Below, in pieces: positions 1 through 64,000 of a stretch of 64,000 bases of DNA. The notes beneath the pieces are model-generated. The model was not told the origin of the DNA. It saw only the letters and a list, made by a program, of their open reading frames with translations, and searched no databases. The stretch spans positions 1 through 64,000 of the forward strand of contig NZ_BJNW01000002.1 in the NCBI RefSeq assembly GCF_006539885.1. Direction: 5' to 3'. Position 1 is the stretch's first letter; each line of letters starts with the position of its first letter. The translations under genes and the position numbers were made by a program. This stretch comes from Kocuria varians (GTDB taxonomy: Bacteria > Actinomycetota > Actinomycetes > Actinomycetales > Micrococcaceae).

Positions 1-2206
1 GGCGGGTGTCGTCGCCCTCCGCGAGCCGGGCCATCATCTCGTTGTAGGCGCGCAGCTCGGCGTCGTCCGTGCGGTCCGCCTGCCGGTCCACGCGCCGGTT
101 CTCCTTGGAGCCCTCCATGGCCCACAGGACGGCGACGATCACGGCGAGCAGGAACGTGGGGAACTCGCCGATCCCCCACATCAGCATGCCGCCGAGCTCC
201 TGGTCCTCCAGCGCACTCGGCCCCCACGGGCGCCCCATGTTCCCGAACCAGGAGGCCTGCAGGACCGTGGTCATGCTCATGATGCTGATCCCGATGAACG
301 CGTGGGCGGCCATCGTGGCGAGCAGCAGCAGCAGGCGCATGGGGTAGGCGGGACGGTGCGGGATCGGGTCGATGCCGATCAGCACGAGCGCGAACATGTA
401 CCCGGTGAACAGGAAGTGCACCATCATGAACTCGTGGCCCACGTGGTATCGCAGGGTGAAGCGGAAGAGGTCCGTGAAGTAGAACAGCACGATCGAGAAC
501 GCGAAGTTCGCCGCCGCGAAGATGGGGTTGGTCACCACCTTGCCCCACGTGGAGTGCACGAGGCGCAGGATCCACTCGCGCGGACCGCGGGTGCCGTCCC
601 GGCGGGGTTCGAGCGCCTTGAGGACCACCGTGACCGGTGCCCCGGAGACGAGGAACAGCGGGACGATCATGGTCAGGCTCATGTGCTCCACCATGTGCGC
701 GGAGAACAGCACGCGGGCGTACACGGACACGCCGCCGCTCGTGGCGTAGAGCAGGGCCACGAGGCCCACCAACCAGGAGCCGGTGCGCACCGGGGACCAG
801 GTGTCCCCGCGGCGCCACACCTTGAGCGCGGCCCACAGGTAGACCACGGCCATGAAGACCACCACGGCCACCCAGAACCAGTCCAGCCGCCACGTGGTGA
901 ACCAGCTGGCCACGGTGGGCTCCGGGGGCAGCTCGTACCACGTGAGGATGCGCGCGGGCGAGGCGTCCGGCTGCAGCTCCTCCGGCACCGGCGGGGCGGT
1001 GCGGCCCAGCGCCGTGGCGATCCCCATGAGCAGGCCCATGAGCACCACCTCCCCCAGGACCACCCGCCACAGCGTGGCCGTGCGGGAGCGCGAGCCGTCC
1101 TCGACGCCCGGGATCAGCCACTGCCGGTGGGCGAAGCCGGCCACCGCGAGCAGCAGGGTCAGCACGAGCTTCGTCAGGGCGAGCGTCCCGTACGGGGAGG
1201 CGAGCTGCTCCCACGTGCCGATGCGCACCGCGGCGTTGATCACGCCCGAGAGCAGCACGAGCACGTAGCAGCCCAGGGCCACCACGGAGTAGCGCCGCAG
1301 CACCACCGCGAGCAGGGGCTCGGTGCGGGTGCTCCTGCCGCGCCGGCTGGTCACCGAGGACTCCCGCGCGAGCAGGGGGCCTGCCCACACGAGCACCAGG
1401 ATCCCGCCCACCCACAGGCACACGCCCAGCAGGTGCAGCCCCAGGGAGTTGACGGCGCCCATGTGGTCCGCGCCGCCGGAGGCGTGGCCGTTCAGCGCCA
1501 TGGCCACGAGCGCCACGAAGGACAGCGCGAGCGTGCAGAACAGTCCCAGCAGGGCGCGCACGCCGAACACGAGGGTCGTCACGACCGCCGCGACCATCAC
1601 GATCGTCGCCTGCGCCTGCCCGGTGGAGATCCCGGTGACGTAGTGCAGCAGCTGCTGCGTGTAGTTGTCCCCGCCGCCGATCGCGGAGCCGGAGACGTCC
1701 GAGTACGTGAACACCAGCACCGCCACGGCCGCCACGGTCCACACCACGGACGCCGCGGACACGAGCTGCAGCACCGCGCGGAAGACCGGGTGCTCCGGCT
1801 GCCCCGCCTGCTCCCTGCTGTTGCGCGGCGGGCGGGTGCGGGAACGGTCCTCGAAGCGGGGCACGACCCCGATGGCGAACAGCAGCCCGCCCATCACCAC
1901 GGTCATCGCGATGTTGTGGACCACCTTCACGGTGGGCAGGCCCCAGCGCACGAGCGTGCCCGGATCGGCCACCTGCCGCGGCGCGGCCGCGCCCCCGTAG
2001 AGGAGCGCGGCCGTCATGCCGATCATGGCCGCCACGAGCACCGCCGCAATGGTCCAGGGGCTCACGCTCACACCGGCTGCCCCGGAACCGCCGCTCCCGC
2101 CGGACGACGGCGCGCGGCCGGCCCGGGCGGCGTCGGCCCCGCCCGTGGGTCGGGCGCGGTCCTTTCCGCCGGTTCCCCTGCCCGTCGTGCGTGCGGTGCT
2201 GCTCAT
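1..2206 (-). CDS. CopD / CtaG fusion membrane protein (3' end outside window)
   Basis: Polytopic membrane protein; about 735 residues are visible before it runs off the left edge. After a Gly/Ala-rich N-terminus, the first half has the helices of a CopD copper-resistance permease. The second half is a Caa3/CtaG-type cytochrome oxidase assembly domain with His-Met clusters such as SAHMVEHM and YHVGHEFMMVH, plausible copper ligands. The visible C-terminus is charged and cytoplasmic. The ATG at 2206 is preceded by GGAGGG at good spacing. It is the last gene of the minus-strand copper cluster and follows the DyP peroxidase by 55 bp. CopD/CtaG fusions are known in actinobacteria. Role in moving copper across the membrane or to oxidase is inferred from family and neighbours. 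Confidence 0.88.
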   Translation of the reverse strand, partial: MSSTARTTGRGTGGKDRARPTGGADAARAGRAPSSGGSGGSGAAGVSVSPWTIAAVLVAAMIGMTAALLYGGAAAPRQVADPGTLVRWGLPTVKVVHNIAMTVVMGGLLFAIGVVPRFEDRSRTRPPRNSREQAGQPEHPVFRAVLQLVSAASVVWTVAAVAVLVFTYSDVSGSAIGGGDNYTQQLLHYVTGISTGQAQATIVMVAAVVTTLVFGVRALLGLFCTLALSFVALVAMALNGHASGGADHMGAVNSLGLHLLGVCLWVGGILVLVWAGPLLARESSVTSRRGRSTRTEPLLAVVLRRYSVVALGCYVLVLLSGVINAAVRIGTWEQLASPYGTLALTKLVLTLLLAVAGFAHRQWLIPGVEDGSRSRTATLWRVVLGEVVLMGLLMGIATALGRTAPPVPEELQPDASPARILTWYELPPEPTVASWFTTWRLDWFWVAVVVFMAVVYLWAALKVWRRGDTWSPVRTGSWLVGLVALLYATSGGVSVYARVLFSAHMVEHMSLTMIVPLFLVSGAPVTVVLKALEPRRDGTRGPREWILRLVHSTWGKVVTNPIFAAANFAFSIVLFYFTDLFRFTLRYHVGHEFMMVHFLFTGYMFALVLIGIDPIPHRPAYPMRLLLLLATMAAHAFIGISIMSMTTVLQASWFGNMGRPWGPSALEDQELGGMLMWGIGEFPTFLLAVIVAVLWAMEGSKENRRVDRQADRTDDAELRAYNEMMARLAEGDDTR

Positions 2207-2261
2207 GCTCGTGACCCTCCGGCCCGTTGGTGGTTCGATCTCACGCTGCCCGCGGTGCCGC

Positions 2262-3623
2262 TCACGTGAACAGCACGTCCCCGACGAACCCGCCCTCGCG
2301 GCACCCCGGCGGGATCGCGAAGACCGCCGAGCCGATCGGAACGGTCCACGTGTTCAGCATGTCCAGCTCGTCCAGCCGCCGCTGGATGGGCACGAACTGC
2401 TTCACCGGGTCCGCCTGGTAGGACGCGAAGATCAGCCCCGTGGTGGACACCCCTCCGGAGACGTCCCCGGAACGGCTGCGACCGGACGCGTCGTGCACCG
2501 CCAGGTCGTAGTTGTACACCCTACGGAAGATCTTCTCGTCCGGGTTCGGGCTGCGCGAGCGCCGCACGTGGCTGTAGGAGGAGATCACCGGGAAGCCCAG
2601 CGGTCCCACGGCGTCCAGGTCCGGCTCGTCGTGCTCCTGCTGCCCCGTGAGGGGGGCGCCGTCCGAGAGCCTGCGCCCCACGGCGTCCTCGCGGGCCGGA
2701 GTGTCGGCCTCGTCCCACGTGTCCAGGTTCATGTGGATGCGCCGCAGCACCAGGGAGGTGCCGTCCTGCACCCACGGGGTGAAGCCGCTCTGCCCGTAGA
2801 CGACCTTCTCGTGGTCCGCCTCCCCCGGGTAGGGGTTGGAGGTGCCGTCCACCTGACCGAAGAGGTTGCGCATGGTCTGCCCGTCCGGGGTGGCGCCCAC
2901 CGTGTTGCGGAAGCCGTCCTGCACCCACTGCACGCTCGCGAACGAGCGGACGTCCTTGAGCAGCACGCGCTGCGCGTGGGCGAGCGTGAGCTTGTCGTCG
3001 CAGCACAGCTGCAGCAGCAGGTCCGCCTGTCCCCAGGCCTCCTGCAGCCGGTCCACACCGAACGCGGGCAGCGGACGCAGCCACTGCGGCACGCGGGACG
3101 GGGCGATCAGCTTCACCGTGCGCGGGCCGAAGCCCACCGTCACGGTCAGCCGCGACGGGTTCTCCGCGAGCCACGGTTCCTGGTCGTTGACGGGCGCCTG
3201 CCCACTGGTCAGCGCCGCGGCGTCGTCCGTCAGCACGCGCAGCAGCCGCCGCAGCGAGTCGCGGGTGGCCGCGGCGTCGAGCTTCAGACCGACGAACGCG
3301 CAGAACGCCTGCGGCAGCGTGGCCACGCCGGCCTGCCGGGCCCCGTGGAACGGTTCCGTGCGCTGCCCGGGACGGGTCTCGTCCGTGGCGGCGCCGGACC
3401 ACGGGGCCTGTCCCCCGAGTGCCGCGGCGGACACGGCCCCGAGGCCGGTGACCCCGGCCCCGGCGACCGCGCCCGTGAGCAGCGACCGCCGGTTCCAGGC
3501 CGGGCGGTCCGTGGGGGCCGCGTCGCTGGGGGCCGGACCAGAGAGGTCTGTCTCAGCGGCCGCCCGGCCCCTCGGCGCGGGGTCAGGCGGTGCCGGGTCG
3601 GTCGATGCCGGGTCAGTGGGCAT
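2262..3623 (-). CDS. Tat-exported DyP-type heme peroxidase (EfeB/DtpA-like)
   Basis: 453 aa. Residues 44-60 form a twin-arginine signal (NRRSLLTGAVAGAG) after a Pro/Asp-rich leader, so the protein is exported folded. The family's GxxDG motif is present as GQVDG near residue 258 and the probable proximal heme histidine lies in SYSHVRRS near residue 352. Length is normal for class A (EfeB-type) DyP peroxidases. No efeU or efeO is nearby; instead the start overlaps the end of the PCu(A)C gene by 11 bp, so translation is probably coupled. That context resembles actinobacterial DtpA-type peroxidases placed in copper-trafficking operons more than ferrous-iron EfeUOB loci. Substrate is not determinable from sequence. 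Confidence 0.9.
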   Translation of the reverse strand: MPTDPASTDPAPPDPAPRGRAAAETDLSGPAPSDAAPTDRPAWNRRSLLTGAVAGAGVTGLGAVSAAALGGQAPWSGAATDETRPGQRTEPFHGARQAGVATLPQAFCAFVGLKLDAAATRDSLRRLLRVLTDDAAALTSGQAPVNDQEPWLAENPSRLTVTVGFGPRTVKLIAPSRVPQWLRPLPAFGVDRLQEAWGQADLLLQLCCDDKLTLAHAQRVLLKDVRSFASVQWVQDGFRNTVGATPDGQTMRNLFGQVDGTSNPYPGEADHEKVVYGQSGFTPWVQDGTSLVLRRIHMNLDTWDEADTPAREDAVGRRLSDGAPLTGQQEHDEPDLDAVGPLGFPVISSYSHVRRSRSPNPDEKIFRRVYNYDLAVHDASGRSRSGDVSGGVSTTGLIFASYQADPVKQFVPIQRRLDELDMLNTWTVPIGSAVFAIPPGCREGGFVGDVLFT

Positions 3624-4419
3624 GGCACTCCGGCAGGGCGGAGGAGGACGGCGAGCTCATGGCCATGCCCTCGTGCCCCGCGTGCTCGGAGGATCCCGAC
3701 GCCGCGGCTGACGCATCGCCGTGCCCGGAGTGGTCGTGGCCCGCGTGCTCGTCCGACGGTGCACCCGTCGCCGCCGAGGAAGACATGTCCATGCCGGAAT
3801 GCGAGGCGTGCGGGTCCGCGGAACCGCTCGCCCCCTCACCCGGGGCGTACTCCTCCTTGGCCCCGGAGTAGTCACGCACGGGGACGGTGACGTCCTGCGT
3901 CCCGGCGTCCGTGCGCAGCTGCAGCGTGAGGTCCGCGCCCGCCTTGAGCGAGCACGTCAGACCCATGAGCATGATGTGGTTCCCTCCGGGCTCCAGGGTG
4001 ATGCTCTTGCCCGCCGGGATCGTGAAGCCGCCGTCCTTCTCCTTCATCGTGGAGGACCCGTTCGAGCCGTCCGTGACGGTCTCGTGCAGCTGCACGGACT
4101 CGGCGGTGCCCTGGGCGGTGGCGCCCGTGAGTGTCACGTCCTTGTCCGACGTGTTGGTCAGGGTGCCGAACGCGGCGGTCATGCCGGAGTCGGCGGCCTT
4201 GGCCCACCCGTTGTCGAGGGTGAGAGGCGCCGCGGATGCGGACGCGCTGGTCGGGCTCTGCGCCGACGACGACGCTTCGTCCCCCTGCTGCGCGGAGCAG
4301 CCGGTCACGGCCGCGAGCCCCAGGCCGAGCGCGACGACCGTGGCCAGGGCACGGTGTGCCGCGGGCCGCGTGGTCAGCGGACGGTCGGTGGTGGTCGGGG
4401 CGGTGGTGTGCTGGTTCAT
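3613..4419 (-). CDS. PCu(A)C copper chaperone lipoprotein with His/Met-rich tail
   Basis: 268 aa. Lipoprotein signal with lipobox LAAVTGC (Cys41), so membrane-anchored outside the cell. The central domain has the PCu(A)C copper motif: a His in VQLHET, a Met in SSTMKE, then His and Met in NHIMLMG. The last ~60 residues form an unusual low-complexity tail rich in His and Met (HASHSGMDM, EHAGHDHSGHG, HEGMAM) ending in CHAH, probably extra copper sites. Start chosen at ATG 4419 (AAGGA upstream, complete signal peptide); longer in-frame starts add 69 residues with no leader character. A 250-bp gap separates it from copC and I could not identify a CsoR box there. Known relatives deliver Cu(I) to cytochrome oxidase. 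Confidence 0.9.
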   Translation of the reverse strand: MNQHTTAPTTTDRPLTTRPAAHRALATVVALGLGLAAVTGCSAQQGDEASSSAQSPTSASASAAPLTLDNGWAKAADSGMTAAFGTLTNTSDKDVTLTGATAQGTAESVQLHETVTDGSNGSSTMKEKDGGFTIPAGKSITLEPGGNHIMLMGLTCSLKAGADLTLQLRTDAGTQDVTVPVRDYSGAKEEYAPGEGASGSADPHASHSGMDMSSSAATGAPSDEHAGHDHSGHGDASAAASGSSEHAGHEGMAMSSPSSSALPECHAH

Positions 4420-4669
4420 GGTGTGTGTCCTTGTGAAGTGTGTGGTCCGCTGCGCGCGGGGCATGTCGCCGGGAGTCGCGGCGGGTTCGAGCCGGTGGCT
4501 GCGCGCCGGGCCGCTGGGAGCGTGGCGGGCCGCCGGCGGCGCGAGGGGGTTGACCGGAGTGCGCGGAGGGTTCCGCGCCAGACCGTTGCTCTCTCCGCGG
4601 CTCTGCCCATATGCCGCTCCGCGCATACGGACCGGGTGTCAGGGATGTGGTTCGTGTCCGCGGGGTGGG

Positions 4670-5245
4670 TCAGCGCTGGCGCGGGCGGGTGGCGAAGGCC
4701 AGCACCACGAGCAGCAGCACGAGCGCGACGCCGCCGCCGATCACCGGCAGCACCCAGCCCGGGATGCCCGAGCCGTTGACCTGCTGGGAGCCGTCGTTGC
4801 GCGCGGGACTCTCGGACCCGGACGCCACGGGAGCCGGGGACGCCGTGGACCCCGCACCCTCGCCCACGTTGTACGTGAAGGTGCCCTCGATCGGGTGGCC
4901 GTCCTGGGAGACCACGCGCCACGTGACCGTGTAGGTCTCGTCCGTGTCCCCACCCTCGCGCAGCGGCTGGGAGACCTTGGTCTTCTGCACGGCCAGGGTC
5001 CCGCGCGTGATGTCCGTGCCGTGGGAGTCCGTGACCCGGACCTCGCTGCCGATGTCCTGAATGTTGCCGGAGAAGGTGAGCTCGAGCGTCGTCGGTGCCT
5101 TCGCAATGCTCGACCCGGCCTCCGGGTTCGTGCTCACGAGCTCGTCGTGCGCCCTTGCGGGGCCTGCAGTGACCAGCACCAGGGCAAGGGCCACGAGGCC
5201 CGCCCACAGTGCGGGGAGGATGGAACGTGATGATGTGCGTGACAT
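4670..5245 (-). CDS. copC: CopC-domain copper-binding protein with C-terminal membrane anchor
   Basis: 191 aa. Sec signal residues 1-32 (cleavage after ARA) leaves His33 as the mature N-terminus, the usual N-terminal copper ligand of CopC (HDEL). The beta-barrel domain includes SGNIQDIGSEV and the conserved SQDGHPIEG with a second His. A Ser/Pro linker leads to one transmembrane helix near residues 163-184 and a short basic tail. ATG 5245 has AGGAG nine bases upstream. It sits between the His-rich membrane protein and PCu(A)C genes, all minus strand, which supports a periplasmic-face copper-carrier role with the CopD domain encoded downstream. Confidence 0.9.
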   Translation of the reverse strand: MSRTSSRSILPALWAGLVALALVLVTAGPARAHDELVSTNPEAGSSIAKAPTTLELTFSGNIQDIGSEVRVTDSHGTDITRGTLAVQKTKVSQPLREGGDTDETYTVTWRVVSQDGHPIEGTFTYNVGEGAGSTASPAPVASGSESPARNDGSQQVNGSGIPGWVLPVIGGGVALVLLLVVLAFATRPRQR

Positions 5246-5351
5246 GGAATGACTCTCCTGCGCGGTGCGCGCGGTGTGCCGCACGGAGCGGCGGGTGGAC
5301 GGTGGATGCCGAGGAGGGCATCGACGCCGCGGCGGGTGCCGGGGGCGATGC

Positions 5352-5951
5352 CTACGCGGCCACCGGCGGCCCACGGTACCCGCACAGGCACGAGAGCAGG
5401 AGCTGGTCCGCCAGCGCCCGGGGAGAGGCCCATGCGGTCCGCCGCCGCACGGGCACGGCCACCGGCCGCGGATGAAGGGTGAGCAGGCCCAGGACCCGCA
5501 GCGAGACGGCGTCGACCAGGCGCAGCACCGCCACTTCACCGTGGCGCAGCAGGGCGTACGTGGCGAGGGCGGCGACCACGTGCCCCACCACCATCGGGAG
5601 GCCGTGGTGGGCCATGGGCGGCACGGCGGAGATCAGCACCTGAGCGCCGTCGGCCGTTGCGGCAGCACCGTGGTGGTGACCGTGGTCGAGCACGCGGGCG
5701 GCGCCCGCGGACTGCGCGAACAGGGTGTGCAGCAACGCCTGGCTCACCACCACGCTCGCGGCAGTGCCCAGCCGGGAGATCCTCCGGCCGGAGAGGAGCA
5801 TGCACACGGGGGCCGCGAGGCACAGCGAGAGCGCCATGATCAGGGGTGACGGCCACGTCCCGTCGAGAGCGGCGTGGGAACCGGCCGCGAGCGCTGTGGC
5901 GGTGAAGGCCGCCACCCAGCCCCGGGCAAGCCGGCGCGCGCGAGGGGACAC
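5352..5951 (-). CDS. Membrane protein with His cluster, copper-cluster associated
   Basis: 199 aa from the GTG at 5951, which has GGAGG six bases upstream; a GTG at 5981 would add ten residues. About four hydrophobic segments. Between the second and third lies a His-rich loop (DHGHHHG, residues 89-95), followed by PPMAHHGLPMVVGHVVA, which places further His and Met at a membrane edge. The tail ends in a Cys-containing segment (LSCLCGY). I do not recognise a named family, but such proteins recur beside CopC/PCu(A)C genes. It is first in the minus-strand cluster, 106 bp before copC. Metal binding is inferred only from residue content and location. Confidence 0.72.
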   Translation of the reverse strand: MSPRARRLARGWVAAFTATALAAGSHAALDGTWPSPLIMALSLCLAAPVCMLLSGRRISRLGTAASVVVSQALLHTLFAQSAGAARVLDHGHHHGAAATADGAQVLISAVPPMAHHGLPMVVGHVVAALATYALLRHGEVAVLRLVDAVSLRVLGLLTLHPRPVAVPVRRRTAWASPRALADQLLLSCLCGYRGPPVAA

Positions 5952-6055
5952 CGAACACCTCCGAGGCTGATGAGTGGGCACGACAGTCGAGTCCCATTAT
6001 GCGCGTTCCAGTGGCCCTGCAAGAACCTCGCCACGCGCACACCTCCCACATGCAA

Positions 6056-6089
6056 AGGGACCGTTCGCGCGAGTGCGCGAACGGTCCCT
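6056..6089 (-). terminator. Terminator after the HU gene
   Basis: Perfect 15-bp inverted repeat (arms 6056-6070 and 6075-6089) with a 4-base loop, 38 bp beyond the HU stop codon. Only a short TTT follows on the minus strand, as is common in GC-rich actinobacteria. It also separates HU from the copper cluster. Confidence 0.75.
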
Positions 6090-6126
6090 GGGGCGCTCAC
6101 GGGTCCGGGACCCGTTCAGAGCTGTC

Positions 6127-6411
6127 TCACTTGGAGGAGACGGCAGCCTTCAGCTTGGAGCCGGCGGTGAGCTTCACACCGTGGCCGGCGGGAATCTGGA
6201 TGGCCTCACCGGTCTGCGGGTTGCGGCCCTGACGAGCGGCACGGTCGGTGCGCTCCACGGAGAGCCAGCCCGGGATGGTGATCTTCTCGCCCTTGGAGAC
6301 GGAGCTCTCGAAGACCTCGAAGAGGGAATCCAGCACGCCGTTGACGGCGGCCTGGGTGTTGCCGGACTTCTCGGCAACCTCGGCGACGAGTTCGCTGCGG
6401 TTCATAGCCAT
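6127..6411 (-). CDS. hup: HU-family nucleoid protein
   Basis: 94 aa, the normal length of a short HU without the Lys/Ala-rich tail of mycobacterial HupB. Begins MNRSELVAEVAEKSG after two extra residues. The DNA-binding arm contains the family signature GRNPQTGE (near residues 62-69), although the preceding part, WLSVERTDRAAR, replaces the more usual FGTFEVRERAAR. ATG 6411 has AGGAGG eight bases upstream; the ATG at 6405 is the alternative. It lies 78 bp downstream of rpsN on the same strand with a weak hairpin between. Packages DNA as a dimer. Confidence 0.95.
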   Translation of the reverse strand: MAMNRSELVAEVAEKSGNTQAAVNGVLDSLFEVFESSVSKGEKITIPGWLSVERTDRAARQGRNPQTGEAIQIPAGHGVKLTAGSKLKAAVSSK

Positions 6412-6456
6412 GTACGTGTCCTCCTGGACTGGGTCGGCATTCTCTCGGAAGGGATG

Positions 6457-6481
6457 ACCGGGGGGCTAGGGCCCCTCCGGT
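6457..6481 (-). terminator. Probable terminator after rpsN
   Basis: GC-rich inverted repeat (ACCGG-GGGGC left, GCCCC-T-CCGGT right, one bulged base) in the rpsN-hup gap. No T-run, so possibly partial termination between the ribosomal genes and hup. Confidence 0.45.
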
Positions 6482-6488
6482 GGAGAAA

Positions 6489-6794
6489 TTACCAGCTGGA
6501 CTTGTAGATACCGGGCAATTCGCCGCGGTGAGCCATGTTGCGGAAGCGCACGCGGGAGATCCCGAAACGCTGGAAAGTGCCGCGGGGACGGCCGTCGATC
6601 TGGTCGCGGTTGCGCACGCGGATCGGGGAGGCGTCACGGGGCAGCTTCTGCAGGCCCAGGCGGGCCTCCTCGCGTGCCTCGGGGGACGCGTTCTCGTCCA
6701 CGAGGGTCTTCTTCAGCTCAGCACGCTTGGCCGCGTAGCGCTCGACGATGACCTTGCGCTGCTCGTTCTTGGCGATCTTGGACTTCTTGGCCAT
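6489..6794 (-). CDS. rpsN: Ribosomal protein S14, zinc-independent type
   Basis: 101 aa, the long form of S14 (zinc-binding forms are about 61 aa). It has no CxxC pairs. C-terminal family signature [20 protein letters not shown] is intact. Four bases downstream of rpmG's stop, so clearly in one operon with rpmG and rpmB. In Micrococcaceae the S14 gene is commonly outside the spc operon and may be the only copy; other copies cannot be seen here. Confidence 0.97.
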
Positions 6795-6798
6795 GGTT

Positions 6799-6966
6799 TC
6801 AGCGCTCCTCGCGGAAATCGACGTGCTTGCGGACCACCGGGTCGTACTTCTTCATGACGAGGCGGTCGGGGTTGTTCCGGCGGTTCTTGCGGGTGACGTA
6901 GGTGAACCCGGTACCGGCCGTGGACTTCAGCTTGATGATGGGACGTACGTCCTTGTCCTTGGCCAT
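6799..6966 (-). CDS. rpmG: Ribosomal protein L33, zinc-independent type
   Basis: 55 aa. Contains [19 protein letters not shown] and ends in HVDFREER, diagnostic for L33; no cysteines, so the C-minus form. Start is ATG 6966, one base after the rpmB stop, which makes translational coupling likely. Part of the 50S subunit. Confidence 0.97.
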
Positions 6967-6967
6967 C

Positions 6968-7204
6968 TCAGATCTTCTCCCCACGTGCGATGAGCTCGTT
7001 GACCACGGCGTCGATGCCGCGGGCATCGATGACCTTGATGCCCTTGGCGCTCAGGTTGAGCGTGACGTTGCGCCGCAACGAGGGCACCCAGTAACGCTTC
7101 TTCTGGATGTTCGGGTTCCACCGGCGCTTGGTGCGGCGGTGCGAGTGCGAGATGCTGTGGCCAAAGCCCGGCTGGGCCCCGGTCACCTGGCAGTGCGCTG
7201 CCAT
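6968..7204 (-). CDS. rpmB: Ribosomal protein L28, zinc-independent type
   Basis: 78 aa. N-terminal signature MAAHCQVTG, then [15 protein letters not shown], defines L28. The normal zinc form has CxxC near the N-terminus; here only one Cys (Cys5) remains and the partner is Thr, so it cannot make the four-Cys site. ATG 7204 has GGAG upstream (GGAGGAGAACACT region). First gene of rpmB-rpmG-rpsN. A sigma-70-like promoter lies about 240 bp upstream. Confidence 0.97.
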
Positions 7205-7442
7205 AGTGTTCTCCTCCAATGTCCAATGTCGACGAAATGACGGCACGCATGGCGGCCGCCGGGCGGTGTTCCGCCAGCGGCCGTGGCCACGAGTGGTCCG
7301 TCACCTCAAGAAAATGCCACCGTTCGCGCGCCGGGCGTGATGTTCTCTTACCCCGCGGCAGTACCGGTCAGGGCACTCGCTACGACGAAGACGGTGAAGA
7401 TCTAGGCGCCGGTAGATGGACTCCACCACACGACAGCCTTAG

Positions 7443-7471
7443 ATTCTAGGCTTCTACGGACTCTCTCGCAA
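7443..7471 (-). promoter_or_regulatory. Sigma-70-type promoter for rpmB-rpmG-rpsN
   Basis: On the minus strand, -35 TTGCGA (7466-7471), 17-base spacer and -10 TAGAAT (7443-7448). Predicted start near 7436 gives a leader of about 230 nt before rpmB. No Zur-type palindrome is visible in or beside it. Confidence 0.6.
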
Positions 7472-7705
7472 ATTTGAAACGGAAACGGTGCGATTGAGCG
7501 CCCCTCGATCCTAGCCGGTGAGCCGCGATGCGCCAATTCCCGGGCCCGCGACGGCGGGCCGGGTCGCCGTCGGCACTCGCGGGACGCGGCACCGGACGGG
7601 CCCCGACGCATCGGGATGCAGACACGAGCAGGGGTGGCGACCCGTCCATGACCCGGCTCGCCACCCCAACACGCTTTCTTCGGCCCCATCTCCTCACCCA
7701 GGAGA

Positions 7706-7729
7706 TTAGGTAAGACTTATCTTACCTAA
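7706..7729. promoter_or_regulatory. Orphan DtxR/IdeR-type iron box
   Basis: 24-bp inverted repeat with 10-bp perfect arms TTAGGTAAGA / TCTTACCTAA around CTTA. The 19-bp DtxR consensus (TTAGGTTAGGCTAACCTAA) matches at 14 of 19 positions in either of two registers offset by 5 bp, the arrangement bound by paired DtxR dimers. No gene starts right next to it: malQ ends at 7788 and rpmB starts 500 bp away. Confidence 0.6.
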
Positions 7730-7787
7730 TTCTTCCGGCGCGGCAACCCCCGCCGCGAACCGGCAGCGGAGTCCTCGGAACACCCGC

Positions 7788-10034
7788 TCAGGAGCCCGAG
7801 GACGCCGTGCGGAACGGGTCCGCGATGTCCCGCCGCTCGGGCTGCGTGGGAGCCCGTGAGGTGACCTTGGGATCCCTCCGGTGCGTGCCCAGCGCCTCGT
7901 TGACCACGTCCACGAGCCGGTTCACGCGTTCGATGCGAGGCAGGTTCTCGAGCATCACGGGACGGCCGTCGGAGTCCGCCAGGGGCACCCGCCAGTTGGG
8001 GTACTCGTCACTCGTGCCGGGTTGGTTCTGGATCCGCTTCTCCCCCACGGCGTCCACCAGGGACACGTTGAGCAGCAGGGACGGGGCGTCGCACAGGTAG
8101 CGGTACAGCGCCTCGATCTTCTCCTCCGGCCCGGCATCCTCCCCGTCCGGGAGGTAGCCGGCCTCGGCCACCGCGGTGAAGAAGGTGTCCAGCTGGCGCT
8201 GCGCCTCCGCGCGCTCCTCCTCCGGGGAGCGGGCGAGCAGGTCCAGCTTCTCGCGCAGCTCCAGCTGCACGCCCTCCAGGTAGCCCGCGGTGGGCGGGAG
8301 GTCGTGGGTGTTGACCGAGGCCATGCACAGCTCGCGGTAGCGGGAGGGGTCCAGGGGGACGTCCCCGTCCATCTCGAACCACAGGATGGACGTGCCCAGC
8401 ACGCCCTTGCTCTCCAGGTAGTCGCGCACACCGGGTTCCACGGTCCCCAGGTCCTCGCCCACCACGAGCACACCGGCCAGCTCGGCCTCCAGGGCGAGGA
8501 CGCCCACCATGGCCTCGTGGTCGTAGTAGACGTACGTGCCGTCCGAGGCCTTGTTGCCGTCCGGGATCCACCAGAGCCGGAACAGCCCGGCCACGTGGTC
8601 GATCCGCACGCCGCCGGAGTGGCGGAAGATCGTGCGCATCATCTGGCGCCACGGCCGGTACCCCACGGCCGCGAGCTTCTCGGGGTGCCACGGCGGCTGG
8701 CTCCAGTCCTGGCCCAGCTGGTTGTACATGTCCGCCGGGGCACCCACGCTCACGCCCTGCGCCATGACGTCCTGCAGGGCCCAGGCGTCCGCGCCGTGCT
8801 TGTGCACGCCCACGGCGAGGTCGTGCACCACGCCGATGTCCATGCCCGCCCGGTGCGCCGCGCGCTGGGCGGCCTCGAGCTGGTTGTCCAGCAGCCACTG
8901 CAGCCACACGTGGAAGTTGATGCGGTGGCGCAGCCGCGAGCGCGCCTCCTGGGCGTACGGGGACTCGGGCGAGGCGGCCTCGTCCTGCCACAGCGGCGAG
9001 TCCTCCCCGAGCTCCTCGCGCAGCGCGCACCACAGGGCGAAGTCCTGCAGGGGCTGGCCGCCCTGGGCCACGAAGGCCTCCAGCTGCTGCTGGCGGTAGG
9101 GCGAGCGGCGCACCGTGTAGAGCAGCTCCAGGGTCTTGAGCTTGGCCGCGAACGCGGAGTCGCGGTCGATCGTGGCGGGGTCCAGCACCGCCTTGCGCTG
9201 GATCGCCGCGAGCCGGTCCACGACCTCCCGGTCCGCCGGACGCAGGTATGGGAACTCGGCCACGTCCGCCACGCGCAGGTACAGGGGGTTGAAGAACCGG
9301 CGGCTGGACGGCAGGTAGGGCGAGGGCTCCACCGGGGGTTCGGGCTCCGCGGCGTGCAGCGGGTTGATGAGCACGTAGTCCGCGCCCTGGACGCCGCTCA
9401 CCGCGGCGAGGGACGCGAGGTCGGAGAGGTCGCCCACGCCCCACGAGCGCGAGGAGGCCACCGAGTAGAGCTGGGCCATGTAGCCCCAGCGCCGCTGCCC
9501 GCGCAGCCGGTCGGTGGTGCTGAGCCGACGGGGCGTGACCGCCACGTCGATCTGCTCGGTCTCGCCGGAACCGGTGCTCGCCTCGAGGCGGTACCAGCCC
9601 AGGGACAGCCCGCTCGGCAGGGCGTGGTCCACACGCCGTCGGGCCTCGCCCCCGACGTCCCGCGTCTGCGGGTTGGCTCCCCGGGCGGGTTCGAGCTCCT
9701 GAACCTCGTCCGGCGCGTCCTCGGGCCACAGCCGCACGCGCACGGTGTCACCGTCCGCAACGGTCACGGGCACCGAGGCCTCGGCGCCCTCCTCGGTCAC
9801 GAGCAGGGGCGGCAGCAGCCGCAGCCACGGGGCGTCCTCGCGCTCGCGCAGGGTGCGCTGCGCGGCGTCGTCGTCCGCGACGTCCGCGCCCAGGGCCGTG
9901 AGGACGCTGCGCAACGTCTGCTCCGGCACCGTGACCTCGGACCCATCGAATCCCTCGTACTGCGTGGCCACCCCGTACTCCGTGGCCAGGCGCTGCAGCG
10001 TGGTGTCCCCTGAATGTCTCGCGTTCTCCGGCAT
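7788..10034 (-). CDS. malQ: 4-alpha-glucanotransferase (amylomaltase)
   Basis: 748 aa GH77 enzyme that transfers alpha-1,4-glucan segments between maltodextrins in the cytoplasm. The ~150-residue N-terminal extension typical of actinobacterial MalQ precedes the barrel. Catalytic landmarks: nucleophile Asp in VRIDHVAGLFRLWW (near residue 478), acid/base Glu in VGEDLGTVEPGV (near 524), and Asp in VNTHDLPPTAGY (near 576). ATG 10034 is the first start; convincing ribosome binding site not obvious. It stands alone between the iron-box gap and a divergent HAD gene, with no other maltose genes nearby. Confidence 0.95.
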   Translation of the reverse strand: MPENARHSGDTTLQRLATEYGVATQYEGFDGSEVTVPEQTLRSVLTALGADVADDDAAQRTLREREDAPWLRLLPPLLVTEEGAEASVPVTVADGDTVRVRLWPEDAPDEVQELEPARGANPQTRDVGGEARRRVDHALPSGLSLGWYRLEASTGSGETEQIDVAVTPRRLSTTDRLRGQRRWGYMAQLYSVASSRSWGVGDLSDLASLAAVSGVQGADYVLINPLHAAEPEPPVEPSPYLPSSRRFFNPLYLRVADVAEFPYLRPADREVVDRLAAIQRKAVLDPATIDRDSAFAAKLKTLELLYTVRRSPYRQQQLEAFVAQGGQPLQDFALWCALREELGEDSPLWQDEAASPESPYAQEARSRLRHRINFHVWLQWLLDNQLEAAQRAAHRAGMDIGVVHDLAVGVHKHGADAWALQDVMAQGVSVGAPADMYNQLGQDWSQPPWHPEKLAAVGYRPWRQMMRTIFRHSGGVRIDHVAGLFRLWWIPDGNKASDGTYVYYDHEAMVGVLALEAELAGVLVVGEDLGTVEPGVRDYLESKGVLGTSILWFEMDGDVPLDPSRYRELCMASVNTHDLPPTAGYLEGVQLELREKLDLLARSPEEERAEAQRQLDTFFTAVAEAGYLPDGEDAGPEEKIEALYRYLCDAPSLLLNVSLVDAVGEKRIQNQPGTSDEYPNWRVPLADSDGRPVMLENLPRIERVNRLVDVVNEALGTHRRDPKVTSRAPTQPERRDIADPFRTASSGS

Positions 10035-10152
10035 GGTCCCACTCTAGCCAGCGGGGCGACGCGCGCTCGCCGCCCTGGCAGCCGCCCCGCGCCGACGACG
10101 ACGCCCGCTCCCGGCGCGCGGGCCGCCCCACCGCGCGTGGTTGACTGGGACC

Positions 10153-10863
10153 ATGGAACCCACCCTCCCCGCACCGGACCCGCAGTGGCGCCCGCACGCC
10201 GTCGTCTTCGACTGCGACGGGGTGCTCATGGACACCGAGAGCGCGTGGGCCCACGTGCAGCGCGACGTCGCCGAGGACTTCGGCGTGGCGATCGACGAGC
10301 GCACCGAGAAGGACCTGATGGGCCTCTCCGCCCGGGACGTGGCCCGGCACATCACGCGCGAGGCCCAGAAGCTGGCGGAGGTGCGCGGGAGCGCGGCGCC
10401 GTCCTTCGACGAGGTCTCCGCCCACCTGCTGCGCACCGAGGACGAGGTCGTCGGATCGGTGATCGAGCCGCTGCCCGGCGCCCTGGAGACCGTCCGTGCC
10501 TTCGCGCGGCACGTGCCGGTGGCCGTGGCCAGCAACTCGACCGGCCCGATCCTGGACCGCAAGATGAAGGCCGTGGGGCTGGAGGGCGTGCTGCAGACGT
10601 GGGTCAGCGCCGACGACGTGGCCGACGGCAAGCCCTCCCCCGACATCTACGAGGAGGCCGTGCGCCGGCTCGGGGTGGCACCGGCGGACGCGCTCGCCGT
10701 GGAGGACTCGCCGGCGGGCACCACCGCCGCGGAGGCCGCAGGGATGGCCGTCCTGGGCGTCCCCCGCGGCCACGACGAGCCGCTGCGCAGCCACTGGCTG
10801 GTGGGCTCCCTGGACGATCCCGCCCTCGTCGAGCTGCTGCGCGGGTGGGGCGTCGAGCGCTGA
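10153..10863 (+). CDS. HAD-family phosphatase/phosphomutase-like hydrolase
   Basis: 236 aa. Motif I VVFDCDGVLMDTE has Asp20 (nucleophile) and Asp22; motif II is VASNST; motif III Lys lies in GKPSPDIYEEA; motif IV is VEDSPAGTTAA. This is the GmhB/beta-phosphoglucomutase-like subfamily with an alpha-helical cap between motifs I and II. Substrate cannot be named. ATG 10153 preferred over an in-frame TTG at 10141, since the protein fold starts shortly after. Divergent from malQ, convergent with the CitE-like gene. Confidence 0.88.
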   Translation: MEPTLPAPDPQWRPHAVVFDCDGVLMDTESAWAHVQRDVAEDFGVAIDERTEKDLMGLSARDVARHITREAQKLAEVRGSAAPSFDEVSAHLLRTEDEVVGSVIEPLPGALETVRAFARHVPVAVASNSTGPILDRKMKAVGLEGVLQTWVSADDVADGKPSPDIYEEAVRRLGVAPADALAVEDSPAGTTAAEAAGMAVLGVPRGHDEPLRSHWLVGSLDDPALVELLRGWGVER

Positions 10864-10942
10864 ACCGCCGCGCGGGCGGCGCGGAGCCCGCGCCCTATGC
10901 GGACCGCAGAGGGCCACACCCCCGGACCTGCCCCGACGACGA

Positions 10943-10979
10943 GGGCCCGCGTCCCCACCGCGGTGGAGGACACGGGCCC
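10943..10979. terminator. Bidirectional terminator between convergent genes
   Basis: Hairpin with 12-bp outer stem (one mismatch; GGGCCCGCGTCC / GGACACGGGCCC) and a perfect inner palindrome CCACCGCGGTGG, located between the HAD gene (ends 10863) and the CitE-like gene (ends 11003 on minus). Confidence 0.65.
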
Positions 10980-11002
10980 CGAGGGCAGCGGGTGCTGTCC
11001 GC

Positions 11003-11848
11003 TCAGCTGTTCCAGAGGCCGTAGGTCTCGGCCAGCTCGGAGACCTTCTTGGCGCGCGCGAGGCGCGGCAGGTAGGAGCCGTCCGCGCCGGCGTGGCCGG
11101 AGTTCGCCTGCTCGATCATCTCGCGGGCCCAGCTGATCTCCTGCTCGCTCGGCGCCAGCGCGTGGTTGATGCCGTCCGTCTGGGCGGGGTCCAGGCACAG
11201 CTTGCCGGTCATGCCCATGGACTGGGTGACCTTGCACGCCGCCGCGAGATCCTCCCCGAACATGCCGTTGCTGGGGCCGTCGATGGGCCCGGGCAGCTCG
11301 CCCACGCGGGACGCCGTGACCAGGGTCGAGCGTGCGAACGCGAGCGCCATGGGATCGCCGGAGGCGCCGGTGTCCTTGCGGAAGTCCCCCACGCCGAACG
11401 CGAGGCGGAAGACGCCGGGTGCGCGCGCGATGTCGTACGCGTTCATCAGGCCCACGGCGGACTCGATGAGCGCGACCACGGGCGTTCCCGCGCGGCTCAT
11501 CATGGCGGTCTTGGTGATGTGGTCCGGGTGCTCGGTCTTGGCGAGCACGATGCCCCGCAGGTTGCGCACCTCGCTCAGCGCCGCGAGGTCCTTCTCCCAG
11601 TGCGGGGTGCTGATGTCGTTGACGCGCACCCACGCGCTCACGCCGTCCTGCATGGCCTCGACCATCTGGGCCCGCGCACGGTCCTTGTCCTCCTCCGGCA
11701 CGGCGTCCTCGATGTCCAGGACCACGGAGTCCGCCTCGGAGGCCATGGCCGGCGCGAAGAGGGAGGGGTCCGCCGCGGACGTAAGCAGCCAGGAACGGGA
11801 GAGCCGTGCGGGAAGTGTTGCTGCACGCTGATTGCGGTACGGGGCCAT
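11003..11848 (-). CDS. CitE/HpcH-type aldolase or CoA-ester lyase
   Basis: 281 aa TIM-barrel protein of the HpcH/HpaI aldolase - citrate lyase beta family. Landmarks: VVLDIEDAVPEEDKDRAR near the N-terminus, VRVND, the catalytic-region Glu in ALIESAVGLMNA, and FGVGDFRKD with metal-binding Asp. ATG 11848 has GGAGGAG upstream; an in-frame extension upstream lacks character. No citrate-lyase partners (CitD, CitF), so it is a stand-alone CitE-like lyase, for example for malyl- or citramalyl-CoA; exact substrate unknown. Monocistronic. Confidence 0.85.
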   Translation of the reverse strand: MAPYRNQRAATLPARLSRSWLLTSAADPSLFAPAMASEADSVVLDIEDAVPEEDKDRARAQMVEAMQDGVSAWVRVNDISTPHWEKDLAALSEVRNLRGIVLAKTEHPDHITKTAMMSRAGTPVVALIESAVGLMNAYDIARAPGVFRLAFGVGDFRKDTGASGDPMALAFARSTLVTASRVGELPGPIDGPSNGMFGEDLAAACKVTQSMGMTGKLCLDPAQTDGINHALAPSEQEISWAREMIEQANSGHAGADGSYLPRLARAKKVSELAETYGLWNS

Positions 11849-12082
11849 GGATCTCCTCCGGGAGTGGTCGGGCGGCGTCCGGGGAACGGACGGAACGGCT
11901 GCGGATCCGGCGGCGCGCTGCCGCTGCACCCCGGCGCGAGGGCGCGGCGGGAGCTCGGTTCCGGACCCGAAACCACATAAACCCTAGTACCCGGGCACCG
12001 GTGCCGCTCCCCGCGTGACGCGCAAAGGCCCCCCGCCCCGCTTTGTGGGGATCCCACGAGGAACGACGCCCCCGCGCGCCCC

Positions 12083-13177
12083 TCAGCCGGCGAGCGGCGT
12101 GTGCGCCGCGGGCACGCGCTCCTCCGGGCGCACCGGTCCGGGAGCCGTGGCCCCGGGAGCGAACGGTGATCCGCCGAGCGACTCGCGCCCGTGCGGCGTC
12201 GTCCAGGTGGAGAGGTCCGGGCCCAGCGGCACGATCCCGGACGGGTTGATGTCCCGGTGCACCACGAAGTAGTGCTCCTTGATCTGCTGGAAGTCCACCG
12301 TGTCCCCGAAGCCGGGCGTCTGGAACAGGTCGCGGGCGTAGCCCCACAGGTTCGGCATCTCGACGAGCTTGTTCCGGGAGGCCTTGAAGTGGCTCACGTA
12401 CACGGGGTCGAAGCGGACCAGTGTGGTGAACAGCCGCACGTCCGCCTCCGTGATGTGCTCGCCCATCAGGTAGCGGCGGGTCGCGAGGCGCTCCTCGAGC
12501 CAGTCGAGCCCGGCCCACAGCCGGTCGTAGGCGGCGTCGTAGGCCTCCTGCGAGCCCGCGAAGCCGCAGCGGTACACGCCGTTGTTGACCTCCGTGTAGA
12601 TCCGGCGCATCACCGGGCGCATCTCGTCGAGCAGCTCGGCGGGCCACAGGTCCGGCGCGCCCTCCCGCTGGTACGGGCCCCACTGGGTCGCGAAGTCCTC
12701 GGTCATCTGCGGGAAGTCGTTGGTCACGACCTGCCCGGTGGGGACGTCCACGACGGCCGGCACCGTGATGCCGCGCGGGTAGTCGGGGAACCATGTGAAG
12801 TAGTTCTCCTGCAGCCGCTGGGTGCCCAGCACGGGGTCACGCCCGTCCGGGTCCAGGTCGAACTGCCAGGAACGGGAGTCGTGGGTGGGCCCCGCGAGAC
12901 CCAGGGAGAGGGCGTCCTCCAGGCCCAGCAGACGGCGCACGATCAGCGTGCGGTTCGCCCAGGGGCACGCGCGGGCCGGGACCAGGCGGTACCGCCCGGG
13001 TTCCACGGGCCACGCCTGCGCGCCGGGTGAGAGCTCGGCGTGCGCGGGGTCCGCCACGATCCGGTCCTCGATGTAGGTGGTGTCGCGGTCGTACTCCTCG
13101 CCCTCGTGGACGTAGGAGCCCACCGTGGAGTACTTCTCGTGGTCCTGGCCGGTGCCTCCGGCCGCCGTCTCCGACAT
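12083..13177 (-). CDS. Xi-class glutathione-transferase-like hydroquinone reductase
   Basis: 364 aa. The catalytic site ACPWANR (Cys71) is the CPWA motif of the xi-class S-glutathionyl/mycothiolyl-hydroquinone reductases (YqjG/ECM4/PcpF type). A C-terminal helical GST domain follows, with family motifs NNGVYRCGFA and LMGEHITEADVRLFTTLVRFD. Actinobacteria use mycothiol, so the thiol partner is probably not glutathione (inference). ATG 13177 has CAGGAGG upstream. A ~45-residue Pro/Ala tail follows the last conserved segment. Not in an operon. Confidence 0.88.
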   Translation of the reverse strand: MSETAAGGTGQDHEKYSTVGSYVHEGEEYDRDTTYIEDRIVADPAHAELSPGAQAWPVEPGRYRLVPARACPWANRTLIVRRLLGLEDALSLGLAGPTHDSRSWQFDLDPDGRDPVLGTQRLQENYFTWFPDYPRGITVPAVVDVPTGQVVTNDFPQMTEDFATQWGPYQREGAPDLWPAELLDEMRPVMRRIYTEVNNGVYRCGFAGSQEAYDAAYDRLWAGLDWLEERLATRRYLMGEHITEADVRLFTTLVRFDPVYVSHFKASRNKLVEMPNLWGYARDLFQTPGFGDTVDFQQIKEHYFVVHRDINPSGIVPLGPDLSTWTTPHGRESLGGSPFAPGATAPGPVRPEERVPAAHTPLAG

Positions 13178-13341
13178 GTCCCGCCTCCTGTCGACGTCTG
13201 TGCGTGTCGTTCCCCACCCTCCCACGCACGACCCCCGGACGCACCGGTCACCGCGTCACCGCGGCGGGATACAGTGGCCATGATGAGGCCGCTCGCGGCA
13301 ACCAGCCGCGCGGCACCGCCGATCACCCACCCTGGACCACC

Positions 13342-14091
13342 ATGACTTCCGCCCAGCACCCCCGCGACCCGCACGGTCCGTCCGAACCCCGCGCCCGGGA
13401 GACGCCCTCCCCCGCGGCACGGTCCGGGGACACGCACGTCCCGGACCGGGACGAGCCGCCGCGCTACGGCATCCGCCGGGAGCCCTCCGAGGAGCCCGTC
13501 GGGGCACGGCAGCCGCGCGAGTCCGGCGACGTGCGCGCGGCGTCCCCGCAGGCCACCCGCCGCATGGGCCGCGGCCTCTCCTTCACCGCGATCCTGCTGG
13601 GTGTGCTCGTGGGCCTCGGCCTGCTGGCCGGGGGCTCGTGGCTCGGATGGGTCGTCGGGGGGCTGCTGGTTCTCGTGGGCCTGGGCGGCTATGTGCTCGT
13701 GCAGACGCGTGCGCTGCCCGCATTCCGCGACCCGCACGAGCCCCCGCGCCGCGCATGGTCCAAGCTGTGGCTCATCCCCGCCGTGCTGCTGGTGCTGGGC
13801 CTGGGGTGCTTCGCCACGGCCTTCGTGGTGCCCTCGTGGCTCGGGCCCGTGGTGGACCCGGACCTGCTGGACGACTACGTCCTGGCGTTCGTCGTGGGCG
13901 GCATGACCCTCGTGGTGGGCGCGGGCCTCGGCTTCGGCCTCGTCGCCGTCGCGCGGCTCACCCGCCCGGACGACGACGACTCACCCCTGCGCCCCACCGA
14001 CTACGCGCAGCGCGTGCGCGAACGGGACCGCCGAGAGAACACCGGCGGCCACTACGACTCCGACTGGATCACGCGCGACCCCCGTGACTGA
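13342..14091 (+). CDS. Hypothetical four-helix membrane protein
   Basis: 249 aa. Residues 1-75 are disordered, rich in Pro, Arg and Asp. Four transmembrane helices follow in two hairpins, separated by a cytoplasmic-type loop RDPHEPPRRAWSK. The tail RPTDYAQRVRERDRRENTGG is charged. I do not recognise a family. Start ATG 13342 is not preceded by a strong binding site. Its stop overlaps a GTG that could start the MarR gene frame, so the two may be co-transcribed. Confidence 0.7.
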   Translation: MTSAQHPRDPHGPSEPRARETPSPAARSGDTHVPDRDEPPRYGIRREPSEEPVGARQPRESGDVRAASPQATRRMGRGLSFTAILLGVLVGLGLLAGGSWLGWVVGGLLVLVGLGGYVLVQTRALPAFRDPHEPPRRAWSKLWLIPAVLLVLGLGCFATAFVVPSWLGPVVDPDLLDDYVLAFVVGGMTLVVGAGLGFGLVAVARLTRPDDDDSPLRPTDYAQRVRERDRRENTGGHYDSDWITRDPRD

Positions 14092-14143
14092 CCACCCGCC
14101 CGCACCGCCGCAGCCCCCGGCGCACCGCAGAAAGCCCCGCCCC

Positions 14144-14629
14144 ATGGACACCCCACCCAGCGCCCGGAACGTCAGATGGCTCAGCGAGACCGAGCAGGAC
14201 GTCTGGCGCGGCTTCCTCCAGCTCAGCCGCGGCATGGAACGGGCCGTGGACCGGCAGCTGCAGCGCGACAGCGACCTCTCCAGCTCCGAGTACGAAATCC
14301 TGGTGCCGCTCTCCGAGGCGCCCTCCGAGGGGTTGCCCTCGCGGGAGCTACTGCGGCTTCTGGGCTGGGAGCGCTCGCGGCTGTCCCACATGCTCTCGCG
14401 GATGGAGCGCCGCGGCATGATCTCCCGCTCCCCCAGCCCCACGGACGCCCGCGGGCTCGTCGTGGGGATCACCGCCCACGGCCGGGAAGTCATCGAGAAC
14501 GCGGCCCCCGGGCACCTGGTACTCGTGCGGGAGGCCTTCATGGACCTGCTGGACGAGGAGGAGAGCTCCGCCCTGCTGGGCATCGCGGAGAAGGTGCTCC
14601 CCCGGCTCGAGGAGATGGGCCACCGCTGA
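14144..14629 (+). CDS. MarR-family transcriptional regulator
   Basis: 161 aa. Winged helix-turn-helix with recognition region SRELLRLLGWERSRLSHMLSRMERRGMISR and wing SPSPTDARGLVVGITAHG, typical of MarR. Flanking helices form the dimer interface. ATG 14144 is preferred; a GTG at 14084 overlapping the previous stop would add 20 Pro-rich residues and suggests coupling. Ligand and targets unknown. Confidence 0.9.
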   Translation: MDTPPSARNVRWLSETEQDVWRGFLQLSRGMERAVDRQLQRDSDLSSSEYEILVPLSEAPSEGLPSRELLRLLGWERSRLSHMLSRMERRGMISRSPSPTDARGLVVGITAHGREVIENAAPGHLVLVREAFMDLLDEEESSALLGIAEKVLPRLEEMGHR

Positions 14630-14667
14630 GGGGTCGCCCCCGAGGGATCCGTGCCGGGCGGTCCGGG

Positions 14668-14821
14668 AAAAAGTCCTGTTAACAGGGGACGGGTCCTGCC
14701 ACTTGGGGGATCGGCAGGACCCGTCGGACATCCCGAATCTGGGGGAGATCGGGACGCCGGCCAACCGGGGGAACGTCCGTGCGCTCATTTGGGGGGATGC
14801 GCCCGGGCCACTTCGGCCGAC
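14668..14821 (-). ncRNA. Probable small RNA with four C-loop hairpins (6C-RNA-like)
   Basis: Read on the minus strand, four hairpins follow each other and each presents a run of C in its loop: C6 at 14791-14796, C5 at 14767-14771, C5 at 14741-14745 and C5 at 14705-14709. Stems: GCGC/GCGC, GGACG/CGTCC (14752-14756 with 14774-14778), TCCCGA/TCGGGA plus TCT/AGA, and a perfect 13-bp stem (14688-14700 with 14713-14725). A CCTGTTAACAGG palindrome followed by five T (14668-14672) ends the unit and a promoter lies just upstream. The actinobacterial 6C RNA family is defined by hairpins with six-C loops, usually two. Length about 150 nt. Confidence 0.65.
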
Positions 14822-14827
14822 ATCAAC

Positions 14828-14857
14828 ACTTTATGTGGCAACTCCATCGAGACGCAA
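14828..14857 (-). promoter_or_regulatory. Promoter for the C-loop small RNA
   Basis: Minus strand: -35 TTGCGT (14852-14857), 18-base spacer, -10 TAAAGT (14828-14833), predicted start near 14821. The surrounding 14820-14900 is clearly AT-richer than the rest of the window. Confidence 0.5.
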
Positions 14858-14970
14858 GTAATGGGGCGCATTGCGCACAAAATATCATTTCGCATCGTCT
14901 TTTGGGCCGGTGGCAGGGCGCAACATTCCGTCACACCGTCATATAGGTGAGGGTTCCCTCACCACGAGAA

Positions 14971-15921
14971 CTACGGCAGGGCGACGTCGTTGTCCCCCGG
15001 AAGAACCACACCCTCCGCCCGCTGCGGCGCCGCCACCCCGGTCCCGCCGTCCGTGAGGTCCACCACCACGTCCAGCAGGGAGCGCACGAGCGCGGAGCGC
15101 TCGTCACGGCGCCACGCGAGCGCCAGCTCCACCTCCGGCGCGTCCACCAGGTCCACGTAGGCCACGCCGTCGAGCCGCAGGGCCCGCACCGAGGCCGGGA
15201 CCGCGGCGATCCCGCTGCCCGCGGCGACGAAGGAGAGCATCTCGGCGGTGCCCTGCGCGACCCGGGCGGTGCGCGGCTCGAACCCGTGGCGCCGGCACAG
15301 CTCGCGCAGCGCACGGTGGACCACGGACATCGGCGGGTGCGCGACGAACGCCTGTTCCCGCAGCTCGGCCACCTCCGGGGCCCGGCCGGCGGCGAAGGAG
15401 CTCCCGGCGGGGACCGCGACCACCAGGGGATCCCGACGGAGCACCCGGAACTCGACCTCCGGGGAGGCCACCGGCGGGCGGAGGAAGGCGATGTCCAACG
15501 AGCCGTCCCGCAGCCCGCTCTCCATGGTGGGCGTCAGCAGCTCGCCCCGGGCCAGCGCACCCACCCCGGGCAGCCGCTCCTCGATCCGGCGCACGACCGC
15601 CGGCATCAGGTCGTAGGTCGCGCTGCCCGCGAAGCCGAGCCGGGCGTCCCCCGTGGTGCCGCTGCCGAGCCGACGCACGTCCGCCTCGAGGGCCTCGAGC
15701 TCCTCGACGACCTTGCGCCCACGGTCCAGCAGCTCCTGGCCCGCGGGCGTGAGGTCCACGCGGCGCGTCGTGCGGTCCAGCAGCCGTACCCCCAGCTGCT
15801 CCTCCAGCTGCCGGATCTGCTGCGACAGCGGCGGCTGCGCCATGTGCAGCCGCTTGGCCGCACGGCCGAAGTGCCGCTCCTCGGCCACGGCGATGAACTG
15901 GGTGAGGTGTCGCAGCTCCAC
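14971..15921 (-). CDS. LysR-family transcriptional regulator
   Basis: 316 aa. N-terminal helix-turn-helix (AEERHFGRAAKRLHMAQPPLSQQIRQLEEQLG region) is canonical; the rest is a two-lobed effector-binding domain. GTG start at 15921. It ends 12 bp from the start side of the acyl-CoA synthetase stop (15934), with both on the minus strand, so it may be co-transcribed downstream of it, an unusual order for a LysR controlling a divergent gene. Effector unknown. Confidence 0.92.
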   Translation of the reverse strand: MELRHLTQFIAVAEERHFGRAAKRLHMAQPPLSQQIRQLEEQLGVRLLDRTTRRVDLTPAGQELLDRGRKVVEELEALEADVRRLGSGTTGDARLGFAGSATYDLMPAVVRRIEERLPGVGALARGELLTPTMESGLRDGSLDIAFLRPPVASPEVEFRVLRRDPLVVAVPAGSSFAAGRAPEVAELREQAFVAHPPMSVVHRALRELCRRHGFEPRTARVAQGTAEMLSFVAAGSGIAAVPASVRALRLDGVAYVDLVDAPEVELALAWRRDERSALVRSLLDVVVDLTDGGTGVAAPQRAEGVVLPGDNDVALP

Positions 15922-15933
15922 GGATGCCAGGCC

Positions 15934-17643
15934 TCAGGAGTCCAGGAGCTTGCGCTCCAGGATCTCCTCCTTGACCGCGCGCCGCAGGGTCTTGCCGAGC
16001 ATGGTGCGGGGCAGGTCCGCCATGGCCACGATGCGGCGCGGGACCTTGTAGCGGGTGACCTTGTCGTAGCAGTGCTGCCGCAGGGCGGCCTCGTCGAGGG
16101 TGGTGCCGGGCTCCAGGACCACCGCCGCGACCACGGTCTCGTTGCCGTCCGCGTTGGGGATGCCCACCACGGCGGCGTCCGCGACGCTGTCGTGGAGCTT
16201 CAGCGCGGTCTCCACCTCCGTGGGCGCCACGTTGAACCCGCCGGTGATGATCACTTCCTTGATCCGGTCCACCACGCGCAGGAAGCCGTCCTCGTCCACC
16301 GTGACCACGTCACCGGTGCGCAGCCAGCCGTCCTCCGTGAACAGCTCCGCGGTCTCCTCCGGGCGCTTCCAGTACCCGCGGGTTACCTGCGGACCCTTGA
16401 CCAGCAGCTCGCCCTCGGCGTCCACGGGGACGTCGTCGTCCGTGCCCGGCTCCACCATGCGGATGTCCGTACTGGGGAACGGGATGCCGATCGAGCCCGC
16501 GCGGCGGTGCTCGTTGAGCGGGTTGCACGCCACCAGCGGCGAGCACTCGGTGAGCCCGTAGCCCTCGATCAGCATGCCTCCCGTGGCATCTTCCCATGTC
16601 CCGACGAGGGGGACGGGCAGCGTCATGGCACCGGAGACGGCCACGCGGATGCCTGACAGCTCCACGCCCGTCTCCTCGGCGGTGTCGAGCACCTTCTGGT
16701 AGACCGGCGGAACGGCGGGCAGCACGGTGGGCATGCTCTTCTTCATGGCCCGCAGGATGAGGTCACCGCGCACGGTGGGGAACAGCACGAGCTTGGCGCC
16801 CAGGGACATGGCGAACGTGAGCCCCAGGGTGAGGCCGAACGCGTGGAAGAGGGGAAGCACTCCGTAGACCACCTCGTCCGAGGAGCTGTCGAGCCAGTGC
16901 CGGCCCATGAGGGCGTTGGACTCGAGGTTGCGGTGACTCAGCATCGCACCCTTGGGGTTGCCGGTGGTGCCGGAGGTGTACTGCAGCAGGGCGATGTCGT
17001 GCGCGGTGGGGCGGGGGTGGTCCGTGCGCAGCGGCTCGTGGGCCACGAGGGTCTTCCACGCGATGGCCCCCGGCGCGGACTGCGTGAGCTCGCGGCGCTG
17101 CTCCCTGAGCTTCTTGACCGGCAGCCGCAGCCCGAGGCGCATCAGCGGCGACATGCCCTCGGTGATGTCCACGGCCACCACGTGCTCCACCGCGAGGTCC
17201 TCGGGCATCTGGAGGATGGAGGTCGCGATCTTGTCCCACGCGATCACCACGCGCGCCCCGTGGTCCTCGAACTGGTGGCGCAGCTCCGGAGCCGTGTAGA
17301 GGGGGTTGTGCTCCACCACGATGGCCCCGAGGCGCAGCACCGCGTAGAAGGCGACGATGTGCTGCGGGCAGTTGGGCAGCACGATGGCCACGCGGTCCCC
17401 CGCCTGCACCCCCATGATCCGCAGCCCCTCGGCCGCACGCTGCACCTGGTCGCCCAGGCGCGCGTAGGTCATCCCGGCCCCGAAGAACTCCACGGCCGTC
17501 TTCCCGCCGTGGCGCGCGACCGACTTCTCCAGCATGTGCACGAGAGAGGTCTCGGGGAGGTCCAGGTCGCGCGGCACCCCGGGGTCGTAGCTCGCCGTCC
17601 AGGGTCGCGCCGCCAGGAAGTCTCGGGAATTCGCCTCAGCCAT
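15934..17643 (-). CDS. Long-chain fatty-acid-CoA ligase (FadD-like)
   Basis: 569 aa ANL-superfamily enzyme that activates a carboxylic acid to acyl-AMP then acyl-CoA. Core motifs: YTSGTTGNPKGAM (P-loop), GYGLTECSP, GWLRTGD, and the C-terminal catalytic Lys in TMLGKTLRRAV. Length and motif spacing fit FadD. ATG 17643 begins MAEANSRDF; the open frame continues far upstream only as overlap with other DNA. No strong binding site. Single gene or two-gene unit with LysR. Confidence 0.92.
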   Translation of the reverse strand: MAEANSRDFLAARPWTASYDPGVPRDLDLPETSLVHMLEKSVARHGGKTAVEFFGAGMTYARLGDQVQRAAEGLRIMGVQAGDRVAIVLPNCPQHIVAFYAVLRLGAIVVEHNPLYTAPELRHQFEDHGARVVIAWDKIATSILQMPEDLAVEHVVAVDITEGMSPLMRLGLRLPVKKLREQRRELTQSAPGAIAWKTLVAHEPLRTDHPRPTAHDIALLQYTSGTTGNPKGAMLSHRNLESNALMGRHWLDSSSDEVVYGVLPLFHAFGLTLGLTFAMSLGAKLVLFPTVRGDLILRAMKKSMPTVLPAVPPVYQKVLDTAEETGVELSGIRVAVSGAMTLPVPLVGTWEDATGGMLIEGYGLTECSPLVACNPLNEHRRAGSIGIPFPSTDIRMVEPGTDDDVPVDAEGELLVKGPQVTRGYWKRPEETAELFTEDGWLRTGDVVTVDEDGFLRVVDRIKEVIITGGFNVAPTEVETALKLHDSVADAAVVGIPNADGNETVVAAVVLEPGTTLDEAALRQHCYDKVTRYKVPRRIVAMADLPRTMLGKTLRRAVKEEILERKLLDS

Positions 17644-17814
17644 GTGTGCGAGGTTACCCGCCCGTCCGTTCCCGCGCATGGGAACCCCCGTACCGTCGCG
17701 CTCCCGTCGTCCGGCGAGACCTCCCGCACCGTCCCGCTCTCCGCGCCTCCACCCGCCCCGACCTCGGTAGACTTCGGGGACCGCACCGGATCTCCCGCCG
17801 AAACGAGGCCACCC

Positions 17815-18843
17815 ATGTCCCCCTCCTCCGCCCTCCCGTCCGCCCGCGACCCGTTCGACAACGGCGAGGCGCCCTGGACGGAGCGGACCCCGGCGGCGGC
17901 CGGTCCCGCGGACGGCGAGACCACGCGCCCCCTCCCGGAACCGGGCGGCGTCGGCAGCGGTGCGCGCGGCGTCGGGACCCCCGGGGACCGTCGGGATCCG
18001 GACACGATGCATGATTCCCCCGCCGCCACGGCGGCCATGCCCGCCCTCACGGACGACGACGCCCGTGGCACCTCTCCCGCCGCCGCGCCCCAGAGCGGGC
18101 GGACCGGCGTGGCCTCGGGCCGGCTGCACCCGAGGGACGGTGCGTCCCGCTACGCCGGCCCGGTGGGCGACGACCACCTCACCCCCGCGCAGGACCGCAT
18201 CACCGCCGAGGCCGCCTGGGACACCATGCGTCCCGACGTGCGCCCGGACGGTGCGTCCGCCGTGCGGCGGCCCACCGCCGAGGAGCTGCGCGCCCGTCAG
18301 AAGCGGCGCTTCGGGGGCCTGCAGGCCCTGCCCGGCCTCATGGGCCTCCTGGCCGCGATGGCGCTGGGTGCCCTGCTGTCCGGGGTGCTCGCGCTCGTGG
18401 CGCCGCAGTTCGGCGTCGACACCGCGGGCAGCGCCGGGGACGTCCTGGAGCGCGCGTGGCAGCAGCCCGGGGCCACCGCGCTGTGGGGCGCGGTGGCCGC
18501 GCTCGGCGTGGTCGAGTTCCTCTCCATGCTCGCGGGCGGATACGTGGCCGGGCGCATGGGCAGGTTCTCCGGGCCTGCGCAGGGGCTCAGCGTGTGGCTG
18601 TGGTCCCTGCTCGCCCACGCGGTGGCCTCCGGGGCGGTCCTGCTGTGGGCCGACGCCACTGAGCTGGGCGGGCCCCGGTGGGTCGTGCAGCAGGTGGTCG
18701 GCGGGAATCCCGGGGTCGGACTCGTCGCTCTCGCGGGGCTGCTCGTGCTCGGTCTCCTCGCCGCGATCCTCGGTGGAACCTGGGGAATGCGCTACCACCG
18801 CAAAGTGGACGCCTGGACGGTTTCGCATGCACTGAGCGAGTAG
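17815..18843 (+). CDS. Hypothetical membrane protein with long disordered N-terminus
   Basis: 342 aa. About 170 residues of Pro/Gly/Asp-rich sequence precede four transmembrane helices; between helices 2 and 3 is a small-residue loop GGYVAGRMGRFSG. No family recognised. ATG 17815 lies about 40 bases after a TAGACT -10-like element (17768-17773). The gene ends 58 bp before the response regulator and its stop codon overlaps the TAGACT proposed as the -10 for that gene. Confidence 0.72.
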   Translation: MSPSSALPSARDPFDNGEAPWTERTPAAAGPADGETTRPLPEPGGVGSGARGVGTPGDRRDPDTMHDSPAATAAMPALTDDDARGTSPAAAPQSGRTGVASGRLHPRDGASRYAGPVGDDHLTPAQDRITAEAAWDTMRPDVRPDGASAVRRPTAEELRARQKRRFGGLQALPGLMGLLAAMALGALLSGVLALVAPQFGVDTAGSAGDVLERAWQQPGATALWGAVAALGVVEFLSMLAGGYVAGRMGRFSGPAQGLSVWLWSLLAHAVASGAVLLWADATELGGPRWVVQQVVGGNPGVGLVALAGLLVLGLLAAILGGTWGMRYHRKVDAWTVSHALSE

Positions 18844-18901
18844 ACTTTGCCTGTCGAGGACCTGGGCTGGGACCTCACAGGGGAGTACGGAGGAACTCGT
18901 T

Positions 18902-19618
18902 ATGCCTTCAACACTCGTCGCAGTTGTCGACGATCATGAAGTGGTCCGTGAGGGTGTTCGACTGGTGTCCATGACATCGCTCGCGGACGTGAAACTCGTG
19001 GGGTCTTCCGACTCCGTGTCCACGCTGCTGGACCAGCTGGGGCGGGATCCGGAGAATCCCGCGCTCACGGCGCAGGGTGCCAAGCGCATCGAGTGCGACG
19101 TCGTGCTGCTGGACCTCTCGCTCGCGGACAAGTCGCGTCCCGCGAGCAACGTGGAGCGGTTGCGCAGCGCGGGCATGAAGGTGCTGATCTTCAGCATCGG
19201 GGAGAACGCGGGCCTGATCCGCGAGGCCCTGCGCGCCGGTGCGCTCGGTCTGGTCCGCAAGTCGGACCCCCTGGAGCACGCCATCGAGGAAGCGCGCGCC
19301 ATCGCGGACGGCAAGCCCGTCATCACCAAGGAACTGGCCGCGGCCATCGACGGCGACACCGAGTTCTCGCGCGCCGCGCTCTCACCGCGGGAGCGGGAGA
19401 CCCTGCGGCTCTACGCCTCCGGCTTCGCACAGGTCCAGGTGGCCCGGCGCATGGGGATCAAGCAGTCCACGGTGAAGACGAACATCGACCGCATCCGGGA
19501 GAAGTACGCCCGCATCGGACGCCCCGCGCCCACGAAGATCGACCTGCGCATCCGCGCGATCGAGGACGGTCTGGTGGACCCCGAGGACGACGTGATCAGC
19601 GCCGAGAAGAAGCTGTGA
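18902..19618 (+). CDS. LuxR/NarL-type response regulator
   Basis: 238 aa. Receiver domain with acidic pair Asp10-Asp11, phospho-acceptor Asp71 in VVLLDLSL and conserved Lys in LVRKSD (near 121). A longer than usual loop (residues 47-62) sits between helix 2 and strand 3. C-terminal LuxR HTH from SPRERETLRLYASG to VKTNIDRIREKYARIGR; the spacer after the HTH runs into an acidic tail. ATG 18902 has GGAGG eight bases upstream. First gene of a three-gene signalling module with the kinase 19 bp downstream. Confidence 0.93.
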   Translation: MPSTLVAVVDDHEVVREGVRLVSMTSLADVKLVGSSDSVSTLLDQLGRDPENPALTAQGAKRIECDVVLLDLSLADKSRPASNVERLRSAGMKVLIFSIGENAGLIREALRAGALGLVRKSDPLEHAIEEARAIADGKPVITKELAAAIDGDTEFSRAALSPRERETLRLYASGFAQVQVARRMGIKQSTVKTNIDRIREKYARIGRPAPTKIDLRIRAIEDGLVDPEDDVISAEKKL

Positions 19619-19637
19619 CCCCGGCGCAGCACACCGT

Positions 19638-20945
19638 GTGACCCTCCATACCGGGGCGGCCAACGACAGGGCCCGCTCGTACCGGCGGGTCAACATCCGG
19701 TTGCGGTGGAAGCGTTTCTTCGCCACCACCGCACCGGGTGAGCTGGGCCTGTACACCTACAGGGCCCACTACATGGCCATGATCGGCTTCGGGATCTTCG
19801 GAGTGGCCCACCTGATCGAGGTGCTGCCCATCTACGCCCAGCAGCAGCACATGCTGCAGGGGTGGTACGTGCTGTTCCTCGTGGCGCTGGCGGTGCTCAC
19901 CGGGCTGACCCTCTTCTACGGGCTGCGGCACTCCGTGAGCCCGTGGGTCTTCGTCGCCTACACCACGGTGGTGGCGGCGGCGATCATCGCCCTTCCCCTC
20001 GCCTGGACCGGCGAGTCCATGCCGCAGAATCCGTGGATCTCCGGGTTCATCATCCTCGCGGTCGGGGCCGCCGCCGTGCTGTGGAGCGCCCGGGCCGCCC
20101 TGCTGTACATGTTCATGCTTGAAGCCGTATATGCGGTGATCGCCACCCACGTGGTCAGCGTGAACGCGAGTGCGGAGTCGTGGTTCGGCGCCGGGCTGGC
20201 CCGCATGCTCTTCGGTTCCGTGCTCGTCATGATCCTGACGTTCGGCAAGCGCGGCGTGGAGCGGCTGGACAGCAACTACGCGGACGCCCTCGCCCGGACG
20301 CTGGCCATGCACCGCAACCGCTCGGAGACCGCGGACCAGGAGCGGATCGACCGGCTCATCCACGACAACGTGATGGCCGCGCTGCTGGACGCCTCCCGCT
20401 CGCAGGGCGCGCTCTCGCGCCAGACCCGGCAGTTCGCGTCCCGCGCGCTCGATGTCCTCTCGGAGGAGTCCAGCCGCGCCACGGGCTCCCACACCGTGAT
20501 GGTGCACGTGCTCATGGACGAGCTCATGGACGCCCTCGCCCCGTGGCGCACCCGCGTGCGCTTCACCAACCTGCGGGCGCCCATGCGACCCGTGGGCGAG
20601 CCCCGCGTGTTCGTGCCGGGCTACGTGGCCCACGGACTGACCCAGGCCGTCACGGAGGCGGTCTCGAACAGCGCCCGCCACTCGGGCAGCGAGGTCACCA
20701 CGGTCTCCATGGAGGGCGAGCTGTGCGCCCCCACCCGGATCAACCCCGAGGGGTTCTACCTGCGCTTCACGATCAGCGACGACGGCCGCGGCTTCAACTA
20801 CCACGACATCCCCGGCCGCCGGCTGGGCGTGCGCGTGTCCATCATGGAGAACATCGAGGCCATCGGGGGCAGCGTGGACCTGGACACCGCCCTCGGCCGG
20901 GGCACCAAGCTCACGCTGCTGTGGCCCAGGGACGCCGCCGCGTGA
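19638..20945 (+). CDS. Membrane sensor histidine kinase (HisKA_3/DesK-NarX type)
   Basis: 435 aa. About six transmembrane helices (residues 45-215) form the sensor; no extracellular domain. Phospho-acceptor His242 lies in DRLIHDNVMAALLDAS. Catalytic domain has an N-box (EAVSNSARHSG, near 345), G1-box DDGRGF (near 381) and G2 GRGTKLTLLWP. GTG start at 19638, 19 bp after the response regulator. Stop overlaps the next gene's GTG by 4 bp. Partner of the upstream regulator; signal unknown, probably membrane-related. Confidence 0.9.
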   Translation: MTLHTGAANDRARSYRRVNIRLRWKRFFATTAPGELGLYTYRAHYMAMIGFGIFGVAHLIEVLPIYAQQQHMLQGWYVLFLVALAVLTGLTLFYGLRHSVSPWVFVAYTTVVAAAIIALPLAWTGESMPQNPWISGFIILAVGAAAVLWSARAALLYMFMLEAVYAVIATHVVSVNASAESWFGAGLARMLFGSVLVMILTFGKRGVERLDSNYADALARTLAMHRNRSETADQERIDRLIHDNVMAALLDASRSQGALSRQTRQFASRALDVLSEESSRATGSHTVMVHVLMDELMDALAPWRTRVRFTNLRAPMRPVGEPRVFVPGYVAHGLTQAVTEAVSNSARHSGSEVTTVSMEGELCAPTRINPEGFYLRFTISDDGRGFNYHDIPGRRLGVRVSIMENIEAIGGSVDLDTALGRGTKLTLLWPRDAAA

Positions 20946-21982
20946 AGCGCCGGAAGAAGGGCGTGCCCCACGAGGTCTTCGCGCACCGCTACCTGCGGGT
21001 GATCGTGCTCCCGGCGTTCGCCGCCCCGTTCGTGGACGCCCTGGGACACCTGCGCTCCGCCTCCGGCAGGCAGGAGGAGTTCATCGTCTCGATGATCGCC
21101 TACGCGCTGGCCGGGCTGATGGTGTCCCTGCCCGCGTGGGACGGCTACCGCTTCCCCCTGCTCCCCACGGTGGTGGTGACCGTCCTCTTCCTCGTTGCCG
21201 CGCAGCAGGGCTACGCCGCCACACCGGTCACCCTGGACGCCGGTCAGACCCCTTGGTTCCACCTGGGCTTCATCGCGCTGCTCTTCGCCCTGGGAATGCG
21301 GCTGCGCCCGGGGTGGGCGTGCGCCGTGTGGCTCGGGGTCTCCGCCCTGTCCATCATGCGCTGGCCCACCGTGGACGGCGTCCTGCGCCCCATCGAGGCG
21401 TACCACGTGGTCGGGGCCGCGGTTCTGCTCGTCACCTGGATGGTCGAGCGGCAGTACAACAGCTTCATGGCCCGGCAGGAGGACACCCGGAAGATCCTGG
21501 AGGCGGCGCGCAGCAGCGACGAGGCCGAGAAGGACATGCGCGAGGCCTCGAGCCGGCGCGTGGACGAGGTGCGACGCCTCGCGGGCGGTCTGCTGGAACG
21601 GATCGCCCACGACACCTCCCCCGTCACCGACTACGACGCGCAGCAGTTCCGGCTCACCGAGGCGCAGCTGCGCGACAGCATCCGAGGGCGCTCCATCGCC
21701 ACTCCGCACGTCCTCGAGATGACTCGCGCTGCCCGGGCCCGCGGGCTCACGGTGGACATCCTCGACGATCGGGGCAGCGCGCCGTCCGAGGCCGTCCTGG
21801 AGGCCACGGCGCAGCAGCTCGCGGAGGTCATCGCCCAGGCGGAGACCGGCATCATCACGGTGCGCGCTCTGCCCGAGGGGGACGCTGCCGCGGTGTTCAT
21901 CGTCCACGACTGCCAGGACCCGGACGCGGACCCGGTGGCCATCGAGATCGAGGACGGCACGGGCGCCGTCTCCGTCTTCTGA
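20942..21982 (+). CDS. Degenerate sensor-kinase-like membrane protein
   Basis: 346 aa, GTG start overlapping the kinase stop by 4 bp. Five or six transmembrane helices (to about residue 170) are followed by a coiled-coil segment (DTRKILEAARSSDEAEKDMREASSRR region) and a domain resembling the region after the dimerization helix of HisKA_3 kinases (LLERIAHDTSP, then LTEAQLRDSIRGRSI). The expected nucleotide-binding N- and G-boxes are absent, so it should not phosphorylate. Probably an accessory or co-sensor partner of the kinase encoded just upstream (inference from coupling and topology). Family not named with certainty. Confidence 0.75.
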   Translation: MKRRKKGVPHEVFAHRYLRVIVLPAFAAPFVDALGHLRSASGRQEEFIVSMIAYALAGLMVSLPAWDGYRFPLLPTVVVTVLFLVAAQQGYAATPVTLDAGQTPWFHLGFIALLFALGMRLRPGWACAVWLGVSALSIMRWPTVDGVLRPIEAYHVVGAAVLLVTWMVERQYNSFMARQEDTRKILEAARSSDEAEKDMREASSRRVDEVRRLAGGLLERIAHDTSPVTDYDAQQFRLTEAQLRDSIRGRSIATPHVLEMTRAARARGLTVDILDDRGSAPSEAVLEATAQQLAEVIAQAETGIITVRALPEGDAAAVFIVHDCQDPDADPVAIEIEDGTGAVSVF

Positions 21983-22089
21983 GCCGAGCGCACTGCACAG
22001 GCGACCGCTCGGCGTCGTCGGCGGGCCGCGGATCCCCAGGCGGGCCGCTCGCCGGGGGAACGGCGGAGCGCCGCCCCTAGCGTGCTGGC

Positions 22090-22932
22090 ATGACGACGGC
22101 CCCGCGGCCCAGCACCGCCACCGACACCGCCACTGCGCTCGCCCCCGCCCACGACGCCGCGCCCACCGTCCCGGACGAGGCCACCGGCCGCACGCCGAGA
22201 GTCCCCCGCGCATCGCCGGCCCCGGCCTCACACAGCGCGCCGGAGGCCCGCCCGTCCAGCGGAGCCGTGGCGTCTGCCCCGGGCACGCCACCCTCCGCAC
22301 CGTCCGACGTCGAAACTGCCGCTGCCCCCTCCCGTGCCGCCTTCCGCGCGGTCCGGTGCGGGGACGGGCTGGACCGCTGCCCCTGGGCGCCGGCCACTCC
22401 GGGGGCGCTCGCGGACCACGACCTGGACTGGGGCGCGCGGCCCACGAGCGCGCACGGCTACTTCGCGGCGCTCACGCTGGAGCTCGTGGACTCGGGACTC
22501 GCGCGCTGGTCCCAGTCAGCGCGGCACGACGCCTGGTTCCTGCACATGGCCGGTCTGGATCCGGCGCGCGTGGCCCTCCTCGACGACGACGACGTGGACG
22601 ACCTCCTCGACGTCCCGGAGCTGATCCGCAACCGGTCGAAGATCGAGGCCGTGGTCCGCAACGCGCGGGCCTGCGAGGACTGGGAGGTCGCCGACTGGGA
22701 AACGCTCCTCACGGACGCGGAGGTGCCGCCGCCCGGCCCGCCCCCGGAGACCTCGCGGGACCTGCCCGACAGCACCGAGGCCTCCCGCAGGCTCGCTCTC
22801 GTGCTGCGCGCCAGCGGGTTCGGGCTGGTGGGACCGGTCACGGCGCACCGGTGGCTCCAGCGGATCGGACGCGCCCCGGGGCACGTGCGCGGCTGCTTCC
22901 GCCAGGCCCCGGACCCGGAGTTGACCTCCTGA
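22090..22932 (+). CDS. tag: DNA-3-methyladenine glycosylase I (Tag) with long N-terminal extension
   Basis: 280 aa versus about 190 for usual Tag. Residues 1-85 are Ala/Pro/Ser-rich and probably disordered. The Tag fold follows: zinc-snap ligands Cys97 (RCPW), His110 (ADHDLDWG), His265 and Cys269 (GHVRGCF) are all present, as is catalytic-region Glu130 (TLELVDSG) and the RNRSKIEAVVRNARA helix. Excises 3-methyladenine from alkylated DNA. Start is ATG 22090; an internal start nearer residue 80 is possible but not supported by a binding site. Confidence 0.85.
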   Translation: MTTAPRPSTATDTATALAPAHDAAPTVPDEATGRTPRVPRASPAPASHSAPEARPSSGAVASAPGTPPSAPSDVETAAAPSRAAFRAVRCGDGLDRCPWAPATPGALADHDLDWGARPTSAHGYFAALTLELVDSGLARWSQSARHDAWFLHMAGLDPARVALLDDDDVDDLLDVPELIRNRSKIEAVVRNARACEDWEVADWETLLTDAEVPPPGPPPETSRDLPDSTEASRRLALVLRASGFGLVGPVTAHRWLQRIGRAPGHVRGCFRQAPDPELTS

Positions 22933-22998
22933 GCCCGCAACACCGCTGCACCGCGGCCCCGTGCTTCGAGTGCCGCGGTGCCGCGGGGCCGCCACGCG

Positions 22999-24564
22999 TC
23001 AGTCGAGCAGCAGCGCCGGCTCCTCGAGGATCCGGGCGACGTCCGCCATGAACCGGGCGGAGAGGTCCCCGTCCACCACGCGGTGGTCGAAGGACCCGGC
23101 CAGCGTGGTGATCCAGCGCGGGATCACGTCCCCGTCCACGACCCACGGCTTCTGCTTGATGGTCCCGAACGCCACGATGGCCGCTTCACCGGGGTTGATG
23201 ATGGGTGTGCCGGAGTCGATGCCCAGGGCACCGATGTTCGTGATCGACAGCGTCCCGCCCTGCATGTCCCCGGGCTGGGTACGTCCGGCCCGGGCGGTCT
23301 GGGTCAGCTCGTGCAGCGCGATCGCCAGTTCGCGCAGGCTCAGGTCCTGGGCGTCCTTGATGTTGGGCACCAGCAGACCGCGCGGGGTGGCGGCGGCGAT
23401 GCCGAGGTTCATGTACCGCTTGATGACGATCTCGCTGTCGGTCCACGTGGCGTTGACCTGCGGGTTGCGCGCGGCCGCCCAGATCACGGCCTTCGCGAGG
23501 ATCAGCAGCGGCGTGACCTTCACGCCCTCGAAGTGCGGGGACTGCTTCAGCCGCTTGACGAACTCCATGGTCCGGCTGGCGTCCACGTCCACGAAGATCG
23601 ACACGTGCGGCGCACTGAACGCGGACTTCACCATGTTGCGGGCCGTGGCCTTGCGGACGCCCTTCACCGGGATGCGCTCCTCGCGGGCGTCGCGGGCCCG
23701 GTCCGTGGAGCTCCAGAAGGTGTCCGGCCCGTCCTCGACCTCCCGCGCGTGCGCCGCGTAGGCGAGCAGGTCGCGCTTGGTGACCTGACCGCCGTCGCCC
23801 GTGGCGCGGACGTCCGCGAGGTCGATGCCCATCTCCTTCGCGGCCTTGCGCACCGGCGGCTTGGCGAGGTTCGGGCGGCGCGGGATCGAGGCCGAGGCAG
23901 GGGTCTGCTCCGCCGGCTCCTCCCGGGACTTCCACCACGTCTCACTGCGGTCGCGGATCTTGCCCGCCTTCTCCGCGAGGTCCGCGGCCGCCGTGCCGAT
24001 CCCCGAGAGCCGGTCCGCCCAGCCCTGCTTCCGGGCCGCCTCCGGGTCCGGATCCGGCTCCGGCGTGGTCCCGCCGCCGCTGAGGCCCTGGGGCGCCTCG
24101 GCGTCGGTGCGCATGCCCACGCGGGTACGACGCCGCCGCCGCACCGGGTCCGCCTTGGGCCCGGAGCCCACGAGGGCCTTGCCCTCGGAGGAGTCCATGC
24201 TCGTGCCGGTCCCGGAGGTGATGTCCTCCTCCGCCCGTTCCACGGGAGCCACCGGCTCGGCCGCCAGGCCGTTCTCCGGTGCGGAGCCCGTGTAGCCGGG
24301 GTCCGTGGCGCCGGCGGGGGCGTCGTCGGCCGTGCTGACCGCGATGATCGGGGTGCCCACCTCCACGGTCCGGCCCTCGGCCACCATGATCTCCTGCACG
24401 GTCCCCGCGAACGGGGAGGGCAGCTCCACGACCGACTTGGCGGTCTCGATCTCCACCAGCACCTGGTTGACCGTGACGGTGTCCCCCTCGGACACCTTCC
24501 AGGCGAGGATGTCGGCCTCGGTCAGCCCCTCGCCCACGTCCGGAAGCGTGAAAACCTGTGACAT
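22999..24564 (-). CDS. bkdC: Branched-chain 2-oxoacid dehydrogenase E2 (dihydrolipoyl acyltransferase)
   Basis: 521 aa. Order: one lipoyl domain (lipoylated Lys43 in ETAKSV), a long Pro/acidic linker, peripheral-subunit-binding domain (near residues 235-275, [14 protein letters not shown]) and the acyltransferase domain with catalytic His494 in DHRVVDG. The linker is unusually long and includes basic patches (RRRRRT). ATG 24564 has GAGGGAG upstream. Last gene of the cluster, 52 bp after E1beta. Could in principle serve pyruvate, but the E1alpha/E1beta split form and the linked aminotransferase favour branched-chain substrates. Confidence 0.92.
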
Positions 24565-24616
24565 GTCGTCTCCCTCGTACACCGTGGCCCCGGGTGGGGG
24601 TCGCGGCGTGGCTGCT

Positions 24617-25591
24617 CTAGTAGGCGAAGGACCGGTCGAGTGCTTCGAGCACGCGGTCCAGGTCCGGGACGTAGTGGTCCTCCACGGCTGCGGGAGGATA
24701 CGGCAGGTGGTACGCGCCCACCCGCAGCACGGGTGCCTCGAGCGAGTAGAAGGCCCGCTCGGTGACGCGCGCGGCGATCTCCCCGCCCAGGCCCCCGAAC
24801 GTCGGGGCCTCGTGCGCGATCACCAGGCGGCCCGTCTTGCGCACGGAGGCCGTGACGGTGTCGAAGTCCACCGGCGAGAGACTGCGCAGGTCGATCACCT
24901 CCACGCTGCGGCCGTCCTCCTGGGCGGCCTGCGCGGCGGCGAGCGCCACCGGGACCAGCGGGCCCCACGCGACGACGGTGGCCTCGTGGCCCTCCCGGAT
25001 CACGGACGCGCTGAACGGGTCCCCCGGGGAGGTCGTCTCGTCCACGTCCCCCTTGAGCCAGTAGCGGCGCTTGGGCTCGAAGATGATCACGGGGTCGTCG
25101 CACGCGATGGCCTGCTGGGACATCCAGTAGGCGTCCTGCGCGTTGGAGGGCGCCAGGATGCGCAGCCCCGCGGTGTGGGCGAACAGCGCCTCCGGGGACT
25201 CCGAGTGGTGCTCGACCGAGCCGATGACCCCGCCGTAGGGGATGCGGATGGTCACGGGCACGGTGAGCCGCCCGTCCGAGCGCGCGTGGATCTTGGCGAG
25301 CTGGGTGGTGATCTGGTTGAAGGCGGGGAACGTGAAGCCGTCGAACTGGATCTCGCACACGGGCCGGTAGCCGCGTTCCGCGAGGCCCACCGCGGTGCCC
25401 ACGATCCCGGCTTCACCGAGCGGGGTGTCGAGCACGCGGTGCGCGCCGAACCGGCTCTTGAGCCCCTCCGTCACGCGGTACACGCCGCCCAGCGAGCCGA
25501 TGTCCTCCCCCATGAGCATGACCTTGGGGTTCTCCTCCATGGCCCGCGCGAGGCCGGCGTTGATGGCCTTGGCCACGGTCATCTGTGTCAT
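24617..25591 (-). CDS. bkdB: 2-oxoacid dehydrogenase E1 component, beta subunit
   Basis: 324 aa, full length. Typical features: [34 protein letters not shown] and a transketolase C-terminal domain ([30 protein letters not shown]). Pairs with E1alpha to bind thiamine diphosphate and decarboxylate 2-oxoacids. ATG 25591 overlaps the E1alpha stop by 4 bp (ATGA), so the two subunits are translationally coupled. Confidence 0.95.
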
Positions 25592-26769
25592 GCGCCGGTC
25601 CCTCCGGTCTCGGTGTCCCGCGGGTCGTCCTGCGTGGTGAAGCCGGCCTGGTAGTCCAGGTACTCGGCGCGCTCCGCCTCGACGAGCGAGTGGGGCTCGG
25701 CGTAGGCCTTGGCGAAGGACTCCTCGAACGCGGGCGGGGTCATCGCGAGGACCTCCGCGCGCAGCTCGTGCGCCAGCTCGTCGTTCTCGCGGGCCACGGT
25801 CTCGAAGAACTCGTCGTCGACGTCGTGGTGGGTGCGCAGGTGCACCCGCAGCCGCTCGATGGGGTCCAGGTGGCCCCACTCGTCCTCCTCGTCCCGCTCG
25901 CGGTACTTGGTGGGGTCGTCCGCCGTGGTGTGGGCGCCCATGCGGTAGGTCTCGGCCTCGATCAGCACGGGCCCCTCCCCCGCGCGCAGCTTCTCGAGCG
26001 CGTAGCGGGTCGCGGCGACGACGCCCAGGACGTCGTTGCCGTCCACGCGCAGCCCCTCGAAGCCGTAGCCCGCGGCGCGGGTGGCCAGAGGCACGCGGGA
26101 CTGCGTGGCGAACGGCACGGAGATGGCCCACTGGTTGTTCTGGATGAAGAACAGCACGGGCGCGTCGTAGGAGGCCGCGAAGACCATCGACTCGTGGATC
26201 TCACCCTCGGTGCTCGCACCGTCTCCGAAGTACGCCACGACGGCCTCCGGCTCCGTCTCCGGCGGCGTGCCCTCGCTCTCCGCGGCGCGCCGGTCCAGGG
26301 CGGTGCCCATGGCGTAGCCGACGGCGTGCGGCACCTGGGAGGCGAGCACCATGGTGTACAGGTTCATCTGGTGCTCCTCGGGATCCCACCCCCCGGCGGT
26401 GATCCCGCGGAACAGCTGCATGAGCTCCGCCGGGCGGACACCGCGCTCGAACGCCACGGCGTGCTCACGGTAGGACGGGAAGAGCCGGTCGGTGGGCCGC
26501 GTGGGCCACGCCGAGCCCACCTGGGCCGCCTCCTGGCCACGCAGGGGGACCCACAGCACCAGCTGCCCCTGGCGCTGCAGGGACGTGCCTTCCTTGTCCA
26601 CCCGGCGCGCGGCCGTCATGGAGCGGTAGAGGTGCTGGAGGTCCTCCAGGGTGAGGTCCTCGACGTACGGGGACAGTGCCGGGTCCTCCCGCACCTCACC
26701 GCGCTCGTCCAGGAGCTGGTGCCGCGGGAGCGTGCCGGCCGCGGCGTCGTGGTGGCTGGGTGCTGTCAT
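25588..26769 (-). CDS. bkdA: 2-oxoacid dehydrogenase E1 component, alpha subunit
   Basis: 393 aa. Thiamine-diphosphate motif GDGASTEGEIHES...NNQWAIS is present, along with the phosphorylation-loop region YRMGAHTTADDPTKYR typical of branched-chain E1alpha (pyruvate forms differ). ATG 26769 (MTAPSHHD) chosen; a GTG at 26871 would lengthen it into the intergenic region. 113 bp after the aminotransferase gene on the same strand. Feeds acyl groups to the E2 encoded downstream; the E3 subunit is not in this window. Confidence 0.95.
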   Translation of the reverse strand: MTAPSHHDAAAGTLPRHQLLDERGEVREDPALSPYVEDLTLEDLQHLYRSMTAARRVDKEGTSLQRQGQLVLWVPLRGQEAAQVGSAWPTRPTDRLFPSYREHAVAFERGVRPAELMQLFRGITAGGWDPEEHQMNLYTMVLASQVPHAVGYAMGTALDRRAAESEGTPPETEPEAVVAYFGDGASTEGEIHESMVFAASYDAPVLFFIQNNQWAISVPFATQSRVPLATRAAGYGFEGLRVDGNDVLGVVAATRYALEKLRAGEGPVLIEAETYRMGAHTTADDPTKYRERDEEDEWGHLDPIERLRVHLRTHHDVDDEFFETVARENDELAHELRAEVLAMTPPAFEESFAKAYAEPHSLVEAERAEYLDYQAGFTTQDDPRDTETGGTGA

Positions 26770-26881
26770 GTGGGGTCTCGATCCTTCCGCAGTGGTGCCG
26801 CCCGCCGCTTCCGCGGACGAGGGCTCCGGGGTGCTGGCGGGCCTCGGTGCTCGGGGTCCTGTGTTCTTCACGGTCCCGGTC

Positions 26882-28135
26882 TCACCCGCCCACGACGGGC
26901 ATGGTGCTGGGGTGCGGGAACTCGGCGCACACCTCCAGGAAACGCGTGTTCGCCTCCGGCTCCCCGATGCTGACGCGCACGCCCTCCGCACCGAAGCGCC
27001 GGACGGACAGCGCGTGCTCGTCGCACACCCGGGCGAACGCCTCGCTGTGCTCCCCGAGCGGCAACCACACGAAGTTGGCCTGGGTCTCAGGGTACTGCCA
27101 GCCCAGTTCCGTGAGGCTCCGCAGCACCCTGTCGCGCTCGTCCACCACGCGCTGCACGCGCTCCTGCACCTGGTCGATGTTCTCGATCGACGCCACGGCG
27201 GCCAGCTGCGCGACCTCGGTCACTCCAAAGGCGGGCGCGCTCCGGCGCAGGTACCGGGTGACCTCCTGCTGGGCCACGGTGTATCCCACCCGCAGCCCCG
27301 CCAGCCCGTGGGCCTTGGAGAAGGTGCGCAGCGAGACCACGTTCGGGTGCTCCCGGTAGAGCTCGATGCCGTCCGCCAGCCCATCGAGGCGCTGGAACTC
27401 GGTGTACGCCTCGTCCACGACGACCACCACGTGGGACGGAACCTTCCCCAGGAACTCCCGCACGGCGTCGTCGCGCAGGCTGGGGCCCGTGGGGTTGTTG
27501 GGGGTGCACAGCAGGACCACGCGGGTGCGGTCCGTGACGGCGGCGGCCATGGCGTCGAGGTCGTGGGAGCCGTCCGGGAGGTTGGGCACCTGCACGCTCG
27601 TGGCCCCGGCCAAGCCCACGGAGATGGGGTAGGCCTCGAAGGAGCGCCACGCGTAGACCACCTCGTCCGGGCGGCCGTCCTCCCCCGTCCCCGCGAACGC
27701 GGCGAGGAGCTGGTTGAGTGCACCGAGGCTGCCCGCCCCGGCCACGATGTCCTCGGCGGGAACCCCCAGGTGCGCGGAGAGCGCCTCGCGCACGGCGGTG
27801 GCCGCCGGGTCCGGGTAGCGGTTGAAGGCGTCGAAGGAGGCCAGTGCCTCGCGCACCGCAGGGACGGCGCCGAACGGGTTCTCGTTGGAGGCGAGCTTGT
27901 AGGCCACCAGCCCCGGCACCTCGCTCGCGGGCTTGCCGGCCGCGTAGGCCGGGAGCCTGCCCAGGGCGGCGCGCGGTGTGATGCACCTCGTGCTCTGCGT
28001 CCCGTCCGAGCCCTCCGATGCCTCGGTCCCCGTTGCGGAGCCTGAAACCGCCGAGGCACCCGGCCCGTCGGGGGTGACGGGCTCCCCGGGGGTGGCCGGT
28101 CCGGAGGCGGTCGCCGAATTCTCCATAGGTGCCAT
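26882..28135 (-). CDS. Histidinol-phosphate/aromatic aminotransferase (HisC-Pat type)
   Basis: 417 aa PLP enzyme, fold type I. PLP Lys lies in TFSKAHGLAGLRVG (near 273), Asp/Tyr in VVDEAYTEFQ, and phosphate/carboxylate Arg in VRVSIG near the C-terminus. HisC-like spacing and KLASNENPFG near residue 80 are diagnostic. The first ~50 residues are Pro/Gly/Ser-rich and outside the fold. ATG 28135 and ATG 28126 are both possible. Not with other his genes; it heads the bkd cluster. Pat-type aromatic aminotransferase is an alternative to HisC. Confidence 0.87.
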   Translation of the reverse strand: MAPMENSATASGPATPGEPVTPDGPGASAVSGSATGTEASEGSDGTQSTRCITPRAALGRLPAYAAGKPASEVPGLVAYKLASNENPFGAVPAVREALASFDAFNRYPDPAATAVREALSAHLGVPAEDIVAGAGSLGALNQLLAAFAGTGEDGRPDEVVYAWRSFEAYPISVGLAGATSVQVPNLPDGSHDLDAMAAAVTDRTRVVLLCTPNNPTGPSLRDDAVREFLGKVPSHVVVVVDEAYTEFQRLDGLADGIELYREHPNVVSLRTFSKAHGLAGLRVGYTVAQQEVTRYLRRSAPAFGVTEVAQLAAVASIENIDQVQERVQRVVDERDRVLRSLTELGWQYPETQANFVWLPLGEHSEAFARVCDEHALSVRRFGAEGVRVSIGEPEANTRFLEVCAEFPHPSTMPVVGG

Positions 28136-28168
28136 GCTAGCGCCCGGGATGCCCGGAAGAACGGTGCG

Positions 28169-30217
28169 TCAGCGCTGCTCCCACCCTTCGTAGACGTAGG
28201 TCTCGGTGCGCGTGCCCGCTCCGTGGGGGATCGCCTCCGCGAGTCGCCGTTCGTGCTCCGCGACCGCGGGGTGGTGGGACCGCGAGATCCCCTGGGCCCC
28301 CAGCGTGTACAGGTTCATCTCGTGCGCCTTCACGCCCCGGAGACCGTCCTTGGTGGTGGCGCCCTCGTAGGGGGTGTTCACCCGCACCGTGGAGCGGTGC
28401 GCGCCGTCCGGGTTGGGCACGCCGTCCAGCGTGGGGACGAGGTCGTCCACGTGCTCCACCGCCATCACGGACGTCTCCTCCGGGATGGCGAAGTCCCCCA
28501 CGGGCGCGCCGTAGGTGGTGACCGCCTGCACGTCGTAGAGACCGCGGAACGCGCTGTTCGCCGCGAGCCCCGCGGCGTCGATCCCGCCCAGGCTGTGGCC
28601 GGAGAGCACGACGCTGTCCCCCTGCCGGATGCCGGCGTCCCGCAGGGCCTGCACCGCCATCCGCTGGGCCTGCGGGAGGTCCGCGAGCGCAGCGTCGCGC
28701 GTGGCGGTCATGCCGTCCGCAATGCCCTTGAGATCGTGGACGCCCAGCCCGTCCACCCACGCCTCCGTGCCGGTGAGGACCACGGAGTACGCGCTGTGGC
28801 CCTGGGCGTCCGTGGCCTTCTGCACCATCACGGTGCTGTTCTCGAACGGTTCGCCGTCCGGTCCCGCTCCGGAGACGATGTTCTTGGCGTCCTTGAGCGT
28901 GGCCGCCGTGCCCGCCAGGGTGGTGGGCACGGTCCCGGTCGAGGCCACCCCGGAGGGCAGCGCCCGCCCCGGCGCGGCGGTCATGCGGTGCGCCGCCGCG
29001 TTGGCCGGGCTCAGGCCGGTGAAGACCTCGCGCTTCGCCGTTCGCAGCCCCATCGGCATGAGCCACGGCCGCAGAGCGTCCTTCCCGGTGTGGGACATCT
29101 TCTCCGCCGCGCTCAGCAGCCGGCCGGTGCTGCGCGTGGAGAACCAGGTCGGCAGGAGCCCCGCGGCCGCACCCGTCAGGCCCGCGAGGGGGAAGAGAAC
29201 ACACTGGGCGGAGGCCGTGGCCTTGACGGGAAAACTCGACGTGGACCAGTCGGCAGGCTCCGCGGACGCGTCGAGCTCCGCGCCGTAGTCGGTCAGCAGG
29301 TCCACGGCCTTCCAGCGCAGGAACTCTCCCAGCGTCACGCCCGACGACGACGCCGCGCCGGGCCCCGCGGTCGGGGCGCCCGCCCCTTCCGGCGCCGTCG
29401 TGCTCCCAGCGGCCCCGGCAGCGTCCACACCCTCCGCACCGTCCGGCGTGGACAGCCGCAGCTGCAGCCCCGCGTCCAGGATGTCGTCGAGCCCCAGGGG
29501 GCGGATGATCGCATCCGTGCCGCGCGGCCCGCCGCCCCGCACGAGGATGCCGAAGCCGGAGATGCTCACGCGCTCACCGAACTCCGCCACCGAGTCCACG
29601 CCGGCCCGGGCGAACGCGACGTCCAGGTCCTCCACGGTGCGCGAGGCCTCCCGCGCCACCGCAGCGCCGGCCGCACCGAGCGGCGAGTCCAGCAGGGCCG
29701 ACGAGAAGGACCCGGTGAGGGCGTTCTCGGTCAGCTCGTAGCGGCTCAAGGCCAGACCGAGGCGCCCGGCGGTGCCGAGCGTCCCCTCGACCACGCCCAG
29801 CAGGTCCCGGCCCGCGACAAGGCCCAGGGTCACGGCACCGTCGATCTGCGGCTGACCGCTCAGCGACCACAGTTCGAGCTCCGCGGTGACGGGCACGAGC
29901 CCGGCCGTCGTGGCTCCCATGTCCTCGACCACCCGGGCCAGCACCACTGCCGCCTCGTGGATCACCGCGGTGTCCACGCGGACGGCCCCCGCCTCCTCCC
30001 CGGCGGAACCGGGTGCAGCGGTCGGGCCCGCGGACCCGCCGTAGACCTCCATGCTCTCGGTGGCACCCTCCACCGCCGCGGCGACCGTTGCAGGGTCCTC
30101 GAAACCCTCCGCCGCGGGACGCGCAGCGCCGTCACCGCCGTAGAGGAGGTCCTGGAGGTCCTCGGCGCGCCCCTCGACCTCCGTGACGTCCGGGGCGGTC
30201 CCCCTCGCGCCGCTCAC
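28169..30217 (-). CDS. Large alpha/beta-hydrolase, WXG-linked, candidate secreted effector
   Basis: 682 aa. The C-terminal ~250 residues are a lipase-like alpha/beta hydrolase with nucleophile elbow GHSLGG (Ser near 541), an Asp in EHVDDLVPTLDG and a His candidate near SRSHHPAVAEHERR. Residues 1-330 resemble the helical, Ala/Gly-rich N-terminal parts of actinobacterial type VII-associated proteins and have no signal peptide. GTG 30217 overlaps the WXG gene stop by 4 bp. That genetic coupling suggests joint export or function (inference). Substrate may be a lipid ester. No ESX ATPase or membrane genes are seen in the window. Confidence 0.75.
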   Translation of the reverse strand: MSGARGTAPDVTEVEGRAEDLQDLLYGGDGAARPAAEGFEDPATVAAAVEGATESMEVYGGSAGPTAAPGSAGEEAGAVRVDTAVIHEAAVVLARVVEDMGATTAGLVPVTAELELWSLSGQPQIDGAVTLGLVAGRDLLGVVEGTLGTAGRLGLALSRYELTENALTGSFSSALLDSPLGAAGAAVAREASRTVEDLDVAFARAGVDSVAEFGERVSISGFGILVRGGGPRGTDAIIRPLGLDDILDAGLQLRLSTPDGAEGVDAAGAAGSTTAPEGAGAPTAGPGAASSSGVTLGEFLRWKAVDLLTDYGAELDASAEPADWSTSSFPVKATASAQCVLFPLAGLTGAAAGLLPTWFSTRSTGRLLSAAEKMSHTGKDALRPWLMPMGLRTAKREVFTGLSPANAAAHRMTAAPGRALPSGVASTGTVPTTLAGTAATLKDAKNIVSGAGPDGEPFENSTVMVQKATDAQGHSAYSVVLTGTEAWVDGLGVHDLKGIADGMTATRDAALADLPQAQRMAVQALRDAGIRQGDSVVLSGHSLGGIDAAGLAANSAFRGLYDVQAVTTYGAPVGDFAIPEETSVMAVEHVDDLVPTLDGVPNPDGAHRSTVRVNTPYEGATTKDGLRGVKAHEMNLYTLGAQGISRSHHPAVAEHERRLAEAIPHGAGTRTETYVYEGWEQR

Positions 30218-30714
30218 GCGGCGGCCTCCGTCCCATTCCCGACGACGCCGCCCGCGGCAGCGGGGGCGACGGCCAGCCCCGGCGCGGTGGCTCCCCGTGC
30301 GGCGGCTCCCGGCGCAGCTGCTCCCAGAGCGGCGGTGCCCAGCGCGGAGGCGAGGGCACCGGCGAGTCCCCCGCCGAGCTCGGCCAGCGCTTCGACCGCC
30401 CGGATGCGCTCTCCCAGCCCCGCGGCGGCGAGCCTCACGAGCTCGGCGGCCTGTCGCAGCGTCTCCGCACCTTGCCTGGTGTCCGTCCCGTGCCGCTGCG
30501 CCCGGGCCTCGAAGGCCCGCGAGCCCGGACCCGTCCAGCCCTCCTGGCGCGCCACGACGGCCAGACGGGAGGCGAGGTCCTCGAGCTGCTGCGCCGCGGC
30601 GTCGTACCGGGCGGCGAGTCCGTGCAGCCGCTCCTCCACCTGGGAGGCGAGCGCCCAGGGTGCCGTGCCCAGCGGCATCGTGACCGGCGCAGCGGCGCTC
30701 GCGGTGGGGATCAT
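30214..30714 (-). CDS. WXG100-like protein
   Basis: 166 aa. Residues 20-105 are predicted helix-turn-helix hairpin with a WxG turn (EGWTGPGSRAFEAR) and regular heptads (VEERLHGLAARYDAAAQQL; LRQAAELVRLAAAGL), the shape of WXG100/ESX substrates. The remaining ~60 residues are Ala/Gly repeats (GAAAPGAAARGATAPG). ATG 30714 has AAAGGA upstream. It is the first of a two-gene unit with the hydrolase and diverges from purB (30904). Longer than the ~100 aa family norm because of the tail. Confidence 0.75.
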   Translation of the reverse strand: MIPTASAAAPVTMPLGTAPWALASQVEERLHGLAARYDAAAQQLEDLASRLAVVARQEGWTGPGSRAFEARAQRHGTDTRQGAETLRQAAELVRLAAAGLGERIRAVEALAELGGGLAGALASALGTAALGAAAPGAAARGATAPGLAVAPAAAGGVVGNGTEAAA

Positions 30715-30903
30715 GGCCGTGTCCTTTCCTGGCCCTCCGGCGGGTGCGGGGGTGCCACGGGCTCACGCTAGAAGGCGCCGCGAGCGCCGTGACGGGATCG
30801 GACCACAGGTGTGCGCGGGTGCTTCGAGCGGGGTGGGACGGCAGCGGGTGTGCAGTGCGCTCGCCGCGGTGGGACGCGGAGCCGCCGTGGAAGAATGAGG
30901 GCC

Positions 30904-32337
30904 ATGTCGAACACCCCGCAGACCCTTCCCTCCGGACGAGTGGCCCTGGGCCAGCAGGAGCCCGCCATCGCGCTCGGGCCGCTGGACGGCCGCTACCGTC
31001 CCCAGACCGCCGTGCTGGTGGACTTCCTCTCGGAGGCGGCGCTGAACCGCGAGCGCGTGCACGTGGAGGTCGAGTGGTTCATCCACCTGTGCGAGCAGCG
31101 CGCGCTGCCGGGTCTCGAGCCCCTGGGTGAGCGGGAGAAGTCCGGGCTGCGCGCGCTCGTGACCTCGTTCGACGCCGCCGCCGTGGCCGAGCTCGCCGGG
31201 CTGGAGGCCGTCACGGTGCACGACGTCAAGGCGGTGGAGTACTACATCGGACGCCGGCTGCCCGAGCTGGGCCTCGAGCACCTGACCCCGCTCGTGCACT
31301 TCGCGTGCACCTCGGAGGACATCAACAACCTCTCCTACGCCCTGGGCGTGAAGGACGCCGTGGAGCAGGCGTGGCTGCCCGCCGCCCGCGGTCTCGTGGA
31401 GGCCGTCTCCGCCATGGCACGCGAGTCCAAGGCCACCCCCATGCTCTCCCACACGCACGGCCAGCCGGCCACGCCCACCACGCTCGGCAAGGAGCTCGCG
31501 GTCTTCGCGCACCGGCTCGAGCGCCAGGTGCGCCGAGTGGCGGGGACCGAGTTCCTGGGCAAGATCAACGGGGCCACCGGCACGTTCGCGGCGCACGCCG
31601 CCGCGGCCCCGGGGACCGACTGGCCGGAGATCTCCCGCTCCTTCGTGACCGGTCTGGGGCTCACCTGGAACCCGCTGACCACGCAGATCGAGTCCCACGA
31701 CTGGCAGGCCGAGCTGTACTCGGACGTCTCCCGGTTCAACCGGATCCTGCACAACCTCTGCACGGACGTGTGGTCCTACATCTCGATCGGCTACTTCCAG
31801 CAGATCCCCGTGGAGGGCGCCACCGGTTCCTCCACCATGCCGCACAAGGTCAACCCCATCCGCTTCGAGAACGCGGAGGCCAACGCGGAGATCTCGTGCT
31901 CCCTGCTGGACACCCTCGCCACCACGCTCGTGACCTCGCGCTGGCAGCGAGACCTCACGGACTCCTCCTCGCAGCGCAACATCGGGGTGGCCTTCGGGCA
32001 CTCCCTGCTCGCGATCTCCAACGTGGTCAAGGGCCTCGACCGCCTGGACGTGGCCGAGGAGACGCTCGCCGCGGACCTCGACGCCAACTGGGAGGTGCTC
32101 GGCGAGGCCGTGCAGACCGCCATGCGCGCGGAGGCGATCGCCGGGCGCGAGGGCATGGACAACCCCTACGAGCGGCTCAAGGAGCTGACCCGCGGGCACC
32201 GCGTGGATGCCGCGCGCATGCGCGAGTTCATCGCCGGTCTGGGTCTCTCGGACGACGCCGCTCGGCGCCTGAGCGAGCTCACTCCCGGCGGCTACACGGG
32301 CCTGGCCGAGCAGCTCGTGGACGGCTACGGGGTCTGA
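30904..32337 (+). CDS. purB: Adenylosuccinate lyase
   Basis: 477 aa, the long-form PurB of the E. coli type. Fumarase/aspartase superfamily signature GSSTMPHKVNP near residue 309; catalytic His in SHTHGQPATPTT; TSEDINN near 140. Catalyses two steps of purine synthesis (SAICAR to AICAR, adenylosuccinate to AMP). ATG 30904 has GAGGG just upstream. Its 3' end overlaps the convergent GDPD gene by 13 bp. Confidence 0.97.
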   Translation: MSNTPQTLPSGRVALGQQEPAIALGPLDGRYRPQTAVLVDFLSEAALNRERVHVEVEWFIHLCEQRALPGLEPLGEREKSGLRALVTSFDAAAVAELAGLEAVTVHDVKAVEYYIGRRLPELGLEHLTPLVHFACTSEDINNLSYALGVKDAVEQAWLPAARGLVEAVSAMARESKATPMLSHTHGQPATPTTLGKELAVFAHRLERQVRRVAGTEFLGKINGATGTFAAHAAAAPGTDWPEISRSFVTGLGLTWNPLTTQIESHDWQAELYSDVSRFNRILHNLCTDVWSYISIGYFQQIPVEGATGSSTMPHKVNPIRFENAEANAEISCSLLDTLATTLVTSRWQRDLTDSSSQRNIGVAFGHSLLAISNVVKGLDRLDVAEETLAADLDANWEVLGEAVQTAMRAEAIAGREGMDNPYERLKELTRGHRVDAARMREFIAGLGLSDDAARRLSELTPGGYTGLAEQLVDGYGV

Positions 32338-33065
32338 TCCTCGGACGTTCGAATCACGGAGGCCCACTCCGTGATGTGGGCCCGCACGAATCCAATGCCC
32401 GGGCCGGCGAGCGGCAGCTGGGCGGCAGGCACGGGCGAGGACGTCGACGCCGCCCTCCCCGAGAGGTTCTCCCGCTCCCGTTCACCGGAGTTCTCGTCCA
32501 CCAGCTGGCACACCACGGCGGGTGCCGCGCGTTCGAGGAGGTGGCTCACGGCGTCGGCGTCGAAGCTCATGAGGGACACGAGCACCGTCCCGAGCCTGCC
32601 GGTGCGCGGATCCCACCCCCGGCGCTCGAGCAGTGCGAGCAGCGCGTCCTCGAGTCCCCGACCGCGCGGGCTCGGGTGCTTCATCTCCACCGCGAGCCCC
32701 ACGGGGCGGCCGGCGGCGAGCAGCAGGTCCAGGAGCTCATCCAGGGTCATGAACTGCTCCCCCGCGGCGCCGTGCGTGTCCGGAACGGCCACGCCCTTCC
32801 AGGAGGAGTAGTCGACGTTGCGCAGCTGGGCGAGCGTGTGGTCCGCCAGCGCGCCGAGGCCGTCGGAGGTGCGGCCCAGCTGGGCGTCGTGGTGCAGCAC
32901 CAGGTGACCGTCGCTCGAGAGGTGGACGTCGCACTCCACGCCGTCCGCACCGTCCGCCAGGGCCTCGACGAACGCGGCCCGGGTCAGCTCCGGGAAGCTC
33001 GCGGAGGAACCCCGGTGCGCGTAGACGAGCGGGGGTGACGGATGGGAACGCACGGGGAGAGCCAC
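32325..33065 (-). CDS. Glycerophosphodiester phosphodiesterase
   Basis: 246 aa GDPD-family TIM barrel. Catalytic pair in YAHRGSSASFPE and LVLHHDAQLGRTSDG; metal ligands in DGVECDVHLSSDGH and VEMKHPSP. No signal peptide, so cytoplasmic. GTG 33065 chosen because the barrel's first strand begins within 14 residues; a GTG at 33053 is possible. Hydrolyses glycerophosphodiesters to glycerol-3-phosphate. The C-terminus overlaps purB's 3' end on the opposite strand. Confidence 0.93.
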   Translation of the reverse strand: MALPVRSHPSPPLVYAHRGSSASFPELTRAAFVEALADGADGVECDVHLSSDGHLVLHHDAQLGRTSDGLGALADHTLAQLRNVDYSSWKGVAVPDTHGAAGEQFMTLDELLDLLLAAGRPVGLAVEMKHPSPRGRGLEDALLALLERRGWDPRTGRLGTVLVSLMSFDADAVSHLLERAAPAVVCQLVDENSGERERENLSGRAASTSSPVPAAQLPLAGPGIGFVRAHITEWASVIRTSEDQTP

Positions 33066-33133
33066 CCGTCCAGGGTACGAGCCACGGGCCTGCCGTGTCT
33101 GCCCGGGCCACGGGCCGCGGCCCGGACAGCACC

Positions 33134-33166
33134 GCGCCCCGAGAGGCCTGAGCCGTCCCGGGGCGC
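33134..33166 (-). terminator. Possible terminator between minus-strand genes
   Basis: Stem GCGCCCCG / CGGGGCGC with a 17-base loop, 22 bp past the stop of the EcsC-like gene. No T-run. Confidence 0.4.
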
Positions 33167-33187
33167 AGCGGAGGACTGCTCGTCGTG

Positions 33188-33988
33188 TCAGTCCTTCTGG
33201 TCCTTGCCGGACTCCACGGCGGGGTCCTGGGCCACGGTGGTGCCGCCGTCGATCTTCCCGGCCCGGTCCCCGGCGGTCAGCCCGGCAGGGAACTGCGCGG
33301 GGAAGTCGCCGAAGGCATCGCGCGAGGCCTTGATGACCTGGCGGGCCATGGCGAGGTTGGCGCCGCCACCCACCACGGCACCGATGCCGAAGGGCAGGGC
33401 GCGGCCCAGCACCGCACCGGTCTGGCGGGCGAGGAAGCGCTTGACGAACATGCTGCGGATGGTGTGGCCGATGTCGAACTTCTTGGAGTCCGCTCCGGAC
33501 TTCCCGAGCAGCAGACCCCACTTGCCCCCGAGGTTCTTGCTCGTGGACGAGTTGGCGAGCAGCTGGCCCATCAGGGCGTTGCCGTCCTCGCCGAGCATCA
33601 GGGCCATGACCATGGTCCGGTTCTGCTGCTCGTCCTCCGGCTCCACGCCGTGCAGCTCCGCGACCGCCTGCGCGTAGAGCGCGGTGGCCTCGAGGTAGCC
33701 GGCCACTGCCACGGTGGACAGGCCCAGGGAGGCGATGGTGCCGATGCCGGGGACCGCCGCGGTGGCGCCCACTGCGCCGCCGCCCACCGTCACGAAGCGC
33801 ACGTAGAGCTTCTGGGCACGGCGGGCGATCTGCTCGGGGGTCTCGTCCGGGTGCGCCCGGCGTTCATGCTTGATCATCTTGACCACCCAGGGCTGCTGGA
33901 TGCGCAGCGCGTGGTCCAAGAACTTGTTCACCCCGGGCTTGGGCTTGCCGCTCTCGTCAAATGCCTTGTTCAGGGGGTTGGGGGCCAT
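33188..33988 (-). CDS. EcsC-like hypothetical protein
   Basis: 266 aa. Glycine-rich hydrophobic stretches (residues 70-100 and ~200-225) alternate with amphipathic helices; overall pattern GTIASLGLSTVAVAGYLEATALYAQAVAELHG resembles EcsC-family proteins of actinobacteria, of unknown role. Begins MAPNPLNKAFDESG, ends in an acidic hydrophilic tail. ATG 33988 has GAGGAG upstream. Monocistronic or followed by GDPD after a weak hairpin. The family assignment is tentative. Confidence 0.6.
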   Translation of the reverse strand: MAPNPLNKAFDESGKPKPGVNKFLDHALRIQQPWVVKMIKHERRAHPDETPEQIARRAQKLYVRFVTVGGGAVGATAAVPGIGTIASLGLSTVAVAGYLEATALYAQAVAELHGVEPEDEQQNRTMVMALMLGEDGNALMGQLLANSSTSKNLGGKWGLLLGKSGADSKKFDIGHTIRSMFVKRFLARQTGAVLGRALPFGIGAVVGGGANLAMARQVIKASRDAFGDFPAQFPAGLTAGDRAGKIDGGTTVAQDPAVESGKDQKD

Positions 33989-34137
33989 CGACGTCCACTC
34001 CTCGACACGGGTAGCTCTGCTCCGGCGGATCCCACCGGACTCATCACGATCACTATTCCACAGTGCGCTGAGCTTTCCCCGGGGTGTTTTCCCTCAGCGC
34101 ACGAGATGCCCCGGCAGGTCCCCGGGCACCTCGCCGG

Positions 34138-34470
34138 TCAGTGCGTGCTGAACTCCGTGAACGCGTTGCTCGCGGGGCCGAAGTGCTCGTCCACGGTGAT
34201 CACGGCACCGGGAGTGTCCCGGGAGATCAGCGCCTGCAGGAACTTGCCCGTCGCCCACCGGGGGCCTTCGGCAATCACGCTCACCGTGCCGTCGTCGTTG
34301 TTGGTGGCGCTGCCCACGAGCCCGAGCTCCTGGGCCTGCCACCAGCACCAGTGGCGGAAGCCCACGCCCTGCACGGTGCCGTGGACCACGGCGCTCAGGC
34401 CGATGGTCTCGTTGAGGTCCATGGGCTCGGGGGCCCGCCCGGACGCGGGCTGCGGGTGGATAGAGGGCAT
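34138..34470 (-). CDS. acyP: Acylphosphatase
   Basis: 110 aa. The signature [22 protein letters not shown] contains catalytic Arg (GFRHW), and the second-motif Asn is in [16 protein letters not shown]. ~20 residues precede the ~90-aa domain. ATG 34470 has GGAAG seven bases upstream; ATG 34476 in the same frame lies too close to it. Hydrolyses carboxyl-phosphate bonds. Single gene, separated from the SDR by a strong terminator. Confidence 0.93.
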
Positions 34471-34494
34471 CTGCATGCTTCCAGGATAGAAGAA

Positions 34495-34540
34495 GGCCCG
34501 GCCCGCGCGCGTCCGGGGAGGACGTCGCGCGGGCCGGGCC
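34495..34540 (-). terminator. Strong terminator after the SDR gene
   Basis: Perfect 15-bp stem (34495-34509 with 34526-34540) whose loop contains a further 5-bp stem CGTCC/GGACG. On the minus strand the stem is followed by TTCTTCT. Confidence 0.8.
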
Positions 34541-34560
34541 GCACCTCAGGAGCGGGTGCC

Positions 34561-35223
34561 TCAGGCGAGGCCGTCGATGGCCTCCGCGATGGGGGTGTCA
34601 CCGTCCGCGAACTCGATGAACTTCCCGATGGTGCCCTCGGGGTCCGTGAGGACGCGGGCGGCCACGAGGGCCACGTTGCCGCGGGAGGTGTTGCGGTTGC
34701 CGTCCCCGCTCGCACGGCCCAGGGTGATCTTGCCGGAGGCGTCGTCGCTGGTGAGCACGCCCGGGCCGAGGATGGTCCAGTTCAGGGAGCTGGCGCGCAG
34801 GTGGTCGTCCGCGTCCGCCTTGGACTGGGCGTAGGCGTAGAAGTCGTCGTCCTCCGGGACACCGTGGTCCTGGCCAGCGCCCATGTAGGACACCATCACG
34901 TAGTGCTTGACGCCCGCGGCCTCCGCGGCGTCCATGGAGCGGATGGCGGCGTCGCGGTCCACGGCGTAGGTGCGCTCGGCGGACCCCCCGCCGGCACCGG
35001 CGGACCACACGACGGCGTCCTGCCCGGAGAACAGCTCGGTCAGAGCGGCCACGTCCATCTGCTGGACGTCCGCGACCACGGGCTTGGCGCCGGTGTCCTC
35101 GATGTCCTGGCTCTGCTCCTCCTTGCGGATCACGGAGTTGACGGTCTCGCCCTGGCTGGAGAGCAGTCGGTTCAGCTGCAGCGCCACCTTGCCGTGGCCG
35201 CCGATGATCGTGATCTCAGACAT
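34561..35223 (-). CDS. NAD(P)-binding SDR/NmrA-like oxidoreductase
   Basis: 220 aa atypical short-chain dehydrogenase. Dinucleotide-binding motif IIGGHGKVALQLNRLL at the N-terminus (GxxGKVA), VWSAGAGGG, and YVMVSYMGAG in place of a canonical YxxxK triad; a YAQSKADAD segment offers Tyr and Lys. ATG 35223. Related proteins act in redox stress or sugar-nucleotide epimerization, but substrate is unknown. The TetR gene lies 100 bp upstream, same strand, so likely controls it. Confidence 0.85.
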   Translation of the reverse strand: MSEITIIGGHGKVALQLNRLLSSQGETVNSVIRKEEQSQDIEDTGAKPVVADVQQMDVAALTELFSGQDAVVWSAGAGGGSAERTYAVDRDAAIRSMDAAEAAGVKHYVMVSYMGAGQDHGVPEDDDFYAYAQSKADADDHLRASSLNWTILGPGVLTSDDASGKITLGRASGDGNRNTSRGNVALVAARVLTDPEGTIGKFIEFADGDTPIAEAIDGLA

Positions 35224-35322
35224 TGCTGGTCCTTCCTGTCGCGACGATGCGCCGGTGAACGGTGCGTCTCGGATCCGGTACAGCGCCCTGCCGCGCCGGA
35301 TTATTCCGACGACGCCGGCACG

Positions 35323-35901
35323 TCACCAGCCCGGCGTCGGGGCCGTGAGGCCCTCGGCCAGCTCCCGCAGCAGGCACCGCAGGTCCACGTCCGGCCGCAG
35401 CCGCAGCGCGTCCGCGATCATCCCGACCAGCCCGTGGGCCACGAACCGGTCCCGCGGCCCGTCCGCGCTGCCCGAGGGGTCCCCCACCGGCTCCGCGCGG
35501 CGCCGCCGCTCCTGGTGCAGCTCGCTCACGGCGTGGTCCACCACGGCGTCCCGGGCGGCGGCGCTCGCGGGAGCGGAGAGCACGCTGCGGTAGTACTGCC
35601 GGTGGTGCGTCATGTGGGCGACGATCGGGACGAGAACGGTGTGCCATGCACTGTCCTCCGGTGCGGAGCCGGAACCGGCAGGAGCCGCGGGACCGGGCAC
35701 GGGCACCGCGTCGCGCAGCAGCCACTGCGTGGCGCTGCGCATCACCTCGTCCCGCGAGCCGAAGTTCTCGTAGACGGCCTTGCGGCTCACGCCGGCGGCC
35801 GTGGCGATCTCGGTCATGCCCATGGCGGGCCCACCGCGCGATGCCAGTGCCACCGCGGCCTCGACCACCGCTGCGCGGGTCCGTTCGATCCGCCGGTCCA
35901 T
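35323..35901 (-). CDS. TetR-family regulator
   Basis: 192 aa. N-terminal HTH: TRAAVVEAAVALASRGGPAMGMTEIATAAGVSRKAVYENFGSRDEVMR region (residues 8-55) is typical. The C-terminal ligand domain is helical with an Arg-rich patch (ERRRRAEP). ATG 35901 has GGAGG four bases upstream. Directly precedes the SDR gene on the same strand. Autoregulation probable but no operator was identified with confidence. Confidence 0.9.
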   Translation of the reverse strand: MDRRIERTRAAVVEAAVALASRGGPAMGMTEIATAAGVSRKAVYENFGSRDEVMRSATQWLLRDAVPVPGPAAPAGSGSAPEDSAWHTVLVPIVAHMTHHRQYYRSVLSAPASAAARDAVVDHAVSELHQERRRRAEPVGDPSGSADGPRDRFVAHGLVGMIADALRLRPDVDLRCLLRELAEGLTAPTPGW

Positions 35902-35999
35902 GCGTCCTCCCGTGACGAGGCCTGAATTCTTGACCCCGCCATTCAACGCGTCCCGCGCGAGCGCCGCGACAGCCTAAAGGGTGAGATCGCGGCGGCGGT

Positions 36000-37172
36000 T
36001 CACCCCTCGCGGGCGGGTGCCGCCGCCACGAGGAAGACCTGTCCGGAGCCCTCGACCGTCACGGTGGTGGGGCCGTCCAGGCAGATCAGGGACTCGCCCG
36101 CGGCGGCCCGGAGCCCGCCCGGGGCCACCGTGACCTCGCCCTCCGTCACGAGCACCATGCACGTGCCCGCGAGCTCCCGGCGCACCGGAGCGCCGGGGGC
36201 CACCCGCGCGGCGGTGAGCGTGACGGCGGGGTCCCACAGGGGGTAGTGGACCACGCCGTCGGACTCGGGCCGGGGTTCGAACACCTCCACCGGCTCGGCG
36301 GTCCGGGACATGATCCGCAGCAGCTCGGGCACGTCCACGTGCTTGGGCGTGAGGCCCGCGCGCAGCACGTTGTCCGAGCAGGCCATGATCTCCACCGCCG
36401 TGCCGCTGAGGTACGCGTGCACCTGCTGCGCGGGGGTGAACAGCGCCTGTCCGGGATCCAGGTGCACCACGTTCATGCACAGCGCTACGAGCAGACCGCG
36501 GTCGCCGGGGTAATGGTGGGAGAGCAGGCTGGTGAGGGCGGCGGCGCGCTGCACGGGGTCCCCGTGCGGGGACAGTTCCCGGGGGACGCCCTCCGCGTCC
36601 GCCAGCCGCGCGGCGGCGGTGACGGTCGCGCGGACGGCCGCCGCGGCGTCGTCGTCGGGCAGCTCGAGGGCGTGCTGCACGGGACAGTCGGCGGCCGCCG
36701 CCTCCGCGAGCCACGGCAGCTGAAGCCGCTCGGCCAGCCGGGCGAGGTCCCTGCGCTGCCGCTGCCCCACGAGCAGCCACATCTCGGAGAGGGCGACGAC
36801 GGTCTCGGGCTTGGCGCGCTCGTCCTTGTAGTTGCGGCGCGGCGAGTCCAGCGGCACCCCCGCGCGGTCCTCCCGCGCGTACCCCTCGCGCGCCTGCTCG
36901 GTGGAGGGGTGGACCTGGATGGACAGCGGCGCGGCGATGGCCAGGATCTTCAGCAGGAAGGGAAGGTGCGGGGCCACCTCGTGCAGCCCGCGGGAGGAGC
37001 CGCCCACTTCCACGTGGGACGGTGCGCTCGGGTGGGCCCCCATCCACAGCTCCGCCTCGGGATCGGAGGTGGGGGTGGAGCGCCCCTGCATGGTCGCGAG
37101 CACCGAGCAGGAGCCCCACGCGTAGTGCTGGATCGGATTGCTCATCCTCAGGAACTCGGCCATGTCGCACAT
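36000..37172 (-). CDS. manA: Mannose-6-phosphate isomerase, class I
   Basis: 390 aa. Zinc-site residues of type I PMI: QVHPS (Gln and His near 100), Glu in NYKDERAKPE (near 130) and His in FTPAQQVHAYLSG. Arg in DNVLRAGLTPKHVD completes the active site. Interconverts fructose-6-P and mannose-6-P. First ATG 37172, second ATG 37163. Diverges from manB (37281), so mannose-phosphate metabolism genes are back to back. Confidence 0.95.
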   Translation of the reverse strand: MCDMAEFLRMSNPIQHYAWGSCSVLATMQGRSTPTSDPEAELWMGAHPSAPSHVEVGGSSRGLHEVAPHLPFLLKILAIAAPLSIQVHPSTEQAREGYAREDRAGVPLDSPRRNYKDERAKPETVVALSEMWLLVGQRQRRDLARLAERLQLPWLAEAAAADCPVQHALELPDDDAAAAVRATVTAAARLADAEGVPRELSPHGDPVQRAAALTSLLSHHYPGDRGLLVALCMNVVHLDPGQALFTPAQQVHAYLSGTAVEIMACSDNVLRAGLTPKHVDVPELLRIMSRTAEPVEVFEPRPESDGVVHYPLWDPAVTLTAARVAPGAPVRRELAGTCMVLVTEGEVTVAPGGLRAAAGESLICLDGPTTVTVEGSGQVFLVAAAPAREG

Positions 37173-37267
37173 GTAACCACAGCACCCCGGGAAAACCCGG
37201 GCGCCCCGGCGGCACCGGGGCCCAAGTGGGGACGCCCCACCTGGGCGGTTCCAGGGAGCGCCTCCCG

Positions 37268-37281
37268 TAGAATCCGAACGG
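37268..37281 (+). promoter_or_regulatory. manB: -10 element for leaderless manB
   Basis: TAGAAT (37268-37273) ends 7 bases before the GTG at 37281, so transcription should start at the start codon itself. No -35 or ribosome binding site is visible. Confidence 0.55.
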
Positions 37282-38690
37282 TGACCACAGATCTTTCATC
37301 ATCATTCAAGGCATACGACGTCCGCGGGATCGTGGGCGAGAGCATCACGACCGAGAGCGTGCGCGCCACGGGCGCGGCGTTCGTGGACATCCTGGGCCTG
37401 ACGGGCTCGGGCGTGGTGGTCGGCGGGGACATGCGCCCCTCGTCCCCCGAGTTCGTGGCGGCCTTCGCCGAGGGTGCCACGCGGCGCGGCGCGGACGTCA
37501 CCGTGATCGGGAACATCTCCACGGACGAGCTGTACTTCGCGTGCGGCGTCCTGGACTGCGCGGGGGCCACCTTCACGGCCAGCCACAACCCCGCCGAGTA
37601 CAACGGCATCAAGATGGCCAAGGCCGGTGCCGTCCCGGTCTCCTCGGACACCGGGCTCTACGAGATCCGTGACACCGCCCAGGGCTACCTGGACGCCGGC
37701 GAGATCCCCGCGGCGGACCGACAGGGCACCGTGTCCGAGAAGGACGTGCTCGGCGACTACGCCCGCTACCTGCGCTCCCTCGTGGACCTCTCCGGAATCC
37801 GTCACCTGAAGGTCGTGGTGGACGCCGGCAACGGCATGGCCGGCCTGACCACCCCCGCGGTGCTCGGCAACACCCTGCTGGAGGCGCTGCCCCTGGAGAT
37901 CGAGCCCCTGTACTTCGAGCTGGACGGCACGTTCCCCAACCACCCGGCCAACCCGCTCGAGCCGGCCAACCTGGTGGACCTGCAGACCGCCGTCCGCGAG
38001 CACGGCGCGGATATCGGCCTCGCGTTCGACGGGGACGCGGACCGCTGCTTCGTGGTGGACCAGAACGGCGACCCGGTCTCGCCCTCCGCCGTGGCGGCCA
38101 TCGTCGCGGAGCGCGAGATCGCCCGCGCCCAGGCCTCCGGCGAGGAGCACCCCGTGGTGATCCACAACCTCATCACCTCCAGGGCGGTGCCCGAGCTGAT
38201 CGAGGCCAACGGCGGGCGTGCCGTGCGCACCCGCGTGGGCCACTCCTTCATCAAGGCCGTCATGGCCTCCGAGCACGCCGTCTTCGGGGGCGAGCACTCG
38301 GCGCACTACTACTTCAAGGACTTCTTCAACGCGGACACCGGGATGCTCGCCGCCATGCACGTGCTGGCCGCCCTGGGCGAGCAGGAGAAGCCCCTGAGCG
38401 AGCTGATGGACCGCTACGACCCGTACGTGGCCTCCGGGGAGATCAACTCGCAGATCGAGGACAAGGCCGCCGCCGTGGACCGCGTCCGCGCGCACTTCGC
38501 CGCCACGGACCCGGCCGTCACGGTCGAGGACATGGACGGCACCACGTTCACCCACCCGCAGCAGGGCTGGTGGTTCAACCTGCGCCCGTCCAACACCGAG
38601 CCGTTCCTGCGCCTGAACGTCGAGGCCCCGGACGCCGCCGCCATGGAGGCCGTGCGGAACACCGTCCTGGGCCTCGTGCGCGAGGGCTGA
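37281..38690 (+). CDS. manB: Phosphomannomutase/phosphoglucomutase
   Basis: 469 aa alpha-D-phosphohexomutase. Phosphoserine loop TASHNPAEYNGIK, metal loop DGDADRCF, sugar-binding loop GEHSAHYYF and phosphate-binding RPSNTEPFLRLNVE are all intact. Converts mannose-6-P/mannose-1-P (and often glucose). GTG 37281 is probably leaderless. Followed by a strong bidirectional terminator against hmp. Confidence 0.96.
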   Translation: MTTDLSSSFKAYDVRGIVGESITTESVRATGAAFVDILGLTGSGVVVGGDMRPSSPEFVAAFAEGATRRGADVTVIGNISTDELYFACGVLDCAGATFTASHNPAEYNGIKMAKAGAVPVSSDTGLYEIRDTAQGYLDAGEIPAADRQGTVSEKDVLGDYARYLRSLVDLSGIRHLKVVVDAGNGMAGLTTPAVLGNTLLEALPLEIEPLYFELDGTFPNHPANPLEPANLVDLQTAVREHGADIGLAFDGDADRCFVVDQNGDPVSPSAVAAIVAEREIARAQASGEEHPVVIHNLITSRAVPELIEANGGRAVRTRVGHSFIKAVMASEHAVFGGEHSAHYYFKDFFNADTGMLAAMHVLAALGEQEKPLSELMDRYDPYVASGEINSQIEDKAAAVDRVRAHFAATDPAVTVEDMDGTTFTHPQQGWWFNLRPSNTEPFLRLNVEAPDAAAMEAVRNTVLGLVREG

Positions 38691-38719
38691 GCCCCGTTCC
38701 AGAGAGACCCAGCGGGTAC

Positions 38720-38759
38720 GACGACGCCGCGCAACCGGTTCCGGTTGCGCGGCGTCGTC
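38720..38759. terminator. Bidirectional terminator manB/hmp
   Basis: 19-bp perfect stem (38720-38738 with 38741-38759) and a minimal TT loop. Outer arm reads GACGACGCC/GGCGTCGTC, shared with the hairpin at 44842-44876. Confidence 0.85.
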
Positions 38760-38782
38760 CTGTGCGGCCCGGCGGATGCGGC

Positions 38783-39970
38783 TCAGGCGTCCGCGGTGCG
38801 TGCCTCGTCGTGGAGCATCCACAGGTCCGGGCCGAAGATCTCATAGTGGATCGCACGGCCGGGCATCCCGCCGGCGACGAGCTGGGAGCGCACCGACTGC
38901 ATGAAGGCCAGGGGCCCGCACATGAAGACCTCCGCGCCCTGCGGGATCTCGACCTGGGAGACGTCCATGTGGCCGTCGAAGTCGCCCTCGCCCGGGACAC
39001 CGAGCCACGAGACGAGCCGGGCGTTCGGGAGCTTCGAGACGTAGTCCCGCACGATCTCCCGCCCCGGCCAGGCGGCCTCGGAGCGGTCCGCGTGGAGCAC
39101 GAGCACCTCGCGCTCGGGGTCCTCGCGCACGAGCTGGTCCAGGAACGCGATCACGGGCGTGATGCCGATGCCTGCGGAGACGAGCACGAGCGGGCCGTGG
39201 AACTGCGGGTCCAGGGTGACGTCCCCGTACGGGTTGGAGATCTCCAGGACGTCTCCCACGGCAATGTCCCGGTGCAGGATGGGCGTGACCTCGCCCTGGG
39301 GATCCTCGCGCACCACGATCCGGCGGTGGCCGGGATCGCTCGGCACGAGCGTGAACTGGCGCGGCTGGCGCAGTCCGTCCTCCACCACCACCTGGATGGA
39401 GACGTACTGCCCCGCCACGGACGGGGTCATGGGGGTCTCGTCCGCCGGTTCGAACTCGAAGGCGAGAACACCCTCTGCGACCTGCTCCTTGGAGATCAGG
39501 CGGAAGGGCGCGAACATGACGTCGTTGGCCTGCTGCGCGTAGAGCCCCTTCTCGATCTTGATGAGGGCGTCCGCCATGAGCCAGTAGACCTCGTCCCATG
39601 CCGCCACGACCTCGGGGGTGGCGGCGTCCCCCAGGTCCGCGGCGATCGCACCGAACAGGTGCTCGTGCACCGTGGGGTACTCGTCCGGCAGCAGCCCCAG
39701 GGACGTGTGCTTGTGGGCCACGCGGGAGAGCACCTCGTCCGGGTACGAGTCCGGGTGGTTGAGCAGGTGGGAGGCGAACATCGCGATGGAGCCGGCCAGG
39801 GCCTGCGGCTGCGTCCCGTTCTTCTGGTTCGCACGGCTGAACATGCCGTCCAGGAGGTCCGGGCGGGCCTCGAACATGGACCGGTAGAACACCGGGGTGA
39901 TGTCGGGGATGCGCTCGGCAATGGTGCCGATGGTCGCTTCGATGACCGGGCGTGACTTCTCGGACAGCAT
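38783..39970 (-). CDS. hmp: Flavohemoprotein, nitric oxide dioxygenase
   Basis: 395 aa. Globin domain residues 1-140 (proximal His in VAHKHTSLGL, distal region with Tyr in VFYRSMFE), FAD domain (RQFTLVPSD) and NAD domain (VSAGIGITPVIAFL, FMCGPLAFM). Converts NO and O2 to nitrate using NADPH. ATG 39970. The upstream NsrR gene and palindrome at 40009-40025 give NO-responsive control. Confidence 0.95.
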   Translation of the reverse strand: MLSEKSRPVIEATIGTIAERIPDITPVFYRSMFEARPDLLDGMFSRANQKNGTQPQALAGSIAMFASHLLNHPDSYPDEVLSRVAHKHTSLGLLPDEYPTVHEHLFGAIAADLGDAATPEVVAAWDEVYWLMADALIKIEKGLYAQQANDVMFAPFRLISKEQVAEGVLAFEFEPADETPMTPSVAGQYVSIQVVVEDGLRQPRQFTLVPSDPGHRRIVVREDPQGEVTPILHRDIAVGDVLEISNPYGDVTLDPQFHGPLVLVSAGIGITPVIAFLDQLVREDPEREVLVLHADRSEAAWPGREIVRDYVSKLPNARLVSWLGVPGEGDFDGHMDVSQVEIPQGAEVFMCGPLAFMQSVRSQLVAGGMPGRAIHYEIFGPDLWMLHDEARTADA

Positions 39971-40004
39971 GGTGGCTTCCTCTCGTCGAGACGTGACGGA
40001 AGCC

Positions 40005-40025
40005 AATCTAGCATTCGGAATGCTA
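40005..40025 (-). promoter_or_regulatory. NsrR operator overlapping the hmp promoter
   Basis: Perfect palindrome TAGCATTC-G-GAATGCTA (40009-40025) in the 56-bp gap between nsrR and hmp. A minus-strand -10 TAGATT (40005-40010) overlaps it, so a bound repressor would block hmp. Arm layout resembles known NsrR sites. Confidence 0.7.
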
Positions 40026-40026
40026 C

Positions 40027-40512
40027 TTAAATAGCGAAAGGCGACGTTCCCGAACCCGGCCCCTGCGTGGGGGGACGCAGCCCGAGCTGCACGGCGATCG
40101 GTCCCACCTGGCGCGGGTTCACGAGTTCGGCGATGCTCACCGTGTCCAGCTCGCGGTAGAAGGCCTCGCGGGCGTTCGCGAGCGCCCTGCGCAGCCGGCA
40201 CCCGTGGTTCAGGGGGCACGCCGCCTCGTCCGCCTCACACTCCACGATGGCGGTGTCCGCCTCCAGCACGCGCAGCACCTGCCCCACCCGTGCCTCGCGC
40301 CCCTCCTCCGTGAGCATCACGCCGCCGGAGCGCCCGCGCTGCGAGCACAGCAGGCCCATGCTCCGCAACCTCGCCACCGTCTTCGCCACGTGGTTGTACG
40401 GGGCGCCCACCCCGTCCGCGATGCGCTGGGTGGACAGCATCGTCTCCGGGTCCAGGCCGCCCATGAGCAGCAGCACCCGCAGCGCGATGTCCGAAAAAGC
40501 CGTCAGCCGCAC
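40027..40512 (-). CDS. nsrR: Rrf2-family NO-sensing repressor
   Basis: 161 aa. Rrf2 winged helix (residues 1-70, YNHVAKTVARLRSMGLL recognition helix) followed by the Fe-S loop CEADEAACPLNHGC, with three Cys as in NsrR. GTG 40512. Located directly before hmp. The Fe-S cluster reacts with NO and the repressor leaves the operator (family knowledge). Confidence 0.92.
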   Translation of the reverse strand: MRLTAFSDIALRVLLLMGGLDPETMLSTQRIADGVGAPYNHVAKTVARLRSMGLLCSQRGRSGGVMLTEEGREARVGQVLRVLEADTAIVECEADEAACPLNHGCRLRRALANAREAFYRELDTVSIAELVNPRQVGPIAVQLGLRPPTQGPGSGTSPFAI

Positions 40513-40555
40513 AGTCGTCCCTTCATGACGGGCCGCCCTCTTCCACGGATGGCGA

Positions 40556-40584
40556 CGCCGCGCGGCCTGTTTGGCCGCGCGGCG
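40556..40584 (-). terminator. Terminator after pckG
   Basis: Perfect 12-bp stem CGCCGCGCGGCC/GGCCGCGCGGCG (40556-40567, 40573-40584) with a TGTTT loop, 58 bp past the pckG stop. Confidence 0.7.
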
Positions 40585-40641
40585 CGATCATACCGGTGAC
40601 GACTCCGTGCTCCGTAACGGACCGGGCCGCCGGCCGTGGAC

Positions 40642-42513
40642 TCAGCCGTTGCGCAGACGCTCCTCGAGGCCGGCGCGCTGCTCGAGGATGACCTCCGGGA
40701 CGTCCTTGAGGCGGGCGAACCACTCGTCGATCCCGGGCAGCTCGTGGAGCCACTCGTCCGCGTCCACCTTCAGGGCGGCGTCGAGCTCCTCGTCCGAGAT
40801 CTCCAGACCCGTGAGGTCCAGGTCCTCCTTGCTCGGAAGGATGCCCACCGGGGTCTCGTGGCCGCCCGCGGTGCCCTTGAGGCGCTCCACGATCCACTTG
40901 ACCACGCGCGAGTTCTCACCGAAACCGGGCCACGCGAAGCCGCCGTCCGGCGTACGCCGGAACCAGTTCACGTAGTAGATCCGCGGCATGTTCTCCTCGC
41001 CCATGCGGGCGCCGGTGTCCAGCCAGTGCTCCAGGTAGTCGTTCGCGTTGTAGCCGATGAACGGGAGCATGGCCATGGGGTCGCGGCGCACCACGCCCAC
41101 CGCGCCCTTGGCGGCGGCGGTGGTCTCCGAGGAGAGCGTGGCGCCCTGGAAGACACCGTGCTCCCAGCCGAAGGACTCGGAGACCAGCGGGACCGTGGTC
41201 TTGCGGCGGCCGCCGAAGATGATGGCCGACAGCGGCACGCCCTCGGGGTCGTCGTACTCCGGCGCGAGGATCTCCACCTGCTTGATGGGGGTGCAGAAGC
41301 GCGAGTTCGGGTGCGCGGCAGGACGCCCGGACTCCGGGGTCCAGTCGTTGCCCTTCCAGTCCGTGAGGTGCTCGGGGACCTCGTCGGTCATACCCTCCCA
41401 CCACACGCCGCCGTCGTCGGTCAGCGCCACGTTCGTGAAGATCGTGTTGCCGCGGGCGATCGCATGCATCGCGTTCGGGTTGGTGGACCAGCCGGTGCCG
41501 GGAGCCACACCGAACAGGCCGGCCTCCGGGTTGACCACGCGCGGGGTGTGGTCCTTGCCGAAACGGATCCAGGCGATGTCGTCCCCGACCATCTCGGCCT
41601 TCCAACCGGGCACGGTGGGTTCGAGCATCGCGAAGTTGGTCTTGCCGCACGCGGAGGGGAACGCCGCGGCGATGAAGCGGGAGTCGCCCTCCGGGTCCGT
41701 GACCTTGAGGATCAGCATGTGCTCGGCCAGCCAGCCCTCGTCGTGGGCGATCGCGGAGGCGATGCGCAGCGCGTAGCACTTCTTGCCCAGCAGGGCGTTG
41801 CCGCCGTAGCCGGAGCCGAAGGACCAGATAGCGCGGTCCTCGGGGAACTGGACGATGTACTTGGCCGGGTTGCACGGCCAGGGGACGTCCTCCTCGCCCG
41901 GCTGCAGCGGGGCGCCCAGGGAGTGCACGCACTCCACGAACGGTGCCTGGTCCCGAGACATCTTCTCGAGCACCGGCGTGCCGATGGTCGCCATGATGCG
42001 CATGGAGCACACCACGTACGGGGAGTCGGTGATCTCCACGCCGTACTGGGGCTTCGTGGCGTCCAGGGAGCCCATCACGAACGGGATGACGTACATGGTG
42101 CGACCGCGCATGGCCCCGGAGAAGCGCTTCTCGAGCGTCTCCTTCATGACCCGCGGGTCCTCCCAGTTGTTCGTGGGGCCCGCGCCCTTCTCCGTCTTGG
42201 TGCAGATGAAGGTGCGCTCCTCAACGCGGGCGACGTCCTCGGGGTTCGAGAACGCGGCGAAGGAGTTGGGGAACTTGTCCTCGGAGAGCCGCACGAGAGT
42301 GCCCGCCTCGACCATCTGGTCCGTCAGCTGCGTCCACTCCGCCTCCGAGCCGTCCGTCCAGTGGATGCGGTCCGGCGTGGCCAGCTCGGCGATCTCACGC
42401 ACCCAGTCCGTCAGTGCGCGGTAGTCCGTGGGGGGATTCTCGAGCGTCTCCTGGACCTCTGGGGCCAGTTCGCGGGTGCCGGTGGTTGCCGTGGTGTTGT
42501 CAGCCATTGACAT
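40642..42513 (-). CDS. pckG: Phosphoenolpyruvate carboxykinase (GTP)
   Basis: 623 aa, GTP-type. P-loop [12 protein letters not shown] holds the family-specific reactive Cys; other landmarks are [19 protein letters not shown] and the C-terminal [23 protein letters not shown]. Turns oxaloacetate into PEP for gluconeogenesis. ATG 42513 (MSMADN) with GAGGAG upstream; ATG 42507 is equally spaced. Single gene, upstream gap 42514-42779 carries its promoter and that of tRNA-Arg. Confidence 0.97.
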
Positions 42514-42713
42514 GTCTCCTCATTGAGGCCGTCGTGCGTTCCGCGCCCCTGCGGATCCGGATGTCGCTCGGGTGGCTCACCACGTCGCCGTGGGAGGGTT
42601 CCAGGACACCAGGACCGCCAGGGTTGCGCGTGGGTGTGCGGGCAGTCTATCGCGGCGGACCCCGCGGGCCCGAGAGTTACACCACACCGGCAAACCGTGC
42701 CGCGGCAGAGGAT

Positions 42714-42742
42714 TTGTCGCCGGGGGAACGCGGGTGTAAGTT
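42714..42742 (+). promoter_or_regulatory. Promoter for tRNA-Arg
   Basis: -35 TTGTCG (42714-42719), 17-base spacer, -10 TAAGTT (42737-42742); start near 42749, 31 bases before the tRNA. Confidence 0.55.
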
Positions 42743-42779
42743 GTTACCCGTTGCAACGGCCACGGTCGCTGCAGCAAGG

Positions 42780-42852
42780 GCGCCTGTAGCTCAACGGATA
42801 GAGCATCTGACTACGGATCAGAAGGTTGTAGGTTCGAATCCTATCGGGCGCA
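42780..42852 (+). tRNA. tRNA-Arg (anticodon ACG)
   Basis: 73 nt. Acceptor GCGCCTG pairs with CGGGCGC (one G-T pair); T-loop GGTTCGAATCC; anticodon loop CTACGGA gives ACG. 3' CCA is not encoded (discriminator A then CCG). Confidence 0.97.
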
Positions 42853-42860
42853 CCGCAGAA

Positions 42861-42890
42861 GGGCCCCACATCCAGCTGGATGTGGGGCCC
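42861..42890 (+). terminator. tRNA-Arg terminator
   Basis: Perfect 30-bp palindrome with GGGCCCCAC outer arms, followed by TTTGTCGTT, eight bases after the tRNA. Confidence 0.9.
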
Positions 42891-42937
42891 TTTGTCGTTC
42901 ACCGCGCCGCCGGCGCCACCAGGATCGAGGCCCCACC

Positions 42938-44032
42938 CTGTCTTCCCCCCGCACCGTCCCCGCCCGCAGCATCACCCTCGGGGCCCTCGCCCTGGCACTC
43001 GTGCTGTCCGGGTGCTCCGCACCGGCCGACGGGCCGACGACGCCGCCCGCGGCGAGCGCGCCGCCGTCCGCCACCGCTCCCACCTCCAGCGGGGGCACGG
43101 CGTCGCCGAGCGCCACCGCGTCGCCCAGCCCCGCGGCGTCGTCGGCGCAGGCCACGGATGACGCCGTGCGCAATGCCGCCGACGGCACCGCCCTCGCGGC
43201 CCTGGGCACCCTGCCCGTGAAGGGCAGGGCCCCCAAGACCGGCTACTCGCGGGACGAGTTCGGGCCGCGCTGGGCGGACACGGACCACAACGGCTGCGAC
43301 ACCCGCAACGACGTGCTGCGCCGGGACCTCACGGGCATCACGGTGACCCCCGGCACGCACGGCTGCAAGGTGCGCACCGGGACGCTGCTCAGCCCCTACT
43401 CCGGCGGCACCGTGGACTTCCTCGCGGGCCAGGACACGAGTTCCCAGGTGCAGATCGACCACGTGGTGGCGCTGTCCGACGCGTGGCAGAAGGGCGCCCA
43501 GCAGCTCGACGCCGCCCGGCGCACGGCGCTCGCCAACGACCCCCTGAACCTGCTGGCCGTGGACGGGCCCGCCAACAACCGGAAGTCGGACGGGGACGCC
43601 GCCACCTGGCTGCCGCCGGCCGCCGGCGAGCGCTGCGAGTACGTGGCCACGCAGATCGCCGTGAAGCAGCGCTACGAGCTGTGGGTCACGGACGCCGAGA
43701 AGCAGGCCATGGTGAAGGTCCTGGACACGTGCCCGGAGCAGACCGTTCCCGGGGCCCGCGCGGTCCCCGCTCCGGTGGACGCCCCCGCGGAGAGTGCGGC
43801 GCAGGAACCGGGCGCGCAGGCACCTGCCGAGCAGGCTCCCGCGGCGGGCGGGGCAGGGAACGCCCCCGGCAGCGCCCAGGCCCCGGCCGCGGGGCAGGGC
43901 ACGGACGTCTACTACGCGCGCTGCGCCGAGGCGCGCGCCGCGGGTGCCGCACCCCTGTACGCCGGCTCGCCCGGGTACCGCACCGGCCTGGACGGGGACG
44001 GTGACGGCGCAGCCTGTGAGGCCAAGAACTGA
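42938..44032 (+). CDS. Secreted HNH-nuclease lipoprotein with excalibur domain
   Basis: 364 aa if started at CTG 42938. That codon, preceded by GGATCGAGG at seven bases, is the only one giving a proper signal: Arg residues, a hydrophobic stretch and lipobox LVLSGC (Cys26). No ATG, GTG or TTG is in frame upstream; the first GTG (43001) would delete the signal. A Ser/Pro/Thr linker follows, then the nuclease domain with DHVVALSDAW (His near 174) and LNLLAV...NNRKSD, then a Pro/Ala linker and a C-terminal excalibur motif DLDGDGDGAACE (Ca-binding). Probably a DNA-degrading surface enzyme. Confidence 0.85.
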   Translation: MSSPRTVPARSITLGALALALVLSGCSAPADGPTTPPAASAPPSATAPTSSGGTASPSATASPSPAASSAQATDDAVRNAADGTALAALGTLPVKGRAPKTGYSRDEFGPRWADTDHNGCDTRNDVLRRDLTGITVTPGTHGCKVRTGTLLSPYSGGTVDFLAGQDTSSQVQIDHVVALSDAWQKGAQQLDAARRTALANDPLNLLAVDGPANNRKSDGDAATWLPPAAGERCEYVATQIAVKQRYELWVTDAEKQAMVKVLDTCPEQTVPGARAVPAPVDAPAESAAQEPGAQAPAEQAPAAGGAGNAPGSAQAPAAGQGTDVYYARCAEARAAGAAPLYAGSPGYRTGLDGDGDGAACEAKN

Positions 44033-44054
44033 TCACCGGAGGAGTGGATCACCC

Positions 44055-44309
44055 GTGAGACCTTTCCGACGCACGATCACCGCACTGTGGACCACCGCCG
44101 CCATGCTGGCCGGCCTGACCGCCGTGCTCTGGGGCACCGCGGCCCTGGGCATCCTCCTGCTGCCGGACGACGACGGTCTGGGCACCGCGTTCGTCGGCAT
44201 CTACCTGCTCGTGCTGGGCCTGCTGTGCGCGGCGGCCGCCGCAGGGTTCGCGCTCCTCAGCCGGGCCCGCGCAGGGCGGAGCCGTCCGGGTCACACCTCC
44301 GGCGCGTAG
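44055..44309 (+). CDS. Small two-helix membrane protein
   Basis: 84 aa, two transmembrane helices with an Asp-rich turn (LLPDDDGLG) between them and an Arg-rich tail. GTG 44055 with GGAGGAG upstream. 22 bp after the nuclease gene, likely co-transcribed. No family recognised. Its 3' end overlaps the convergent SixA-like gene by 19 bp. Confidence 0.7.
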   Translation: MRPFRRTITALWTTAAMLAGLTAVLWGTAALGILLLPDDDGLGTAFVGIYLLVLGLLCAAAAAGFALLSRARAGRSRPGHTSGA

Positions 44310-44812
44310 AACTGCGTGAGCCGGGCGTCCGCACCGTCGAGCAATGCCCACTCCCCCGGCACCTCGAGCACCACGGTGCCCGCCGTGGGGAACCCCCCGG
44401 CCACGTCCATCATGGCGTCCTGCTCCGAGTCCCGAGACGCGAGCCGCAGGACGGCGTCCAGCACACCGGGCATGTGCGCGACCATCAGAAGAGTGCGCAC
44501 CGTCTCCGGAACGTGGTTCACGGCCCCGACCAGCTGCGCGTCCGTGCCGTTGTAGAGCCCGTCCCACAGCTGCGGCGTGGGCGCCTTCTCCCCGAGCTCG
44601 TGGCACACCCACGTGACCGTCTGGCGCGTGCGTAGCGCGGGGGACGTGAGGATCATGTCCGGACCGGCGTGCTCCGCGAGCCACCGGCCCACCGCGGCGG
44701 CCTGCCGTGCGCCGCGCGGCATGAGCGGGCGGTCGTGGTCCGGCACGCCCCGCGGGAAGTCTGCCTCGCCGTGCCGCATGATCACCAGGTGCTTGAGGTC
44801 GTGGCGCGTCAT
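44291..44812 (-). CDS. SixA-type phosphohistidine phosphatase
   Basis: 173 aa histidine phosphatase. Catalytic RHGEAD near the N-terminus (RHG motif), Arg in SPALRTRQTV, and second catalytic His in VAHMPGVLDAVLRLA. The short length is typical of SixA, which dephosphorylates phospho-His. ATG 44812 (MTRHDLKH). Physiological partner unknown. Convergent with the small membrane protein. Confidence 0.9.
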   Translation of the reverse strand: MTRHDLKHLVIMRHGEADFPRGVPDHDRPLMPRGARQAAAVGRWLAEHAGPDMILTSPALRTRQTVTWVCHELGEKAPTPQLWDGLYNGTDAQLVGAVNHVPETVRTLLMVAHMPGVLDAVLRLASRDSEQDAMMDVAGGFPTAGTVVLEVPGEWALLDGADARLTQFYAPEV

Positions 44813-44841
44813 GCCCGCCAGTCTGTCACGCACCGGGAACG

Positions 44842-44876
44842 ACGACGACGCCGGGTCGGGGACCCGGCGTCGTCGT
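44842..44876. terminator. Terminator between minus-strand genes
   Basis: 16-bp perfect stem ACGACGACGCCGGGTC / GACCCGGCGTCGTCGT with a three-base loop, just downstream of the winged-helix regulator stop. Confidence 0.75.
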
Positions 44877-44902
44877 AGGTCGGCCCAGGGGGACCGAGGG
44901 TG

Positions 44903-45703
44903 TCAGATGGAGTACTCGGGGGCGGCCCAGACCACCACTTCCGGGTGGTCGTAGAACCGGTAGCCCTGACCGCGCACGGTGCGCACCGTGTTGGCCAGAC
45001 GGCCGAGCTTGGAGCGCAGCCGGCGCACGTGGACGTCGATGGTGCGCTCGGACGGGACCTCGTCCGCATCCTCCCAGAGGTTGTCGAGCAGCTCGGTGCG
45101 GCCCACGGTGCGGGTGCCGTTCTCCACGAGGTAGTTCAGCAGCTCGAACTCGCGGTGCGTGAGGTTGAGCAGCTCCCCGTCCAGGAAGACCTCGCGGCGG
45201 GAGAGGTCGATCAGCACACCCACGCACTGGTGGTCGATCGCGCTGCCACCGCCGCTGGCGGGGAGGGGTGCGATCGGCTCGATCACGGGGTCCGTGAAGG
45301 TGGGATCACCCAGGGCGCTGCGCACGACCTCCAGGTCCGTGCCCTCGGCGTTGATCGGGGCGAGGGCCACGGCCGCGTAGGAGTCCGACTCGGGCACCGT
45401 GGCACTGATGTACTGCCGGATGTCCTGCACGAGCTGCACCAGGTTGATCCCCCGGTCCGCGGCGGCCTGCTCGTCCACGCCCACGTAGAGCACGAAGCCA
45501 CGCGCCTCCGTGGGCTGCTGCTCCACGGCGGGGTGGGCCTCGGCGCGCACCTCCTGGCCGAACTCGGCGGAGACGGACCGGAGGTGCCGGTACTTCTCGG
45601 GCGTGCCGGACATGGCGTGGGCCCCTCGCTGGAGCGTGGTGGCCTGGGCAGCCCCCGCACGGTGCCGCTGCGAGATGTGGACGTACCCCGGTGCGCCTGA
45701 CAT
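44903..45703 (-). CDS. Winged-helix (OmpR/PhoB-type) regulator without receiver domain
   Basis: 266 aa. The C-terminal ~95 residues are an OmpR-type DNA-binding domain (LNLTHREFELLNYLVENG, SERTIDVHVRRLRSKLG, VRGQGYRF). The N-terminal ~150 residues are not a response-regulator receiver: no conserved Asp triad, but VLYVGVDEQAAADRGINLVQLVQDIRQYI and other segments suggest a compact alpha/beta domain; unrecognised. ATG 45703 has AGGAG upstream. Its 316-bp upstream region is unusually AT-rich and carries several palindromes. Sensor input therefore unclear. Confidence 0.8.
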   Translation of the reverse strand: MSGAPGYVHISQRHRAGAAQATTLQRGAHAMSGTPEKYRHLRSVSAEFGQEVRAEAHPAVEQQPTEARGFVLYVGVDEQAAADRGINLVQLVQDIRQYISATVPESDSYAAVALAPINAEGTDLEVVRSALGDPTFTDPVIEPIAPLPASGGGSAIDHQCVGVLIDLSRREVFLDGELLNLTHREFELLNYLVENGTRTVGRTELLDNLWEDADEVPSERTIDVHVRRLRSKLGRLANTVRTVRGQGYRFYDHPEVVVWAAPEYSI

Positions 45704-46019
45704 TAGAACTCCTGCCTCGTGAAGCCCCGTTCCCGAGAGTTCCCTGGAAAACGGCGTTACCTCATGGTTGACGACGCACGCCGGGACTGGCAAGTAATAT
45801 ATGCACTTTTTTCTCACAATGTGAGACAGAACACCGGGTCAGCGACCGATCGGTCGGAAATGGTTGCTTTCCCGGCCCCGGAGAGGATGAATCCGTGCCA
45901 AGATTCCGCGGGATTCCGCGGAACTCATGTGAGCGACAGAAAAATCACATCTGGAAGTGAATGTCAACCAAAAAGGCGGCGCAGCTCACACCGTTCACGC
46001 TGGGCGCAGGAGCGAGCGG
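45704..46019 (-). promoter_or_regulatory. AT-rich regulatory region upstream of the winged-helix gene
   Basis: 316 bp, no gene. Contains, on the minus strand, a -10 TATATT (45796-45801) with a palindrome TCTCACA-A-TGTGAGA (45812-45826) at the -35 position; a perfect palindrome CGACCGATCGGTCG (45843-45856); and a tandem perfect 10-bp direct repeat GATTCCGCGG (45902-45911, 45912-45921). No start codon or family-like ORF is supported. Confidence 0.55.
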
Positions 46020-46655
46020 TCAGTCGACCACGCCGTACAGGCGGTCACCTGCGTCCCCGAGGCCCGGGATGATGTAGGCGTTCTCGTCCAGGCGTTCGTC
46101 CACGGAAGCCAGCACCACGTTGACCTCGGCGTCCTCCAGCTCGCGGTTCAGGCGGTCGAGGCCCTCCGGGGCGGCGAGCAGGCACACGCACGTGATCTGC
46201 TCCGCGCCACGGCGGTAGAGGAACTTGATGGCCTCGCTCAGCGTGCCGCCGGTGGCGAGCATGGGGTCCAGCACGTAGACCTGGCGCCCGGTGAGGTCCT
46301 CCGGCAGCCGCTCGGCGTAGGTGATGATGTCCAGGGTGGCGTCGTCCCGCGCCATGCCCAGGAAACCGACCTCCGCCGTGGGGATCAGGCGGGTCATGCC
46401 CTCGAGCATGCCGAGCCCGGCGCGCAGGATCGGCACCACGAGCGGACGCGGGCGGGCCAGCGCCACGCCCTGCGTCTGCGCGACCGGGGTCTGCACGGTG
46501 ACGGTCTCCACCCGGACGTCCCGCGTGGCCTCGTAGGCGAGGAGCGTGACGAGCTCCTCCACCAGCTGCCGGAACACGGGGGACGGGGTGGTCTTCTCGC
46601 GCAGCACGCTGAGCTTGTGGGCGACGAGGGGATGGTCCAAGACGGTGACTCGCAT
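46020..46655 (-). CDS. upp: Uracil phosphoribosyltransferase
   Basis: 211 aa. PRPP loop [18 protein letters not shown] and C-terminal uracil-binding [14 protein letters not shown] are diagnostic. Salvages uracil to UMP. ATG 46655 chosen; a minus-strand -10 TAGATT (46663-46668) sits 7 bases upstream, so the mRNA is probably leaderless. Single gene. Confidence 0.96.
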
Positions 46656-46662
46656 ACCCCAG

Positions 46663-46668
46663 AATCTA
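46663..46668 (-). promoter_or_regulatory. -10 element for leaderless upp
   Basis: TAGATT on the minus strand, seven bases before the ATG at 46655; no ribosome binding site between. Confidence 0.5.
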
Positions 46669-46905
46669 GCAGTCACCCGCCGTGCCGGGCCGCCGCCCGC
46701 GGCCCTCGGGGCCCGGGCCGTCAGCACCGGGGACCACGCCGCCCACCCGGCCCCGCGCGCCCCTCTCCTTCCGCCGCGGCGAGATCACGAATTCATCACA
46801 CGCCGGAAAAGCTCAGGCCCCCGGCGGCGCGCATACCTTATGGTCATAGAGTCACGCCGACGGCGTTCTGTGCCCCCCCCCAAACACGCGGAAGGAACAC
46901 ATCGC

Positions 46906-47811
46906 ATGACAGTTCCGGTTCTCGAGACGGAGAACCTGGTCAAGATCTACGGCCGGGGAGAAACCAGGTTCGACGCGCTCAAGGGCATCAACCTGGAAAT
47001 CGGCAAGGGCGAATCCCTCGCCATCGTGGGGAAGTCGGGGTCGGGAAAATCCACCCTGATGCACCTCCTCGCCCTGCTGGACGGGCCCACGCACGGCGTA
47101 GTGGCGCTGGAGGGCAGGCCCACCAACGACCTCGGTGCCAAGGAGCTCAACGAGCTGCGCAATTCCGCGTTCGGGTTCGTGTTCCAGCAGTTCTTTCTCA
47201 CCCCTGGGCAGACGGTTCTGGAGAACGTCACCCTGCCCCTGAAGATCGCGGGTGTTCCGGCGGCGGAACGCAAACGCCGCGGTCTCGAGGCGCTGGACCA
47301 GCTGGAAATGGCGGACAAGGCGCAGAACAAGGCCACTGATCTTTCCGGCGGACAGAAGCAGCGCGTGGTGATTGCCCGTGCACTGATCAACAATCCCTCG
47401 GTCATCTTCGCGGACGAGCCCACGGGCAACCTGGACTCCGCGACCTCCCGCGTGGTGGAGGACATCCTGTTCGGGCTGAACCGCGAGAAGGGCATCACCC
47501 TGGTCATCGTCACGCACGACACGGACCTCGCCCGCCGTTGCCAGCGTCAGATCTACCTGGTGGACGGGCAGATCGTGCCGAACCCCGAGGAGGAGGCGGG
47601 CGACGTCGTCGACACCCCCGCCCGGCCCGAGGCCCGTGAGACCGCCGACCGCGGCGGCGTCACGGTGAAGGAGCCCGAGACGGGCGCGATCGTCACGCTG
47701 AGCCAGGCGGACCTCGCGGAGCTCGCGCGCGGTGCCCAGCGGCCGCCGCACACCGGCAAGCACGCCGCCGCCGACCCCCACACCCCCGAGCAGCCAGGAG
47801 CCACCGCGTGA
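46906..47811 (+). CDS. ABC transporter ATP-binding protein (MacB-like)
   Basis: 301 aa. Walker A GKSGSGKST, Q-loop FVFQQFFLT, signature LSGGQKQR, Walker B VIFADEP and H-loop THD. An extra ~75-residue tail (from about 225) is Pro/Ala/Glu-rich. ATG 46906 after GGAAGGA. A run of nine C lies at 46873-46881. Couples by 4-bp overlap to the permease. Confidence 0.93.
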   Translation: MTVPVLETENLVKIYGRGETRFDALKGINLEIGKGESLAIVGKSGSGKSTLMHLLALLDGPTHGVVALEGRPTNDLGAKELNELRNSAFGFVFQQFFLTPGQTVLENVTLPLKIAGVPAAERKRRGLEALDQLEMADKAQNKATDLSGGQKQRVVIARALINNPSVIFADEPTGNLDSATSRVVEDILFGLNREKGITLVIVTHDTDLARRCQRQIYLVDGQIVPNPEEEAGDVVDTPARPEARETADRGGVTVKEPETGAIVTLSQADLAELARGAQRPPHTGKHAAADPHTPEQPGATA

Positions 47812-49091
47812 AATTCATCGATCTGCTGCGCACGGCGATGGGCAACACGTTCCGGTCCAAGGCGCGCACCGTGCTGACCGTGATCGCGATCTTCATCGGC
47901 GCCTTCACGCTCACCCTGACCAGCGGCATCGGCACCGGTGTCAACAACTACATCGACAAGACCGTGGCCGCGTTCGGCAACCAGGACTCCCTGTTCGTGC
48001 AGAAGGTCTCCGAGCAGTCCGGCTCCGGCACCGGGCAGGGCGACGGCCCCACGGAGTACGACCCGGACCAGGCCAACGTGCAGACGGGCTTCGGCTCGAT
48101 CAGCGGGCTCACGGACGCGGACATCGCCAAGATCGAGAAGATCGACGGCGTGGACTCCGTGGACCCCATGTACATGGTCACGCCCTCCTACCTCAAGGCC
48201 GGCAACGGGAAGAAGTACCAGCTCAGTCTGGGCTCCCCCTCCCAGGCGGACGGGCTGCAGCTCGACGCCGGGAAGACCCCCGCGCGCACCGCTGACGAGA
48301 TCCTGCTGCCCGCCTCCTGGGTGGAGCCGCTGGGGCTGGGCTCCGCGCAGGACGCCGTGGGCAAGAAGCTGACGGTCGTGATGCGCAACGCCGCGGACCA
48401 GGAGAAGTCCTTCCCCGTGACCATCGCGGGCGTCTCGCAGGCCTCCCTGGCCGGTTCCGCCTCCAACCCCGTGCCCTCCCCGGACCTGAACAAGAAGCTC
48501 TACGAGTACCAGACCTCCGGCAGCCCCCGGGAGGTCCCCAACTCGTACTTCACCGCCACCGCGAACGTGGGGGACACCTCCAAGATGGGGGCCATCAAGT
48601 CCCAGCTCGCGGACGAGAACATGTCGGGGGTGACCGTGGAGGACCAGCTCGGCATGTTCCGCACCGTCATCAACGGCATCGTGTGGATCCTCAACTCCTT
48701 CGCGATCATCGCGCTGCTGGCCGCCGGCTTCGGCATCGTCAACACGCTGCTGATGTCCGTGCAGGAGCGCACCCGGGAGATCGGGCTCATGAAGGCCCTG
48801 GGGATGAGCGGTGGGAAGGTCTTCGGTCTGTTCTCGCTCGAGGCCATCTTCATCGGGTTCCTGGGCTCCGCGATCGGTGCGGCCGTGGGCGTGGCCGCCG
48901 GCAGCATCATCAGCGCCGCACTGTCCAACGGCCTGCTCTCCGGGCTGCCCGGGCTGAGCCTGTTCCTCTTCGACCCCCTCAAGACCTTGATCATCATTCT
49001 CGCGGTGATGTTCATCGCGTTCCTGGCCGGCACCATCCCCGCGATGCGCGCCGCACGCCAGGACCCCATCAACGCCCTCCGCTACGAGTAG
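47808..49091 (+). CDS. ABC transporter permease (MacB/FtsX-like)
   Basis: 427 aa. One N-terminal helix, a ~250-aa extracellular MacB-PCD-type domain (Gly/Ser-rich, residues 50-290), then three helices near the C-terminus (ERTREIGLMKALGM region). GTG 47808 overlaps the ATPase stop. With the ATPase it forms a MacB-type export or mechanotransmission system; cargo unknown. No cognate two-component genes adjacent. Confidence 0.92.
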   Translation: MKFIDLLRTAMGNTFRSKARTVLTVIAIFIGAFTLTLTSGIGTGVNNYIDKTVAAFGNQDSLFVQKVSEQSGSGTGQGDGPTEYDPDQANVQTGFGSISGLTDADIAKIEKIDGVDSVDPMYMVTPSYLKAGNGKKYQLSLGSPSQADGLQLDAGKTPARTADEILLPASWVEPLGLGSAQDAVGKKLTVVMRNAADQEKSFPVTIAGVSQASLAGSASNPVPSPDLNKKLYEYQTSGSPREVPNSYFTATANVGDTSKMGAIKSQLADENMSGVTVEDQLGMFRTVINGIVWILNSFAIIALLAAGFGIVNTLLMSVQERTREIGLMKALGMSGGKVFGLFSLEAIFIGFLGSAIGAAVGVAAGSIISAALSNGLLSGLPGLSLFLFDPLKTLIIILAVMFIAFLAGTIPAMRAARQDPINALRYE

Positions 49092-49145
49092 TCACCCCCC
49101 AGTCATGCACCACCCCCTGCAGCACCCACAGAAAGGACGACCGTC

Positions 49146-49814
49146 ATGAGCACACCCCCCAACGAACCCCAGGACCCTCGCCCCGAGGTCTCCGGCCAGC
49201 CCACCTCCGGTGAGCCCCGTCCGGCAGAGCCCCACGCCGTGGACGCCCCCGCTGCTCCCGGTCAGCAGTACGGCCAGGCCGGCGGCAAGTACGGCACCGC
49301 GGAGTACAACCCCGGGCAGTACACCGGAGCCGTGGAGCGGCCTTCGCTGCTCGACCGGTTGCTGAGGCTGACCATGATCTCGCTGGGCGTCTACGTGCTC
49401 AGTGGCATCGTGGGGCTGATCGCGGTCAACAGCATCGACTTCCACCAGCTCTACCGCGACATGGGGCTCAGCACCGAGATGGCCGACCAGGCCGCTGCGA
49501 GCCAGACCAGTGGTCTGAGCAGCACCCTCGGCTCGATCGTCTCGCTGGTCATCGGCATTGCGTTCTACGTGCTCGTCTGGAGCAACCTGAAGAAGGGCAA
49601 GAACTGGGCCCGCATCCTGGGCACGGTCTTCGCCGCCATCTCCATCGTGGGCGGTCTGTTCGGCCTCTTCGGCTCGTTCATCTACCCCGCGCCGTGGAAC
49701 ATCATCATGATCCTGCTGGTGGTCGTGAAGATCGTCGTGGACATCATCTGGATCGTCACCGCGTTCAAGGCTCCCAACACCGCCTGGTTCAAGCAGAACC
49801 AGGTCCAGCGCTGA
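49146..49814 (+). CDS. Membrane protein, co-operonic with ABC transporter
   Basis: 222 aa. Residues 1-75 are Pro/Gln-rich with YGTAEYNPGQYTG. Four transmembrane helices follow (from VYVLSGIVGLIAV to IIMILLVVVKIVV). No family named, but such proteins often follow MacB-type operons. ATG 49146 with AGAAAGGA upstream, 54 bp after the permease. Stop is 5 bp from the tadA start. Confidence 0.75.
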   Translation: MSTPPNEPQDPRPEVSGQPTSGEPRPAEPHAVDAPAAPGQQYGQAGGKYGTAEYNPGQYTGAVERPSLLDRLLRLTMISLGVYVLSGIVGLIAVNSIDFHQLYRDMGLSTEMADQAAASQTSGLSSTLGSIVSLVIGIAFYVLVWSNLKKGKNWARILGTVFAAISIVGGLFGLFGSFIYPAPWNIIMILLVVVKIVVDIIWIVTAFKAPNTAWFKQNQVQR

Positions 49815-49819
49815 GCCAC

Positions 49820-50305
49820 ATGGCGCTTCCGCACACCGCCAGGTCCATCCAGCTCTCGGGCTGGATGGACCTGGCTCTTTCCGAGGCCCGGCGAACGGTG
49901 GACGCCGGGGACGTGCCCATCGGTGCCGTCGTCCTCGATGCCGAGGGTCGGGTGATCGGGCGCGGGTACAACCGTCGGGAGGCCGACGGCGATCCCACCG
50001 CCCACGCCGAGGTCCTGGCCCTGCGCGAGGCCGCCGCGACGCTCGGCGAGTGGCGACTGGAAGGGTGCACCCTGGTGGTGACGCTGGAGCCGTGCGCCAT
50101 GTGTGCCGGGGCGGTCGTGCTCTCCCGCATCCCCACGGTGGTCTTCGGCGCGTGGGACCCCAAGGCGGGAGCGTGCGGATCCGTGTTCGACATCGTGCGC
50201 GACCCGCGGCTCAACCACTGGGTGGACGTCACCGGCGGGGTGCGCGAGGAGGAGTGCGCGGCGCTGCTGCACGACTTCTTCCGGGCCCACCGCCCGCGGG
50301 CCTGA
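49820..50305 (+). CDS. tadA: tRNA-adenosine deaminase / nucleoside deaminase
   Basis: 161 aa zinc cytidine-deaminase fold: zinc motif HAEVLALREAA plus PCAMCAGAVV, and DPTAHAEV. Converts A34 to inosine in tRNA-Arg(ACG), which is encoded at 42780 in this window. ATG 49820 is preferred. Ends in basic tail. Very close to the upstream membrane gene (6 bp). Confidence 0.93.
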   Translation: MALPHTARSIQLSGWMDLALSEARRTVDAGDVPIGAVVLDAEGRVIGRGYNRREADGDPTAHAEVLALREAAATLGEWRLEGCTLVVTLEPCAMCAGAVVLSRIPTVVFGAWDPKAGACGSVFDIVRDPRLNHWVDVTGGVREEECAALLHDFFRAHRPRA

Positions 50306-50323
50306 CGCGGCGCGCGGACTCCG

Positions 50324-50422
50324 CGCACGACGTCGTGCCGGGGCTTCTCGCACGACGTCCTGCCGGGCCGCCCGCGCCGAGGGACGGGCCGCGCTGGGTC
50401 GGCTCGCACGACGTCATCACCG
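50324..50422. repeat. Three GCACGACGTC repeats between tadA and tRNA-Ser
   Basis: Copies at 50324-50342 (GCACGACGTCGTGC, a perfect 14-bp palindrome), 50349-50367 (one arm altered) and 50405-50422. No gene in this 212-bp gap. Confidence 0.65.
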
Positions 50423-50517
50423 CGACCTGCGGCGGGACAGCCCGGTGCTGACGGCTCCCCGCGACGCGCGAGCCGGTTTGGAAGGGTTGCACCCCGGCCT
50501 GTAAAGTGCTGGGTGCT

Positions 50518-50607
50518 GGTGACGTGTCCGAGCGGCCGAAGGTGCATCACTCGAAATGATGTTTGGTGTCAAAGCCAACGTGGGTTCAAATCCCACCGTC
50601 ACCGCCA
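50518..50607 (+). tRNA. tRNA-Ser (anticodon CGA)
   Basis: 90 nt with long variable arm. Acceptor GGTGACG/CGTCACC; anticodon loop CTCGAAA gives CGA; T-loop GGTTCAAATCC; discriminator G followed by encoded CCA. Confidence 0.96.
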
Positions 50608-50614
50608 GCGGCTG

Positions 50615-50653
50615 AGGCCCCCGATGATCCGGAAACCCGGAGCGCGGGGGCCT
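50615..50653 (+). terminator. tRNA-Ser terminator
   Basis: Stem AGGCCCCCG (50615-50623) with CGGGGGCCT (50645-50653) and TTC after, eight bases past the tRNA. Confidence 0.75.
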
Positions 50654-50814
50654 TCGTCATGCCCGCCGCTGCCTCGCATCTCCCGTGTGACATCTGAGGC
50701 GCGATCTGACTGCGGAGGGGGCCGTTCCGCGGTCAGAACGCGCCTGAGATGTTCCCGCTGCCGGGGGCGCTCCGGGTTCGCCCCTCCTGGAACCTCACGA
50801 GCGGCGGGCGACTC

Positions 50815-51267
50815 TCACACGGGGATCTCCCGGTCCGGGCCGATCCGCTTCATCACCAGCGTGGAGTTCAGCCGCTGCACCCCGGGCAGGCCGCTGAGCA
50901 CAGTGTCGTAGAACTTCTGGTACGCCACCAGGTCCGGGACCAGCACCCGCAGCATGAAGTCCGGTTCGCCGAAGAGCCGCTCCGCCTCGATGATGCTGGG
51001 CGTCTGCTCCACCATGGCCTCGAAGCGGGCAATGACGGCGGGGCCGGTGTGCTCCATGCGCACGAACACGAGGGCCTCGAAGCCCAGTCCCACGGCCTCC
51101 GGATCCACCACCGCGCGGTAGCGCTGAATTGCCCCGGAACGCTCCAGCTCCTTGAGCCTCCGGTGGCACGAGGACAGGCTCAGCCCCACCCGCTGGGCGA
51201 GGTCCGTGGTGCTGATCCGACCGTCGCCCTGCAGCAGCGAAAGAATTTTCCTGTCCAGTGCATCCAT
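50815..51267 (-). CDS. Lrp/AsnC-family regulator
   Basis: 150 aa. HTH STTDLAQRVGLSLSSCHRRLKELERSG then RAM effector domain (GFEALVFVRMEHTGP). ATG 51267 lacks an obvious binding site and could be leaderless. Divergent from the LysE exporter (97-bp gap), so amino-acid-responsive control of that exporter is likely. Confidence 0.93.
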   Translation of the reverse strand: MDALDRKILSLLQGDGRISTTDLAQRVGLSLSSCHRRLKELERSGAIQRYRAVVDPEAVGLGFEALVFVRMEHTGPAVIARFEAMVEQTPSIIEAERLFGEPDFMLRVLVPDLVAYQKFYDTVLSGLPGVQRLNSTLVMKRIGPDREIPV

Positions 51268-51364
51268 GGCTGAAATTTTTGCACTGATGACCCGATTTTC
51301 CCCGAAAGACGCAAGCACATTTCGTCCGATGCCGCATAGTGTTTCGCCCGGAAAGGGGATTCAC

Positions 51365-52003
51365 ATGGATGTGACGCTGATGCTGCAGTTCTGGGTGCTG
51401 GGCTTCCTGCTGGTGCTGATACCGGGGCCGGACTGGGCCTGTGCGATCGGTGCGGGGCTGCGGGCGCGCTCGGCCACCCCGTCCGTGCTGGGGATGCTCT
51501 CCGGCTACGTGGTCGTGGTCTCCGTGGTGGCCGTGGGCCTGGGCGCCCTGGTGACCGAGTACCCGGTGGCACTGACCACCATGTCCCTCGTGGGAGCCGC
51601 GTACCTGCTGTACCTGGGCGCCACGACCCTCAGGACCCGGGCCAGCAGCGGCATCGGGGCCATCGCGACGGAGGCACCCGTGGGCAGTGGCGGCGGCTCC
51701 GCCGAGTTCTTCAAGGGCATGGGCGTGAGCACGCTCAACCCCAAGGGCCTGCTGCTCCTCATGGCCCTCCTCCCCCAGTTCGTGAGCCCGCACGGGTGGC
51801 TCTCCACCGGGCAGATGCTGGTGCTCGGCGGACTCCACGTCCTCAACTGCGCGGTCGTGTACTTCGCGGTGGCCCTGCTGTCCCGCAGGCTGCTGGGTTC
51901 GCACCCCGGGGCCAGCACGGTGATGACCCGGCTCGCCGGGGTCATGATGCTCGTGGTGGCGCTCGGGATCCTGGCGGAGAAGGCGGGCGAGCTGCTCGGC
52001 TGA
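51365..52003 (+). CDS. LysE/RhtB-type amino acid exporter
   Basis: 212 aa, about six helices. Family motif GFLLVLIPGPDWACAIGAGLRARSATPSVLG near the N-terminus and STLNPKGLLLLMALLPQF mid-protein. ATG 51365 with GGAAAGGGG upstream. Controlled by the divergent Lrp. Two 31-bp direct repeats follow the stop codon. Confidence 0.92.
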   Translation: MDVTLMLQFWVLGFLLVLIPGPDWACAIGAGLRARSATPSVLGMLSGYVVVVSVVAVGLGALVTEYPVALTTMSLVGAAYLLYLGATTLRTRASSGIGAIATEAPVGSGGGSAEFFKGMGVSTLNPKGLLLLMALLPQFVSPHGWLSTGQMLVLGGLHVLNCAVVYFAVALLSRRLLGSHPGASTVMTRLAGVMMLVVALGILAEKAGELLG

Positions 52004-52004
52004 G

Positions 52005-52096
52005 CGGCGTCGTCCCGGCCCAGGGATACCCGGCGCTTCGGTCACGGAGAGGTGGACCTGCATCACGGCGTCGTCCCCGCCCGGGGATACCCGGCG
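52005..52096 (+). repeat. 31-bp direct repeat pair after lysE
   Basis: Copies 52005-52035 and 52066-52096 differ at 2 of 31 positions, 61-bp period. Each begins CGGCGTCGTCCC and ends GGGATACCCGGCG. An inverted ACGACGCC (52103-52110) can pair with the second copy, so one may act as terminator. Confidence 0.75.
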
Positions 52097-52243
52097 GTAG
52101 GAACGACGCCGGTGCGCCCTAGGATGTTGCGCGGACCACATTTTCCCGCGCGGTCCTCCGCGCCCGGGGGCGCACGCGCTCATGCGCACGGCCGAACCCG
52201 GGCCCTGCGACCGGGCGGGCACCGACGAGACGAGGAGCACCAC

Positions 52244-53068
52244 ATGAGCGACGAGCAGCAGCCCGCAGGCCACCTGGGGATCAACGGCGAGGACGTCCCG
52301 GCGGCGCACTACGTGCGCACGGGCGAGCACAGCTTCCGCACCACCGTGCACACGCAGGGGGCGTGGAGCCCGCTGGAGCAGCACATGGCGGCGTCGTCCG
52401 GGCTGCTGGTGCACGAGATCGAGCGCAACCACCCCCGCGAGGACATGCTGCCCGTGCGCTTCTCCTACGACATCCTGGGGTTCATCGCGGGCGGGGACAT
52501 CGAGGTGCACACCCGCGTGCTGCGCCCCGGCAAGACCATCGAACTGGTCGAGGCGACCATGAGCAGCGGCGGCCGGGACTGCATCCGGCTGAGCATGTGG
52601 CGGCTGACGACGTCCGACACGAGCGACGTGGCCGGCGGCGAGATCGAGCCCATGACGCCCCTAGAGGACTGCGACCCGCTGGACATGTCCGAGGTCTGGA
52701 ACGGCGGGTTCATCGCCTCGCTGGAGGGCCGTGTGGCCGGCACGCCGCGCCCGGGCAGCGGTGCGGGCTGGCTGCGGATCACCAACGCCGTGGTGGAGGG
52801 CGAGGAGTCCTCGAACACCGCGCGCTTCCTCAGCGCCGTGGACTCCGCCAACGGGATCGCCCCGCGCGCGGAGATCGGCCCGTGGGCGTTCCCCAACGTG
52901 GACCTGAGCATCCACATGTTCCGCGCCCCGGTCTCCGACTGGGTGGGCCTGGACGTGAACGTGGAGTTCGGCCCGGACGGGGTGGGTCTCACGCACTCCC
53001 AGCTCTTCGACGAGCAGGGCCCGATCGGCCGGGTGGCGCAGGCGCTGACCGTGCGCCGCATGGGCTGA
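52244..53068 (+). CDS. Acyl-CoA thioesterase (double hot-dog, TesB-like)
   Basis: 274 aa. Two hot-dog halves; N-terminal half has QGAWSPLEQHMAASSGLLVHEIE and the GGDIEVHTRVLRPGKTIELVEATM strand; C-terminal half has VDSANGIAPRAE (Asp-containing motif) and MFRAPVSDWVGLDVN. ATG 52244 with GAGGAG. Hydrolyses acyl-CoA; substrate not known. Confidence 0.87.
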   Translation: MSDEQQPAGHLGINGEDVPAAHYVRTGEHSFRTTVHTQGAWSPLEQHMAASSGLLVHEIERNHPREDMLPVRFSYDILGFIAGGDIEVHTRVLRPGKTIELVEATMSSGGRDCIRLSMWRLTTSDTSDVAGGEIEPMTPLEDCDPLDMSEVWNGGFIASLEGRVAGTPRPGSGAGWLRITNAVVEGEESSNTARFLSAVDSANGIAPRAEIGPWAFPNVDLSIHMFRAPVSDWVGLDVNVEFGPDGVGLTHSQLFDEQGPIGRVAQALTVRRMG

Positions 53069-53192
53069 ACCGCCGCTGCGGGGCTCATCACACTTCGTCT
53101 CGCGATGGGGCCGGAATGGACGGCCAACCCTAGAATGGCCGCTAGATCCCACAAGATTCCGGACGGGGAAGCACCCCAGGAGGTCCCAGCAC

Positions 53193-53519
53193 GTGAGCAG
53201 CATCCTGATCAATGTGATTGACCGCGAGGGCGAACGCACCGAGGGCGTGGAGTGGAAGGACCACGAGTCGCTCATGGAGTGCCTCACCCGCCACAAGTTC
53301 CCGATCCTCGCCACGTGCGGCGGCAACGCGTCCTGCTCCACGTGCCACTCGTACCTGGACCAGGAGTCCTTCGTGAAGACGGGCGGCACCAACGAGGAGG
53401 AGGAGGACCTCCTGGAGATGCTGGACGACACCCGCCACGACAACTCCCGCCTGACCTGCCAGGTGGAGTGGTCCGAGGACCTCGAGGGCGCGGAGATCGA
53501 GATCGCACCCGAGTGGTGA
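53193..53519 (+). CDS. [2Fe-2S] ferredoxin, adrenodoxin type
   Basis: 108 aa. Cluster Cys in CGGNASCSTC plus LTCQV (4 Cys). GTG 53193 with AGGAGG upstream. 57 bp before the FAD/Fe-S oxidoreductase, same strand; possible electron partner (inference). Confidence 0.93.
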   Translation: MSSILINVIDREGERTEGVEWKDHESLMECLTRHKFPILATCGGNASCSTCHSYLDQESFVKTGGTNEEEEDLLEMLDDTRHDNSRLTCQVEWSEDLEGAEIEIAPEW

Positions 53520-53576
53520 CGCCCGTCCACTGAGACGCACTTGGACACGGCGCAGCCCCTGGGCGAAAGTGGGAGC

Positions 53577-56500
53577 ATGACGACTCTCCGGGACGATCTC
53601 ACCACCCGCGCGGCCTACGTCTCGGACGCCTCGATCTATCGCAGGCTGCCGGAGGCCGTGGCCGAGCCACGCTCCGTGGAGGAGGTCCGTGAGCTGCTCG
53701 CGACCGCGCGGGAGCACGGCTGGCCCGTGATCTCCCGCGGGGGTGGCACGTCCGTGGCCGGCAACGCGATCGGCGAGGGACTGGTGATCGACACCTCCCG
53801 GTACTTCCACCGCATTCTGGAGATCGACCCGCAGGCCCGCACCGCGCGGATCGAGCCGGGGGTGATCTGCGACCAGCTCCGGGACGCCGCCGCCGAGTTC
53901 GGCCTGACCTACGGCCCGGACCCCTCCACGCACTCCCGCTGCACCGTGGGCGGCATGGTCGCGAACAACGCGTGCGGTTCGCACTCGGTGGCGTGGGGCA
54001 CGAGTGCCGCGAACCTCGTCTCGCTCACCGTCATGCTCGCCGACGGGCGCCTGGTCACCCTCGACGCCGGCGGCACCTCCGACCCCGCACTCACCTCGCA
54101 GCTGGAGCAGCTGCGCGACTCCCACCTGGCCATGCTGCGCACCGAGCTGGGCCAGTTCCCGCGCCAGGTCTCCGGCTACGGACTGCACTACCTGCTGCGC
54201 GAGAACGGCTTCGACACCGCCAAGGCGTTCGCCGGCTCCGAGGGCACGTGCGGGATCATCACCGAGCTCACCGTGAAGCTCGTCCCCAGGCCCGCGCACA
54301 CTGCGCTGGCTGTGATGGGCTTCGAGGACGCCATCGCAGCGGCCACCGCTGCCCCGACGTTCCGGGTCCCCGGCGTCACGACCATCGAGGGCATGGGCTC
54401 GGACCTGCTGGAGGCCCTGCGCACCCGCCCCGGGCAGGAGAACGCCGGAGGGGAGCTGCCCCGCGGTGGCGGCTGGCTCTACTGCGAGGTCGCCGGGGAC
54501 ACTCCCGAGGCCGCGTTCGAGGCCGCCCGCGAGCTTCCCGCCCTGGCCCGGGACGCAGTGGTGGATGCGGTGGTGGTGGGCGACCCCGTGCAGGCCCGCG
54601 CCCTGTGGCACATCCGCGAGGCCGGCGCGGGCATCGTGACCCGGCTGCCGGACGGTGGCGAGGCGTGGCCCGGCTGGGAAGACTCAGCGGTTCCCCCGGC
54701 GCGGCTCGGCGAGTACCTGGGCGACCTCTACGCCCTGCTGGACGAGATGGGGCTGCGCGGCATTCCCTTCGGGCACTTCGGCGAGGGCTGCGTGCACATC
54801 CGCATCTCCTTCGACTTCAACACGGAGGCGGGGGTCGCGCAGTACCGGGAGTTCATCGAGCGCGCCGCGGAACTCGTGCACCGCTACGGCGGCTCCGTCT
54901 CCGGCGAGCACGGGGACGGCCGTGCCCGCTCCGAGCTGCTGGGCACCATCTACACCCCGGAGGCACTGGAGGCCTTCGCCCGCTTCAAGCGGATCTTCGA
55001 CCCGGGCGACGTCTTCAACCCGGGCGTGCTCGTGGACCCGGAGCCCCTGGACCGTGGCATCCGCCCCGGACCGGGTGCCCGGACCTTCGACCTCACGCCC
55101 GTGCACGCGTTCTCCGGCGACGGCGGCTCGTTCGGCCAGGCCGTCAACCGCTGCGTGGGCGTGGGCGCGTGCCGCTCGGACACCGGTGCCATGTGCCCCT
55201 CCTTCCACGCGACCGGGGACGAGGTGCACTCGACCCGCGGCCGCATGCGCTCCCTCGCGGAGATGCTGCGCGGGGAGCACATCACGGACGGCTGGAAGTC
55301 CAAGGAGACCTACGAGGCCCTGGACCTGTGCCTGTCCTGCAAGGCGTGCGCCACCGAGTGCCCCGTGAACGTGGACATGGCCACCTACAAGGCCGAGTTC
55401 CTGCACCACCACTTCCGGCAGGGCCTGACCTCCTTCGTGGGCCGCGACCGCCGGCCCATGGCGCACCTGACCATGGGGTGGATGCCGCTGCTCATGCGGA
55501 TCGCCACCGCGGTGCCCGGCTCGCTGCGCGCGGTGAACTTCCTGGAGCGCTTCGGCCCGGTGGAGGCCCTGACCAAGAAGCTCGGCGGGATCGAGCCGCG
55601 CCGCAGCATGATCCGCTTCAACGACATCCCCCTGACCTCGTGGTTCCGTTCCCGCCCCGGGTACGACGACGCCGCGGCCGGTCCGCGCCCCGCGTCCGAC
55701 CTCCCCGGCTCCCCCGGATCCGGCTCCCGCGGTCTCGGGCAGCGCGGCCTCGCGGCGGGACGCGCCCTGCGCCGCGGTCTCCGCGCGGCCACGGGGGCTG
55801 CGCGCGAAGGCGAGCGGGCGGCATCGTCGTCGTCGGCGAAGCAGCGGCCCTCCGTGGTGCTGTGGCCGGACACGTTCACCAACTTCTCCGCGGACGGGCC
55901 CGGCAAGGCCGCCGTGGAGGTGCTGGAGGCCATGGGCTACCGTGTGCTGATGCCCATGGGCAGCGTGTGCTGCGGGCTGACCTGGCACTCCACGGGCCAG
56001 CTGGACATGACCCGCCGAACCCTGCGGCAGACCCTGGACGTGATGGCGCCGCTAATCGAGGCGGGGTACCCGATCATCGGGCTGGAGCCCTCGTGCACGG
56101 TCATGCTGCAGCACGAGATCACCGAGCTGCTGCCGGAGGACCCCCGGGCCCACGCGGTGCGCGGACTCACGGTGACCCTGGGCGAGTTCGCCGCGAAGCA
56201 CTTGGAGGCCGGCGGCGACTGGCCGTTCGACACGCTCGAGACGCAGTCCGGGCCCGGGACGGCGGTGTGCCAGGTGCACTGCCACGAGAAGGCGCAGGGC
56301 AACTACGATCCCGCGCTGAAGGTGCTCGGCGAGCTCGGCGTGGACACCGCCGTGGTGGGTGGCGGGTGCTGCGGGCTGGCCGGGAACTGGGGCTTCGAGC
56401 CGGGGCACTACGAGGTCTCGCAACGCCTCGGCGAGCGCAACCTGTTCCCCATGATCCGCTCGGCGCAGCCCGGGACGATCGTGCTCGCGGACGGTTTCTC

Positions 56501-56588
56501 GTGCCGCACGCAGATCGCGCAGGGCACGGACGCGGAAGGAGTTCACCTGGCACAGGTGATGCGCGCCGCATTGCGGGCCGAAAAGTAG
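53577..56588 (+). CDS. FAD-linked oxidase fused to Fe-S and CCG domains (D-lactate/glycolate type)
   Basis: 1003 aa. N-terminal FAD-binding domain (RGGGTSVAGNAIG, ANNACGSHS), FAD-oxidase C domain (GEHGDGRARSEL), two [4Fe-4S] motifs (CVGVGACRS...MCPS; CLSCKACATECP), a Ser/Arg-rich spacer (near 690-755) and a C-terminal CCG-type domain (SVCCGLTWH, GGCCGLAGNWGF) as in GlpC/LldE. Probably oxidizes a 2-hydroxyacid and passes electrons to the quinone pool; substrate unproven. ATG 53577 after GTGGGAGC; TTG 53541 alternative. Confidence 0.9.
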   Translation: MTTLRDDLTTRAAYVSDASIYRRLPEAVAEPRSVEEVRELLATAREHGWPVISRGGGTSVAGNAIGEGLVIDTSRYFHRILEIDPQARTARIEPGVICDQLRDAAAEFGLTYGPDPSTHSRCTVGGMVANNACGSHSVAWGTSAANLVSLTVMLADGRLVTLDAGGTSDPALTSQLEQLRDSHLAMLRTELGQFPRQVSGYGLHYLLRENGFDTAKAFAGSEGTCGIITELTVKLVPRPAHTALAVMGFEDAIAAATAAPTFRVPGVTTIEGMGSDLLEALRTRPGQENAGGELPRGGGWLYCEVAGDTPEAAFEAARELPALARDAVVDAVVVGDPVQARALWHIREAGAGIVTRLPDGGEAWPGWEDSAVPPARLGEYLGDLYALLDEMGLRGIPFGHFGEGCVHIRISFDFNTEAGVAQYREFIERAAELVHRYGGSVSGEHGDGRARSELLGTIYTPEALEAFARFKRIFDPGDVFNPGVLVDPEPLDRGIRPGPGARTFDLTPVHAFSGDGGSFGQAVNRCVGVGACRSDTGAMCPSFHATGDEVHSTRGRMRSLAEMLRGEHITDGWKSKETYEALDLCLSCKACATECPVNVDMATYKAEFLHHHFRQGLTSFVGRDRRPMAHLTMGWMPLLMRIATAVPGSLRAVNFLERFGPVEALTKKLGGIEPRRSMIRFNDIPLTSWFRSRPGYDDAAAGPRPASDLPGSPGSGSRGLGQRGLAAGRALRRGLRAATGAAREGERAASSSSAKQRPSVVLWPDTFTNFSADGPGKAAVEVLEAMGYRVLMPMGSVCCGLTWHSTGQLDMTRRTLRQTLDVMAPLIEAGYPIIGLEPSCTVMLQHEITELLPEDPRAHAVRGLTVTLGEFAAKHLEAGGDWPFDTLETQSGPGTAVCQVHCHEKAQGNYDPALKVLGELGVDTAVVGGGCCGLAGNWGFEPGHYEVSQRLGERNLFPMIRSAQPGTIVLADGFSCRTQIAQGTDAEGVHLAQVMRAALRAEK

Positions 56589-56600
56589 GACACTGTTGCC

Positions 56601-57359
56601 ATGAACACCACCTCGCCCACCCCCAGGGGCACCCGAACCGCCACCCGTCCGCTGCTCACCGCCGCCGCGCTGAGCGCCCTGCTGCTGCTCTCGGCCTGCG
56701 GCTCCTCGGACGACACGGCGAACGACGAAGCGAGCGGGACGGCGTCCGGTTCGCCGTCGGCGTCGTCGTCCGCCTCCCCGAGCTCGTCCGCGACCTCGGC
56801 CTCCCCCACTCCGTCCTCGTCCGAGAAGACCGCGCAGGCCGCCGAGGCCTCCAAGGCCGAGCCGAAGGAGACCCGCAAGGCCTCCGCACCGGAGGCGGGC
56901 ATGCCCTCGGCGAGCCCGTTCGACAAGGAGAAGGCGGACGCCCAGGCCGCAGGCGTGTGCAACCCGTCCCAGCTCAGCGGCTCTGCGGCCCCCGAGCAGG
57001 GCGCGGCCGGGCACACCATCGTCTCCCTGACCCTGACCAACACCGGTTCCACCCCCTGCACGCTCGACGGCTACGCGGGCGTCTCCTTCACGGACGCCAA
57101 CGGCGCGCCCGTGGGCGCCCCGGCCTCCCGCGAGGGCGCGGGCCCCGGTGCGGTGACGCTGCAGCCGGGCGCCTCCGCGAGTGCGGGACTGAGCATCACC
57201 CAGCCCGGCGTGATCGGGCAGGTCTGCAACCCGCAGGCCGTCACGGGGCTGCGCGTGTACCCGCCGGGCAGCTACGACTCGCTGGTGGTCTCCTACCCCG
57301 TGCAGGCGTGCGGCAACCCCAAGGTCTCCCAGCTGCAGGTCACGGCGTTTGGCGCCTGA
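56601..57359 (+). CDS. DUF4232-domain lipoprotein
   Basis: 252 aa. Signal with lipobox LLLSAC (Cys34). A long Ser/Ala/Glu linker (residues 40-112) precedes a DUF4232-like beta domain (SLTLTNTGSTPCTLDGYAGVSF, CNPQAVTG, ACGNPKVSQL) with two likely disulfides. ATG 56601. Stop overlaps the TTG start of lhr. Function unknown; surface-exposed. Confidence 0.88.
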   Translation: MNTTSPTPRGTRTATRPLLTAAALSALLLLSACGSSDDTANDEASGTASGSPSASSSASPSSSATSASPTPSSSEKTAQAAEASKAEPKETRKASAPEAGMPSASPFDKEKADAQAAGVCNPSQLSGSAAPEQGAAGHTIVSLTLTNTGSTPCTLDGYAGVSFTDANGAPVGAPASREGAGPGAVTLQPGASASAGLSITQPGVIGQVCNPQAVTGLRVYPPGSYDSLVVSYPVQACGNPKVSQLQVTAFGA

Positions 57360-60300
57360 TCCCGTCCTGGGGCTCTTCTCCCCCGCGACCGCGCAGTGGT
57401 TCGACGCCGCGTTCGGCGCTCCCACGGCCGCCCAGCGCGGCGCGTGGGAGGCCGTCTCGGCGGGCCGCCACGCGCTCGTGGTGGCCCCCACGGGGTCCGG
57501 CAAGACCCTCGCGGCGTTCCTGTGGTCGATCGACCGGCTGCTCTCCGCCAAGGGTGCCGTTCCCGCTGAGGGGGACGACGACGCCCTCCCGGACGAGGAC
57601 CGCACCACCGTCCTCTACATCTCCCCCCTCAAGGCGCTCGGCGTGGACGTCGAGCGCAACCTGCGCGCCCCGCTGATCGGCATCACCCAGGCGGTGAAAG
57701 CGGCGGGAGGCAACCCTCCGGAGATCTCCGTGGGGGTCCGCTCCGGCGACACCCCGCAGGCGATCCGCCGTGCGCTGCTGGCCCACCCACCGGACATCCT
57801 CATCACCACCCCGGAATCCCTGTACCTCATGCTCACGTCCAAGGCGCGGGAGACGCTGCGGCACGTGAAGACCGTGATCATCGACGAGGTCCACGCGGTG
57901 GCCGGGACCAAGCGCGGCGCGCACCTGGCCGTGAGCCTCGAGCGCCTCGACGACCTGCTGCCGGAGCCCGCCCAGCGGATCGGGCTCTCCGCGACCGTGG
58001 AGCCGGTGGACACCGTGGCCGGGTTCCTGGGCGGCTCGCAGCCCGTGGACGTCGTGCGCCCACCCTCCGAGAAGACGTGGGACCTGACCGTCTCCGTGCC
58101 CATCCCGGACATGACCGTGCTGGGCGGGGCGGCGGCGTCGCCGTCGTCGGACGGCTCCGGGACGCTGGACGGGAACCTGGACGCCTCCGACTACCAGGCC
58201 ACCGCGTCCATCTGGCCGCACGTGGAGGAGCGGATCGTGGACCTCGTGGAGGCGCACCGCTCCACGATCGTCTTCGCCAACTCGCGCGGTCTCGCGGAGA
58301 AGCTGACGGCCCGGCTCAACGAGATCCACGAGTTCCGCACGGAGAACGCCCAGCCCGGGCCCGGCGGGGACCGGGAGCCCATCGCGGTGGGCGACGCCCT
58401 GGGCGAGTTCCTCACGCGCGGTGCCGCGGACGGTGAGGACCGGGACCAGGACCGCGCGGGCATCGCCAAGCCCGCCGGGATCGCGCGGCAGACCAACCGC
58501 TACGAGGGCACCTCCCCCGTGCTCGCGCGCGCCCACCACGGCTCGGTGTCCAAGGACCAGCGCAGCCTGATCGAGGAGGACCTCAAGACCGGGCGGCTGC
58601 GGTGCGTGGTGGCGACCTCCTCGCTGGAGCTCGGCATCGACATGGGCCACGTGGACCTGGTGGTGCAGATCGAGGCGCCGTTCTCGGCGTCGTCCGGGCT
58701 GCAGCGCGTGGGCCGCGCCGGGCACCAGGTGGGCGAGGTCTCCGTGGGCCGGATCTACCCCAAGCACCGCGGGGACGTGCGGGACGCCGCGGTGATCGCG
58801 GAGCAGATGCTCGCCGGGCGCCTGGAGCCGCTGTCCGTGCCCGCGAACCCCCTGGACATCCTGGCCCAGCAGACGGTCTCCGCCGTGGCCGCGGAGGACG
58901 TCGATGTGGAGGCCTGGTACGACACCGTGCGTCGCAGCGCCCCCTTCCGGTCCCTGCCGCGCTCAGCGTACGACGCCGTGCTGGACCTGCTCGCCGGGCG
59001 CTACCCCTCGGACGAGTTCGCCCAGCTGCGCCCGCGGCTCGTGTGGGACCGCGAGACCGGGACCCTGCAGGCCCGCCCGGGCGCCCTGCGGCTCGCCGTG
59101 ACGAGCGGCGGCACCATCCCGGACCGCGGCCTGTTCCCCGTGTTCCTCGTGGGCGGGCAGGAGAGCAGCTCTCCCAAGCGCGTGGGGGAACTGGACGAGG
59201 AGATGGTCTACGAGTCCCGCGTGGGGGACGTGATCGCGCTGGGTGCCTCCAGCTGGCGGATCGAGGACATCACGCACGACCGCGTGGTCGTGGCACCGGC
59301 CCCCGGCGTTCCCGGCAAGCTGCCGTTCTGGCACGGGGACGGGCTGGGCCGGCCCGTGGAGCTCGGGCGCGCCGTGGGCCGCTTCACGCGCGAGCTCGCC
59401 GGCGCCCCGGACGGCGAGGCCCGCGAGCGCCTGGCCGTCGCCGGGCTGGACGAGTGGGCGCAGGACAACCTGCTGGCCTACCTCGGGGAGCAGCGCGAGG
59501 CCACGGAGCACGTGCCGGACGACCGCACCCTGATGGTCGAACGGTTCCGGGACGAGCTCGGGGACTGGCGCGTGGTGCTGCACAGCCCGTTCGGCACCCC
59601 GGTCCACGGCCCGTGGGCGCTGGCCGTGCGGGCCCGGCTGGACGAGCGCTGGGGCCTGGACGCCTCCGCCCAGGCGGCGGACGACGGCATCGTGCTGCGC
59701 GTGCCCGCCACGGACGAGGAGCCCCCGGGAGCTGAGCTGTTCCTCTTCGACCCGGACGAGCTCGAGCGCACCGTGACCGAGGAGGTGGGCGGTTCCGCGC
59801 TGTTCGCCTCGCGGTTCCGGGAGAACGCGGCGCGCGCCCTGCTGCTCCCGCGAGCGGACCCCGGCAAGCGCACACCCCTGTGGCAGCAGCGCCAGCGCTC
59901 GGCCCAGCTGCTGGACGTGGCCCGGAAGTACCCGCAGTTCCCCGTGATCCTCGAGACCGTGCGCGAGTGTCTGCAGGACGTCTACGACGTGCCCGCTCTG
60001 CTCCAGCTGCAGCGTGACCTGGCCGGCCGGAAGCTGCGGATGGTCGAGACCACCACGGACTCCCCCTCCCCCTTCGCGCGCACCCTGCTCTTCGGGTACG
60101 TGGCCCAGTTCCTCTACGAGGGCGACTCCCCCCTGGCCGAGCGCAAGGCCGCCGCGCTGTCCCTGGATCCCGCGCTGCTCAACGAGCTGCTGGGCCGCGC
60201 CGAGCTGCGCGAGCTGCTGGATCCCCAGGTCGTCGAGACCACGGCGCTGCAGCTGCAGCGCCTCGCCCCGGACCGCAGGCTGCGCGGGGTGGAGGGCGCG

Positions 60301-62475
60301 GCGGACCTGCTGCGCCTGCTCGGACCCATGACCGCCGACGACGCCGCGCTGCGCCTGCGCGCGGAGGGGCCCGTTCCGGAGGCTTCACCCGCCCAGGGTG
60401 CTGACGGCGCGGCGCCGGGAACCGTCACCGGCGCGGTCTCCGCGCTCGCCCCGGCGCACGCCGCGGACGCCGCGAGCGCCGCGAGCGCCACGGCCGCCGC
60501 CGCGGAGGGGACCGAGGGGCACCCCGGCGAGGCGGCGTCGTCGTCCGGTCCTGCGGGGGAGGCGGACACGGACCCGGCCTACCGCGTCATCTCCCCGGCC
60601 GCGGCCCGCGCGCTGCTGGACGAGCTCGTGGCGAGCAACCGCGCGATCGTGCTGCGCATGGGCGGGCGCGAGGTGTACTGCGCGGTCGAGGACGCCGCCC
60701 GGATGCGGGACGCCCTCGGGCAGCCGCTGCCCATGGGGGTGCCGCTCGCGTTCCTGGAGCCCGTCGCGGATCCGGTGGGCGACCTCGTCTCCCGGTACGC
60801 GCGCACGCACGGGCCGTTCAGCGTGGCCGAGGCGGCGCAGGCCCTGGGGCTGGGACCCGCCGTGGTCGAGTCCGCGCTGCGGGGGCTCGCCAAGCAGCGC
60901 CGCGTGAGCGAGGGGGCGTTCCGCCCGAGCGAAGACCCGGCGGCGGCGGAGTCCGAGTGGTGCGAGATCGAGGTGCTGCGGACACTGCGGCGCCGTTCGC
61001 TCGCCGCCCTGCGCTCCGACGTGGAGCCCGTGGACCCGCAGGCCTACGCATCCTTCCTACCGGCGTGGCAGCACGCGGTGAAGGGGCACCAGCTGCGCGG
61101 GCTCGACGGCGTGCTGACCGTGGTGGACCAGCTCGCCGGGGTGCCCGTGCCGGCGTCCGCGTGGGAGCCGCTCGTGCTCGCGCAGCGCGTGGTGGACTAC
61201 CGCCCGGCCATGCTCGACGAGCTCATGGCCACCGGCGAGGTGCTCTTCTCCGGCGCGGGATCACTCGGCGGCGAGGACGGCTGGGTGGCGTTCCACCTGG
61301 CCGAGGCGGCGGAGCTGTCCCTGCCGCCGGTCGGGCAGCTGGAGGCCGCGGCGGAGGCGCTGGACTCGGCGCTCGAACGGGAGCTGCTGGCCGTGCTGCG
61401 CCGGGGCGGGGCGTACTTCGCGTGGCAGCTCGTGCAGCCGCTCGCGGAGTCCGGCCTCGCCGCGGACATGCCCGCGCTGCGCACGGCGCTGTGGAACCTG
61501 CTGTGGGCCGGACTGATCACCAACGACACGTACGCGCCCGTGCGCGCGCTGATCTCCGGCGGGCACTCGGCGCACAAGACGCCCAAGCGCCCGGGGCGGT
61601 CCCGCGCGGCGGGGCGCCGGGGAGCGGCTCGGCTGCGCGCCGTCGGCCGGGGTGCCGCGGGGTTCTCTTCCGGTGCCGCTGGTTCCGACCCCGGCTTCTC
61701 CACCGGGGACGACGCCGCCGGTTCACGCGTGGTGCGCGCCGCCGGGGGTGGCGAGGAGCGAGCGACCGCGGGGCGCTGGTCCGTGCTGCGCCCCGAACCG
61801 CTCAACCCCACCGTGCGCGCCCAGGCGCAGGCGGAGCTGCTGCTGGACCGCTACGGCGTGCTCACGCGGGGTCCGGTGGTCGTGGAGGACGTCCCCGGCG
61901 GTTTCGCCACGGTCTACAAGGTGCTGCGTGCGCTCGAGGACGCCGGGCGGGCGCGGCGCGGCTACTTCATCGAGGGTCTCGGGGCGGCGCAGTTCGCGCA
62001 ACCGGCAACGGTTGACGTGCTGCGCAGCTTCACGGACGACGACGACGCCCGCCAGGCCGAGCCGCAGGTCCTCGCGCTCGCGGCCACGGACCCCGCCAAC
62101 CCGTACGGCGCCGCGCTGGAGTGGCCGGAGGCGGTGGTGCTGGAGTCCAGTACGAAGCACCGGCCGGGGCGCAAGGCGGGGGCGGTCGTGGTCCTGGTGG
62201 ACGGGGCACTCGCCCTGTACCTGGAGCGCGGCGGCAAGACGGCTCTCGCGTTCGTCTCCGACCCCGGACCGTTGCACCTCGCCGCCGAGGCCGTGGCCGG
62301 TCTCGTGCAGCGCCGGGCGGTGGACTCGCTCGTGGTGGAGAAGGTCAACGGGGAGTCGGTGCTCTCCTCGGAGGAACTCGTCACCGCGGTGCGGGAGGGG
62401 CTGCTGGACGGCGGCTTCTACCAGACTCCGAAGGGCGTGCGGATGCGGGCGCCGGTGGGTGGAAGCAGGTCCTGA
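57349..62475 (+). CDS. lhr: Lhr-type ATP-dependent helicase
   Basis: 1708 aa. DEAH/D-box core: PTGSGKT (near 45), DEVHAVAGTKRG, SATVEPVDT, NSRGLAEKL, ATSSLELGIDMG, QRVGRAGHQVG. Lhr-specific winged-helix and C-terminal domains follow. Two low-complexity insertions: Ala-rich near 1012-1085 and Arg/Gly/Ala near 1405-1475. TTG start 57349 overlaps the lipoprotein stop. A DNA repair/RNA-DNA helicase. C-terminus ends just before a doc remnant. Confidence 0.95.
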   Translation: MAPDPVLGLFSPATAQWFDAAFGAPTAAQRGAWEAVSAGRHALVVAPTGSGKTLAAFLWSIDRLLSAKGAVPAEGDDDALPDEDRTTVLYISPLKALGVDVERNLRAPLIGITQAVKAAGGNPPEISVGVRSGDTPQAIRRALLAHPPDILITTPESLYLMLTSKARETLRHVKTVIIDEVHAVAGTKRGAHLAVSLERLDDLLPEPAQRIGLSATVEPVDTVAGFLGGSQPVDVVRPPSEKTWDLTVSVPIPDMTVLGGAAASPSSDGSGTLDGNLDASDYQATASIWPHVEERIVDLVEAHRSTIVFANSRGLAEKLTARLNEIHEFRTENAQPGPGGDREPIAVGDALGEFLTRGAADGEDRDQDRAGIAKPAGIARQTNRYEGTSPVLARAHHGSVSKDQRSLIEEDLKTGRLRCVVATSSLELGIDMGHVDLVVQIEAPFSASSGLQRVGRAGHQVGEVSVGRIYPKHRGDVRDAAVIAEQMLAGRLEPLSVPANPLDILAQQTVSAVAAEDVDVEAWYDTVRRSAPFRSLPRSAYDAVLDLLAGRYPSDEFAQLRPRLVWDRETGTLQARPGALRLAVTSGGTIPDRGLFPVFLVGGQESSSPKRVGELDEEMVYESRVGDVIALGASSWRIEDITHDRVVVAPAPGVPGKLPFWHGDGLGRPVELGRAVGRFTRELAGAPDGEARERLAVAGLDEWAQDNLLAYLGEQREATEHVPDDRTLMVERFRDELGDWRVVLHSPFGTPVHGPWALAVRARLDERWGLDASAQAADDGIVLRVPATDEEPPGAELFLFDPDELERTVTEEVGGSALFASRFRENAARALLLPRADPGKRTPLWQQRQRSAQLLDVARKYPQFPVILETVRECLQDVYDVPALLQLQRDLAGRKLRMVETTTDSPSPFARTLLFGYVAQFLYEGDSPLAERKAAALSLDPALLNELLGRAELRELLDPQVVETTALQLQRLAPDRRLRGVEGAADLLRLLGPMTADDAALRLRAEGPVPEASPAQGADGAAPGTVTGAVSALAPAHAADAASAASATAAAAEGTEGHPGEAASSSGPAGEADTDPAYRVISPAAARALLDELVASNRAIVLRMGGREVYCAVEDAARMRDALGQPLPMGVPLAFLEPVADPVGDLVSRYARTHGPFSVAEAAQALGLGPAVVESALRGLAKQRRVSEGAFRPSEDPAAAESEWCEIEVLRTLRRRSLAALRSDVEPVDPQAYASFLPAWQHAVKGHQLRGLDGVLTVVDQLAGVPVPASAWEPLVLAQRVVDYRPAMLDELMATGEVLFSGAGSLGGEDGWVAFHLAEAAELSLPPVGQLEAAAEALDSALERELLAVLRRGGAYFAWQLVQPLAESGLAADMPALRTALWNLLWAGLITNDTYAPVRALISGGHSAHKTPKRPGRSRAAGRRGAARLRAVGRGAAGFSSGAAGSDPGFSTGDDAAGSRVVRAAGGGEERATAGRWSVLRPEPLNPTVRAQAQAELLLDRYGVLTRGPVVVEDVPGGFATVYKVLRALEDAGRARRGYFIEGLGAAQFAQPATVDVLRSFTDDDDARQAEPQVLALAATDPANPYGAALEWPEAVVLESSTKHRPGRKAGAVVVLVDGALALYLERGGKTALAFVSDPGPLHLAAEAVAGLVQRRAVDSLVVEKVNGESVLSSEELVTAVREGLLDGGFYQTPKGVRMRAPVGGSRS

Positions 62476-62485
62476 CGGCCGCGGG

Positions 62486-62549
62486 CGCGATCTGGGCGTG
62501 CTGGACGCGGCCGACCGCAACCGCGCTATGGGGCCGCGAGGCGTATCCC
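62486..62549 (+). pseudogene. Remnant of a doc-type toxin gene
   Basis: 64 bp directly after lhr match 62873-62943 inside the intact doc gene. Codes RDLGVLDAAD then, in another frame, ALWGREAYP; a 7-bp deletion between them explains the frameshift. Confidence 0.75.
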
Positions 62550-62578
62550 GCGTCAGAGGGGGCGGCCACCGCGCCCGA

Positions 62579-62598
62579 TTGATACCACCTTGATACCA
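62579..62598 (+). promoter_or_regulatory. Operator-like direct repeats before the antitoxin
   Basis: TTGATACCA twice (62579-62587, 62590-62598), 11-bp apart, one helical turn; ribbon-helix-helix antitoxins commonly autoregulate through such sites. Confidence 0.55.
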
Positions 62599-62606
62599 TG
62601 GGCCGC

Positions 62607-62810
62607 ATGGCCATGACACTGCGACTGACAGAAGAGGACGAGCGCGTCCTCGCAGACCTCGCCCAGGCGGACGGCATCAGCCGTCAGGAGGCCACGATCC
62701 GAGCCATCCGGGAGGTGGCCGCCCGTCGCGGCCACGAGCGCCGTGTGAACGACTCGTCCGCCCGCGCCCGCGCGCGGTACGCCGACGTGCTGGACCGGCT
62801 CGGCCGGTGA
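62607..62810 (+). CDS. Ribbon-helix-helix antitoxin
   Basis: 67 aa. MAMTLRLTEEDERVLADLA and ATIRAIREVAARRG give a CopG/MetJ-like DNA-binding fold; the tail VNDSSARARARYADVLDRLGR is likely toxin-binding. ATG 62607 or 62598. GTG of the toxin overlaps its stop by 4 bp. Confidence 0.82.
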   Translation: MAMTLRLTEEDERVLADLAQADGISRQEATIRAIREVAARRGHERRVNDSSARARARYADVLDRLGR

Positions 62811-63169
62811 TCGAGTACCTCACCACGGAGGATCTCCTGGGGCTGGTCGAGGACCTCCGTGTCGGCCCGGTACGCGATCTGGGCCTGCTGGACGCCGCCG
62901 CCCATCGACCCACCACCGCGCTGTGGGGCCGCGAGGCGTACCCCTCGCTGGATGAGAAGGCCGCCGCGCTGCTGGAGTCAGTCGTTCGTCACCGCCCACT
63001 GGTTGACGGGAACAAGCGCCTCGGCTGGCTCGCCACGGTGGTGTTCCTCGACCTCAACGGGGTGTGGATCGAGGCCCCGGACGACGACGCCTACGACCTC
63101 GTGATCGCCGTGGCGAGCGGTCGGAGCACCCTCCAGCACAGCGCCGAGATGCTGGGACGCTGGCACTGA
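62807..63169 (+). CDS. doc: Doc-family (Fic-fold) toxin, altered catalytic motif
   Basis: 120 aa. Core motif RPLVDGNKRLGW fits the Doc-family signature HxxxDGNKR, but the expected catalytic His is Arg; a His sits one residue earlier (RHRPLVDG). Active Doc proteins phosphorylate EF-Tu, so activity here is doubtful. GTG 62807. Confidence 0.88.
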   Translation: MIEYLTTEDLLGLVEDLRVGPVRDLGLLDAAAHRPTTALWGREAYPSLDEKAAALLESVVRHRPLVDGNKRLGWLATVVFLDLNGVWIEAPDDDAYDLVIAVASGRSTLQHSAEMLGRWH

Positions 63170-63258
63170 CACCGGCCGCGTCACCCCCGAGGCCGCGGCC
63201 GGACGCACCGGGCACCGGAGTGCCCGGCCGGAAGGTCGGATCTGACAGGATGACCCCC

Positions 63259-63453
63259 ATGGCCCCTTTCAAGAACACGTCGCCCACGTACCAGGCGGGG
63301 AAGTTCTTCATCGGGATCGGTGCGGTGGTGGCGGTCCTCTTCTTCGTCCTCGATCCTCGGGCACGCATCGTGAGCCCCGGTCTCGCTCTGATCGAGATCG
63401 GGGTGGTGCTGCTCGTGATCGGGTGGTTCCGCCACCCCGGCCGCAGGCGATAG
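63259..63453 (+). CDS. Small two-helix membrane protein
   Basis: 64 aa. Two predicted helices (FFIGIGAVVAVLFFVLD; GLALIEIGVVLLVIGWF) and a basic tail. ATG 63259 has AGGA eight bases upstream (ATG 63250 is the alternative). No family recognised. Confidence 0.7.
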   Translation: MAPFKNTSPTYQAGKFFIGIGAVVAVLFFVLDPRARIVSPGLALIEIGVVLLVIGWFRHPGRRR

Positions 63454-63531
63454 CGCCTCCTACTGTGGACTGTTCACCCGCCCTGCTCGACACCCACCCT
63501 CGGAGCACCGACCACAACCCAGGAGGCCCCC

Positions 63532-64000
63532 GTGCCCGAAGGTGATTCCGTCTACCGCCAGTGCAAGATGCTGCGCGAGGCGCTGGAGGGTGCCGTGGTC
63601 GAGAGCTCGGACTTCCGGGTGCCCTCGCTCGCCACCTCGGACGTCTCGGGGCGGACCGTGGTGGCGGTGGTGCCGCGCGGCAAGCACATCCTCATCCGTC
63701 TCTCCGCCGCCCCCGACGCCGCACAGATGCGCTCCGGCGCCGAGCCCCTGACCCTGCACTCCCACCTGATGATGGACGGCACCTGGCGGGTCTTCGACAG
63801 GGCCCAGAACGACGACGCCGGGCGCCCCGGCGGACGACGGAGCAGCCGTCCCGGCGCGGGCCCCTACCGGCCGCGCGCCCGCCGCGGCGGCAGCGTGCGC
63901 TCCGCCGCGGAGGCCCGGACCCGGATCAGCGGGGACGCGGCCATCGGGCAGGGCTCGCACACGATCCGCGCGATCCTGCGCACGAAGGACGTGGAGGCGG
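63532..64000 (+). CDS. Nei/Fpg-type DNA glycosylase (5' part)
   Basis: 156 residues visible, running off the right edge. MPEGDSVYR: Pro2 and Glu3 are the catalytic residues, which fixes the GTG start at 63532 (AGGAGG upstream). GKHILIRL fits the conserved Lys. An Arg/Gly/Pro insertion (near 100-130) is unusual. Base-excision repair; family actinobacterial Nei-like. Confidence 0.88.
   Translation, partial: MPEGDSVYRQCKMLREALEGAVVESSDFRVPSLATSDVSGRTVVAVVPRGKHILIRLSAAPDAAQMRSGAEPLTLHSHLMMDGTWRVFDRAQNDDAGRPGGRRSSRPGAGPYRPRARRGGSVRSAAEARTRISGDAAIGQGSHTIRAILRTKDVEA

Follow-up and report, generated by a model that had tools for sequence, protein, structure and literature searches.

The 64,000-nt stretch of Kocuria varians DNA analysed here (hereafter, the window) carries on its minus strand four closely spaced runs of five or six cytidines. 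The original prediction held that these runs mark an expanded relative of the 6C RNA, which is known as B11 in mycobacteria and as cgb_03605 in C. glutamicum. The locus raises two questions, namely whether it encodes a 6C-family RNA and, if so, how many C-rich loops that RNA presents.

The runs occupy positions 14796-14791 (C6), 14771-14767 (C5), 14745-14741 (C5) and 14709-14705 (C5), and their starts are spaced by 25, 26 and 36 nt. A reading of the sequence finds these coordinates and spacings, as well as the T5 tail and the −35/−10-like pair, just as they had been described. This is the sole cluster of four C5 runs per 120 nt in the window. We do not regard the clustering as significant by itself, because at least one such cluster was present in 50 of 100 order-1 simulations, although these averaged 328 C5 runs compared to 210 in the real window and therefore somewhat overstate the role of chance. 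Predicted folding of the region is better than that of shuffled sequences, with z-scores of −3.74 (190 nt) and −3.80 (143 nt) and none of 200 shuffles reaching the real value in either case.

Membership in the 6C family

Judged from its match to the curated family model, the minus-strand feature is real and encodes a predicted sRNA of the 6C family. The covariance-model search that had been suggested as a check places an Rfam RF01066 (6C) match at 14684..14759 on the minus strand, where it scores 49.4 bits and so passes the gathering score of 47; the source genome has no other 6C match at E <= 0.001. The model spans 75 positions, and within them we find the pair of neighbouring C-loop hairpins that typifies 6C RNAs (hereafter, HP3 and HP4).

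Excerpts of the published descriptions give six or more Cs for each 6C loop (PMC8388888) or 'typically' six (PMC4046766). Both canonical loops of the window copy are C5, and the loop of an additional hairpin, HP1, is C6. Among 27 genomes of the genus, the HP3 loop is C5 in all but one, which has C6, and the HP4 loop is C4 in 5, C5 in 14 and C6 in 8. Because the curated 6C model accepts the window copy, we read the six-C figure as typical rather than as defining.

The RF01066 model matches 24 of the 27 genus genomes at E <= 0.001 and 15 of them above the gathering score. It thus misses its own cut-off in 12 genomes, and it stops short of the 5' end of the RNA in Kocuria. The full RNA described below is present in all 27 genomes, the window's own included. 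Moreover, a covariance model of the full RNA (R1) built from 24 genus sequences matches the three remaining genomes, which were left out of the model, over the full length of the RNA (E values of 1.6e-19, 1.6e-16 and 6.2e-16).

A weak match to Scr3920 (RF02828) was observed on the plus strand at 14628-14729. This identity was rejected, given that the match scores 25 bits versus 88 and consists of the 6C hairpins in antisense; it may be that Scr3920 as defined in Rfam is a 6C locus read on its other strand.

Three C-loops and a long-range helix

As read from comparison of the genus sequences, the RNA has three C-loop hairpins, the first of which stands on a long-range two-tier stem, and the structure covaries. 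In this 5' domain, helix P0 pairs the eight 5'-most bases of the predicted RNA (GTCGGCCG, 14814..14821, minus strand) with CGGTTGGC (14760..14767, minus strand) and encloses HP1. P0 is present both in the RNAalifold consensus and in the minimum-energy fold of the window copy. It is 99.0% paired, shows changes on both sides in six of its eight pairs, and has a covariation score that was reached by 0 of 500 shuffles. The helix was proposed from 24 sequences, and all eight pairs form in each of the three genus genomes outside that set. Between P0 and HP1 lies an invariant GG (14808..14809, minus strand) that RNAalifold predicts to pair with the CC at 14771-14770; it is found in 25 of 25 distinct sequences, and this invariance means that covariation offers it no support.

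The additional C-loop hairpin, HP1 (14777..14806, minus strand), is formed by the stem 14806-14799/14784-14777 and displays the C6 loop at 14796-14791. Its stem, which includes one G.A mismatch in the window copy, is 98.5% paired, with both-side changes in four of eight pairs. Downstream are the two hairpins that lie in the Rfam match. HP3 (14727..14758, minus strand) carries the C5 loop at 14745-14741, and its seven outer pairs are 98.9% paired with 0 doubly changed; when three inner pairs of the window copy are also counted, over 24 sequences, 87.1% of cells are paired, and these inner pairs are not conserved in every relative. HP4 (14688..14725, minus strand), with the loop GATCCCCCAAGT, is 99.7% paired and exhibits both-side changes in 8 of 14 pairs.

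In alignment A4 (27 sequences, 25 distinct), the whole structure comprises 39 pairs with 99.2% of cells paired, a percentage that leans towards the RNAalifold structure, which was known when the count was made; slid versions of the structure reach 31.8-48.0%. Changes on both sides occur in 18 of the 39 pairs versus 8.8 in shuffles, and the covariation score is 0.383 versus 0.196, with 0 of 500 shuffles as high. Compensatory changes in other Kocuria genomes, which had been named as a check on the stems, are therefore evident. RNAalifold run on a sequence-only alignment (A1, 24 sequences) likewise returned 39 pairs, 13 of them doubly changed in at least one sequence, and its result matches the structure drawn by eye. 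The first pair count, made on A1, also covered 39 pairs, including the three inner HP3 pairs of the window copy, and gave 96.1% paired. The A4 pair set follows RNAalifold in that it omits these three pairs and includes the GG/CC step together with one inner pair of HP4.

This architecture differs from the four hairpins, each exposing C5-C6, that had been proposed, and on the sequence comparisons it is better supported. Three of the four C-runs do reside in apical loops, and their Cs have mean unpaired probabilities of 0.97, 0.85 and 0.99 (runs 1, 3 and 4, over 24 sequences). The second run (14767..14771, minus strand) instead has a value of 0.61, being partly paired, and is not a hairpin loop, but lies between the GG/CC step and P0 on the 3' side; it is C5 in 12 of 27 genus genomes and has fewer than five Cs in the other 15. 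Hairpin 2 as drawn, which we took as GGACG/CGTCC, is 98.3% pairable, but 0 of its 5 pairs are doubly changed and its bases are shared with HP1 and HP3. This hairpin dissolves because its C-run sits 3' in the two-tier 5' domain that is explained by the covarying P0. The four-hairpin drawing was rejected on these grounds and on the RNAalifold consensus.

The unpaired stretch that follows HP1 (14776-14772, minus strand) is strongly conserved and includes an AUG in 22 of 27 genomes. A short ORF starting at this AUG was considered and rejected, since the triplet is ACG in two genomes (one of them the source of the window copy), AAG in two and ATA in one of the 27, and single-base indels between relatives within the RNA also count against it. 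This stretch and the invariant GG/CC step show more conservation than a spacer needs, and perhaps constitute a protein site.

Such conservation also speaks for the most probable of the competing explanations, which we nevertheless judge to be unlikely. According to this explanation, the RNA is an ordinary two-loop 6C RNA in which only HP3 and HP4 pair with targets, and P0 and HP1 serve a structural purpose such as 5'-end protection or protein binding. In keeping with it, the excerpted report on C. glutamicum 6C places the 5' end 27 nt further out than Rfam predicts (PMC4046766), and some 6C loci of other families have, by eye, a small hairpin immediately before the two canonical ones; in two of these (L048 and L050), the C5 of the small hairpin faces GGGG, with which pairing is possible. 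However, the HP1 loop has no fewer than four Cs in any of the 27 genomes, and has six in 20 of them, while the letters of its stem change with compensation, which is the signature of a C-loop that has been kept, and a third C-loop is also found in other genera of the family.

Ends, promoter and neighbouring genes

On the minus strand, a −35-like TTGCGT (14852..14857) is separated by an 18-nt spacer from a −10-like TAAAGT (14828..14833) that ends 6 nt ahead of helix P0. A generic scan of positions 14600-15000 reported neither a promoter nor a terminator, the −35-like element being missed by its stricter settings, and therefore the promoter assignment rests on conservation. When a looser pattern was searched (TTGNNN-16..19-TANNNT, ending 6-7 nt before the first RNA helix), all 27 genus genomes were found to carry TTGNNN-(17 or 18)-TANNNT, with a gap to the first base of P0 of 6 nt in 26 genomes and 7 nt in 1. 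Such a promoter pair at 6-7 nt occurs in only 34 of 10,800 shuffled upstream sequences. The natural reading is that transcription of the sRNA would start at the first base of P0.

The 3' end is less well defined, as the T5 tail is not kept in all relatives. In the window, a candidate terminator can be read at 14668..14686 on the minus strand, where a small hairpin (CCTG-TTAA-CAGG) is followed by AC and the T5 run (14672-14668). Based on the promoter spacing and this tail, the predicted sRNA would begin with P0 and finish with the T5 tail (14668..14821, minus strand), a length of about 154 nt.

Between the −35 and −10 elements of four loci (L019, L021, L022 and L024), an inverted repeat of the type GGGGACA...TGTCCCC can be seen by eye, which is a possible operator. 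Another locus (L068) also has an inverted repeat at this place, with a different middle, and none was seen by eye in other Kocuria clades.

The usual neighbour is a convergent MarR-family gene (Pfam PF12802; 14084..14629, plus strand), which lies downstream in convergent orientation at each of 24 loci and at L068, for a total of 25 of the 27 genus genomes. No MarR or LysR match was found within the available flanks of the other two (L074 and L076), and none of the loci tested in three further genera of the family (g10, g30 and g5, discussed below) matches either gene. A protein search with the MarR neighbour yielded 11 named loci, 10 from Kocuria (K. marina, K. rhizophila, K. salsicia, K. carniphila and others) and 1 from Xenophilus. 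The ten Kocuria loci carry the full RNA, although they overlap the 27 genomes and do not constitute independent evidence.

This arrangement invites the explanation that the hairpins are a cis element, acting as a terminator or attenuator between an upstream LysR gene on the same strand and the convergent MarR gene, which lies about 58 nt past the Rfam match. RF01066 is indeed typed 'Cis-reg' in Rfam. We consider a cis element quite improbable, as the RNA has its own promoter-like element at a fixed distance in 27 of 27 genomes, the LysR gene was detected upstream in 9 of 24 loci and, among the three further genomes, in L068 alone, the flanks being short, and excerpts of the C. glutamicum study report 6C as a transcript of about 100 nt by northern (PMC4046766). 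Least probable of all is the structure with four tandem hairpins and four C loops, which has four C5-C6 runs in the right places and a pairable second stem in its favour, but whose second hairpin has no covarying pair, shares its arms with HP1 and HP3 and has a run that is C5 in only 12 of 27 genomes; moreover, the region is accounted for by P0, whose covariation is a strong argument against four hairpins for the genus as a whole. The broader proposal of an expanded 6C-like small RNA is nonetheless borne out by the Rfam match above the gathering score, the extra conserved 5' C-loop, the conserved promoter pattern and the compensated stems.

Loop number, proposed function and known systems

Searching 297 genomes of the order with the Rfam 6C model gave matches in 48. 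By eye, none of the 29 non-window loci fetched from these matches has a convincing third C-loop beside the canonical pair, the other 18 matches being outside this reading. In a test for perfect-stem hairpins with at least C4 in the 110 nt upstream, 7 of the 29 other-family loci were positive (108 of 580 when shuffled) versus 22 of 24 genus loci (120 of 480 when shuffled). At C5, the counts were 4 of 29 (L033, L036, L048 and L050) versus 19 of 24, the shuffle control having been made at C4 only. The window copy fails this test owing to its single G.A mismatch. R1 matches 1 of the 297 genomes of the order sample, which is that of the window, and 18 of 240 genomes of the family sample, comprising 17 of the genus and one of genus g30.

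Three-C-loop arrays with different 5' parts were found in three more genera of the family, namely g10 (L025-L027), g30 (L075) and g5 (L082 and L111). Two of the three g10 loci are positive in the perfect-stem test and L027 fails it; the two g10 arrays that were folded have a long, C-poor 5' hairpin. In g5, L111 (about 1400-1600, minus strand) and L082 (1459-1584, minus strand) each exhibit three tandem, nearly perfect C6-loop hairpins and have similar upstream sequences, and a distinct terminator-like hairpin with a T-run lies downstream of the L111 array. L082 scores 38.9 bits, under the 6C cut-off, and L111 has no 6C match at E <= 0.5, giving instead a sub-threshold match to ar14. These scores therefore do not establish common descent of the g5 arrays with 6C.

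Two wider searches of the family were also conducted. A triple CCCCCCA pattern matches 14 of 240 genomes, among which many matches appear by eye to be repeats or coding-like and two, both of g5, were folded. A lenient 6C search of 37 chosen genomes gave 32 places, and of the 21 read by eye many are terminator-like. A cross-genus sequence alignment of the three-loop RNAs misaligned the hairpins and was set aside, with no model based on it. Separately, genome G055 has identical 43-nt single C6-loop hairpins at two places (L087 and L099, around 1501-1543) with a similar upstream stretch, and this pair is a possible multi-copy, one-loop relative.

We consider it likely that the Kocuria RNA is a free-standing, trans-acting 6C sRNA of about 154 nt whose three C-rich apical loops serve in translational repression at G-rich ribosome-binding sites. 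If transcription starts at the first base of P0, the 5' end would be held in a helix. The 5' domain, composed of P0, the short GG/CC step and HP1, would then display a loop of C4-C6, and would be followed by the two canonical 6C hairpins, the second of which, HP4, together with the short downstream hairpin and T5, would end the RNA. Each C-loop could serve as a seed for G-rich ribosome-binding sites, and probably pairs with them in the manner of mycobacterial B11, such that translation would be repressed. A third loop would permit more mRNAs or G-tracts to be bound per RNA, thereby raising capacity or avidity. Such a multivalent regulator is an extrapolation from reports on 6C RNAs with two loops.

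Repression of mRNAs with G-rich leaders is proposed because of what has been published on B11, M. marinum 6C and sX13. Excerpts of these reports state that B11 of M. abscessus represses through the eccB4 leader by base-pairing of its C-loops with a G6 tract there, that either loop suffices, that mutating both abolishes repression and that compensatory loop mutations restore it (PMC10470900). In M. marinum, the seed is reported to be the C-rich loop-3 (PMC12395582). The Xanthomonas RNA sX13 is described as having three stems and three apical C-rich loops that contribute unequally, and as repressing mRNAs that carry G-rich motifs close to their start codons, with Hfq being dispensable (PMC3771888).

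A scan of 464 kb of the Kocuria genome (about 16% of it), in which genes were called crudely by a GC3 filter and with preference for the first ATG, found a 6-nt loop complement in the 25 nt upstream of 15 of 280 gene starts versus 11-15 in controls, and hence no enrichment of loop-complementary 6-mers before these start codons. This outcome is compatible with both the presence and the absence of a small set of true targets.

According to the excerpted study, either B11 loop is enough for repression of one target in M. abscessus (PMC10470900), which gives the repetition of loops its interest. The natural series of two-loop and three-loop RNAs, the third loop being backed by covariation across all 27 Kocuria genomes, would allow the effect of loop number to be tested directly in a laboratory strain. 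We tentatively suggest, while regarding it as more doubtful than not, that in the Micrococcaceae the number of C-loops in 6C-type RNAs changes over evolution as entire hairpins are added or lost, to give one-, two- and three-loop forms, that a third loop, which in Kocuria stands on the long-range two-tier stem, enables simultaneous binding of two or three G-tracts or mRNAs by a single RNA, and that valency is tunable in this way.

The 6C family was already known, and what is new here, as read from the sequence comparisons, is a three-C-loop form with a covarying long-range helix. In the titles and abstract openings of the open-licence PMC papers among the matches listed, there is neither a 6C RNA in Kocuria nor a three-C-loop 6C; the available part of one paper (PMC6789036) mentions both 6C RNA and Kocuria, in separate connections. 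Among known systems, the alphaproteobacterial ar14 RNA (RF02344) has no match to the window stretch at E <= 10, and the L111 array scores 39.7 bits against it, under the gathering score of 58.8. The sX13 RNA (RF02232) shares with the Kocuria RNA the presence of three C-loops, but the score of 18.1 bits versus a gathering score of 50 places the latter outside that family, and the resemblance is one of design only. With 6C (RF01066), the Kocuria RNA has in common two adjacent C-loop hairpins, an actinobacterial host and a probable promoter of its own. Unlike the described 6C RNAs, it adds a 5' domain of about 60 nt (P0 and HP1) that carries a third C-loop outside the Rfam model, and its predicted length of about 154 nt exceeds the approximately 100 nt given for C. 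glutamicum 6C in excerpts of PMC4046766.
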